The notes under the pieces: generated by a model | What the model saw: the letters and a program-made list of their open reading frames with translations, nothing else | Database searches by the model: none | Told to the model about the DNA's origin: nothing | Source: a virus | Length of the DNA stretch: 34,761 nt | IMG/VR virus record: IMGVR_UViG_3300045136_000017 | Span: 1 to 34,761 of that record | Direction: 5' to 3' (one strand) | Position numbers and translations under genes: made by a program | Shown: in pieces, positions 1 through 34,761 of the stretch | How positions within the stretch are numbered: position 1 is the stretch's first letter | Layout of the letters: every line of letters begins with the position of its first letter

Positions 1-77
1 CCCTTACTACGTCTGAAGCGGACTCCATCACCGACTATTCCAACCTTCGCCTGGAATTTGTTGCGTCCGGTGGCTAA
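1..77 (+). CDS. C-terminal end of an upstream virion protein (partial)
   Basis: An open frame enters the window and ends at a TAA at 75-77. The last 24 residues include EADSITDYSNLRLEF followed by VASGG. My recollection is that this kind of ending is common in beta-rich phage appendage or fibre proteins. It is followed after 12 bases by the next gene, with a GGGGGAA-type ribosome binding site between them. Function cannot be stated from this fragment, but position in the rightward structural operon suggests another virion-surface protein. Confidence 0.6.
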   Translation, partial: LTTSEADSITDYSNLRLEFVASGG

Positions 78-89
78 TTAGGGGGAACC

Positions 90-920
90 ATGCTCTGGAT
101 TCCACCTGAACCGACTTTGGTTGAAACAAACGCTGGCGGAGTCGGATCGGTTAACTTTGGTACGAGCGTTACCACCGGCTCAACCTCCTCGACAAAGGGG
201 TCTTGGGCGCAACTCATCGCTTCCACCAGCTTCGATGCCAGCCTCGTCTACGTTGTAGTGCATGGATATCGCTCTGCGAACGCACTCTCCGACCTCTCAG
301 TTGATATCGGGATTGGGGCATCCGGCTCGGAACAGGTCTTGATCGCCGACTTGCTCGCAGGCGGGGCTGCTTTGACGGGTAGCGGTGATACCGGCCCAAG
401 AGAGTGGTTCTTTCCTCTCTACATTCCGGCTGGATCAAGGCTTTCTGCACGGGCTGCCGGTGATCGCACGAGCACCGCTCTGAGGGTTGCCATTTGGCTC
501 TACGGTGGGAATAGCCTTCCCGCTTTTCCGATTGGGACTAAAGTCGTCACCTACGGGATGGGAACCGTTCCAGACGGAACGGCGGTTACCCCCGGCAACG
601 CCGCAGAAGGGTTCTGGACTCAAATCACGGCCTCCACCAGCGAGAATCACTTCGCGCTCATCCCCTCATTCCAGGTCAACAACGACACCACCCAGACAAA
701 TGGCGTCCTGAACATCGACATCGGGATCGGGGGAGCCGGTTCGGAAGTCCAAGTTGGCTCGTGGTTTGCCATCAATAACGTGAACGAGTCGATGGGCTCC
801 ATGTTTCCACCCCTGCCTGCGTTCGTCCACGTTCCCGCCGGTACTCGCCTGGCAATGAGGGCATCCTTCTCGACTACCCCCGACGCTGGCTATACTGGTG
901 TTATTCATGCGATAAGTTAG
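90..920 (+). CDS. putative virion surface protein with an internally duplicated domain
   Basis: This 276-residue protein is Gly/Ser/Thr/Ala rich and predicted mostly beta. Its two halves are related. Residues about 65-140 contain DIGIGASGSEQ and then an IPAGSRLSARAA segment. Residues about 205-275 contain DIGIGGAGSEVQ and then a VPAGTRLAMRAS segment. This indicates tandem duplication of a roughly 130-residue beta domain. A strong Shine-Dalgarno (aggggga) lies just upstream of the ATG at 90. I do not recognise a named family. Its place beside other small structural genes upstream of the terminase suggests a capsid-fibre, decoration or tail-appendage subunit; this is inference. Confidence 0.65.
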   Translation: MLWIPPEPTLVETNAGGVGSVNFGTSVTTGSTSSTKGSWAQLIASTSFDASLVYVVVHGYRSANALSDLSVDIGIGASGSEQVLIADLLAGGAALTGSGDTGPREWFFPLYIPAGSRLSARAAGDRTSTALRVAIWLYGGNSLPAFPIGTKVVTYGMGTVPDGTAVTPGNAAEGFWTQITASTSENHFALIPSFQVNNDTTQTNGVLNIDIGIGGAGSEVQVGSWFAINNVNESMGSMFPPLPAFVHVPAGTRLAMRASFSTTPDAGYTGVIHAIS

Positions 921-930
921 GTGAGTTGAT

Positions 931-1266
931 ATGGCAATCTCAGAAGCATATTCCGGCACTCAGACGGCGACCGTTGGCACCGAGCATACGCTGAATACCA
1001 CCACCCCGGAGACGACCAATGGGGTCTACCAGTTCTACGTAGACGTTGCTAACATGGCGCTCGGGGATGAGTTGGAGATTCGGATCAAGGAGAAAGTCAT
1101 CTCGAGCGGCACGCAGAGGGAGGTCTTCTACGCCAAGCGCTCTCATGCGCAGACGAGGCCGTTTGTCTCTCCGACACTCATCCTACTCCACGGGTGGGAC
1201 TTCACGATCAAGCAGACTGCCGGAACTGGACGCTCTTTTCCTTGGAGCATTAGAAAGGTAGCCTAA
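931..1266 (+). CDS. hypothetical virion protein
   Basis: A 111-residue protein starting 10 bases after the preceding stop. The N-terminal half is Thr-rich (TQTATVGTEHTLN, TTPETTNG), followed by FYVDVANMALGDELEIRIKEKV, and it ends with a short basic segment. The alternating hydrophobic/polar pattern predicts a small beta sandwich. No catalytic motif, signal peptide or membrane segment is seen. I do not recognise a named function. It sits between two other small structural-looking genes in the same direction and is probably co-translated with them, so a minor capsid or appendage role is the simplest inference. Confidence 0.6.
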   Translation: MAISEAYSGTQTATVGTEHTLNTTTPETTNGVYQFYVDVANMALGDELEIRIKEKVISSGTQREVFYAKRSHAQTRPFVSPTLILLHGWDFTIKQTAGTGRSFPWSIRKVA

Positions 1267-1269
1267 GTT

Positions 1270-1965
1270 ATGTCCGCCTTCTGGTGGTATGGCGGAGCAG
1301 CAGAGGCGGATCTACAAAGCGCACCTAGCAGTGCACAAGCAGAGATTAGCTGGGCAGAACTTCAAGTTCCGTCTTTGTCTGCCCAAGCCGAAGTTTCTTG
1401 GGCTGAATTTGAGGTTCCGAATGCAAGGGCTCAGGCTGAGATCTCCTGGGCGGAACTTGAGGTTCCAACCGCCCATGCTCAAGCTGAGGTTTCCTGGGCT
1501 GAAGTTGAAGTTCCTAACGCCAATGCACAGGCTGAAATCTCCTGGGCGGAGTTGGAAGTTCCAGAACTTGCAGGATGGGCTGAAATCTCTTGGGCAGAGT
1601 TGGAGACTCCAAATGCTCGTGCACAAGCTGAAATCTCATGGGCAGAGTTTGAAGCACCCAATGTTAGGGCTCAAGCAGAGATTAGTTGGGCAGAACTGGA
1701 AGTTCCGCTTCTAAGTGCTCAAGCTGAGGTTTCCTGGGCTGAAGTAGAGGTTCCTAATGCTCGTTCTTGGGCAGAACTGTCGTGGGCTGAAATGGAGTTT
1801 CCAAACGCAGCTTCATGGGCGGAGGTGTCTTGGGCAGAGTTTCAGGTTCCCAACGCTAATGCACAAGCAGAGATTGCCCATGCCCAGGTTGAATTTCCGG
1901 ATGTTGGTGGGGGTGGCGGAGGAACCCTCTTGCAAGATAAGCATATTCCCCACCATTCCAAGTAA
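1270..1965 (+). CDS. 16-residue tandem-repeat protein (WAELEVP repeats)
   Basis: A 231-residue protein. After a 21-residue leader (MSAFWWYGG and following), residues 22-213 are twelve uninterrupted repeats of exactly 16 residues with consensus AQAEISWAELEVPNAR. The tail is a glycine run followed by a short basic/His end (LLQDKHIPHHSK). Nearly every unit keeps the core [SA]-W-A-E-x-[EQ]-x-P, and hydrophobic and charged residues alternate as in a beta strand closed by a Pro-Asn turn. Constant unit length without indels suggests a solenoid or fibrous fold. It starts 3 bases after the previous stop in the structural operon. Likely a virion fibre or spacer; function unknown. No enzyme motif is present. 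Confidence 0.75.
   Translation: MSAFWWYGGAAEADLQSAPSSAQAEISWAELQVPSLSAQAEVSWAEFEVPNARAQAEISWAELEVPTAHAQAEVSWAEVEVPNANAQAEISWAELEVPELAGWAEISWAELETPNARAQAEISWAEFEAPNVRAQAEISWAELEVPLLSAQAEVSWAEVEVPNARSWAELSWAEMEFPNAASWAEVSWAEFQVPNANAQAEIAHAQVEFPDVGGGGGGTLLQDKHIPHHSK
1333..1908 (+). repeat. twelve tandem 48-bp coding repeats
   Basis: Twelve in-frame units of 48 bases encode the 16-residue repeats of the 1270-1965 gene. The copies differ at many third codon positions (gcagagattagctggg against gctgagatctcctggg) while keeping the same amino acids. The array is therefore old and under protein-level selection, not a recent slippage expansion. No unit is truncated. Confidence 0.85.
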
Positions 1966-1978
1966 ACAGAGGAGATAA

Positions 1979-2209
1979 ATGGCACTTCCAGCGCAGTTTG
2001 TAAACGCGGTTGCTGTTACCCCACACGACACCAACCTGAACGAGTTTAGCGCCCTATACGTTGGTGGGGCTGGAAACCTAACTGTTGAGACGGTTGGGGG
2101 CCAGACGACAACCTTTGCAGCGGTTCCTGCGGGTACCTTTGTCTATGTAAAGGTTCGTAGGGTCAAGTCAACCGGTACTACGGCTACCAATATCGTGGGC
2201 CTAAGCTAA
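1979..2209 (+). CDS. small spike-base/decoration-like virion protein
   Basis: A 76-residue beta-rich protein. It contains an AVTPHDTNLNEFSALYVGG stretch, then VETVGGQTTTFAAVPAGTFVYVKVRRV and TGTTATNIVGLS at the end. From memory, the combination of A-V-T-P-x-D near the start, ALYVGGAG, VPAGT and TGTTAT-I is a recurring small phage structural protein, seen near spike or gene-transfer-agent-like structural genes. A Shine-Dalgarno (agaggaga) lies just before the ATG. Its TAA overlaps the next ATG (TAATG). The exact role (spike base, head decoration) is not settled here. Confidence 0.65.
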   Translation: MALPAQFVNAVAVTPHDTNLNEFSALYVGGAGNLTVETVGGQTTTFAAVPAGTFVYVKVRRVKSTGTTATNIVGLS

Positions 2210-2475
2210 TGATTGTCTGTGGGTGCATTCGTCCGCCCACAATCAATCTTGTAGCTGAATCCATAAGCAAAGGTATTGGTAGAAAGGTCGTTGAAACGAG
2301 GATCCGAATGTATGGTTCTACTGTTCCAGACCCCATCAAGTGGTGTAGTGACTGTGGGCGCTACTACAATTCCAACTCTCCGCATGAGTGTAATATGCGG
2401 GCAATCAAAGAGAACCGCGAAAGCCTTGAGAGGTTTCTCAAGCACTACAAAGTAATCGAAGATTTAGAGGAGTAA
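2209..2475 (+). CDS. small zinc-finger-like hypothetical protein
   Basis: An 88-residue protein that starts in a TAATG overlap with the gene before it. A zinc-binding pattern is visible: Cys46 and Cys49 (WCSDC), then His59 and Cys61 (PHEC). Two more cysteines lie at the N-terminus (MIVCGC). The C-terminal 25 residues are charged and helical. This C-x2-C / H-x-C arrangement suggests a zinc ribbon or knuckle. I do not recognise a family. It lies among structural genes, just before the terminase-proximal genes, so a virion-assembly accessory role is possible, but nothing in the sequence proves this. Confidence 0.6.
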   Translation: MIVCGCIRPPTINLVAESISKGIGRKVVETRIRMYGSTVPDPIKWCSDCGRYYNSNSPHECNMRAIKENRESLERFLKHYKVIEDLEE

Positions 2476-2476
2476 C

Positions 2477-2818
2477 ATGGCTCTCGGCTCAGTTACAATC
2501 GTCAAGAGGACTATCTTTGGCGATCTCAACGTCACCATTTGTGACGTTCAGCCCACTTCGGGTGCAAACTATACGACCGGCGGGGAGATCTTTGGGCCTG
2601 CTCAGATTAGGGCTACCGGCACCATTCTTGGCGTCCTCTGGATTGGAGGAGGCACCAACAACGCTAACCAGCCCGTGCCTAAGTGGGTTCCGTCCACCGG
2701 TAGGCTGATGCAGTTTCGTCAGGTGGATGCATCCACGGTGGGTCTTGCTGAAGCAGCGGCGAACTCTGACTTTTCTTCCGCTGCGCATTCCCAGCGACTT
2801 CTAGTCATCCATAGGTAA
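2477..2818 (+). CDS. hypothetical structural protein
   Basis: A 113-residue, beta-rich protein starting one base after the preceding stop, with an upstream GAGGAG Shine-Dalgarno inside the end of that gene. It begins MALGSVTIVKRTIFGDLNV and ends in a helical AEAAANSDFSSAAHS segment followed by LLVIHR. The Gly/Thr-rich middle (YTTGGEIFGPAQI) and the short hydrophobic strands resemble small head or tail decoration proteins, but I cannot assign a family. It is the last gene before the terminase. Confidence 0.6.
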   Translation: MALGSVTIVKRTIFGDLNVTICDVQPTSGANYTTGGEIFGPAQIRATGTILGVLWIGGGTNNANQPVPKWVPSTGRLMQFRQVDASTVGLAEAAANSDFSSAAHSQRLLVIHR

Positions 2819-2832
2819 ACCAGGAGGGGTAA

Positions 2833-4335
2833 ATGCCTGACTTTCATCGACAGGACGGCATTACCCTTACTGAAGAAGATGTTGTCGATCTTCTAGCTAG
2901 GTATCCACAAAAGTTCCTCTGGTTTGCTCAGAAGAAGTACCATCCTCACTATTGGCAGTTCCTTTTCCACACCAATACAAACCCGGAGACTGGTAGACTG
3001 TGCCGGTTCAGGCACTTAGTAGCCGGACGGCGTGGTGGGAAGACGATGAGTGCGGCCTGGGAAATTGTGTTCTACGCTCTCCATCCAGAGGTGTTCCATC
3101 AAGACCTTCACGGGGAGCAATCCTCCAGACCCCTCGTTATTTGGGTTGTTACCCAGGACTACCCCATCGGTCTGTGGGCGAAGCTAGCTATTCGGGAAGC
3201 GCTAACAACGTCCGGACTCCAGGAGGGTGTGGATTACAAGGAAAACCGAGGCCATCAGTGGATTGAGTTCTCCAACGGGTCATTCCTACTGTTCAAGACC
3301 GCCGATCAGCCGAACAAGCTGAGAGGTGCTGGGGTGGACATCATGTGGTTTGATGAGGCCGCCGTCATTGTGAACGAGGAAGCCTGGTTGGTTAGCTCAC
3401 CGGCTTTGGCTAATACCTTGGGTATGTTCATCAGTACGACTACCCCGGATGGAAAGAACTGGTTCTACAATGAGTTCTGGTCTGACATAGCCAAAGCTAG
3501 CCCAGCACAAGGACGGGTTGAGTATTGGTCTATTGACAACCCGTACTTTACGAAAGAGGAGTGGGACCGCCTTTCTCGGGAATATCATCCCTTCAAGTTC
3601 AAGCAGGAGTTCATGGCGTCCTTCGACGCTATGGAGGGGCGAGAACTGTCGGGTTCCTGGTTGCACTACTATCCTGCTAGTGAGCTGGATCAGTATAGAG
3701 ATTCATCCGGAAATCTCACCGGGCTGACGATGTATGTTGCTGTTGACCCGGCGATTTCACTTGCGGATACCGCAGACCGGTTCTCAATCGCAGCAATTGG
3801 TGTAACCCCCGATAGGCGGCAGGCTTACTTGGTTGACCAGTGGGCTGGAAGAATCCCCTTCCCTGAGCAGGTTGACAAAATCAACCAGTGGTATCACAAG
3901 TACAGCCCATTCGGGATCGGGATCGAAAAGACAGCATATCAGATGGCTCTAGTCCAACAGATCCAGCGATTGGAGGGTCTGCCCCCAGTTGTGCCGCTAT
4001 GGGCACCCACTAAGAAATCCATGCGGATTCTTGCAATGGCACCATTCTTCCGTACCGGAAGGATCAAGATCAGCAAAGATCATGTTGACTTCATCAACGA
4101 GTGGGTCAACTATGATTCCACGAAGAAGAATCCCCAGGATGACTGTCTGGACTCCGTAGAAATGGCACTACGGCTTGCTGGTGTAGTCCTACCGAGCCAG
4201 CAGCGTCCAGAAGAATCCCCTATTCTCACCGGAGCTGCGACAACAACCGATATGTGGAGTGACATTGCTGCCAAAGCTTCGGCCAGGAGAAAGGAACAGT
4301 ATCAGATGGACGAACATCTTGGAAGTGAGTGGTAA
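2833..4335 (+). CDS. terL: terminase large subunit
   Basis: A 500-residue DNA-packaging motor with ATPase and nuclease domains. The Walker A motif is AGRRGGKT at residues 64-71 and the Walker B is DIMWFDEAA at 169-177 with the catalytic acidic pair. A STTTPDG coupling motif lies at about 201-207. The C-terminal RNase H-like nuclease is marked by VAVDPAI (Asp305), Asp315 and a late acidic DDCLDSVEMAL segment near 437-447. Length is typical for the family. It pulls genomic DNA into the prohead through the portal encoded just downstream and cuts the concatemer. An AGGAGG-type Shine-Dalgarno precedes the ATG. The stop overlaps the next start (TAATG). Confidence 0.95.
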   Translation: MPDFHRQDGITLTEEDVVDLLARYPQKFLWFAQKKYHPHYWQFLFHTNTNPETGRLCRFRHLVAGRRGGKTMSAAWEIVFYALHPEVFHQDLHGEQSSRPLVIWVVTQDYPIGLWAKLAIREALTTSGLQEGVDYKENRGHQWIEFSNGSFLLFKTADQPNKLRGAGVDIMWFDEAAVIVNEEAWLVSSPALANTLGMFISTTTPDGKNWFYNEFWSDIAKASPAQGRVEYWSIDNPYFTKEEWDRLSREYHPFKFKQEFMASFDAMEGRELSGSWLHYYPASELDQYRDSSGNLTGLTMYVAVDPAISLADTADRFSIAAIGVTPDRRQAYLVDQWAGRIPFPEQVDKINQWYHKYSPFGIGIEKTAYQMALVQQIQRLEGLPPVVPLWAPTKKSMRILAMAPFFRTGRIKISKDHVDFINEWVNYDSTKKNPQDDCLDSVEMALRLAGVVLPSQQRPEESPILTGAATTTDMWSDIAAKASARRKEQYQMDEHLGSEW

Positions 4336-4862
4336 TGAAGCTTACCTTTGGAGGCAAACTAGATAGACCCAACGTCTGCTTTCTGTGTGAAACCACCCCC
4401 GAACCGGGGTCTAAGGTTATTGACACCGAACGCTACTTCGATGGGTTTCCCCACAATCTGCGGGGGCGTCGTTACGTTTGCGAAAAGTGCGTCAATTCAA
4501 TGGTCAAGTTCTTTGACCTAGCAGACTTGGCCACCGTCGAAAGGGCGCAGGCTGAAGCACAGTTTGCCCAGGATATGCTACAGGGCCTCAAGAGGCGTGT
4601 ATATGACCTTTTTGAGGACCTAAGGCAGATTGCTGAGAATCCCAATATTCTAGTGGAGGCTGGGGATGTTCCGAAAGAGAGACCTGGAAGCGCAACTGTG
4701 GGTGATGTCCCGCACGTTGAAGCTGACCCAGGATTTGCTGGCGTTGGAGAGGCAGAAGAACTCTCTAGCATTAGCACGGATCGAAGCTCAGCGGGAGGAC
4801 ATTCGGCGGCTGCTCGAACGTATTCAGGAGCTAGCCTCTCAGAGTCCCCCTACGCGCAGTAA
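4335..4862 (+). CDS. zinc-knuckle hypothetical protein downstream of TerL
   Basis: A 175-residue protein starting at the ATG inside the TAATG overlap with TerL; a GTG two codons upstream is also possible. The N-terminal domain has two C-x2-C pairs (Cys15/Cys18 in VCFLCE; Cys49/Cys52 in VCEKC), consistent with zinc binding. A helical segment follows (about 55-105, with AQAEAQFAQDMLQGLKRRV). The last 60 residues are low-complexity Gly/Ala/Ser and coincide with a second reading frame that has its own gene (4666-5019). Function unknown; possibly a packaging or portal accessory from its position. The C-terminal part may be constrained mainly by the other frame. Confidence 0.6.
   Translation: MKLTFGGKLDRPNVCFLCETTPEPGSKVIDTERYFDGFPHNLRGRRYVCEKCVNSMVKFFDLADLATVERAQAEAQFAQDMLQGLKRRVYDLFEDLRQIAENPNILVEAGDVPKERPGSATVGDVPHVEADPGFAGVGEAEELSSISTDRSSAGGHSAAARTYSGASLSESPYAQ
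4655..4668 (+). promoter_or_regulatory. Shine-Dalgarno and start for a nested out-of-frame gene
   Basis: GGAGG at 4655-4659 stands six bases before the ATG at 4666. This near-ideal spacing lies inside the preceding gene but serves a different frame. It supports independent initiation of the 4666-5019 gene rather than a frameshift fusion. A TAG at 4651-4653 closes that frame immediately upstream. Confidence 0.65.
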
Positions 4863-5019
4863 GACCCCCCTCTACATGAGCGAATCCGAGGAGGATATTC
4901 GCTTCATGCGGGATACCGAGCAGATTAGCATCGCGGAAGCAGAGGATATGCTCCGCCAGCTACAGTTTGATAACCAAACTATCCTCGTGGATGATGCAGA
5001 GGATCTAAGTCTATTCTAG
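4666..5019 (+). CDS. coiled-coil hypothetical protein, overlapping the previous gene by 197 bases
   Basis: A 117-residue protein read in the +1 frame relative to the 4335-4862 gene. Residues about 7-55 form a strong amphipathic helix (LALERQKNSLALARIEAQRE and RRLLERIQELASQ), probably a coiled coil. The rest is acidic (ESEEDIRFMRD, VDDAEDLSLF). Its start has an ideal GGAGG site at 4655-4659. It ends 8 bases before the portal gene, whose own AGGAG lies in the gap. The regular heptad-like pattern in the overlap suggests this frame is genuinely coding there. Role unknown; perhaps a portal- or terminase-associated assembly factor. Confidence 0.65.
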   Translation: MFRKRDLEAQLWVMSRTLKLTQDLLALERQKNSLALARIEAQREDIRRLLERIQELASQSPPTRSKTPLYMSESEEDIRFMRDTEQISIAEAEDMLRQLQFDNQTILVDDAEDLSLF

Positions 5020-5027
5020 GAGAATGA

Positions 5028-7490
5028 ATGGCTGATTCAGACAAGGCGGCAGGTCAGACTAAAGATCCGGGTAGTCTGCGCACTGCTTCCGATCTAAATG
5101 ATAAGCTGGACAGCCTGAAGCGTGGGCGTCAATTGCTAGAGGCCCAATGGAAGCTAAATCTAGCCTTCTACAAGGGAAAGCAGTATACCTACTACAACAA
5201 AGCCCTGCGAAGGTTGGAAACCCTTCCTGTTGAAGATGGCGAGAAGCCTCGCTATCGGGTACGAATCGTCAACAACCAGATTGCGCCAGGGGCTCACGCG
5301 CTTCTGGCAAAGCTGACCAAGACGAAGCCTGTTACCCATGCGATCCCTGCTTCCGGTTCAAATGCCGACGTCAAAGCGGCGCAGTTGGCAGACAAGCTCC
5401 TAGAGCATTGGTGGAAAGAGTTCTCTCTCGACGATAAGCTTGCAGAAGCCCTTCTGTGGAGTATTATTACCGGGCAGGGATATTGGAAGATTACCTGGGA
5501 CCCAAATGCGGGTAAGCAGATGCGCTTCCTTCTGGATCCCAATGGGCAGCCGATTACGGATTCCGCCCTACAGGACCTATTCCGGGCAGAGCTAGCTAAT
5601 GCTGGTGTTCAGCCGCAGGAGCAGGTCGTCTATATGGGGGACATCAAGGTTGAAGTTCTCTCACCCTTCAACGTTTACTGTGACGATTCCGCCCAGGTCT
5701 TTGAGGACGCCAAGTATGTCATTTGTATCCACTACATGACTCCGGAGGAGATCAAGAAGAAGTGGGGAGTTGACGTCAAACCTGACTCCCTTCCGTCTGG
5801 ACTTGATCTTGCGCCTACCCTCCCTGGTTCCTCGGTTAATTCTACTGAGCCGAGTGTTAAGGGCGTTAACGTAGGGTACTTCCTACCCCAGCCAACACTT
5901 CCTAACGGGCGGGTTGTCGTTTGGGTCGATGAGCATATTCTGGAAGACCATCCTTGGCCGTATCCGTTCGACAAGCTACCCCTTGTCAAGTTTCCCGGTA
6001 TTCGTGTTCCCGGACAGCTCTACGATATGGGCGACGTGGAGATCGCCATCCCTATTCAGAAGGATCTCAACAAGACGATTTCTCAGATTGTAGAGTACAA
6101 AAACTTGACGCTCAAGCCGCGTGTGTGGGCTCCCACTGGATCGCTTACCGGTGTTCGGCTTACGTCTGAACCTGGTGCGGTTTATGAGTACAACATCATT
6201 GGCGACCACCGCCCGGAGATTGAGCAGCTTCCGGCGATTCCCCCGTACGTCTTTGAGCATCTGAAGAACCTGCGAGACGACATTCGTCAGGCATTTAGCA
6301 TCGTCGATATCACCGAGGGTACGCCTCCCCCGAACGTGGAAGCCGGTATCGCCATCGACCTTCTGCAGGAAATGGCAACCGATCGCCTGGCACCCCGGGT
6401 TATTCTCCTGGAACGTGTTCTGGCTAGAAGTGGGGAGCTAATGCTAAGCTTGGCCCAGGCGTACTACAAAGAGCCGCGCCTTCTGAAGATCTATGGCAGC
6501 GGGGGTAGTGCGAAAGCCAAGCGGTTTACCCAAGCTGATCTTCAGGGAGGCGTCTCTATTCATGTTGAAACCGGTTCTGCCCTTCCGCGTACCCGCGCTG
6601 GTAGGCAGCAGAGGATTCTGGACTATGTGGATAGAGGCGTCCTCAGACCCGACCAGGCTTACAAGTACCTCGATATCGCAGACTTGGAAGGGCTTTCTAC
6701 GCTGTTCCAGGCTGACGAAGACCAGGCTTACAGAGAGCACGATAAGCTTATCGCGGGCGAGCCCATCAATGTTGTGGCTATGATGAATGCTCAGATGCAG
6801 ATTCAGAACGGTGAAGCTGTTGGGCCTGAGGGAGAGCCTGTTACCGATCCTGAAGCAGCTCAGCAGTATATCGAGCAGGAATCGCTTCGCCCGCATCCGT
6901 TTGAAAACCTACAGACACACCTAGACGTACACAGTCTGTTTATGAAGTCTACTGAGTTCGAGAGTTTGCCGATGGAGGTTAAACAGAGGTTCCTCACGCA
7001 CTTCTCGCTGACTCAGGAGGCTCTAGCTCAGCTGCCGAAGCCCATTGAGTTCAAGGCGGTTACCCCGACGCTCCAGATCAAGAGCACCGCTGGTCCTACG
7101 GCGATCTCCAAGATTCTGGATCGGGCGGGTATTGACGTCACTCCTGAGGAAATGCAGGAGCCGCCGCTTGAAACGTGGGTCACCGATAGCCTTGACAAAA
7201 TTGACCAGGATGAGGCGGGTAATGACCCGCTTACACCCCTGGATATGCAGCTCAAGGCTATGGAGATTCAGACTAAGCTGGCCGATGCAGCCATTCGATC
7301 TGGAACTATCGCCCAGCAGAATCAGATGAAGGCTGAGCAGCACTTCCAGCAGTTGGGTAGCCAGGCCGGTATTCAGGTTCACAAAGAGCGTGAAGCCAAA
7401 GCCAAAGCTGACCTTGCTGAGAAGAAACTAAGAGAAAGTTCCTTCAAGCCGAAGCCTACGCCAAGAGGGAAGTCTAATGGCAAGGCGTAA
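5028..7490 (+). CDS. portal protein (head-tail connector)
   Basis: An 820-residue protein, in the size range of large podovirus-type portals. The N-terminal region has RRQLLEAQWKLNLAFYKGKQ-like helices and tyrosines, then VRIVNNQIAPGAHALLAKLTK and the LLWSIITGQGYWKITWDP segment typical of portals. A central VEYKNLTLKPRVWAPTGS region and a PPNVEAGIAIDLLQE segment match the wing and stem region. The C-terminal 130 residues are Gln/Lys-rich helical with a basic end (PKPTPRGKSNGKA), like the barrel of long portals. It forms the ring through which DNA enters and leaves the head. It follows TerL and precedes the scaffold and capsid genes. Its last 14 bases overlap the next gene. Confidence 0.9.
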   Translation: MADSDKAAGQTKDPGSLRTASDLNDKLDSLKRGRQLLEAQWKLNLAFYKGKQYTYYNKALRRLETLPVEDGEKPRYRVRIVNNQIAPGAHALLAKLTKTKPVTHAIPASGSNADVKAAQLADKLLEHWWKEFSLDDKLAEALLWSIITGQGYWKITWDPNAGKQMRFLLDPNGQPITDSALQDLFRAELANAGVQPQEQVVYMGDIKVEVLSPFNVYCDDSAQVFEDAKYVICIHYMTPEEIKKKWGVDVKPDSLPSGLDLAPTLPGSSVNSTEPSVKGVNVGYFLPQPTLPNGRVVVWVDEHILEDHPWPYPFDKLPLVKFPGIRVPGQLYDMGDVEIAIPIQKDLNKTISQIVEYKNLTLKPRVWAPTGSLTGVRLTSEPGAVYEYNIIGDHRPEIEQLPAIPPYVFEHLKNLRDDIRQAFSIVDITEGTPPPNVEAGIAIDLLQEMATDRLAPRVILLERVLARSGELMLSLAQAYYKEPRLLKIYGSGGSAKAKRFTQADLQGGVSIHVETGSALPRTRAGRQQRILDYVDRGVLRPDQAYKYLDIADLEGLSTLFQADEDQAYREHDKLIAGEPINVVAMMNAQMQIQNGEAVGPEGEPVTDPEAAQQYIEQESLRPHPFENLQTHLDVHSLFMKSTEFESLPMEVKQRFLTHFSLTQEALAQLPKPIEFKAVTPTLQIKSTAGPTAISKILDRAGIDVTPEEMQEPPLETWVTDSLDKIDQDEAGNDPLTPLDMQLKAMEIQTKLADAAIRSGTIAQQNQMKAEQHFQQLGSQAGIQVHKEREAKAKADLAEKKLRESSFKPKPTPRGKSNGKA

Positions 7491-7998
7491 GTATACCGAC
7501 CGCGATAAGGCAATTGTCTACGCGGAGCTAATGGTAAATGAAGGGAACATTAAGCGTACAGCTAGGAATACCGGCATTGATGTATCCGCTGTACGCCGTT
7601 GGAAGGCGGAGTGGGAGGCAAACGGAGTTCCCCCTGAGATTACTAAGGAGGTTGAACACGTTGCCTCCGACTTCGTTTCCGATGCTGTCCGAATCAGAGG
7701 AAAACTGCTGCAGAGACTAGAGGCGGTATTGGATGCTGGCGACCGTGCCACCATTCCGCAGCTGGTTACCGGTATCGGTGTTCTTTCGGACAAAATCAGG
7801 GCATACGAAGCCATTACGGAAACCAAGAAGGTGGAACACACCTTTACGCTCCCGCCAGTTGATGAACTTCGGGAACTGTTTTCCGGACTGGTTGGTGGTA
7901 TGCTAAACGCGGCCCGCGAGAGGGCAGCAGAGATCGAAGCCTTCGAGGAACCAATCTCTACGACCTATAGAGAACTCCCGAAGGCAGAGGAGGACTAA
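7477..7998 (+). CDS. terminase small subunit-like HTH protein
   Basis: A 173-residue protein beginning inside the 3' end of the portal gene. A homeodomain-like helix-turn-helix is seen at residues about 8-46 (NIKRTARNTGIDVSAVRRWK). A helical middle follows (VSDAVRIRGKLLQRLEAVLD, then TGIGVLSDKIRAYE), resembling the oligomerisation region of small terminases, where a 'DK-aRAYE' type helix recurs. Small terminases bind the packaging site and regulate the large subunit. The location between portal and scaffold, rather than before TerL, is unusual, so a transcription regulator is the main alternative. Acidic C-terminus. Confidence 0.65.
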   Translation: MARRKYTDRDKAIVYAELMVNEGNIKRTARNTGIDVSAVRRWKAEWEANGVPPEITKEVEHVASDFVSDAVRIRGKLLQRLEAVLDAGDRATIPQLVTGIGVLSDKIRAYEAITETKKVEHTFTLPPVDELRELFSGLVGGMLNAARERAAEIEAFEEPISTTYRELPKAEED

Positions 7999-8004
7999 TC
8001 TTAC

Positions 8005-8817
8005 ATGAGCGAATATGACGCGGCTTTGGGTGCATTCCAGAGGGCTTTTGAGGAGGAGGCTTCTCCTCAGAGCGGGAACCAGCACGATGCGCAGCCTAAC
8101 CAGGCTGTTGCTCCAGAGACGACCCCTGTCGATCAAGAGAGTCAACCGGATCTTCCGGCCTCCAAGAGTATCGACCTTAGCGGCCTTCCTGAGGAGGCGC
8201 AGATCTACCTTCGTGCTCGTGAGCGCGAGATGCAGGCAGACTATACGCGCAAGACCCAGGAGGCTGCGGCGCTGAGAGCTGAAGCTGAACAGGCTATGCA
8301 GTTCATTCAGGCGCTAAATTCGGACCCACAGTTTGCTCTCCAGGCTTATCAGACGCTAGGGCAGCAGCTAGCGCAGCTTGGGCTTCTTCAGTCTGATGAG
8401 GAAGTTACCTATGATGAGTATGGACAGCCTGTGGAGCCCGATCCCTATGCAGCGAAGATTGCCGAGCTTGAGGCATGGCGTGACAAGATGCAGGAGGAAT
8501 GGCTTACTGCAAATCTATCCGCCCAGCTGGACCGGCAGATCGCCACTATCCAGAGTCAGCATCCAGATTGGGGTGAGCAGGATTTGCAGGCAGTCATCGA
8601 CCTTGGTTTTGCAACCAATGGGGACCTGCTAGCTGCCGCAGAACAGTATCAGGCGATTCAGGACAACATCCTGAGCCGATACCTCTCTAGTAAGGCTTCT
8701 GTTACCACCCCGGCATCACTTCCCAACAGTAGCGGAAACCCGGTGCCTCAGAAGCCGAAGACGGATGAAGAACTAAGGGCGGCAGCTATGGAGATTGTCC
8801 GGGCCAATCTCGGTTAA
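8005..8817 (+). CDS. head scaffolding protein
   Basis: A 270-residue, strongly acidic and Gln/Ala-rich helical protein placed directly before the capsid gene, the usual place of a scaffold. A disordered, Pro/Gln/Ser-rich N-terminal third is followed by long helices (MQADYTRKTQEAAALRAEAE, AKIAELEAWRDKMQEEW). The short C-terminal helix KTDEELRAAAMEIVRANLG with a basic residue may contact capsid subunits, as in other scaffolds. No protease motif is seen. Scaffolds guide prohead assembly and then leave or are degraded. GGAGGA about 9 bases upstream supports the ATG at 8005. Confidence 0.8.
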   Translation: MSEYDAALGAFQRAFEEEASPQSGNQHDAQPNQAVAPETTPVDQESQPDLPASKSIDLSGLPEEAQIYLRAREREMQADYTRKTQEAAALRAEAEQAMQFIQALNSDPQFALQAYQTLGQQLAQLGLLQSDEEVTYDEYGQPVEPDPYAAKIAELEAWRDKMQEEWLTANLSAQLDRQIATIQSQHPDWGEQDLQAVIDLGFATNGDLLAAAEQYQAIQDNILSRYLSSKASVTTPASLPNSSGNPVPQKPKTDEELRAAAMEIVRANLG

Positions 8818-8844
8818 CCACTTCTCTCTAGGGCTGTTGGTTAA
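8814..8844 (+). other. hairpin between scaffold and capsid genes
   Basis: A perfect 7-base inverted repeat, TTAACCA at 8814-8820 and TGGTTAA at 8838-8844, with a 17-base spacer. It spans the scaffold stop codon and stands just ahead of the capsid ribosome binding site (AGAGGAG, 8853-8859). There is no T-run, so it is not a classical terminator. It may be an RNA-processing or mRNA-stability element. Confidence 0.4.
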
Positions 8845-8865
8845 GTTCTACAAGAGGAGTAACTG

Positions 8866-10110
8866 ATGGCCTTTCTTGGCGCATCTGTTGCCCAAACTCT
8901 CTCTGGTGTTCTCAAGGATGTTTACCTCGGCAGTGTCGTCGAGCAGCTAAACAACGAGGTGCTGATTCCTCAGCGCATCGGTAGGGAGACCCAGGAGTTT
9001 GCGGGCAATCAGGTCGTCCTCTCTGTCCATAAGCAGCGATCCTCGGGTGTGTTCGCTCGCGGTGAGAACGTTCAGTTCGCCGATCCTGGTGCGCAGCTCT
9101 ACGCGAAGCCGGTCTACGACATCAAGGCCCTCTACGGTCGGATTCGTATTACCGGTCTTGGCCGTGTGAAGACTGCATCCCAGGCGGGCGCGTTCCTGAG
9201 GGTGCTCGAGGGCGAGATCAACGGGATGAGGAACGATCTCAAGATGGACCTCGCCCGTCAGCTCTACGGGGATGGTACTGCCCGGATTTGTTCCGGCTCT
9301 GCCTCCTCGTCCAACACCATCGATATCCGCCCGCTCTCGGGTGGTACTGTCAATACGGCCGAGCCCCTTCGCAAGGGTGAGATCTATATTGGCATGCAGA
9401 TCGATGGTGGGACCCAGGCATCCCCGACCGCGAGTTTCGCGAACCGGGGCGTTACCGACGTCAATGTTTCCACCGGCCAGATCACCATTGATGGTGCTCC
9501 GGTGTCCATGACGTCTGGTACGCACTTCATCTTCCGGCAGGGTAACGCTGCTCCTGGTGGCGTTTCCTACGAGATCTCCGGTCTCCAGCAGGTCGTGCCG
9601 ACTGCCCCCAACACGTTTGGTGGCATTGACGCTGCGGCCCCTGGTAACGGTTGGTGGGATGCGCTCCGCATCAACGCTGCGGGTGCCCTTACGCTCGATC
9701 TTATGACGCAGGCTGTCAACACCGTCACGGTTGCCGGTGGGGATACCTCCGCTATGATTGCGAGCCCGGGTATGCAGCGTGCGCTGTTCAACCTGCTCCA
9801 GCCCCAGGTCCGGTATGTTGAGCCTATGACTCTCCACGGTGGGTTCAAGGCTCTTGACTACTTCGGGCAGCCGTTCATTGCAGATCGGCAGGCTCCGTTT
9901 GGGAGGATTTACTTCCTGGACGAGAAGCACCTGAAGATGTTCGATACCGGTGACTGGAACTGGCTGGATGAGGATGGATCAATTCTGAAGTGGGTTGTCG
10001 GCTATGACGCTTGGGAGGCGGTGCTTGCTAAGTACTGCAACCTTGGCGCTCAGAGGCGGAACGTCCACCTGGTCATGTACGGTCTGACGGACGATCCGAA
10101 CGGGATTTAG
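8866..10110 (+). CDS. major capsid protein
   Basis: A 414-residue protein in the canonical place after the scaffold. The sequence fits HK97-fold capsid proteins of podovirus-like phages. The N-terminal arm has LKDVYLGSVVEQLNNEVLIPQ. An E-loop-like segment follows (SVHKQRSSGVFARGENVQFA), then a spine-helix region (FLRVLEGEINGMRNDLKMDLARQLYG). The C-terminal A-domain has a VVGYDAWEAVLAKYCNLGA-like ending. No prohead protease is encoded next to it. Strong codon bias (many C-ending codons) relative to neighbours fits very high expression. Gene-flanking hairpins lie at 8814-8844 and 10131-10155. It forms the icosahedral shell. Confidence 0.9.
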   Translation: MAFLGASVAQTLSGVLKDVYLGSVVEQLNNEVLIPQRIGRETQEFAGNQVVLSVHKQRSSGVFARGENVQFADPGAQLYAKPVYDIKALYGRIRITGLGRVKTASQAGAFLRVLEGEINGMRNDLKMDLARQLYGDGTARICSGSASSSNTIDIRPLSGGTVNTAEPLRKGEIYIGMQIDGGTQASPTASFANRGVTDVNVSTGQITIDGAPVSMTSGTHFIFRQGNAAPGGVSYEISGLQQVVPTAPNTFGGIDAAAPGNGWWDALRINAAGALTLDLMTQAVNTVTVAGGDTSAMIASPGMQRALFNLLQPQVRYVEPMTLHGGFKALDYFGQPFIADRQAPFGRIYFLDEKHLKMFDTGDWNWLDEDGSILKWVVGYDAWEAVLAKYCNLGAQRRNVHLVMYGLTDDPNGI

Positions 10111-10130
10111 TCTAATCCTGTTGGTATGTG

Positions 10131-10155
10131 GGGGGCTGCCAATTTGGTGGCCCCC
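10131..10155 (+). other. GC-rich hairpin just after the capsid gene
   Basis: An 11-bp stem (gggggctgcca with tggtggccccc, two G-T wobbles) around a 3-base loop, 20 bases after the capsid stop. No U-run follows, so full Rho-independent termination is unlikely. It could be a partial terminator or a 3' stability hairpin for the capsid message. It falls upstream of the Shine-Dalgarno (AAAGGGAG, 10171-10178) of the next gene. Confidence 0.5.
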
Positions 10156-10182
10156 TACAGTCCACTCAACAAAGGGAGAAAT

Positions 10183-10620
10183 ATGCAGCGTGAACTAGCG
10201 CAGATTTGGCTTCCAGTTGGTTATGTAACTAGAGAACTAATTGCTGCGCGAAAAGCTGCGCAGGAATATGATCCCAACCTAGACTTTGGGTTTAATGAAA
10301 AGACGCAGCAGTATTGCGTCTATCTTAAGGCTGGCTCCAATGATGCCAGCAAGTATGGCGATCTTCCTATTCTTGGGTTTATCCCGCCCACCAGGATTCC
10401 GTCGCCAGAGGAAATCAAGAAGCGGCTATACGAGTCTGATGCCCTTCGACGGGGACAGGAAATCCTGGACGAATGGAATCGCCAGAACGATCTCCTAATG
10501 AACAAAGACTACTCAGATGTAGATGGACAACTGGCAGAAGCATTGGCTTGGGGATTTAGAAAGCAAGGCTCAGAGAAAGCCCCAATTCAGGTCTATATGC
10601 CAGTAGAAAAGGAACGGTAA
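10183..10620 (+). CDS. hypothetical protein after the capsid gene
   Basis: A 145-residue soluble protein. I use the ATG at 10183 because AAAGGGAG lies 4 bases upstream. A GTG at 10126 would start within the capsid-downstream hairpin and add meaningless residues. It begins MQRELAQIWLPVGYVTRELI and carries helices with KKRLYESDALRRGQEILDEW. Charged and Tyr-rich, no Cys-pair or nucleotide motif. I do not recognise a family. Its position between capsid and head-tail adaptor suggests a small head-completion or decoration protein. Its TAA overlaps the next ATG (TAATG). Confidence 0.6.
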   Translation: MQRELAQIWLPVGYVTRELIAARKAAQEYDPNLDFGFNEKTQQYCVYLKAGSNDASKYGDLPILGFIPPTRIPSPEEIKKRLYESDALRRGQEILDEWNRQNDLLMNKDYSDVDGQLAEALAWGFRKQGSEKAPIQVYMPVEKER

Positions 10621-11039
10621 TGTATATCCCTGGAGATCCTTTTGAGCAGCGCAAGCGTGCTCTAATTTCTAGGCTTACGGCTGGACGTGGTAGGGGCTCT
10701 GGTTTTGGGGGATTCCGTGTTGAACGGCCTGCGGCTTTTCTATCGAGGGGCCTCGGAATGGGGTCCGGTAATCCATTTGTAACGCGGGCAGCCGGTCTTG
10801 CACAGGCGTTGAGTGGTTATGGTGGGAGTACGACGCAACCCGCCGGACCCTTGCCTCAGAATCCCGAGTTCCCACCTCTTGCCCCGCCTTCTGTCCCAAC
10901 GCCTGATGCTGGGGTGTTTACTGCTGCACTTCCAATGGGTCGGATTTCCCTATCTCCGCCAAGTATGGCGAACATCTTTACGACGCTACAGGAGCAGCTC
11001 TCTAACTACGGTCTTCCCGGTAGATTCAAGGTTTTGTAA
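10620..11039 (+). CDS. Gly/Pro-rich hypothetical protein
   Basis: A 139-residue protein translated from the TAATG overlap with the previous gene. It ends in another TAATG overlap with the adaptor gene. The N-terminal 60 residues are Arg/Gly-rich (SRLTAGRGRGSGFGGF), and the middle is Pro-rich (PAGPLPQNPEFPPLAPPS). The C-terminus has one predicted helix (MANIFTTLQEQLSNYG). Low complexity, likely largely disordered. No known domain is seen. A virion-internal or assembly linker role is possible, based only on position. Confidence 0.5.
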   Translation: MYIPGDPFEQRKRALISRLTAGRGRGSGFGGFRVERPAAFLSRGLGMGSGNPFVTRAAGLAQALSGYGGSTTQPAGPLPQNPEFPPLAPPSVPTPDAGVFTAALPMGRISLSPPSMANIFTTLQEQLSNYGLPGRFKVL

Positions 11040-11689
11040 TGGACGTTTCCGAGATTCTAAGCGAGCTGGTAGATCACGGTTTTGAGGACACCAGTACAGA
11101 ACGCAAACTGGCAAAGATTAACGATGCCATTTGGGACATTGAATCTCGTGAGCCATGGCCTTTTTTGGAGAAGACGGTTGCCCTAAACTTTGACGGATCT
11201 TCTCCAACCCCAACCAATATGCCCTCAGACTTCAAGACGGTTCTGTGGCTATATGACACCATGAATGGTGTAACCATCTGGCCGGAAAGACTATCTACGA
11301 TCCGGGATCGATATGGGAATCAGTTGAACCAAGTTGGGAGTCCTGCGAGCTACTACTTCATCGGAAATACGCTCCGCCTTTATCCGGTGCCTCCTGCCTC
11401 TACGGGTAGAATCCAGATGGATTATGTGGCGACCCAGCCCGAGGTGAACGCCAATACAACGTCTTCTCAGATTCTTATACCCGCAAGACATCATCAGGCG
11501 ATTGTTCTTGGGGCACTCTGGCGGCTCTACAAGATGGAAGACGATCCTGAGAACGGTAATATGTTCCAGATCGACTATGAGAACAGAATCCAGCAGATGC
11601 GCGAAGATCTGTTCCGCAGGCAGTATCAGCGAGCAGATCAGATCTACGTCATCGATGAGGACGAGATTTTCGACTACTACAACAATTAA
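11039..11689 (+). CDS. head-tail adaptor protein (tail tubular A-like)
   Basis: A 216-residue protein with the shape of phage adaptors that dock on the portal. The N-terminal helix is VSEILSELVDHGFED, then KINDAIWDIESREPWPFLEK, a beta region with DFKTVLWLYDTMNG and the SPASYYFIGNTLRLYPVPP motif, and a C-terminal helical IPARHHQAIVLGALWRLYKM segment. The 'ESREPWPFLE' and 'Y-I-G-x-LRLYPVP' patterns are common in this family of podovirus-type phages. It sits directly before the large nozzle-like tail gene, as expected for an adaptor/nozzle pair. Confidence 0.8.
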   Translation: MDVSEILSELVDHGFEDTSTERKLAKINDAIWDIESREPWPFLEKTVALNFDGSSPTPTNMPSDFKTVLWLYDTMNGVTIWPERLSTIRDRYGNQLNQVGSPASYYFIGNTLRLYPVPPASTGRIQMDYVATQPEVNANTTSSQILIPARHHQAIVLGALWRLYKMEDDPENGNMFQIDYENRIQQMREDLFRRQYQRADQIYVIDEDEIFDYYNN

Positions 11690-11698
11690 GGGGGCTTA

Positions 11699-14344
11699 AT
11701 GGCTACGCTACAAGTGGAGACTTTCGACGGTCTTCCCGGAGGTATGAACCTAGCGCAGCCTGCACATACGCTCGAAGACTTCGAAGCCCGCTATCTGCAG
11801 GATGTCTTGCTGGACTATCCTGGGCTTGTTCGGCGTAGAGGTCCTGTTCGTGCTGCTGCTGGCTTTCCAACCTTCACCAAAAAGGGGTGCGGGATTGTTG
11901 GGACGATTACCCCAGCCGGGAATTATCGTGTCGGGGTGCTGGTTGGAGACAATAGCACCGGCCAGTTTCAGATGCTTTCAGACGACTTTGCATCTGCAGT
12001 CGCCATTCCCTGGAACGGAACTCTCCCACAGGACCCCTATCCCATCGTTGATGCCAAGCCTGCCCTTTTTGGTGGGGTTGTCATTGGTACTTCGTCGCAG
12101 TATAATGCGGCCTCTCCGACCCAAACGCTTGCCTTCTGGAGGGGCGGAAACAAGCCCGACTATTCAACTGGTACGATCTCATTTACCCTGGGCTCTCGAA
12201 CTGTTACCGGCAGCGGAACTGCCTGGCTTGCTAATATCAGCTCTGGTATGTATATCTTTGCTAATACGTCGGACACTTCGAGAGGAAACTTCACCAATAC
12301 GCTCATTGGCGTCGTCAAGTCGGTGGATTCCAATACCCAGCTGACTCTGCTAGATCCATCCCCTTACACCTCTACAGGCCAGGCATACTTGGCTACCTCC
12401 ATTAGGGGACTTCAGTACAGGATTATGAAGGGTCGTATTACGACCTCCACGTCTTCAACGACGGTTACCGGAGCGAATACCAAGTTCCTTTCCCAGGGGA
12501 TGAACGTCGGAACCTGGAACATCTATCGGGCTTCAGATATGGCTTGGGTTGGGAGGGTTGCTACCGTCAACAACGAGATTTCGGTAACCCTGGCTGCCAA
12601 CGCAGCCCTTGCCCTTAACAACGAGAAGTATGTGGCTCTAAGAGGGGATGGCAATTGGTCGCTAAGTACAATGGGTTCCGACAACAAAGTTGGGTTCCTG
12701 AGCGCTTTTTACGCCGGACGACAGTGGTATGCAAACAACGGCAGAGCCCTTACTCGAACGTCGAGGGTTTGGTTCTCGGATACCGGCGATCCCGAGGGAT
12801 TGGATCTTTCCGCCTTTGATGGAGACTTCTTTGACGTCAGTTCCTCGGTCGGAACGGATACCCCCATTAAGGCACTGGTTCCGGCATACAACGGGCTGGT
12901 TATCATCAAAGAGAATGAGACCTTTGCGATCACCGGGTCTTCTCCAACCACCTTCACGCTCAAAAAGATTCACGACGACGGAACGCTCTCCGGTATGTCG
13001 GCCCAGCCGTATGGTGGGGGCGTTATTTGGGCTGGTGTAGACGGCATCTTCTTCTACGACGGCATCAACGTTACTAACCTAACGGAGAACAAGCTTGGTG
13101 ACTACTACAAGAACGCCGTTAGGAACATGGACCCCAACACCTTCCGTATGTGGGCAATGGTTGTTCGTGGCCACTACATGCTCTATGTGGAGAACATGAG
13201 TCCAAACGTTGGTGTCCAGAAGGGGGCGCTTTCCTACACTCCATCGGCGCTGACTATCGTCATCAACCTGAATACCCGCGCCTTTTCCCTCTTTACCAAT
13301 GTAGCAATTCGCGGGTTCGTGGAAACCCCGGCGGATACCGGCAAGCAGGTTCTTTATCTCGTCAACAGCACGGCTGGGGCACGCATCTGCCAGGCTTTTG
13401 ACCTGTTCGATGTGGACGCCAATGATTCCATCCTTTGTGATGCCGGGCAGAGTGCTGCATTCTACAGGTATGGGCAGACCTCAGTCGGAGATGCAACCAC
13501 CTTTAATGGTGTAGCAAATACCAAGTACTTCTCTAAGATCAGTCTGGCAGCTCCGGCTGCTGTTCAGCGAATCTCTGTCTACAGTATAGGTCAGGGTGGT
13601 GGGTCTGCTACCTGCAATGTTAGGGCGGGTATCTACTCCGATGTTGGCGGGTCACCTTCCGCGCTCCTGGGGACGTCAAATGTTGTGGTTCTCAAGCAAG
13701 ACGACGGACCCGCCTTTAGGGACTATACATTCACCACCCCCGTAGAGTTGGAGGCAGGCGACTATTGGATTGGTGTTCAGGTTGAAACCAGCGGAAGGGT
13801 GGCCTTCTACCGGGGGGCGACTGCTGGTGGCATCAACTTCAATACCGACGCCTACTCAGATGGGCTTGCAAACCCATTTGGGACGCCATCTACGAGCAAC
13901 GGACCGCTGATTGCTTTTGCCCAGGTGCTTACGTGTGGGCCGGACTTCTATGTGGAAAGCAAGAAGTTCACTCACGGGGATTCCATGATTAAGAAGCTGT
14001 TCAAGCAGCTTTCGCTGAACTACATTGTTCAGGGGGATTCCCTACGTTTGGATACCGTTCCGGGTCTCACCAATATCGGTAAGACTTCCACAGCGGCATA
14101 TCCCCAAACGGTTTATACCTGGGATCAGATTGCACTACTTGCAGGCTCTTGGGACAACCTGGCGTTGCTGTTCCCCACGTGGAATGGACTGGTTGAAGCC
14201 AACTTCAAACCCAAGAGAGTCAAGTTTCTCAAGAGATCTCAGATGATGAGCTTCCGACTCTGGCAGAATAGCCCGGCGGTTACCAAAGCGCAGCTCGGGC
14301 CGTTCCAGCTTGCCTACAAGTGGCAGCGACTCGGCAGGATTTAG
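11699..14344 (+). CDS. large tail nozzle-like structural protein (tail tubular B-like)
   Basis: An 881-residue, beta-rich protein. It starts with LPGGMNLAQPAHTLEDFEA and LDYPGLVRRRGPVR, a usual beginning for nozzle or stopper-type proteins of short tails. The middle has repeated beta-propeller-like strands (FLSAFYAGRQWYANN, RVWFSDTGDPEGLDL, VIIKENETFAITG, GGVIWAGVDGIFFYDG). Residues about 580-745 look like an inserted jelly-roll domain (FSKISLAAPAAVQRISVYS, TPVELEAGDYWIGVQVETS). The end returns to the tail fold. It probably forms the tube or nozzle below the adaptor. A minor structural protein with host-surface binding through the inserted domain is an alternative. Confidence 0.7.
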   Translation: MATLQVETFDGLPGGMNLAQPAHTLEDFEARYLQDVLLDYPGLVRRRGPVRAAAGFPTFTKKGCGIVGTITPAGNYRVGVLVGDNSTGQFQMLSDDFASAVAIPWNGTLPQDPYPIVDAKPALFGGVVIGTSSQYNAASPTQTLAFWRGGNKPDYSTGTISFTLGSRTVTGSGTAWLANISSGMYIFANTSDTSRGNFTNTLIGVVKSVDSNTQLTLLDPSPYTSTGQAYLATSIRGLQYRIMKGRITTSTSSTTVTGANTKFLSQGMNVGTWNIYRASDMAWVGRVATVNNEISVTLAANAALALNNEKYVALRGDGNWSLSTMGSDNKVGFLSAFYAGRQWYANNGRALTRTSRVWFSDTGDPEGLDLSAFDGDFFDVSSSVGTDTPIKALVPAYNGLVIIKENETFAITGSSPTTFTLKKIHDDGTLSGMSAQPYGGGVIWAGVDGIFFYDGINVTNLTENKLGDYYKNAVRNMDPNTFRMWAMVVRGHYMLYVENMSPNVGVQKGALSYTPSALTIVINLNTRAFSLFTNVAIRGFVETPADTGKQVLYLVNSTAGARICQAFDLFDVDANDSILCDAGQSAAFYRYGQTSVGDATTFNGVANTKYFSKISLAAPAAVQRISVYSIGQGGGSATCNVRAGIYSDVGGSPSALLGTSNVVVLKQDDGPAFRDYTFTTPVELEAGDYWIGVQVETSGRVAFYRGATAGGINFNTDAYSDGLANPFGTPSTSNGPLIAFAQVLTCGPDFYVESKKFTHGDSMIKKLFKQLSLNYIVQGDSLRLDTVPGLTNIGKTSTAAYPQTVYTWDQIALLAGSWDNLALLFPTWNGLVEANFKPKRVKFLKRSQMMSFRLWQNSPAVTKAQLGPFQLAYKWQRLGRI

Positions 14345-14356
14345 GATGAGGATTTA

Positions 14357-14641
14357 ATGGCAGATCAAACGATTGGCGATTGGACTGTAGATCAGCTTGT
14401 TCGCTTTCTACAGAACATACTGGATGAATCCCCTCCATCGAGGATTCCTACGCTTGTTTGTGATGAAGCAATCGTCCAACTCAAGCTAACTTTAGGCGAC
14501 CAGATTCAGTTTTCGCAGGTCCAAACTACCGTAGGCTCTGCGGGCTCAGCTTCGGCTCTACCAGCAAATCCTTCCGGATACCTGAGAATCCTAGACCATA
14601 CAGGTCAGCCCTTCGTTGTTCCATACTACAAAGCCAGTTAG
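14357..14641 (+). CDS. small hypothetical tail-region protein
   Basis: A 94-residue protein in the gap between the nozzle-like and fibre-like genes. It has an N-terminal helix (DWTVDQLVRFLQNILDES) and a C-terminal beta half (LTLGDQIQFSQVQTTVGSAG, GYLRILDHTGQPFVVPYYK). The last strands resemble the small beta modules at the ends of tail-fibre chaperones or baseplate-type proteins, but no family can be named. It is followed after 8 bases by the fibre-like gene, with an AGGAGGA ribosome binding site in between. Confidence 0.55.
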   Translation: MADQTIGDWTVDQLVRFLQNILDESPPSRIPTLVCDEAIVQLKLTLGDQIQFSQVQTTVGSAGSASALPANPSGYLRILDHTGQPFVVPYYKAS

Positions 14642-14649
14642 GAGGATAA

Positions 14650-15498
14650 ATGGCACAAGACGCTACCGGGACTCCCACCCCAAAGGGTATCCCCAAGTTT
14701 AATACTGCCGTTGATCCGCCTTCTGGTAAGGGCTTCAACGCAGCAATGGATTTCATTGATGGGCTACTTGATAGTTACGTGTCAAAGCCGTCAGGTATTG
14801 CTGTCGGTGAGGTTCCAGTCTGGAACGGAACTACTTGGGCTCGTTCGAGTGTAACTCGGATTGCCACCGTTCGCCCTCAGGACTTGACGCAGGATGGAGC
14901 TACAACGGGTCAGGTGCTTGCCTGGAATGGATCTATTTGGGCTCCAGCATCCGCCGCTGGTGCGTCCCTTGTGACCTCACTTCCGGGGTCGCCAACGGAT
15001 GGCCAAGAAGTTATCCTTGTGGACTCTCTGAGCAATCCTACTTATTCCTGGCATCTGCGTTATATAGCTGCTAAGCCAAGTAACAAATGGGTATTTATCG
15101 GCGGGGCTCCAATGACCTCCGGGCCTGGAACACAAAGTTCTGCCATTACCACAAGCTATGCGACATATACCACCTCTACTCCAGCCACGGGCCCTATCCC
15201 GGTCACAGGATTGTACTTGGTGACCATCATGTTCCGCGCTGAAGCGTCGGGGGCATACCCTTCTGACATGATGTTCGCCGCCTTCGACGCGGGCGGAGTT
15301 ACTGCCAATGACAGTGATGCTGCGACCGCGTATGTGGGGTCCAGTATCGCACAGGACAACATCACAAGCCAGCGGACTGTAATCAAGAGCCTTAATTCCG
15401 GCACCGCCGTGCAGCCCAAAGTACGCGCCCGAAGCAACACAAATATACGGACGAACTTGCTTACTGTTCAGGTTGAACCATTGGCCGTAGGGGGCTAA
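14650..15498 (+). CDS. tail fibre-like or head fibre-like protein
   Basis: A 282-residue protein. The N-terminal part (KGIPKFNTAVDPPSGKGFNA) is followed by two modules of the common fibre type (GEVPVWNGTTWARSSV and TTGQVLAWNGSIWAPAS), seen in many phage fibre shafts. Next is a PGSPTDGQEVILVDSLSNPTY-x-WHLRY segment, a frequent fibre motif. The C-terminal 120 residues form a beta-sandwich-like domain (TGLYLVTIMFRAEASGA, VRARSNTNIRTNLLTVQVEPL) resembling C1q/TNF-like trimeric tips. It probably binds the host surface as a trimer. Immediately upstream is AGGAGGA. Target unknown. Confidence 0.7.
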   Translation: MAQDATGTPTPKGIPKFNTAVDPPSGKGFNAAMDFIDGLLDSYVSKPSGIAVGEVPVWNGTTWARSSVTRIATVRPQDLTQDGATTGQVLAWNGSIWAPASAAGASLVTSLPGSPTDGQEVILVDSLSNPTYSWHLRYIAAKPSNKWVFIGGAPMTSGPGTQSSAITTSYATYTTSTPATGPIPVTGLYLVTIMFRAEASGAYPSDMMFAAFDAGGVTANDSDAATAYVGSSIAQDNITSQRTVIKSLNSGTAVQPKVRARSNTNIRTNLLTVQVEPLAVGG

Positions 15499-15506
15499 GG
15501 AAACCT

Positions 15507-16124
15507 ATGTCTAACACCTACTATCAGCAATATCAGGGTCAATATAGGGTTATTCCTGGTGCAGGAACCTATCTGGAAAATCAGGCGAAAGCACAGTCTG
15601 CCTATGAGAGAGCTAAAGCCCAGCTTATGGCTCAACGACAGCAGGCACAGATCAAGGCGGGCTTGAACCAGAACTATGAGGTTGACCCTTACGCTCAGTA
15701 TGGTGGGTATCAGCAGATGCTTCAAACTCAGGGTCAGGAGCTTGCAGCCGCCAATGAGCAGGCACAGCAGCGCGGTTTCTTCGGGCCGGGTCTTGGCAAC
15801 CAGGGAGAATCAGCTCTCAGATACGGACATGCGGTGCAGGCGCTTGGATTCAAGAATGCGCTAGCGGATTATGAGTCACAGTACCAGGCCCAACTCGGCG
15901 AACTCGAACGGCAGAGGAAGGCGGAAATGCTTGCAGCCCTACAATCTGCGGCAGACAACGCCTTTGGCGACTGGACTCCGCCTGGTTATGATCCCATCTA
16001 TGATACTCCGGAAACAAAGTCTCCGGCAGGCCCTCCCGCCAAAAGACCTCCAGTTCGCAAGCCTCCGGCTAAAAGAAAGCCCCCCATCCGCAGAGCGGGT
16101 GGTACAACTCTTAGGGTGATGTAA
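15507..16124 (+). CDS. Gln-rich putative internal virion protein with basic Pro/Lys tail
   Basis: A 205-residue protein. Residues 1-150 are Gln/Ala/Tyr-rich helices (QAKAQSAYERAKAQLMAQRQ, QGQELAAANEQAQQRG). The last 30 residues are a strongly basic proline-rich tail (PPAKRPPVRKPPAKRKPPIR). A similar basic Pro/Lys motif occurs at the start of the next two genes. In podoviruses the genes between the tail and lysis modules often encode ejection proteins packed in the head. The tail could bind DNA or the portal. No enzyme motif is seen. The stop overlaps the next ATG (TAATG). Confidence 0.6.
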   Translation: MSNTYYQQYQGQYRVIPGAGTYLENQAKAQSAYERAKAQLMAQRQQAQIKAGLNQNYEVDPYAQYGGYQQMLQTQGQELAAANEQAQQRGFFGPGLGNQGESALRYGHAVQALGFKNALADYESQYQAQLGELERQRKAEMLAALQSAADNAFGDWTPPGYDPIYDTPETKSPAGPPAKRPPVRKPPAKRKPPIRRAGGTTLRVM

Positions 16125-17209
16125 TGAGTGTATATGAATCGGGTGGGAAAAACGCACCTCCCAAAAAGCCTCCGGCGAAGAAGAAGCCAACTATTGGGTT
16201 TGATCCCCGAAGGATGGCTAAGACTTTGACGGATCTGGAATACGGCTCGAACATTGCCGAGATTCAGCGCCAGATTGCCCGCAGCCAGGCCCAGGAGGAG
16301 GAAGCCCTGAAGGACCTTCAGGCATGGGCAGCGCAGATTGAGGACCAGCGGGCACGGGGGGCAGCTGATGCTGCAGCAGCTTGGGAACAGGGAATCCAGC
16401 AGGCTCAGACCGCCCAGGCCAACATCAATCAGCTATTTGGGGGCGCAGGAGGCCCTGAGGGTGCCGCTTATGGCCAGGCAGGTATTGATATGCTTTCAGC
16501 CTTGGCAGCCTCAGACAAGTCGTTTGACGCACGTATGGCCCCTATTCTGGCAGCTCAGTCCCTTGACTATAAGCGACGTGCTTCCGGGCTGTTCAACCAA
16601 CAGCAGCAGGAGCTACAGGGCAATCTAAGGGACCTGCGAAGGGAAAAGGGGCAGGCATTCCAGAAGAATCTGCTTGACCTGATGAATGTCGCCTGGCAGA
16701 GAAGGCAGGACCTTTTCCAGAATCGGCTAGCGCAGGAAGCCCTTAACCAGAGTAAGGCTATGGCGGGATTGGATATTGAGGCTAAGAAGCTCGGCATTGA
16801 GTCCGACAAGCTTGGTATCCAGGCTCAGAAGATTGCACTCCAAAAGTCCACTCTTGAACTTCAGAAGATAGCCACACAAGATCCAAGTGGGATCAATTGG
16901 GACGACCCAAGTACTCGGAGTATGATCGGCAACGCAGCTTTTGCCGGTGCAATCAACAAGAACGATTCAACGTTTATAGTGAACCCAAAGATTGCCCTTG
17001 CCAATGCAATGACTGCGCTTGCTCAAATGGGTCTTGAAAAGGATCCGCGGGCAATCCAGGCCGTCAGGAACACCTTCGTACAACTTCTTCGCCTAAGTCA
17101 TGCCCACAAGAAGTGGGTTAAATGGCGCATCAATAAAAACGGGCAGCTTATCTATGCTCCGGCTGCCAATAAACCGGCAATCGTTAGAAACAAACGATAT
17201 CCTCGCTAG
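16124..17209 (+). CDS. coiled-coil putative internal virion protein
   Basis: A 361-residue protein starting in a TAATG overlap. After the N-terminal basic motif (PPKKPPAKKKPTIGF) it is almost wholly helical and Gln/Ala-rich (IQRQIARSQAQEEEALKDLQ, LAQEALNQSKAMAGLDIEAK, LGIESDKLGIQAQKIALQKS). The regular leucine and isoleucine spacing predicts coiled coils. It is placed between a smaller Gln-rich protein and the 1225-residue protein, which suggests a set of three internal ejection proteins like those of T7-type or P22-type phages. The evidence for this is composition and order, not homology. C-terminus basic. Confidence 0.6.
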   Translation: MSVYESGGKNAPPKKPPAKKKPTIGFDPRRMAKTLTDLEYGSNIAEIQRQIARSQAQEEEALKDLQAWAAQIEDQRARGAADAAAAWEQGIQQAQTAQANINQLFGGAGGPEGAAYGQAGIDMLSALAASDKSFDARMAPILAAQSLDYKRRASGLFNQQQQELQGNLRDLRREKGQAFQKNLLDLMNVAWQRRQDLFQNRLAQEALNQSKAMAGLDIEAKKLGIESDKLGIQAQKIALQKSTLELQKIATQDPSGINWDDPSTRSMIGNAAFAGAINKNDSTFIVNPKIALANAMTALAQMGLEKDPRAIQAVRNTFVQLLRLSHAHKKWVKWRINKNGQLIYAPAANKPAIVRNKRYPR

Positions 17210-17223
17210 AGATAGGAGAGAGA

Positions 17224-20200
17224 ATGGCGACTAATCCATTTGGGGGACTGGGCGTTAATCCGTCTGGTTCTAACCCATTTGGGGGGTTGCCGGAGCCTTC
17301 CCCACCCCGCCCGCGCAAGAAGAAGAAGCCGAAGATCGACCAAAAGGCGCTTCTAGAACTTCTCAAGTCCGACATCCCCAAGGAACAAAAGGCCATCGCA
17401 CTAGCGGCGGCCGGGCTTACGCCCAGGCAAACGGCAACAGCTTTGGCTGCGTCGGAGTTCATGGGGCATAGGTCATTTGGCGACCGCCTAGTTCGCGGAA
17501 TCGGTAAAGGTACTTTCCGTGGTGTCAGTTGGACGCTAGATAAGCTTATGCGGCCCTCTTGGTCGGTTACCGCAGCTACCGATGAGTTCATCGATGAGGT
17601 AGCCAAGAAAGGCGCTGATCTAGGGGACATCGGTCGGGTCGCAAGGGCAGCTGGTCGCGGTTTCACTGGCAAAGAGCGGAAAGGCTTCGGGGAGGTCCTT
17701 GATAAGCACGGAGTCCTCAAGGGCCATAAGTTCACCCGGGGTGCGATCGGCTTTGGCCTTGATGTGGTCACCGACCCCATTATGCTTCTCTCCCTTGGTG
17801 CCAGCATTCCTACGGGTGGTGGTGCAACGGCGGCATATTTGGCAGCTAAAACCGCTGGTAGGGCGGTTACCCCAAAGGTTATCAAGCTGGCCGCCCAGGA
17901 AGCCGGACAGAAAGCACGAATGGGTGCAACTGATGATCTTACCCATGAGTTGCTCAAACTTGGTGGAGAGAAGTTTGCCCATCGTCGCGCCCTACTGGAG
18001 TTCAACAAAGCCAACTCTGAAAGACCGGCATTGGGCCTCACCCACGAACAGGTTGTAGCCCTGCGATCAGAGGAAGCCCTTCTTACCTCTATGGCAGAGA
18101 AAGAGGCCCTCGAAAACGACTTTCGGAAGATCTATCTTCGCTACGGTACTCGCAAGCATCACATCAAAATCCCGCTTGGTCCACGGCTAGCTCGACCGGG
18201 GCAGAAGATTGCTCGTGCTGGCATCCCCGTTATTAGCCAGCTATCAGATCGGCTTGGTCGGGCCTTTGTTCCTGACTGGAAGAACCCGATTATTCGGGCT
18301 GGTCAGCTCGCTAGGCAGCATGTTGCCGAACAGAATGCTGTTATGCAGCGCCAGGTCATTAGCCGCATCTTCAATGGGGTTGATGAAACCATGGATGTTG
18401 ACCACTTCCTACGTGGCTTGCATTACATGGAGCAGCCGTTGAAGACTAAGCGCGGGGGTACCTGGAAGTCTGTTATTCCTGACAAAAAGGGTGGCTACAA
18501 GCTCAACGAGAAATACATTGAGCTACTCAAGAGGCGGGGGCTGCTCGACCATAGCCAGGAGGATGCCATTAGGCGCTTCTTTGCGGCAACAGAGGCAATG
18601 TTTGCCTTCGATAGGGCGGCTGGTGTAGCTGTTGACCACTTTGGCGCAACCGGCCGTATGTACGTCCCACACATCGTCAAAAAGGACGGGGAGTCCGCAG
18701 TTCCGACTATTACTCAGCGTGGGTTGCTTACTGAAGCTGGGTTCCAGAAGCACCGAAAAGGTAGTCTCTCTTTGCTAGAGATCAAGAAGTTGGTTGATGA
18801 GGGAGTTCTTCCTAAGGACATTGAGACCAACCCATTCAGGCTACTCGCCCACCGTTCTCGTGCTGGTGCGGAGAGGCAGGCGGACATGGCCCTCATCAAT
18901 ACATTGAAGGCCAGTATTGGTATTCCAACGAGGCTGGTTGATGAGAAGGCGGTTGCCCGTGCCACCAAGCGACAGGAGGCCGCACTCGCTAAGCATGAAG
19001 CCGCTATGCGGGCTGCCGCCCACGCTGAGGAGGAGTATCACAAGGCGCTTGATGACTTCAAAGAGCGTCTCGCGAAGTTCGTAGAGAAGGGTCGGAAGGA
19101 AAACGCTAAGACGGCCAAAGCCCTTCGAGCACAAGCTAAAGCCGCCCAAATCAAGAAGCTGGAAGCCGCCATCAAGCGGGCACAGAATCCGCGCGGCGGG
19201 AAGCCCGTAAATGAAGCTAGGATCGCCGAACTTCAGAAAGAGATTCGCAGAGTTCGCGCGTCCAGAATTAGCACCCCTGAGCTGGTGGAGAATGAAAAGC
19301 AGCTCAAGCTTCTTGAGGAGTCATATGAGAACACCCTAAAGGTCCTCAAAGACCCAAGAAGCAAAATCCACAAGAAGGTTGTCGGAGAGCAATACCTGGC
19401 TCTCAAGACTGCTCGGGAGACTATGGCGGATGCCAAGAAGGAACTACAAAGGGCTAATGCTGCCTACAAGCGTGCAGTAAATGGCAAAGATAACCCGGCA
19501 GTAAAACCTGATATGCATGTGGATAGCCGGGCTCTTGACAAGTATGGGCATTCATTTGCTTTTCCTCAGGAAGCAGCCCTGGGCTTCTTGCGCCTAGAAC
19601 GAATTGTGAGCGGGGACGACTCAGCCATCGAACACTTTGTTCGCACCTTTAGAAAGTGGCAGGGTGCCTGGAAAGTCCTTGTTACCGTCGTCAACCCGGG
19701 TTACCGAATCCGGAACACCATGACGGATATGTGGAACATGTGGCTTTCCGGAGCCAACCCGCAGGACGTTGCCAAGTATGGTGTAAAGGCTGCCCGCATT
19801 ATGAAGCGGGCTTCAACGGGCGACCCTGAGGCCTTCTTTTGGGTCAAAGAAGCGGCAGATCACGGCATTCTGGCGGGTCTGTTTGCGGGTGATATTGCGC
19901 AGGTTGAGAAGTACTTCAAGTACGGGGGTAAGACTTACCGCGCCCTTCGCAAAGACCACAACTACATCTCCCTGGTAACCAAGATCATGCAGGACTTCAA
20001 CAAGTCCGCAGAGAACTGGGGTCGTCTAACGCACTACATGTGGAGGCGTCAGGGTCTAAAAGAGACCCCCGGTGAAGCTGCTATGCGGGTCAAGCTGGCC
20101 CACTTCGACTATGAGGACCTCACCCCATTCGAGCAGAAGCTCCGGGATACCATTTTCCCCTTCTATACCTGGACGAGGAAGAACATTCCCTACCAGGTCA

Positions 20201-20901
20201 AGAAGATCTTCCAGGAACCCGGACGGTACTCCGCCTTCCCGAAACTAGTACAGGAGGCAACCTACGCTGCCGGGGCTCAAAATCAACCGGTCCCCGAATA
20301 TGTGGAAACCGGCATGGGCTTCCCCATCGGGAAGAATCGATATTACCTGCCGCAGTTTGGTGTTTCCGACCTGACGGTCTTCCAGGGAGCCGGGGAGCCA
20401 TTCGACCGGGCTTTCACGATGCTTACCCCTGCCGTCAAGGTGCCAATCGAACTGTACCTAAACAAGTCGTTCTTCACGGGCCAGCCTATTGCAAATGAAC
20501 GGCATCCGAGGGCACCGGTTACCCCGTTGGGTGCAAAGCTGCTCTCGCTTCTTCCTGGAAGCAATGTTGGCCCGACCAAGCGACAGGATATCACCGGGCC
20601 TGGTGCAAACCCGTACTATGCATATCTGCTCTCGCAGATTCCTGCCCTTAGATTGGCCGGGGTTGTCGGTCCTGGTAGCATTACCGCAAAGCGGACTGGT
20701 AATGCGGCAATCACCTCGTGGCTTGGTGGTCAGTCGGTGGTTAGCGCTGATCCGGCCGCGCAAGCGTACTTCGACTCCCTGGCCATTCAGGAGAAGATTG
20801 ACAAAATGCTTCAGGGCCTTCGGGATGCGGGGATTATGCCCGTTAAGAAGCGCAAAAAGAGCGAAGTCGATAAACTGATTGAAAAGGTTCTAAGGGGGTA
20901 A
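17224..20901 (+). CDS. large putative internal (ejection) virion protein
   Basis: A 1225-residue protein, the largest here. The N-terminus has a duplicated NPFGGL motif and a basic PPRPRKKKKPKID stretch. Residues about 105-240 are small-residue rich with hydrophobic stretches (GAIGFGLDVVTDPIMLLSLG). Residues about 576-755 form a highly charged Ala/Lys/Glu coiled coil. The C-terminal part contains VTVVNPGYRIRNTMTDMWNM and IFPFYTWTRKNIPYQVKKIF; I recall such motifs in very large structural proteins of many uncharacterised phages. No transglycosylase motif is obvious. A role in crossing the cell envelope during DNA ejection is inferred. A tape-measure-like role is an alternative. Confidence 0.7.
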   Translation: MATNPFGGLGVNPSGSNPFGGLPEPSPPRPRKKKKPKIDQKALLELLKSDIPKEQKAIALAAAGLTPRQTATALAASEFMGHRSFGDRLVRGIGKGTFRGVSWTLDKLMRPSWSVTAATDEFIDEVAKKGADLGDIGRVARAAGRGFTGKERKGFGEVLDKHGVLKGHKFTRGAIGFGLDVVTDPIMLLSLGASIPTGGGATAAYLAAKTAGRAVTPKVIKLAAQEAGQKARMGATDDLTHELLKLGGEKFAHRRALLEFNKANSERPALGLTHEQVVALRSEEALLTSMAEKEALENDFRKIYLRYGTRKHHIKIPLGPRLARPGQKIARAGIPVISQLSDRLGRAFVPDWKNPIIRAGQLARQHVAEQNAVMQRQVISRIFNGVDETMDVDHFLRGLHYMEQPLKTKRGGTWKSVIPDKKGGYKLNEKYIELLKRRGLLDHSQEDAIRRFFAATEAMFAFDRAAGVAVDHFGATGRMYVPHIVKKDGESAVPTITQRGLLTEAGFQKHRKGSLSLLEIKKLVDEGVLPKDIETNPFRLLAHRSRAGAERQADMALINTLKASIGIPTRLVDEKAVARATKRQEAALAKHEAAMRAAAHAEEEYHKALDDFKERLAKFVEKGRKENAKTAKALRAQAKAAQIKKLEAAIKRAQNPRGGKPVNEARIAELQKEIRRVRASRISTPELVENEKQLKLLEESYENTLKVLKDPRSKIHKKVVGEQYLALKTARETMADAKKELQRANAAYKRAVNGKDNPAVKPDMHVDSRALDKYGHSFAFPQEAALGFLRLERIVSGDDSAIEHFVRTFRKWQGAWKVLVTVVNPGYRIRNTMTDMWNMWLSGANPQDVAKYGVKAARIMKRASTGDPEAFFWVKEAADHGILAGLFAGDIAQVEKYFKYGGKTYRALRKDHNYISLVTKIMQDFNKSAENWGRLTHYMWRRQGLKETPGEAAMRVKLAHFDYEDLTPFEQKLRDTIFPFYTWTRKNIPYQVKKIFQEPGRYSAFPKLVQEATYAAGAQNQPVPEYVETGMGFPIGKNRYYLPQFGVSDLTVFQGAGEPFDRAFTMLTPAVKVPIELYLNKSFFTGQPIANERHPRAPVTPLGAKLLSLLPGSNVGPTKRQDITGPGANPYYAYLLSQIPALRLAGVVGPGSITAKRTGNAAITSWLGGQSVVSADPAAQAYFDSLAIQEKIDKMLQGLRDAGIMPVKKRKKSEVDKLIEKVLRG

Positions 20902-20903
20902 CA

Positions 20904-21890
20904 GTGGCAGTCAATCTGGACGTCTTCTTTACTGACGTGCTAAAGGCCATTGGTGCTCCTGTTACCCCTCAGAACCTTCAGTTCCTTAAGCGCTGGCAGG
21001 TACATGAGGGCGGTTGGACGAACAACTCAGCTACCTTCAACCCCCTTAATACCACGCGCGGTCCTGGTAAGCCAATCAACTCCGTTGGTGTAAAGGCGTT
21101 TCCCAACTACCAAATCGGGGTGAGATCGACGGCTGAAACGCTGCTCAATGGGCGATATCCCAACTTGGTCGCTGGCCTAAGGACGGGCAATCCGTACAGC
21201 TTCGATCTAACAGGAGACCTATCAACTTGGGTAAGTGGAAGCCCCACAGGTGGGCTAAGCTACGCACAGCGAGTCCTCGGCACAAAGAGTATCGGGGGCC
21301 AAAAAGCTCCGGCATTGGCGGTGCCGAAAAGCACCAACGCGCAACCAGCCTTCCAGGTGCTAAGCAGGCGAAAAGCCATCGCACAATCTCTCCTAGACTT
21401 TGTGCTCAACTATGCACAAACGGGCGAGGTTACAAGCAACTCTGTTGCCCGGTTGGTTGGGGCTGTCGATCCTAAGGGAACCGTAGAGCCACCTACATAT
21501 TCCCAAGCTAAGTCCAAAGCCCGGTCTCCACTAGCTAGTGGGATTATTGATACCGTCCTAGCTGCCGCCCATCAGCAAGTGGGAAAGCCATACCAGTTTG
21601 GTTCAGGTCCGGATACTTCATCCTTCGATTGTTCAGACCTGATTCAGTGGGCATATAAGCAGGTAGGAATCAACCTACCCCGGACAACCTATGAGCAGAT
21701 CAAAGTTGGGGTTCCGGTTGATCCAAAGGATCTACAACCCGGCGATCTAGTCTTCCCATCTGAAGGTCACGTCGTTATGTATGTTGGCGGCGGGAAGGTG
21801 ATTGCTGCTCCTAGGACGGGAACGGTTGTCCAATACCAGCCCCTCTCACGCTTTCGTAAAATCGTTGCAGTTAGAAGGATCGTTCAGTAA
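20904..21890 (+). CDS. bifunctional peptidoglycan hydrolase: lysozyme-like domain plus NlpC/P60 domain
   Basis: A 328-residue protein starting at GTG (20904), supported by AAGGGGG at 20892-20898 within the end of the previous gene. Residues about 20-115 look like a lysozyme-superfamily domain (RWQVHEGGW with a candidate catalytic Glu, FNPLNTT, GVKAFPNYQIGVRSTAETLL). Residues about 210-328 are an NlpC/P60 peptidase: Cys243 in SFDCSDL and His289 in EGHVVMYVGGG. The third catalytic position, usually His/Glu/Asn before 'AP-TG', reads Ala (VIAAPRTG). It may be virion-borne, to open the wall at entry, or act in lysis. The stop overlaps the next ATG. Confidence 0.8.
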   Translation: MAVNLDVFFTDVLKAIGAPVTPQNLQFLKRWQVHEGGWTNNSATFNPLNTTRGPGKPINSVGVKAFPNYQIGVRSTAETLLNGRYPNLVAGLRTGNPYSFDLTGDLSTWVSGSPTGGLSYAQRVLGTKSIGGQKAPALAVPKSTNAQPAFQVLSRRKAIAQSLLDFVLNYAQTGEVTSNSVARLVGAVDPKGTVEPPTYSQAKSKARSPLASGIIDTVLAAAHQQVGKPYQFGSGPDTSSFDCSDLIQWAYKQVGINLPRTTYEQIKVGVPVDPKDLQPGDLVFPSEGHVVMYVGGGKVIAAPRTGTVVQYQPLSRFRKIVAVRRIVQ

Positions 21891-22267
21891 TGGCGGAAGA
21901 TGGACACCCTAACGACAATCAGCGTGTAAGCGTTTCACTAGCACAACTCCGTGCCGAACTAACGGCTCTTGAGCTGCGACTGGTAGATCGTCTAAACATT
22001 GCGCTGGCTAACAAAGCGGACAGAGTTTCCGTAGAGGAACTGATGGTTCGATTCTCGGATGTACAATCGCGTATCTCTGTCCTTGAACAGCGGGCTATTG
22101 TGAGGGACGGTCCTCAGGCTGCGAAGATTGAAAAGCTGGAGCAGGAGGTTGGAAATCTACTGAGCCTTGCTGGATACAAACGCTGGTTGTGGGCACAAAC
22201 GGTTGCCCTAGTCGGCATTGCGGTTCCTCTAGCCGCATTCTTCATTGAAAACTGGTTCGGAAAGTAG
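21890..22267 (+). CDS. membrane-anchored coiled-coil protein of the lysis cassette
   Basis: A 125-residue protein. The N-terminal 95 residues are charged heptad-like helices (LAQLRAELTALELRLVDRLN, SRISVLEQRAIV, AAKIEKLEQEVGNLLSL). A single C-terminal hydrophobic segment follows (WAQTVALVGIAVPLAAFFI, residues about 100-119), ending in a short tail. It is a tail-anchored membrane protein, lying between a cell-wall hydrolase and a holin-like gene. Roles consistent with this are an accessory holin, holin regulator or spanin-like component. No lipobox or signal peptide is seen. Confidence 0.6.
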   Translation: MAEDGHPNDNQRVSVSLAQLRAELTALELRLVDRLNIALANKADRVSVEELMVRFSDVQSRISVLEQRAIVRDGPQAAKIEKLEQEVGNLLSLAGYKRWLWAQTVALVGIAVPLAAFFIENWFGK

Positions 22268-22275
22268 GAGCATAC

Positions 22276-22467
22276 ATGGCTAACAACGAACTAAAGCGAA
22301 ACGAGCTTCATCCGAAGGCTAGTGGGGCAGCCCTCGGTGGGTCGTTTGCCATCCTTATCACCTGGGTTGCAGGCCTCTTTGGGGTTGAGATTCCCAACGA
22401 GGTTGCTGTGGCGGCTGGTACCCTACTCGCCTTCCTTGGAAGCTATCTAGCTAAGTCCCCTTCTTAG
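22276..22467 (+). CDS. holin-like membrane protein
   Basis: A 63-residue protein with two predicted membrane segments (ALGGSFAILITWVAGLFG at about 19-36 and EVAVAAGTLLAFLGSYLA at about 42-59) separated by a short turn with charged residues. A charged N-terminus (NNELKRNELHPK) and small size fit a class II type holin. It is followed directly by two cell-wall-enzyme genes, the expected lysis order. Holins form lesions that trigger lysis timing. A GGAG lies 10 bases upstream of the start. Small phage membrane proteins with other roles cannot be excluded. Confidence 0.65.
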   Translation: MANNELKRNELHPKASGAALGGSFAILITWVAGLFGVEIPNEVAVAAGTLLAFLGSYLAKSPS

Positions 22468-22473
22468 TTCACG

Positions 22474-23433
22474 ATGGCTCGGTACGACTATGGGTATCTC
22501 CGCTCGTGGGATGACCCGAAATACATTCAGCAGCTATATGACCGGGGTTATGGTGGGGTTCTCTTTCAGATGGACGACCCCCGGCTACCAGGTCTGGTAG
22601 CTACAGCGAGGAGAATCGGACTTCCATATGGGATTTGGGGAGCGCCCAACCAGACTCCGGATGGCAGAGAGCTATCCCCGTACGAATATGCCAGACTTAT
22701 GTCTGACCTGGTTAGAAAGTACGGGGCCTCTGTTGCCTCTCTCAACTTGGAGTTCCCATACAAAGGCGGGCCTGGTTCTCCCGAATGGAACCGTAGCGCT
22801 GAGCTAGCTGGATATTGGCGGAAACTGGTTCCTAAGGGCGTACGAACGTGGATTGCTCCACTTGGCAGCCAGTGGGCAGGGACGCAGCCCCATGGGGATC
22901 CCAACTTCAACTTTGCTGCCTGGAAGGATATTGTTGAAGCCTGGCACCCCCAGGCATATGGAGCAACCCTCAACCAGCTGTCTGATCCGCGATTGGTTGT
23001 TCAGGCCCTCATCAACGCCGGGATTCCTCCCGAACGAGTTGTACCGCTTATTGCCCCTGGTCAGACTTATGGCGGGGCTGCCCTCTATGGCCTCAATGAG
23101 TTTGGAGACCTCCCAAAAGCCTACGCCCCGGAAACCCCCCAACGGGATACTGGTGGGCCGGTTGCACCTACCCGTTCGACAACTAGAGAGGCGGGGGCTA
23201 AGGGGCGCTCTCCATTGGAATTCCTGGGCCGGGGTTTTTCGCAAAGCCCCGAAAGGATTGCCCAGCAGGGGCTACAATGGTTCGGAAGAACCTTCAAAAC
23301 TCAGCAGGAGTTTGCCCAAGAACTACAAAGGCGTGGACAGTCTTATGCTACCTGGGCTAGACTACATCGTCCCGCCGCACAAGCCCTAGCAGGGAGGAGT
23401 AATGCCAGATCTGGTCCTAGATTTGTCGAATAA
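22474..23433 (+). CDS. TIM-barrel glycoside-hydrolase-like protein
   Basis: A 319-residue protein. Residues 1 to about 215 show the alternating beta/alpha pattern of a TIM barrel: YDYGYLRSW, GYGGVLFQMDDP, GLPYGIWGAPN, VASLNLEFPY with a conserved-looking Glu, VRTWIAPLGSQW, DIVEAWHPQAYG and VVPLIAPGQTYGG. These strands look like the glycosidase fold of phage lysins or tail enzymes, but I cannot place it in a GH family. The C-terminal 100 residues are Pro/Thr/Gln-rich and helical. No strong Shine-Dalgarno precedes the ATG at 22474, which is 6 bases after the holin stop, so translation may be coupled. It overlaps the next gene by 32 bases. Confidence 0.6.
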   Translation: MARYDYGYLRSWDDPKYIQQLYDRGYGGVLFQMDDPRLPGLVATARRIGLPYGIWGAPNQTPDGRELSPYEYARLMSDLVRKYGASVASLNLEFPYKGGPGSPEWNRSAELAGYWRKLVPKGVRTWIAPLGSQWAGTQPHGDPNFNFAAWKDIVEAWHPQAYGATLNQLSDPRLVVQALINAGIPPERVVPLIAPGQTYGGAALYGLNEFGDLPKAYAPETPQRDTGGPVAPTRSTTREAGAKGRSPLEFLGRGFSQSPERIAQQGLQWFGRTFKTQQEFAQELQRRGQSYATWARLHRPAAQALAGRSNARSGPRFVE

Positions 23434-24052
23434 CAACCCCAACCCTAATTTCAAGACGCTTGCCCAAAGCGGGATCAAGGGCGTTATGCTCAAAGTGAGC
23501 GAAGGGGCGACCTTCACTGATCCTGTGTTCCCCGACTGGTCTAGGCGGGCACGTGCAGCGGGTCTGAGGGTCGGAGGCTATCACTTCGCCCAGCCCCACG
23601 GGGGAGACGCCCTCGATGAGGCCCGACACTTTGCCTCCAAGCTGGGTACCATTGAGCGGAGAGACTTTCGCCCGGCCCTCGATCTGGAGGCCAATCCCGG
23701 GAGACTCTCAGCCAAAGAACTAGAGGAGTGGGCTAGAACGTTCAACCAGGAAGTGAAGCGGCTTACCGGGGTTCTCCCTATGTTCTATGCGTCCAGGGGT
23801 TGGATTGCGTCTATGCGCCTGGAGAAGCCCATTGGGGCGGCACTATGGCTGGCTCACTGGTCTAATGACGGCCTTCCCTTTACCCCGGAACCACCTCCAC
23901 CTTGGAAGAAGGTTCCTCCACTCCATCAGTTTACGTCGGAGGCCAACGGTCCAAGCCCGCTCCACCCCAAGGGTATCAGCGGTAGGGTTGACATCAACCA
24001 GATTCTACGGCTGCGTCCGCTCTTGGCCCATCCTATCCTGGGTTGGTTCTAA
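23402..24052 (+). CDS. GH25 muramidase endolysin
   Basis: A 216-residue lysozyme that cleaves the MurNAc-GlcNAc bond of peptidoglycan. GH25 hallmarks are clear: the N-terminal Asp in VLDLSNNN (Asp7), MLKVSEGATFTDP, GGYHFAQP, and the catalytic ALDLEAN segment (Asp94, Glu96). Near the C-terminus are PLHQFTSEA and GRVDINQI, matching the usual end of the barrel. The domain fills the whole protein, with no separate cell-wall binding domain. A GGGAGGAG ribosome binding site lies inside the preceding gene, and the two overlap by 32 bases. It is probably the main endolysin, working with the holin just upstream. Confidence 0.85.
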   Translation: MPDLVLDLSNNNPNPNFKTLAQSGIKGVMLKVSEGATFTDPVFPDWSRRARAAGLRVGGYHFAQPHGGDALDEARHFASKLGTIERRDFRPALDLEANPGRLSAKELEEWARTFNQEVKRLTGVLPMFYASRGWIASMRLEKPIGAALWLAHWSNDGLPFTPEPPPPWKKVPPLHQFTSEANGPSPLHPKGISGRVDINQILRLRPLLAHPILGWF

Positions 24053-24054
24053 TC

Positions 24055-24819
24055 ATGCCCCTTCAACTGAGGGAAAAGCTTCTACTTGGACGCCCATCAA
24101 ATGACCCGCTCTCACGTCTTTTTAAGTCCTTCGGGAAATTGGTAGAACGCGGCATTAAGTGGGACGAGAGAATGGGTAGCCCGCTTATGATGGCAACCGG
24201 CCCAAAAATTGACGAACTCATCAAGGTAGGAGCCTTTGTTGCACGTCGGCCAGGCATCAAAGACGATATTGATGAACTCCTAGACCTCATCCGCGGAATT
24301 GAACGCCCTGGAATCAAGGTCTACCCTAAGAGCAACTATGCCGGGGATGTTGGCTTTCCAGATCGGATCCCCTTTCTGTTGGATAAGCAGAGTGGGAGGA
24401 TTGCTCTCGGACAGCCTGGTGAAACCCACGGAGGACTCGCCCAAAGTGTCTTCCGCAGACCGACGTCTAAATTGACGCGCGAAGACATGGGAAGAACTAG
24501 GCAGGGTTTCTTTCGGGTTCACGGAGGGACTTTGATGTCTGACTTGGACGTCGGAACTTACTCCGGCAATCCACTACCGGAGAACGTGGCCCATTTGCAC
24601 CGACTACTCGGCCATGTACTCCGCAACTATTCGGACGACGTAATCAAAGCTAGAACCCCATGGAAGTCTACCCCACTACTGGAACGGGCAATCGAAAAGA
24701 ACGGACCGGAGCGGACGGCAAGACTCATGGGCGTATTGGGTATTACGGACCCAAAGAAGATGGAGGAAGTCCTCCGTCGATTTGCTGACGCGGAACGTTT
24801 GCGCAAGTATCGGCGTTAG
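24055..24819 (+). CDS. hypothetical protein, last gene of the rightward operon
   Basis: A 254-residue soluble protein. I start it at ATG 24055, two bases after the GH25 stop; an in-frame TTG at 24043 is less likely. The sequence is mostly basic and helical, with LREKLLLGRPSNDPLSRLFK at the start. It has GDVGFPDRIPFLLDKQSGR and GQPGETHGGLA in the middle, and charged helices at the end (RTARLMGVLGITDPKKMEEV). No motif that I recognise. The end of the gene is followed by the hairpin and terminator at 24841-24943. Possible host-takeover or DNA-linked function, but there is no direct evidence. Confidence 0.6.
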   Translation: MPLQLREKLLLGRPSNDPLSRLFKSFGKLVERGIKWDERMGSPLMMATGPKIDELIKVGAFVARRPGIKDDIDELLDLIRGIERPGIKVYPKSNYAGDVGFPDRIPFLLDKQSGRIALGQPGETHGGLAQSVFRRPTSKLTREDMGRTRQGFFRVHGGTLMSDLDVGTYSGNPLPENVAHLHRLLGHVLRNYSDDVIKARTPWKSTPLLERAIEKNGPERTARLMGVLGITDPKKMEEVLRRFADAERLRKYRR

Positions 24820-24840
24820 TATTTACCAGCCGTTAGGCTT

Positions 24841-24895
24841 CTATGGGATGGTTATGCGCACCCTACCGCATCGTCGGAGGGCACCATACCCATAG
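24841..24895. other. long bulged inverted repeat in the convergent intergenic region
   Basis: CTATGGGATGGT at 24841-24852 pairs with ACCATACCCATAG at 24883-24895, leaving only A24888 bulged. Inside is a second stem, CCCT(a)CCG at 24861-24868 with CGGAGGG at 24875-24881. Total 12 + 7 pairs, so a stable structured RNA could form from either strand. It lies between the end of the rightward genes and the terminator. The 200 bases from 24820 to 25017 hold no other convincing gene. Confidence 0.6.
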
Positions 24896-24898
24896 GTT

Positions 24899-24943
24899 GG
24901 CCCCCATGTAGGCTACATACAGCTTACATGGGGGCCATTTTTT
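24899..24943 (+). terminator. intrinsic terminator for the rightward (late) operon
   Basis: A perfect 12-bp GC-rich stem, GGCCCCCATGTA at 24899-24910 and TACATGGGGGCC at 24925-24936, encloses a 14-base loop. It is followed on the + strand by six T residues (24938-24943). On the minus strand the stem is not followed by a U-run, so it should act mainly rightward. This matches the end of the structural and lysis operon. Confidence 0.9.
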
Positions 24944-25017
24944 GCTATGCCTTAGCGCGGTATGCCTTCTTTGGGGTCGTATTTCCACCGAAGCCCCGGA
25001 AGTCATCCGGCCACTTC

Positions 25018-25944
25018 TTACCCGACTTGCCACCCTGGAGATTGGACGTAGAGTCTTCCTTCGTCGAGGAAGGCGTATCCTTGTGCCCAGGTTGGGTAGG
25101 TGGTTGTTCGTTGGAGATATCCGGTTTTCTCTCTGTCAAACAGACCTCCAATCTCGGCCACGACGTTCTTGGCATTGATGCCGTAACCCACGGCGCAATG
25201 ATGCGAGTGGGCGGTAATCACGTTGCACTCATACTTAGTACTGAGTGTGCGAGCGGTGGACAGAGGAACCCTGGTATAGCTACCAGGATGGCAGATATAC
25301 CACCGCCCCTCCTCATCTTCGTCTCCGACCCACATGTGATCCAAGTTGGTGAACCTGATGCGGTCTAGCTCCTCCCTATCCAGAGGCCCAAACACCAGCT
25401 TCATAGCCTCCTGGAACTTCATAGCGAAGCCTAGCGCCTTGTGAAGGCGGGCATCATGGTTCCCCCACAGGAAGTAGACTGTATCGAAAGACTGCAACAG
25501 GGTATGCATAACCATTCCGGCTTCTGCCACCTCAGCCTCCAGTCCACCAAGTTCCTGCTTCGGTTCGTACATAGACAGGGCGTCGAAGTTGAAGAAGTCA
25601 CCAGCAATGATTAGCTTGGTGATCCCTCTCGCCCGGCTATCCTGCAAGAACTTGTTGGCATACTCTGCATCGTAGAGCGGAATGTGCCAGTCTGCGGTGA
25701 TCGCATACCTATCGTTCTTTGGAACGACAATTGGCTTGTCCCACTCGATGTTCAGTCTTTCGGCCACCGGTGGGTCTGTTGGAAGCAGGTGACGGGTAAC
25801 CCTCATAGAGGCCAGGCCCCGTCTAATGGTACTCTCATTGACGCCAAACTTCTCAGCGATCTTGCGGTTGCTGAGATTCTGTTCGACGGCCATGCGAGCT
25901 GCTTCTCTCCAATCGATCTTTGATCTGCTAATGGCGTACTCCAT
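25018..25944 (-). CDS. HTH-fused calcineurin-like metallophosphoesterase
   Basis: A 308-residue protein. Residues about 10-48 are a helix-turn-helix (LSNRKIAEKFGVNESTIRRG). Residues about 78-300 are a metallophosphoesterase with the full metal-ligand set: Asp85 and His87 (TADWH), Asp116 (AGDFF), Asn162-His163-Asp164 (GNHD), His219 (CHPG) and His246/His248 (TAHSHH). This family hydrolyses phosphodiesters, including DNA (Mre11/SbcD-like) and nucleotides. The HTH suggests a DNA-directed role. It overlaps the sigma region-4 gene by 17 bases and is the last gene of the leftward operon. The start at 25944 has no clear Shine-Dalgarno, so translation may be coupled; a later ATG (residue 18) is possible. 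Confidence 0.85.
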   Translation of the reverse strand: MEYAISRSKIDWREAARMAVEQNLSNRKIAEKFGVNESTIRRGLASMRVTRHLLPTDPPVAERLNIEWDKPIVVPKNDRYAITADWHIPLYDAEYANKFLQDSRARGITKLIIAGDFFNFDALSMYEPKQELGGLEAEVAEAGMVMHTLLQSFDTVYFLWGNHDARLHKALGFAMKFQEAMKLVFGPLDREELDRIRFTNLDHMWVGDEDEEGRWYICHPGSYTRVPLSTARTLSTKYECNVITAHSHHCAVGYGINAKNVVAEIGGLFDREKTGYLQRTTTYPTWAQGYAFLDEGRLYVQSPGWQVG

Positions 25945-26221
25945 TCAGATAGGATTTTATAGCGTCTAGCCCCGCCTTATAGCGGTTAGCTACAGTCGTG
26001 TGGCTAACTTGTAGTATGGGCGCTGCTTGGCGGGTTGAGTAACCCAACAAACCACAGAGAAGCACCGCCTGTTGCCTCTCAGGTTTCAATTGTGCAAACG
26101 CCCGACGGAAGTCAATGAGTCTAATGTGAACCCAGGGCTTGTATCTGGCTTCCAGTAGTTCCTCATATCCTTCGGCAACAGCCTCCACTTCTTCTGAGCT
26201 GTAGTTAGCTTTCCGCAACAA
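25928..26221 (-). CDS. sigma-70 region 4-like protein (split sigma factor, C-terminal part)
   Basis: A 97-residue protein. The segment DFRRAFAQLKPERQQAVLLC followed by GLLGYSTRQAAPILQVSHTT and VANRYKAGLDAIKSYL reads as sigma factor region 4, whose HTH (about 60-82) contacts the -35 promoter element. Region 2 is missing here but is encoded by the gene just upstream in another frame. The only plausible starts are TTG 26221 or TTG 26218, with GGAGG 8 bases before the first. It overlaps the region-2 gene by 17 bases and the phosphoesterase by 17. It may act as half of a two-subunit sigma factor, or as the end of a frameshift product. A stand-alone HTH regulator is the alternative. Confidence 0.75.
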   Translation of the reverse strand: MLRKANYSSEEVEAVAEGYEELLEARYKPWVHIRLIDFRRAFAQLKPERQQAVLLCGLLGYSTRQAAPILQVSHTTVANRYKAGLDAIKSYLNGVRH

Positions 26222-26462
26222 GACGCCATCCTCCGGTATTTAGGGAGCGGCAGTATCGAATGAGTGCCCGCTCAATGACGAGTTCAGTTGGGTACCATCC
26301 CGCCTCGAAAGCCAACCATCCTGCGATTGCGCCTTCTTGAACGAGATCATCGAACTCCGCTCCCTGCATACCAACGAAGCGCCTTGCACAGCGCTCGAAC
26401 AAAGGCCAGTACGCTGCGATCCTCTCAGACCCATCATGCTCGGACCAAGCGACCGCAGCCAT
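26205..26462 (-). CDS. sigma-70 region 2-like protein (split sigma factor, N-terminal part)
   Basis: An 85-residue protein. The stretch AYWPLFERCARRFVGMQGAE followed by FDDLVQEGAIAGWLAFEAG is a clear sigma-70 region 2 signature (the FDDLVQEG element sits in the part that binds the RNA polymerase clamp helices). The following PTELVIERALIRYCRS helix fits region 2.3-2.4, which melts and reads the -10 element. There is no region 3 or 4 in this frame. The next gene in the +1 frame supplies region 4. Together they total about 180 residues, the size of a small ECF-type sigma factor. Starts 3 bases after the SSB-like stop. It could direct late phage transcription; this is inference. Confidence 0.75.
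   Translation of the reverse strand: MAAVAWSEHDGSERIAAYWPLFERCARRFVGMQGAEFDDLVQEGAIAGWLAFEAGWYPTELVIERALIRYCRSLNTGGWRLVAES
26219..26234 (-). promoter_or_regulatory. GGAGG site before the TTG start of the region-4 gene
   Basis: Read leftward, GGAGG at 26234-26230 lies 8 bases before TTG at 26221. It can serve initiation of the region-4 gene. Alternatively it could act as the stimulatory Shine-Dalgarno of a +1 frameshift joining the region-2 and region-4 frames, as known for prfB. The sequence does not decide between the two. Confidence 0.5.
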
Positions 26463-26465
26463 AGC

Positions 26466-26816
26466 TTAGAACAGGTCCTTAACGGAGTCCTGGGACCCCC
26501 GGTTGACAACCTGCCGCTCCGACGGCTCAACACCCTCGACAACAGCGAGAGACCGGGCATTGATCTGAATAGACTGGCGAACCTCGCCGTCTTTCTCATA
26601 CTTGCTAACAGTTAGCTTGCCGTCGGCGGCCAGCCAGTCCCCCTTCACAGGCTTGAAGGGAAGGTTGTCCTGTAGCTCGGGCCAAACGGTCACACGCACC
26701 AAACGGCCGTCGATCCCGATCGTCTTGATGACGTAATCAACAACCTCCTGGCCATTCGCCTCCCGGGTAACCGGGTCGAACTGAATGAAACCACAAGCGG
26801 TAGCGTAATCTGCCAT
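26466..26816 (-). CDS. single-stranded DNA-binding-like protein
   Basis: A 116-residue protein starting at the ATG at 26816, in a TAATG overlap with the HNH gene. The beta-rich core has VVDYVIKTIGIDGRLVRVTV, then VKGDWLAADGKLTVSKYEKD and SIQINARSLAVVEG. This matches the strand order and the 'G-W-x-x-x-G-K-L-x-x-x-x-Y' element of an OB-fold SSB. The C-terminus is polar and ends VKDLF, similar to the acidic, aromatic-ended tail that SSBs use to recruit partners. It would coat ssDNA during replication with the polymerase and helicase encoded upstream. The identification rests on fold-like pattern only. Confidence 0.65.
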   Translation of the reverse strand: MADYATACGFIQFDPVTREANGQEVVDYVIKTIGIDGRLVRVTVWPELQDNLPFKPVKGDWLAADGKLTVSKYEKDGEVRQSIQINARSLAVVEGVEPSERQVVNRGSQDSVKDLF

Positions 26817-27112
26817 TACTGTTCTTCTGCCTTTCTTAGATAGTTTGCTGCTCGCTCTAGCCAATGGGAATCCATCCAGTTAGCTAGAGCACGATTACAT
26901 CGTACACAAAGTAGGCCACGAACCACCATACGGTAATGATCGTGATCCATATCTAGTCTCCGGTTGGGAGAAGGTTGGCGACCACAAATAGCGCAGCCAC
27001 CTCCCTGAGCTTCCAATAGCTCATCGTACCTGTGCCTATTGGCTCTAATGAATCTACGATGCTTGTTACTCTGTCTCCTCCGGGAGTTCGATTTCTTCGA
27101 TCCACCAGGCAT
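26816..27112 (-). CDS. endonuclease VII-like HNH nuclease
   Basis: A 98-residue protein. A basic N-terminus (KKSNSRRRQSNKHRR) precedes the zinc-binding HNH core: Cys40 and Cys43 (CAICG), LDMDHDH at 53-59 with the catalytic His, RGLLC-x2-CN with Cys69 and Cys72, then ALANWMDS. This is the pattern of T4 gp49-type recombination endonuclease VII, which resolves branched DNA before packaging. The start at ATG 27112 lies within the end of the previous gene (47-base overlap). No better start is visible. Function as a homing-type endonuclease is the alternative, but the LDMDHDH/RGLLC order fits endo VII. Confidence 0.85.
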   Translation of the reverse strand: MPGGSKKSNSRRRQSNKHRRFIRANRHRYDELLEAQGGGCAICGRQPSPNRRLDMDHDHYRMVVRGLLCVRCNRALANWMDSHWLERAANYLRKAEEQ

Positions 27113-27308
27113 TGGCTTTATCAGAGTGTCCTTGGAGTTCGTAGAACTTCCCGTTTAGGTACACCACGTCGAAGTCGCACAGATTGATGTACCCGCACTC
27201 AAGAAGTTCTTGGTGTGTAACCCACAGGAGCCCGTGTTTGTCTTGATAGATCTTGGCCCTGTTGTTAGGGTCGTGAGGAATCACCCTCCCTTCTACATGT
27301 TCAGTCAT
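27066..27308 (-). CDS. hypothetical small protein
   Basis: An 80-residue acidic protein starting in a TAATG overlap with the helicase gene. It has IPHDPNNRAKIYQDKHGLLWVTHQ, then a beta-like segment (NLCDFDVVYLNGKFYELQGH) and an acidic end (WWIEEIELPEETE). No cysteine pair, membrane segment or nucleotide-binding motif is seen. I do not recognise it. It overlaps the HNH nuclease start by 47 bases, so the two are probably translated together. Being in the replication operon suggests a DNA-metabolism accessory role. Confidence 0.5.
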   Translation of the reverse strand: MTEHVEGRVIPHDPNNRAKIYQDKHGLLWVTHQELLECGYINLCDFDVVYLNGKFYELQGHSDKANAWWIEEIELPEETE

Positions 27309-28624
27309 TAGAAGGCCCCACTGAATCCTGAGAGGTTCACAACGGCAATCCCGCCGTCCGGACGGTCAACGATATCGGCGTAGATGGTTGAAACCTGAGC
27401 AGCCCTTCGAGCTTTGAAGTTCTTGATCCTCAAAGTTCCATCCTCCACTTTGTACATATCGTAGCCGGAGTCCACGGCGGCAGTAATGTCGCTGCTACCC
27501 CTCGCTCGCTTGAACGATGACGTGCTATCCGTCTTGTTGACATGATGGATGACGAGTACGGCAGCCCCCGTCTGTCGCGCTAGTGGCACTATGGCATCAT
27601 TGAATAGGGCAGACATTGGGCCTGACGCATTCTCATCCTGGCCATGCAATCTCGTTAGAGAATCCAGCACGATTAGAACTGGCTCCAAGTCGATAGCTTC
27701 GTCCAATAGAGCATCCGGGTCTTTATCAAGACGGATACCCGCATTGCTGATGTAGCGGATGTTATCCGCCGCTTCTTCCGTTAGACCCAATCTCTTGAAC
27801 CTGTCAATGATTAGGTCCTCCGGGTTCTCCTCATCAATGTAGAGTACAGGACCCTGCTCCACGACGGAATGCCCGAGCACTGCATCCCTTACTCCAGCGA
27901 TGGCAACCGCCATATCCATAGTAACGAACGACTTGCCAATGTTCGGTTCGCCGATAAGGATATGCACGTCGCCACGGCATAGCAGCCGATCAATGACCCA
28001 CTTAGGCGGAGTTGGTGGAACAGTGAGGCTTAGGGTTCTGAACCTAGACTGATGAGATTGTCTGCGTTCAACCAGAAGGCGAAGGGCGTCCAGACTATGA
28101 TCTTCGAAGAACTCGCATAGATCATTGATTCCACGGGGCAGTACAATGCGTTTGGCCTTTCGCCCCAACGATGCACGAATGGCTCGATAGCATTCATCAA
28201 CCCGTCCAGCGACTCGATAGTCCAAGTCGTTGTCGAGGATGACCCATACTCGTTCTGCAGATCGCAGATCATTAGCCATCCCTTGATTCCAGGTTTCGAT
28301 TCCAGGAAGGCCAACGACTCCAACATCCTCTCGCTCGCCGATCTCTTGTCTAAGCCGCATGGTATCTGTCTCACCTTCAACGAGAAAGATCCTCGGTTTT
28401 CCAAGATCCCTGCGATTGTAGAGAATGGGATCAACGCCCCGGCTCCATCGAAAAGAACGCTCTCCCTTGGGGATGCCATAGCGTTTCTTAGCCAGGTCGC
28501 CGTATGGGAATACGACGGCTCCGTCGGGGTCAACCCGGATACCAAAGTCCGCCACAGTTTCCGGAGTGATGCCTTTGGAAGCGAACCAGTCAAGAACCGC
28601 CTGACTTGTAGTAGCGTCAATCAT
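27308..28624 (-). CDS. TOPRIM-containing replicative helicase (primase-helicase-like)
   Basis: A 438-residue protein. A TOPRIM domain is seen at about 75-170: FLVEGETDTMRL with Glu83, and VILDNDLD with Asp131 and Asp133. A RecA-fold helicase of the RepA/AAA_25 type follows: Walker A GEPNIGKS at 225-232, YIDEEN at 262-267, Walker B LIVLDSLTRL at 317-326, VLVIHHVNK at 356-364 and RARGSSDITAAVD. No N-terminal zinc finger is present, so primer synthesis is uncertain; it may be helicase with a TOPRIM accessory. It would unwind DNA at the fork for the split polymerase. GAGAGG precedes the ATG at 28624. Confidence 0.85.
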   Translation of the reverse strand: MIDATTSQAVLDWFASKGITPETVADFGIRVDPDGAVVFPYGDLAKKRYGIPKGERSFRWSRGVDPILYNRRDLGKPRIFLVEGETDTMRLRQEIGEREDVGVVGLPGIETWNQGMANDLRSAERVWVILDNDLDYRVAGRVDECYRAIRASLGRKAKRIVLPRGINDLCEFFEDHSLDALRLLVERRQSHQSRFRTLSLTVPPTPPKWVIDRLLCRGDVHILIGEPNIGKSFVTMDMAVAIAGVRDAVLGHSVVEQGPVLYIDEENPEDLIIDRFKRLGLTEEAADNIRYISNAGIRLDKDPDALLDEAIDLEPVLIVLDSLTRLHGQDENASGPMSALFNDAIVPLARQTGAAVLVIHHVNKTDSTSSFKRARGSSDITAAVDSGYDMYKVEDGTLRIKNFKARRAAQVSTIYADIVDRPDGGIAVVNLSGFSGAF

Positions 28625-29017
28625 CTACCTCTCTCTCATTAGCCAAAACACTTCCCTAAGTGTATCCTCCCAATCCCCCTCGAAGCAAAGCGCCCGATCA
28701 TCAATGTAGATATCCGCCGGTGGCTTATATGGCCTACGCCAGATTTCAATATGACCAAGCCCAACTTTGTCCAACATTGAGCGAATGTATTGGTACTCAC
28801 TCTCCGCCTGGTCGGGGATTGGGATTTCCTCTCCGGGCAACGGAACCTTGCCATCTTTGAATGGCGCTACCGGAGCTACTCGTACAGAATGGATTATGAC
28901 GGTACCAATACTGTCAAAGGCACGCAAGGCTTTGACGGCCCCTGGCAACCATTCTCCATATTCGGGATAGACGTCTTCAACACACGTCCCATCCCAATCT
29001 ACTGCGATAATAGGCAT
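28625..29017 (-). CDS. HAD-superfamily phosphatase
   Basis: A 130-residue protein. The HAD motif I is AVDWDGT (nucleophile Asp7, acid/base Asp9), motif II is IIHSVR (Ser44), Lys98 precedes the last strand, and motif IV is YIDDRAL (Asp106, Asp107). The acidic cap-like middle (PLPGEEIPIPDQAESEY) is short. HAD enzymes hydrolyse phosphate from nucleotides, sugars or polynucleotide ends. The substrate here is not evident. It sits in the same overlapping group as a dNTP-diphosphohydrolase-like gene and a uracil-DNA-glycosylase-like gene, which suggests nucleotide-pool or DNA-end work. It ends one base before the helicase start. Confidence 0.75.
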   Translation of the reverse strand: MPIIAVDWDGTCVEDVYPEYGEWLPGAVKALRAFDSIGTVIIHSVRVAPVAPFKDGKVPLPGEEIPIPDQAESEYQYIRSMLDKVGLGHIEIWRRPYKPPADIYIDDRALCFEGDWEDTLREVFWLMRER

Positions 29018-29331
29018 TTGACGTACTCAGCTCCATTGATGTTGAAGAACACAGCAGCCGCATGGTCTTCATCTGTCTCACCCGCTAGCCACTGCCGGAA
29101 ATGTCTGGCGGCCGACTCCCGAAACCGTTCATACTCCTCAGGCCCGGATGCCAGCATCCAGTTACGGGCGGAATACTTCTTCGCGCCAGCGGTCAGGTGT
29201 GCTGCCCATCGATCAAGCATTGGCCCATCGAAGATAAGCAGGTAGTTGATCTTATCGGTAGCAACGTCACGAACCATACCTGACGCGAACTCCATCCGTT
29301 CTCCGGAGTCTCTAATCTCGAATGTGCTCAA
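28999..29331 (-). CDS. dATP/dGTP diphosphohydrolase-like (MazG-like) protein
   Basis: A 110-residue all-helical protein. The pattern LTAGAKKYSARNW at 46-58, then HFRQWLAGETDEDHAAAVFF at 77-96, matches the small phage family named dATP/dGTP diphosphohydrolase N-terminal (formerly DUF5664). In this family a GAxKY-x2-RNW and a 'DEDHxAA' metal-binding helix recur. Related MazG/MazZ proteins cleave (d)NTPs to nucleoside monophosphates. This could adjust the dNTP pool or exclude particular bases. It overlaps its neighbours by 19-20 bases on both sides, so coupled translation is likely. Confidence 0.7.
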   Translation of the reverse strand: MSTFEIRDSGERMEFASGMVRDVATDKINYLLIFDGPMLDRWAAHLTAGAKKYSARNWMLASGPEEYERFRESAARHFRQWLAGETDEDHAAAVFFNINGAEYVKCLLSQ

Positions 29332-29815
29332 TGAACCTCCCGATCGTTTCGTCGAACTCTACAGCAACTATACCACTCTGTCGAAGTACGTAGGCTGGAT
29401 GCCAGCAAGGGAAGAAGACCGGTCGGACTCCAGGGAGGTGAATAGTAGCACCAATCAGCCCCCCGAGGCGTCCTTCAATGTCAGCGAATGCTTCAACCGC
29501 TACACGTCCGAGCAATAGAACCGCCCTTGGACTAACGTCTTGAAGCTCTTGCCATAGAAGGCTACTATGGTCTTCTATCTGTTCTTTGGTAGGTGTTGGA
29601 TTCCCTGCACCCACGTCCCCCTTGAAGACGTTTGTGACGTAGCAATCCGCTAGATCAAAACGATGGGAGGCGAAGGTAGCTGCTAGAAGATGTCCAGACC
29701 TTCCGCAGAATGGCACACCTCTTTCGATCTCCATTCGGCCGGGTGCCTCCCCGACAACCATTCCGGCAGCAGGTACAGGTCCGACACCCGGTACAGCAAC
29801 GGGGTACTTTGTCAT
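29312..29815 (-). CDS. uracil-DNA glycosylase superfamily protein (family 4-like)
   Basis: A 167-residue protein. Motif 1 is VVGEAPGRMEIERGVPFCG at 20-38, the usual 'GEAPG-x-E-x-x-GxPF-G' of family 4/5 uracil-DNA glycosylases. The GHLLAATFASHRF helix, TNVFKGD strand, LLGRVA and motif 2 FPCWHPAYVLRQ at 135-146 follow in the right order. The N-terminal Cys cluster that holds a 4Fe-4S in family 4 is not seen, so it may be a shorter variant. It would remove uracil or a related base from DNA. It sits next to a dNTP-diphosphohydrolase-like gene. It overlaps the previous gene by 4 bases (ATGA). Confidence 0.8.
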   Translation of the reverse strand: MTKYPVAVPGVGPVPAAGMVVGEAPGRMEIERGVPFCGRSGHLLAATFASHRFDLADCYVTNVFKGDVGAGNPTPTKEQIEDHSSLLWQELQDVSPRAVLLLGRVAVEAFADIEGRLGGLIGATIHLPGVRPVFFPCWHPAYVLRQSGIVAVEFDETIGRFIEHIRD

Positions 29816-30225
29816 TCTTCAACCTGATTGGCCACCTTACGGAGATTCTCCAAAGCCGCAGTCATCGAGGGAGTGGTAGCCGGAAGTTCCTCTGCGAGGA
29901 CCTTATCGACGGCGTTGAGGAGTTCGTAAAGCCTATACTCAACGCTTAGAGCCCGATCCATCCAATCAATGAGTCCATCGGACTCCGCCCGGGCAGTCTT
30001 CTCCCAATCATCCCGCTCCTCTCGGAGTTTGTTGTAATCATCCATCATTTCTTTGATGACACACCAGATCTGGTAGACCTCGGTTGTGTGCTCCCGGCTA
30101 GCCCTCTCAATGACATATGACCACCAGGCCGGTTCCTGCGGCATATTGTTAGCAATGCTTTCGCGGAGAGCGGCAGCAATGTCGCTAAGGCTAGGTGCCT
30201 GCTCTTTAGTCATCTGCTTCGTCAT
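29812..30225 (-). CDS. hypothetical helical protein
   Basis: A 137-residue protein. I start it at ATG 30225, because GAGGAG lies 7 bases before. Other in-frame ATGs are at 30252 and 30213. The protein is highly charged and helical: TEVYQIWCVIKEMMDDYNKL, REERDDWEKTARAESDG and VEYRLYELLNAVDKVLAEEL. These stretches suggest coiled-coil formation. No motif recognised. It overlaps the next gene downstream by 4 bases and the acidic gene upstream by 20. It may be part of the replication operon's accessory set. Confidence 0.55.
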   Translation of the reverse strand: MTKQMTKEQAPSLSDIAAALRESIANNMPQEPAWWSYVIERASREHTTEVYQIWCVIKEMMDDYNKLREERDDWEKTARAESDGLIDWMDRALSVEYRLYELLNAVDKVLAEELPATTPSMTAALENLRKVANQVEE

Positions 30226-30709
30226 CCTTTGACTCCTCGTCTTCGGATTCATTCTTGGGATTGTCTTCGGTCACCGGAAGCTCGAGCTGGCTAAAGGCTT
30301 CATCCTCGAGTTCCATAATCTCCCCGAAGTATTCCTGGAGTTCTTTCTGGTGTCCGGCTTCGTCCAACATCTTCACCAAGTCGTTATTCATCTTCAGCAA
30401 CTCATTGAGCATAGCTGTCAATAGACGAATCTCGTGAGTTGCCTCCTCACACCGAGCTAGTGCCTGTCCGGTTAGGGTGACATAGCACTGGGTTACCGTT
30501 CTGATCTTCCCCTGGGTATAATCCTGCGAACACCTGCACTGATGATCGAACCCGTATACCCAGTTCCACCGTTTACGATTCGCAGCAAACTCCGCCTCCT
30601 GTTGGTCAAGGAAAGCGACCGTCGCTGCGTCAGGCTCGTGATCGTACTCTGTGGGTAGATCCCAATCTTCGCCATTCTCCTCGGGATCAACCATGTCATA
30701 ATCAGTCAT
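30206..30709 (-). CDS. acidic hypothetical protein
   Basis: A 167-residue, very acidic protein (start MTDYDMVDPEENGEDWDLPT; end ESEDEESKDDEADD). The middle has two cysteines in HQCRCSQ, another in TQCYV and one in ARCEEA, and a leucine-rich helix (RLLTAMLNELLKMNNDLVKM). AAAGGA stands 4 bases before the ATG. It overlaps the end of the DNA polymerase C-terminal gene by 8 bases. Strong negative charge could mean DNA mimicry or a histone-like binding role, but that is speculation. No family recognised. Confidence 0.55.
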   Translation of the reverse strand: MTDYDMVDPEENGEDWDLPTEYDHEPDAATVAFLDQQEAEFAANRKRWNWVYGFDHQCRCSQDYTQGKIRTVTQCYVTLTGQALARCEEATHEIRLLTAMLNELLKMNNDLVKMLDEAGHQKELQEYFGEIMELEDEAFSQLELPVTEDNPKNESEDEESKDDEADD

Positions 30710-31472
30710 GGAGTCCTTTCTTCTCCGACCAATTGGTCTGTGTGTATTCCATACTCACTGTAATAGGCACGACTTCACTAATCTTGGGATAGTCCATCCA
30801 CTGAGGAATCCGCTGTACCAACCAATCGAACTCCTCGGCGGCCACATCAAAAACTAGCTCATCGTGAATGACGGTAACCAAGTGAGACCTACATTCCGCT
30901 AGCTCGCGGTGACAAACCCGTAGTCCAGACCGCATCACTTCTGCGGCACTGCTTTGGACTACAGCATTGAGCATCTTGTGCGAACTAGTGGGATGCAGGC
31001 GTGCCCCTGCTACCGTCTTTAGATAGCCTCTGCTGTTGTACGTTGCTTCCAACGCACTAATGACTCTCCTGATCCCAGGCCACCTCCTATGGAACCTGTC
31101 AAGTACTTTACCAGCATATTCCCAGGTGACCGGGATGTTCCCACCTTCATTGTTGAACTGAACCAGATAGCGCATAACGGCTGGCTTGCCTCCGCCATAC
31201 ACCATCGAGAAGTTCATGTTCTTCCCAAGCTGCCGTTCGGCATCGGTAGGCTCCCGGTCAATCTGGAAGATACCTCGCGCACTCTCTTTGTGCAGGTCGG
31301 TATCCGGATCTAGTAGGACGTCCCTCATACTGCTATCCCCTAGCTGGCTCATGTAGTAGGCTAGAACCCGCATCTCGATCTGATCGTAGTCTCCAAAGAC
31401 TAGATAGTCGAGCTTGGGGATGAACGCCCTCTTTACCACTTTGTCCTTACGGGGAAGCGTCTGGATGTTCAT
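30702..31472 (-). CDS. family A DNA polymerase, C-terminal part (palm and fingers)
   Basis: A 256-residue gene starting MNIQTLPRKDK, which matches the conserved 'PN-(L/I)-Q-x-(I/L)-P' element of PolA enzymes. The palm/finger motifs are all present: motif A GDYDQIEMRVLA (Asp28), motif B RQLGKNMNFSMVYG (Arg80, Lys84, Phe88, Tyr92) and motif C VIHDELVFD (His203-Asp204-Glu205). The exonuclease and thumb are in a separate gene at 31957-32898. With it, total length is about 569 residues, normal for a phage PolA. It starts in an ATGA overlap with the SLOG gene and has no clear Shine-Dalgarno, so reinitiation is likely. Active only with its partner, by inference. Confidence 0.9.
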   Translation of the reverse strand: MNIQTLPRKDKVVKRAFIPKLDYLVFGDYDQIEMRVLAYYMSQLGDSSMRDVLLDPDTDLHKESARGIFQIDREPTDAERQLGKNMNFSMVYGGGKPAVMRYLVQFNNEGGNIPVTWEYAGKVLDRFHRRWPGIRRVISALEATYNSRGYLKTVAGARLHPTSSHKMLNAVVQSSAAEVMRSGLRVCHRELAECRSHLVTVIHDELVFDVAAEEFDWLVQRIPQWMDYPKISEVVPITVSMEYTQTNWSEKKGLHD

Positions 31473-31957
31473 TGCGGGATATCCATTCTCGGTGGGTCAA
31501 AGTTGTACCCACGCCAGAACTCATCGTCGTATACAGCCCACGGATTGCCCGTAGGCCCAATAATGATGATCTCGCGTCGTAGTCTAAAGGCCTCCCTAAT
31601 GAAGCCCTGGGTACCTTTGGAAGAACCGTCCCAAAAGACCAGGCATGAGTTCGCGTGTCTGGCAATGAGCTTGTTTCGCCTATGTCCTGCGCCCTTGCCA
31701 TACTTCTTCCACTCAGCCTCATAGATAACAAGATCCCGTCCCTGTTCCTCTGCGTAAGTCGCAGCCCAGGTATCCGGACCTCTTGCGTCTCCGGTGACAA
31801 TCCCCCATTCCAGCGGCATGTGATCCATGTTCATACGAACAAGGGCGGAGCCTTTGGCAACCGTCTCCAACTGATCGTTTGCCGACATTTTGTCCCAGGT
31901 TTCCTTATCGAAGGGGTAGTAGCGGGAACCCGTGATGGAAACCCAATAGTCTGCCAT
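31469..31957 (-). CDS. SLOG-family (YspA/cpYpsA-like) protein, inserted between the polymerase halves
   Basis: A 162-residue protein starting at ATG 31957, which is the A of the previous TGA stop. GGAGG at 31969-31965 is 7 bases upstream. SLOG (Rossmann-like) hallmarks are ITGSR at 8-12, TGDARGPDT at 55-63, AEWKKYGKGAGHRRN at 81-95 and DGSSKGT at 110-116. These proteins bind nucleotides or nucleotide-derived ligands; their functions are little known. It is not a homing endonuclease, intein or maturase by its motifs. It ends in an ATGA overlap with the polymerase C-terminal gene, so the three form one translational unit. Confidence 0.85.
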   Translation of the reverse strand: MADYWVSITGSRYYPFDKETWDKMSANDQLETVAKGSALVRMNMDHMPLEWGIVTGDARGPDTWAATYAEEQGRDLVIYEAEWKKYGKGAGHRRNKLIARHANSCLVFWDGSSKGTQGFIREAFRLRREIIIIGPTGNPWAVYDDEFWRGYNFDPPRMDIPQ

Positions 31958-32898
31958 CAGGAGTCCTCCGTTGAGCCAGCGCTGAATCGTCGGCCCTTGG
32001 TACCCCATTGCTTATGGTTCGGATGCAGAATCCCGTCACGCACCTCCGTTTGGAGTGGCTTGAAGTATGAGCTGTACAGCTTGGAGTCATGCCGTAGTTG
32101 TAGCAAGACCTCCACAAACTCATCATCAATAGCCTTTAGCACGTCCTTGCGGGTGGACTCCAAGTTGAGCCCCCTATCGGCCAAAGCCTGCTTTACCTGA
32201 ACCGGGCTATTAGGGTTGAAGTCTTCGTTCCCAGTGAGATCCCTCAAGCGTAGCTCAAGGCGCAGGATGTTGTCTGCCAGCTGCTTCGTATAATCATTGA
32301 CGTATTCTACGTCAACGCCAAGCCCCTGGCGTTCCATATCGAACAGAACACCCATTAGCTCCTGTTCTTCACGATACAGCCGGAGCAGGTCTGGATCAGC
32401 CTGCACCTCAGGCCAAAGGTACTCGAACAGTAGGAGGGTGAACTCAGCATCCTTACGGGCATATGGTTCCAAGACATCGCTTGGTAGCGCATCATACCCG
32501 TCTGCCTTCTTTAGACCTAGCTTCCTACGGGCAGCACGAAGCGCCTCGGACTCATCGGTTTCCAGCCCGAGTAGTTCCTTGGCTAGGCGCTTTAGGGCCT
32601 TCGGCTGTTGTTCGTTTACTAGGTGGGATAGGCATTCGGTATCGTGAATGCGGTACCAATCAATATCAGGTGACATCAATCCCGCAAGGACTAGCTTCTG
32701 AAGGTCGAACTTGGCGTTATGGAATACCAACTCGACGTCATTAGCCCGCAGTTCGGGCCAACGCATCGGGTCATCCAAGTCATATCGAACATCAGAACAT
32801 AGCTCCCCTGCGGGATTGCGCCATGCCCTACTCACACAGAACGCGGTGTCCCAATAGCCTAGTCCAGTGGTCTCCGTGTCTAGCGCCAAGTATCCCAT
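31957..32898 (-). CDS. family A DNA polymerase, N-terminal part (3'-5' exonuclease and thumb)
   Basis: A 313-residue protein. The proofreading exonuclease motifs are ALDTETTG (Asp7, Glu9), FHNAKFD (Asp65) and YARKD (Tyr146, Asp150). The thumb/palm start has FNPNSPVQVKQAL at 227-239, a standard PolA segment. The end, LHPNHKQWGTKGRRFSAGS, covers the 'G-T-x-x-G-R-(L/F)-S' element. The frame then stops after STEDS, exactly where the conserved 'PNLQNIP' should follow. That element begins the separate gene at 31472. No zinc finger or primase is attached. Starts 13 bases downstream of the ERF gene. A weak ribosome site (AGG) precedes it. Confidence 0.9.
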   Translation of the reverse strand: MGYLALDTETTGLGYWDTAFCVSRAWRNPAGELCSDVRYDLDDPMRWPELRANDVELVFHNAKFDLQKLVLAGLMSPDIDWYRIHDTECLSHLVNEQQPKALKRLAKELLGLETDESEALRAARRKLGLKKADGYDALPSDVLEPYARKDAEFTLLLFEYLWPEVQADPDLLRLYREEQELMGVLFDMERQGLGVDVEYVNDYTKQLADNILRLELRLRDLTGNEDFNPNSPVQVKQALADRGLNLESTRKDVLKAIDDEFVEVLLQLRHDSKLYSSYFKPLQTEVRDGILHPNHKQWGTKGRRFSAGSTEDS

Positions 32899-32911
32899 TG
32901 GGAACCTAACA

Positions 32912-33385
32912 CTAGAACAGGACTTCCCTAGTCTTCTCGCGCTTGCTAGGAGCGTTCACAACCTCCCGCGCGGGACGAACAGGGCTTGCCTTATTGCCAT
33001 CGTCATCCTCGTCGGCGACAATCCCGAGCATAGACATCAGGGCGTACCGACGGGCATAGGTAATCGCACTACCCAACCCCTGGGGGTTGTCCTTCTCGAG
33101 CATGAGAGGAACCTCGCCCTCGATAGTCTCCTGCGTCTCGGCGTCAATAATGCTGGTCTTCAAAGTAGGAACGCCAGCATCATCGCCCGATGGGGTCTGG
33201 ACAAGAAGCAGCCCATGAGCGTTTAGGACAGGCAGTACCACATCCAGCAACTTACCTAGCGAAATGTAGGTATTGCGGAAATGCGGGTTGGTGGAATCCT
33301 TGGTCAGACCTTCAAACCCAGTGGTCTGGATTTCAAGGAGCTTACCAATGACTCCCTTAGGCGCGGCGTTTGTTGTATTCGGCAT
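32912..33385 (-). CDS. ERF-family single-strand annealing recombinase
   Basis: A 157-residue protein. I start it at ATG 33385, with GGAGGTG about 10 bases upstream; an upstream ATG at 33520 would add a segment of the nuclease gene in the wrong frame. It has LLEIQTTGFEGLTKDSTNPH with FRNTYISLGKLLDVVLPVLN, and the ERF signature NPQGLGSAITYARRYALMSM at 100-119 followed by GIVADEDDDGN. ERF proteins anneal complementary single strands (P22 Erf-like) in phage recombination and circularisation. It works with the RecB-like nuclease upstream, which overlaps it by 29 bases. The C-terminus is basic. Confidence 0.9.
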   Translation of the reverse strand: MPNTTNAAPKGVIGKLLEIQTTGFEGLTKDSTNPHFRNTYISLGKLLDVVLPVLNAHGLLLVQTPSGDDAGVPTLKTSIIDAETQETIEGEVPLMLEKDNPQGLGSAITYARRYALMSMLGIVADEDDDGNKASPVRPAREVVNAPSKREKTREVLF

Positions 33386-34271
33386 CAGTAGGAAACACCT
33401 CCGGTCGATAATTTTCATAACCCTTGCGCGGGACATACTGCCGCCCAAGTGTAAAGTGACCGATCTTCTCGGTCTTAGATCGTGGGCAGAGAGTTTCATC
33501 GAACTCACAGTACCGCTCATACCAAATTGGTACCAACTTCAAGTCGAAAACTCCCTGCTGCTTGTTCCAATATAGCTTCTGTTCTCGCTCCGGCATAGGA
33601 GCCAAAGCATCATTCAGGTAGTCGCCAGTCTCAGCATACCGGGTTCGGTATTCATCCACTGCGTCCAAGATCGTTTTCATGCGCCCATAGACTACCTCCT
33701 CCGGGAGCGGCTGACAGTCTGCCACTACTGGTGTAATGTCCACCGTATCATTGGTATCGTTCATCGGCCAATACAGAATCCCGAAGCCTTTGACGAGTGG
33801 AACCCCACGATTAGCAAGCGCGTGCCAATACGCGCTCAACTGCCAGATGTGCTCCGTCTTTGCACCATCCTTATCGATCCAATGCAATCCCTCGCCCCGA
33901 ATGGTCTTCAAGTCCCCGAGACACCAAGCCTCATATTCCGGGTGCCAGAATAGCCAGTCGGCTGTACCGCCCCATCCCTCCGGTAGATCGTCATTGAGAT
34001 TGACCTCATACTCAAAGCGAATCCCGGTTTCAGCCAGAACCTTATGGAACCACTCGTGCCATAGGGTACCGTGAAACAGCCGTACCGTCTGAATGATGGG
34101 ACGAGGAACCGCAGGAGCGCCAACAGCCCGTAATTGTACAAACCTGAGCGGAGCACAAAGATCGCTGGAACAGTGTAGCAATCCGTCAGGCTCTCGCTTG
34201 GTCTCCTCAATCTTCGCCAGAAAGAGGTTTACTAGGTCTACGGGCAAGATAGCACTGTTTGCATTTGACAT
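33357..34271 (-). CDS. PD-(D/E)XK (RecB/Cas4-like) exonuclease
   Basis: A 304-residue protein counted from ATG 34271; ATG 34307 is an alternative. The RecB-type start (LLHCSSDLCAPLRFVQLRAV) and a FHGTLWHEWFHKVL helix precede the nuclease core: Asp105 in GGTADWLFW, Asp120-x-Lys122 in LGDLKT, and Gln144/Tyr148 in WQLSAYW. The rest is helical and beta without a 4Fe-4S Cys cluster, so it is RecB-like rather than true Cas4. With ERF it forms a two-component recombination pair, the exonuclease making single strands for annealing. Its N-terminus overlaps the zinc-knuckle gene by 65 bases. Confidence 0.85.
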   Translation of the reverse strand: MSNANSAILPVDLVNLFLAKIEETKREPDGLLHCSSDLCAPLRFVQLRAVGAPAVPRPIIQTVRLFHGTLWHEWFHKVLAETGIRFEYEVNLNDDLPEGWGGTADWLFWHPEYEAWCLGDLKTIRGEGLHWIDKDGAKTEHIWQLSAYWHALANRGVPLVKGFGILYWPMNDTNDTVDITPVVADCQPLPEEVVYGRMKTILDAVDEYRTRYAETGDYLNDALAPMPEREQKLYWNKQQGVFDLKLVPIWYERYCEFDETLCPRSKTEKIGHFTLGRQYVPRKGYENYRPEVFPTDAEYNKRRA

Positions 34272-34332
34272 ACGCTCTCGACTTTCCTCGACAGTATTTG
34301 AACTCATGGCATGAGCTGCATGTAGTGTGCAT
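34207..34332 (-). CDS. 41-residue zinc-knuckle protein
   Basis: A short gene from ATG 34332 that gives MHTTCSSCHEFKYCRG followed by KSRAYVKCKQCYLARR. Two C-x2-C pairs (Cys5/Cys8 and Cys24/Cys27) with a spare Cys14 form a typical small zinc ribbon of phage DNA-metabolism operons. It starts 31 bases after the stop of the 34364-34663 gene (with GGGTGGG just upstream) and overlaps the start of the nuclease gene in another frame. It is not likely to be a shadow, since the Cys pattern is regular. No DNA-cleaving His-Asn motif is present. Confidence 0.55.
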   Translation of the reverse strand: MHTTCSSCHEFKYCRGKSRAYVKCKQCYLARRPSKPLSGED

Positions 34333-34363
34333 CGCCCACCCATAGCTATACCAATCCCTAATA

Positions 34364-34663
34364 TCAGGTTCCTTCAAACTTCTTCTTGAGGCGCTCGTAT
34401 TCCTTGCGCTCATTTTGTTCCACCTTGAGCTTTCGTTTCGCTTCTCTTTCGGCCTCTTTCGCTCTTAGCTTGGCGTCCAGCTTCTTTTCCTCCTCGGTCA
34501 TAGGACGCCAGCCCCCAACAATTAGTTTATCCTCATAGTAGTTATCGATGAGGACAATCGGGTTCTTGAACCCGTTTGCAGCTTCATATAGCCGCATTAC
34601 AAAGACATCCAGAGGGCCATTTGGGAGGTCTATGTAACGTTTCTCGTAAACGTGATTCTTCAT
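34364..34663 (-). CDS. hypothetical protein with charged coiled-coil C-terminus
   Basis: A 99-residue protein. The first 60 residues look globular (RYIDLPNGPLDVFVMRLYEA, NPIVLIDNYYEDKLIVGGWR), and the last 40 form a highly charged helix (TEEEKKLDAKLRAKEAEREA, then NERKEYERLKKKFEGT). GGAAGGAA lies just before the ATG. It is the first gene of the leftward operon visible in the window; more may lie beyond the right edge. Family unknown. Confidence 0.6.
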   Translation of the reverse strand: MKNHVYEKRYIDLPNGPLDVFVMRLYEAANGFKNPIVLIDNYYEDKLIVGGWRPMTEEEKKLDAKLRAKEAEREAKRKLKVEQNERKEYERLKKKFEGT

Positions 34664-34693
34664 TACTTATTCCTTCCGTTCGTCCGCGATCAA

Positions 34694-34761
34694 TGGGGTG
34701 CCAGGTTAGGGGCTGGGGAGCCTTACGAACTGCCCGCCACGGATTCGATTCCCGTCACCTC
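34694..34761 (+). tRNA. tRNA-like element, degenerate or truncated by the window edge
   Basis: GGGGTG at 34695-34700 can pair with CACCTC at 34756-34761 as six pairs of an acceptor stem, with one G-T pair. Between these lie a possible D arm (CAG/CTG), a 7-base anticodon loop CTTACGA (anticodon UAC, valine, if real), a 5-base variable region and a T arm with TTCGATT loop at the correct spacing. Mismatches in the anticodon stem and at the base of the T loop, a short D region and no CCA within the window make this a weak or pseudo-tRNA. It lies on the + strand, opposite to the leftward genes. Confidence 0.4.

Follow-up and report, generated by a model that had tools for sequence, protein, structure and literature searches.

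Two polymerase genes flank a SLOG-fold gene

The window analyzed here is the whole of IMG/VR record IMGVR_UViG_3300045136_000017, a stretch of 34,761 bases. Its virion genes include those for a P22-like portal, TerL, and an SU10-like capsid protein. The minus strand carries, in order, an ERF recombinase gene (32912-33520), the N-terminal portion of a family A DNA polymerase (polA-N), a SLOG-fold gene, the C-terminal portion of the polymerase (polA-C), and gene X, with a gene for a uracil-DNA glycosylase family protein further on. The features of the locus are as follows.

31957..32898, minus strand: polA-N, 3'-5' exonuclease, thumb, and start of palm, 313 aa, ending GRRFSAGSTEDS*
31959..31957, minus strand: stop codon of polA-N, its last base being the first base of the SLOG ATG (TGATG)
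31469..31957, minus strand: SLOG-fold gene, 162 aa, cargo of the gap in this subclade (ATG at 31957, TGA at 31469)
31469..31472, minus strand: ATGA overlap, with the polA-C start inside the SLOG stop
30702..31472, minus strand: polA-C, palm and fingers, 256 aa, with motifs A, B, and C (ATG at 31472, TGA at 30702)
30206..30709, minus strand: gene X, a conserved protein without a family match, directly after polA-C

The polA-N, SLOG, and polA-C genes occupy three different reading frames, and the N-terminus of polA-C reads MNIQTLPRKDK.... The window sequence bears out the coordinates, the frames, and the 1- and 4-base overlaps of the original prediction, as well as its central observation that a polymerase lies in two intact genes with a complete SLOG gene between them. 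Gene X, possibly an accessory protein, also follows polA-C in four of the related phage records described below (L025, L026, L115, and L116).

The cut lies in a conserved DNA-contact loop

Pfam searches assigned polA-N a 3'-5' exonuclease domain (4e-15) followed by positions 2-123 of the 381-position DNA_pol_A profile, and assigned polA-C positions 127-380, such that almost nothing of the polymerase is lost between them. When both halves were aligned by profile to solved structures, the N-half stopped at Taq residue 578 and the C-half picked up at residue 580, placing the cut inside the Taq loop TGRLSSSD-P-NLQNIP. In the Klenow and Taq structures, this loop is turned toward the minor groove of the primer-template. 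The proposal that the cut is exact within one conserved loop is thus confirmed, as is the retention of all catalytic motifs across the pair, per Pfam and the alignments: polA-N has the exonuclease residues D7/E9, N61/D65, and Y146/D150, and polA-C has motifs A (DYDQIE), B (R80...K84...YG), and C (HDE). Taken across the pair, Exo I, II, and III and motifs A, B, and C are all present, which places the two products together in the family A DNA polymerases with 3'-5' exonuclease.

The predicted structure of polA-C alone has a pLDDT of 88.6 and a TM-score of 0.84 to Bst polymerase, and its fold also matches Klenow and Taq; the exception is residues 1-14, which are poorly modelled and form the loop at the cut. 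The dN/dS ratio of polA-C is 0.04 where dS is measurable, and third codon positions vary most in polA-N, SLOG, and polA-C alike. The best NCBIfam score for polA-N was to DpoZ_1, a 2-aminoadenine polymerase (1e-27, below the cut-off). PurZ (PF00709), sought as a link to Z-genomes, was absent from all seven split-polymerase records, some of which are fragments. An HD-domain-like ORF lies near the polymerase in L072 (L072:9632-10180) and in L115.

The same split recurs in a single old clade

The original prediction asked whether the split point recurs in homologues, and it does: six further IMG/VR phage records (L025, L026, L072, L115, L116, and L118) are cut at the identical codon. A scan with polA-N gave two close relatives, L025 (76%) and L026 (73%), and alignment-based scans added the other four. 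A DNA-pattern scan for MNIQTLP had a sole relevant match, L062, which is the same contig as L026. The N-half tails of the seven are short and varied (STEDS, ATDEA, EADEA, SANA, AEDA, AEA, and ASNN), and the C-halves begin with (M/V/I)N(I/F)Q(T/N)(L/I)PR. All seven records contain exactly two DNA_pol_A pieces each, and no spare DNA_pol_A copy was found in any of them. In a tree of 76 polymerases, the seven split ones form one clade (SH-aLRT 99), with one state change relative to the 69 others and path lengths of about 1.0-1.8 changes per site. The single clade, the single state change, and the long paths together indicate that the split arose once and is old.

This recurrence in six further independent contigs rules out chance or misassembly, including the possibility raised with the original prediction that the stop codon at 31959-31957 is an assembly error. 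A broader reading, in which the split stems from faulty assembly or sequencing or the polymerase gene is dead, can point to the fact that the clade is represented by metagenome contigs only and to a 4-base insertion in motif A of the L025 polA-C (L025:8548-8562), which breaks the frame and could be a mutation or an assembly error. Nevertheless, with the cut at the same codon in all seven contigs, halves and gap genes that stay open, catalytic motifs kept, and selection that is purifying, we consider this reading extremely improbable.

Almost all other polymerase loci analyzed are single open frames. Exceptions in unrelated loci (L019, L189, L219, and L226) have a different position or possible frameshifts. 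In L226 (L226:4404-7764, a Winogradskyella undariae contig), the polymerase match falls into two open frames cut between the exonuclease and polymerase parts, and this break may be a different split, a frameshift, or a masking effect. No split of the same kind was found among the cultured phages of INPHARED, where only polymerases of <35% identity were retrieved and the eight genomes opened were intact. A search of 85,000 genomes found no close prophage relatives, the best matches being ~30% identical and those analyzed mostly intact, and no intact close relative showing a pre-fission state was found.

Gap contents turn over, and the SLOG gene is one of several cargoes

The gap between the polymerase halves ranges from 299 to 1553 nt across the seven contigs and holds different genes in different phages.

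Window: SLOG only, 484 nt between stop and start
L026: 57-aa ORF and SLOG, 640 nt
L025: two small ORFs, SLOG, a 93-aa ORF, and a LAGLIDADG-like ORF, 1553 nt
L072: metallophosphoesterase (PF00149, 6e-14), a 62-aa ORF, and a LAGLIDADG-like ORF, 1226 nt
L115: 117-aa and 87-aa ORFs, 556 nt
L116: 64-aa ORF, 299 nt
L118: 62-aa and 183-aa ORFs and one ORF overlapping polA-C, 1043 nt

An endonuclease gene is thus absent from the window gap, and LAGLIDADG-like genes occur in only two of the seven phages, L025 and L072, in both adjoining polA-C directly upstream. Their products share 35% identity (E 1e-6) and both match PHROG 5046; since their Pfam LAGLIDADG scores are below the cut-off, the family call is based on this match, a GFFDGEG-type motif, and the presence of paralogues within the same phage. 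The window itself has a metallophosphoesterase gene elsewhere (25018-25944), of the same superfamily as the L072 gap cargo.

The SLOG product of the window has a weak Pfam match to YAcAr (E 5e-6, below the cut-off) and a match to PHROG 289 (E 3e-19). Its AF2 model has a pLDDT of 82, and Foldseek places ShosA, DprA, and the SLOG domain of ThsA among its top PDB matches. The assignment to a Rossmann-like SLOG fold holds on the model and these structural matches, and with it the SLOG-family identity originally given to the insert. SLOG lies between the polymerase halves in three records only, the window and its closest relatives L025 and L026, and a pattern search of viral contigs found no relatives beyond the clade. 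The L025 phage also has a second, distant SLOG-like match (29%) outside the polymerase gap (G001:13373-13609, L270).

The original prediction had cast the SLOG protein as a possible nucleotide-sensing partner of the polymerase. In its strongest form, SLOG would be a true third subunit or a ligand-sensing regulator, kept between the halves for joint production, in line with the tight overlaps in the window and with its retention in all three close relatives at 66-71% identity to the window protein under strong purifying selection (dN/dS about 0.08 wherever dS could be measured, with third positions accounting for most differences). However, the order with SLOG recurs only in the window, L025, and L026, and the four other split polymerases (L072, L115, L116, and L118) have different gap genes. 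Even in L026 and L025, further genes lie between polA-N and SLOG, such that the tight linkage is not conserved. Furthermore, no SLOG homologue was found anywhere in the L072 (50.5 kb) and L118 (47.7 kb) records, which may be incomplete, and SLOG accordingly does not appear to be a general partner of the split polymerase. A subunit or regulator is, in our view, quite unlikely; judging from these sequence comparisons, SLOG is most likely a functional, selected passenger that is not part of the enzyme.

No intron or intein is detected at the cut

Group I introns are common in phage polA genes (PMC3428280, PMC11878797), and the gaps open with TAA, TAG, or TGA, as some phage introns do, making it conceivable that the gap is a self-splicing group I or group II intron with cargo ORFs and that a single chain is made after splicing. 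The L025 phage provided an internal positive control, as its capsid gene contains two intron-like inserts bearing LAGLIDADG-like ORFs (L283, G001:42000-50791), while the window capsid gene (8866-10110) is the intact counterpart of this twice-interrupted gene. With cmscan, Rfam identified a group I intron in one of these capsid inserts (E 1.7e-6, below the gathering score), yet no intron was found in the six gaps scanned, those of the window, L025, L026, L072, L116, and L118. The AAGATATAGTCC signature is shared by the two capsid inserts but does not occur in any of the seven polA gaps, the 5' exon ends lack the U, the 3' ends share no common G, and the window gap is coding along its full length. 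As such, an intron in the gaps was rejected, and splicing to a single chain is very improbable.

An intein in the window was likewise rejected, there being no intein residues at the cut. Neither the N-halves nor the C-halves of the seven phages carry intein segments at the cut; the N-halves end 2-3 residues past the cut, and the C-halves open at the conserved Asn. A different phage polymerase does show what appears to be an intein in this loop. The L257 and L261 polymerases are 99.7-100% identical, with L257 intact and L261 broken (reverse strand, about 3334-6191) at TGRWTA|C, about five codons upstream of the cut in our clade. In L261, an apparent intein N part (CLVADTQL...) is followed by a free ORF containing an HNH-like stretch and then by an apparent C part (...ANGKLVHN|C). 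Because a Pfam search of these pieces reported no intein or HNH family, the split-intein call is based on sequence motifs. L257 and L261 thus appear to be a near before/after pair for homing into this loop, and by these motifs they show that mobile elements hit this part of the polymerase. The claim that the insert resembles no intron, intein, or homing endonuclease therefore stands for the window but not for L025 and L072, with their LAGLIDADG-like genes before polA-C, nor for this loop in general, given the apparent split intein and endonuclease of L261.

The L261 example also lends itself to a reading in which the split descends from a gene fractured by a split intein, the intein halves being lost later and the chains left unjoined. 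This would be a variant of the explanation we favor below, differing only in the kind of homing element. Against it, neither half retains an intein remnant in any of the seven phages and the clade is cut about five codons downstream of the L261 intein site, and we consider it unlikely.

The second half may begin at a repurposed codon

The first codon of polA-C is ATG in the window, L026, and L115, GTG in L025, ATC in L072 and L118, and ATA in L116, the apparent ATC and ATA starts being at L072:8190, L118:6001, and L116:1615. In L072, an in-frame stop codon directly precedes the ATC, such that the conserved NFQNIPR could be translated only from ATC or by readthrough. In L116, the ATA is preceded at a distance of six bases by a strong AAGGAGGT, which occurs in 0.25% of random stretches; no Shine-Dalgarno match precedes polA-C in the window, and those at the other sites are weaker than that of L116. 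AUC and AUA are rare as start codons, and translation in L072 and L116 could alternatively begin at an internal GTG located a few codons further on. The use of ATC and ATA as starts is inferred. In other phages, intact polymerases carry V or I where polA-C starts (GRWSAGGGQK-V-NFQNIPR), which suggests that a pre-existing codon was probably turned into a start. The open reading frames, stops, and start contexts together point to separate translation of the halves.

An old fission with interchangeable cargo

We favor, with a probability of roughly 75%, an old gene fission, probably driven by homing, that produced a stable two-chain polymerase with interchangeable cargo in which SLOG is a passenger. 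The polymerase of this clade underwent one fission, located in the thumb-palm DNA-contact loop (after Taq 578, before N580) and most likely begun by a homing element at a conserved target. The codon before the conserved Asn, probably an ancestral Ile or Val codon, would have become the start codon of the second half, and the separately translated halves would re-associate into one working polymerase. The two-chain enzyme of the original prediction is thus the most likely outcome, given a real split with the catalytic motifs kept. The gap is a site of gene turnover, accommodating SLOG, metallophosphoesterase, small ORFs, and the LAGLIDADG-like endonuclease. In the window, SLOG would be a selected passenger whose overlaps may couple translation of the two polymerase halves. 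Against a homing element as the cause, the endonuclease is present in only two of the seven phages and so was possibly a later arrival.

A bolder version, in which the polymerase has been obligately two-chain since the origin of this deep clade, the gap cargo can regulate or accompany it, and some second halves start at AUC or AUA, is tentative and rather doubtful. The fission itself is a natural division of the most thoroughly studied polymerase fold, placed at a DNA-contact loop and maintained over long divergence. It makes testable how a Klenow-type enzyme tolerates being in two chains and offers ready-made split-polymerase parts. Moreover, when a homing element splits a gene of a core replication operon, it may thereby create a stable site at which new genes can settle.

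Comparison with known systems

Among the closest known systems is the split family A polymerase of the OM43 phages MEP401 and MEP402 (Zobellviridae, OP830906/OP830907; PMC10580990). There too, polA is in two genes, one with the exonuclease and N part and one with the C part, with an ORF between them and conservation within a phage group. However, MEP401 and MEP402 belong to another phage group, their cut lies between LQNFDGEIKTLFLSRYGE and MILNADAKALEW, a more downstream position immediately ahead of motif A, and the 77-aa ORF in their gap is unrelated to SLOG.

Fragmented phage replication genes, some of them with a homing endonuclease between the fragments, also occur in T4-like phages, as in the split gp43A/gp43B of Aeromonas phages 25 and 44RR and the Aeh1 nrdA gene split by MobE (reviewed in PMC2988022). 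These split products have been shown to be functional, the family B gp43A and gp43B of phage 25 reportedly co-purifying and polymerizing (PMC2988022), but they belong to another polymerase family or enzyme, and that work describes no deep clade with varied cargo at a single site. As with the group I introns in the polA genes of SPO1, Bastille, and Pf-WMP3 (PMC3428280, PMC11878797), conserved polA sequence is the insertion target here. In contrast to those cases, no intron RNA was found in the gaps, and the halves are apparently translated separately.

Fractured genes with split inteins and a free-standing endonuclease were reportedly described by Dassa et al. in 2009. Like these, of which L261 appears to be an example, the polymerase is a replication gene broken at a conserved site, in some members with an endonuclease gene between the halves; unlike them, the window clade lacks intein halves, so protein splicing is not expected. 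The window SLOG protein shares its fold and GSR and GxAxGxD-like motifs with DprA, YspA/YAcAr, the ThsA SLOG domain, and ShosA, but, unlike these, consists of one free-standing domain encoded within a polymerase operon. Split polymerases have precedents among phages; relative to the open-access literature, what is new is the cut site, the single origin, the persistence of the split throughout a clade, and the turnover of cargo between the halves.
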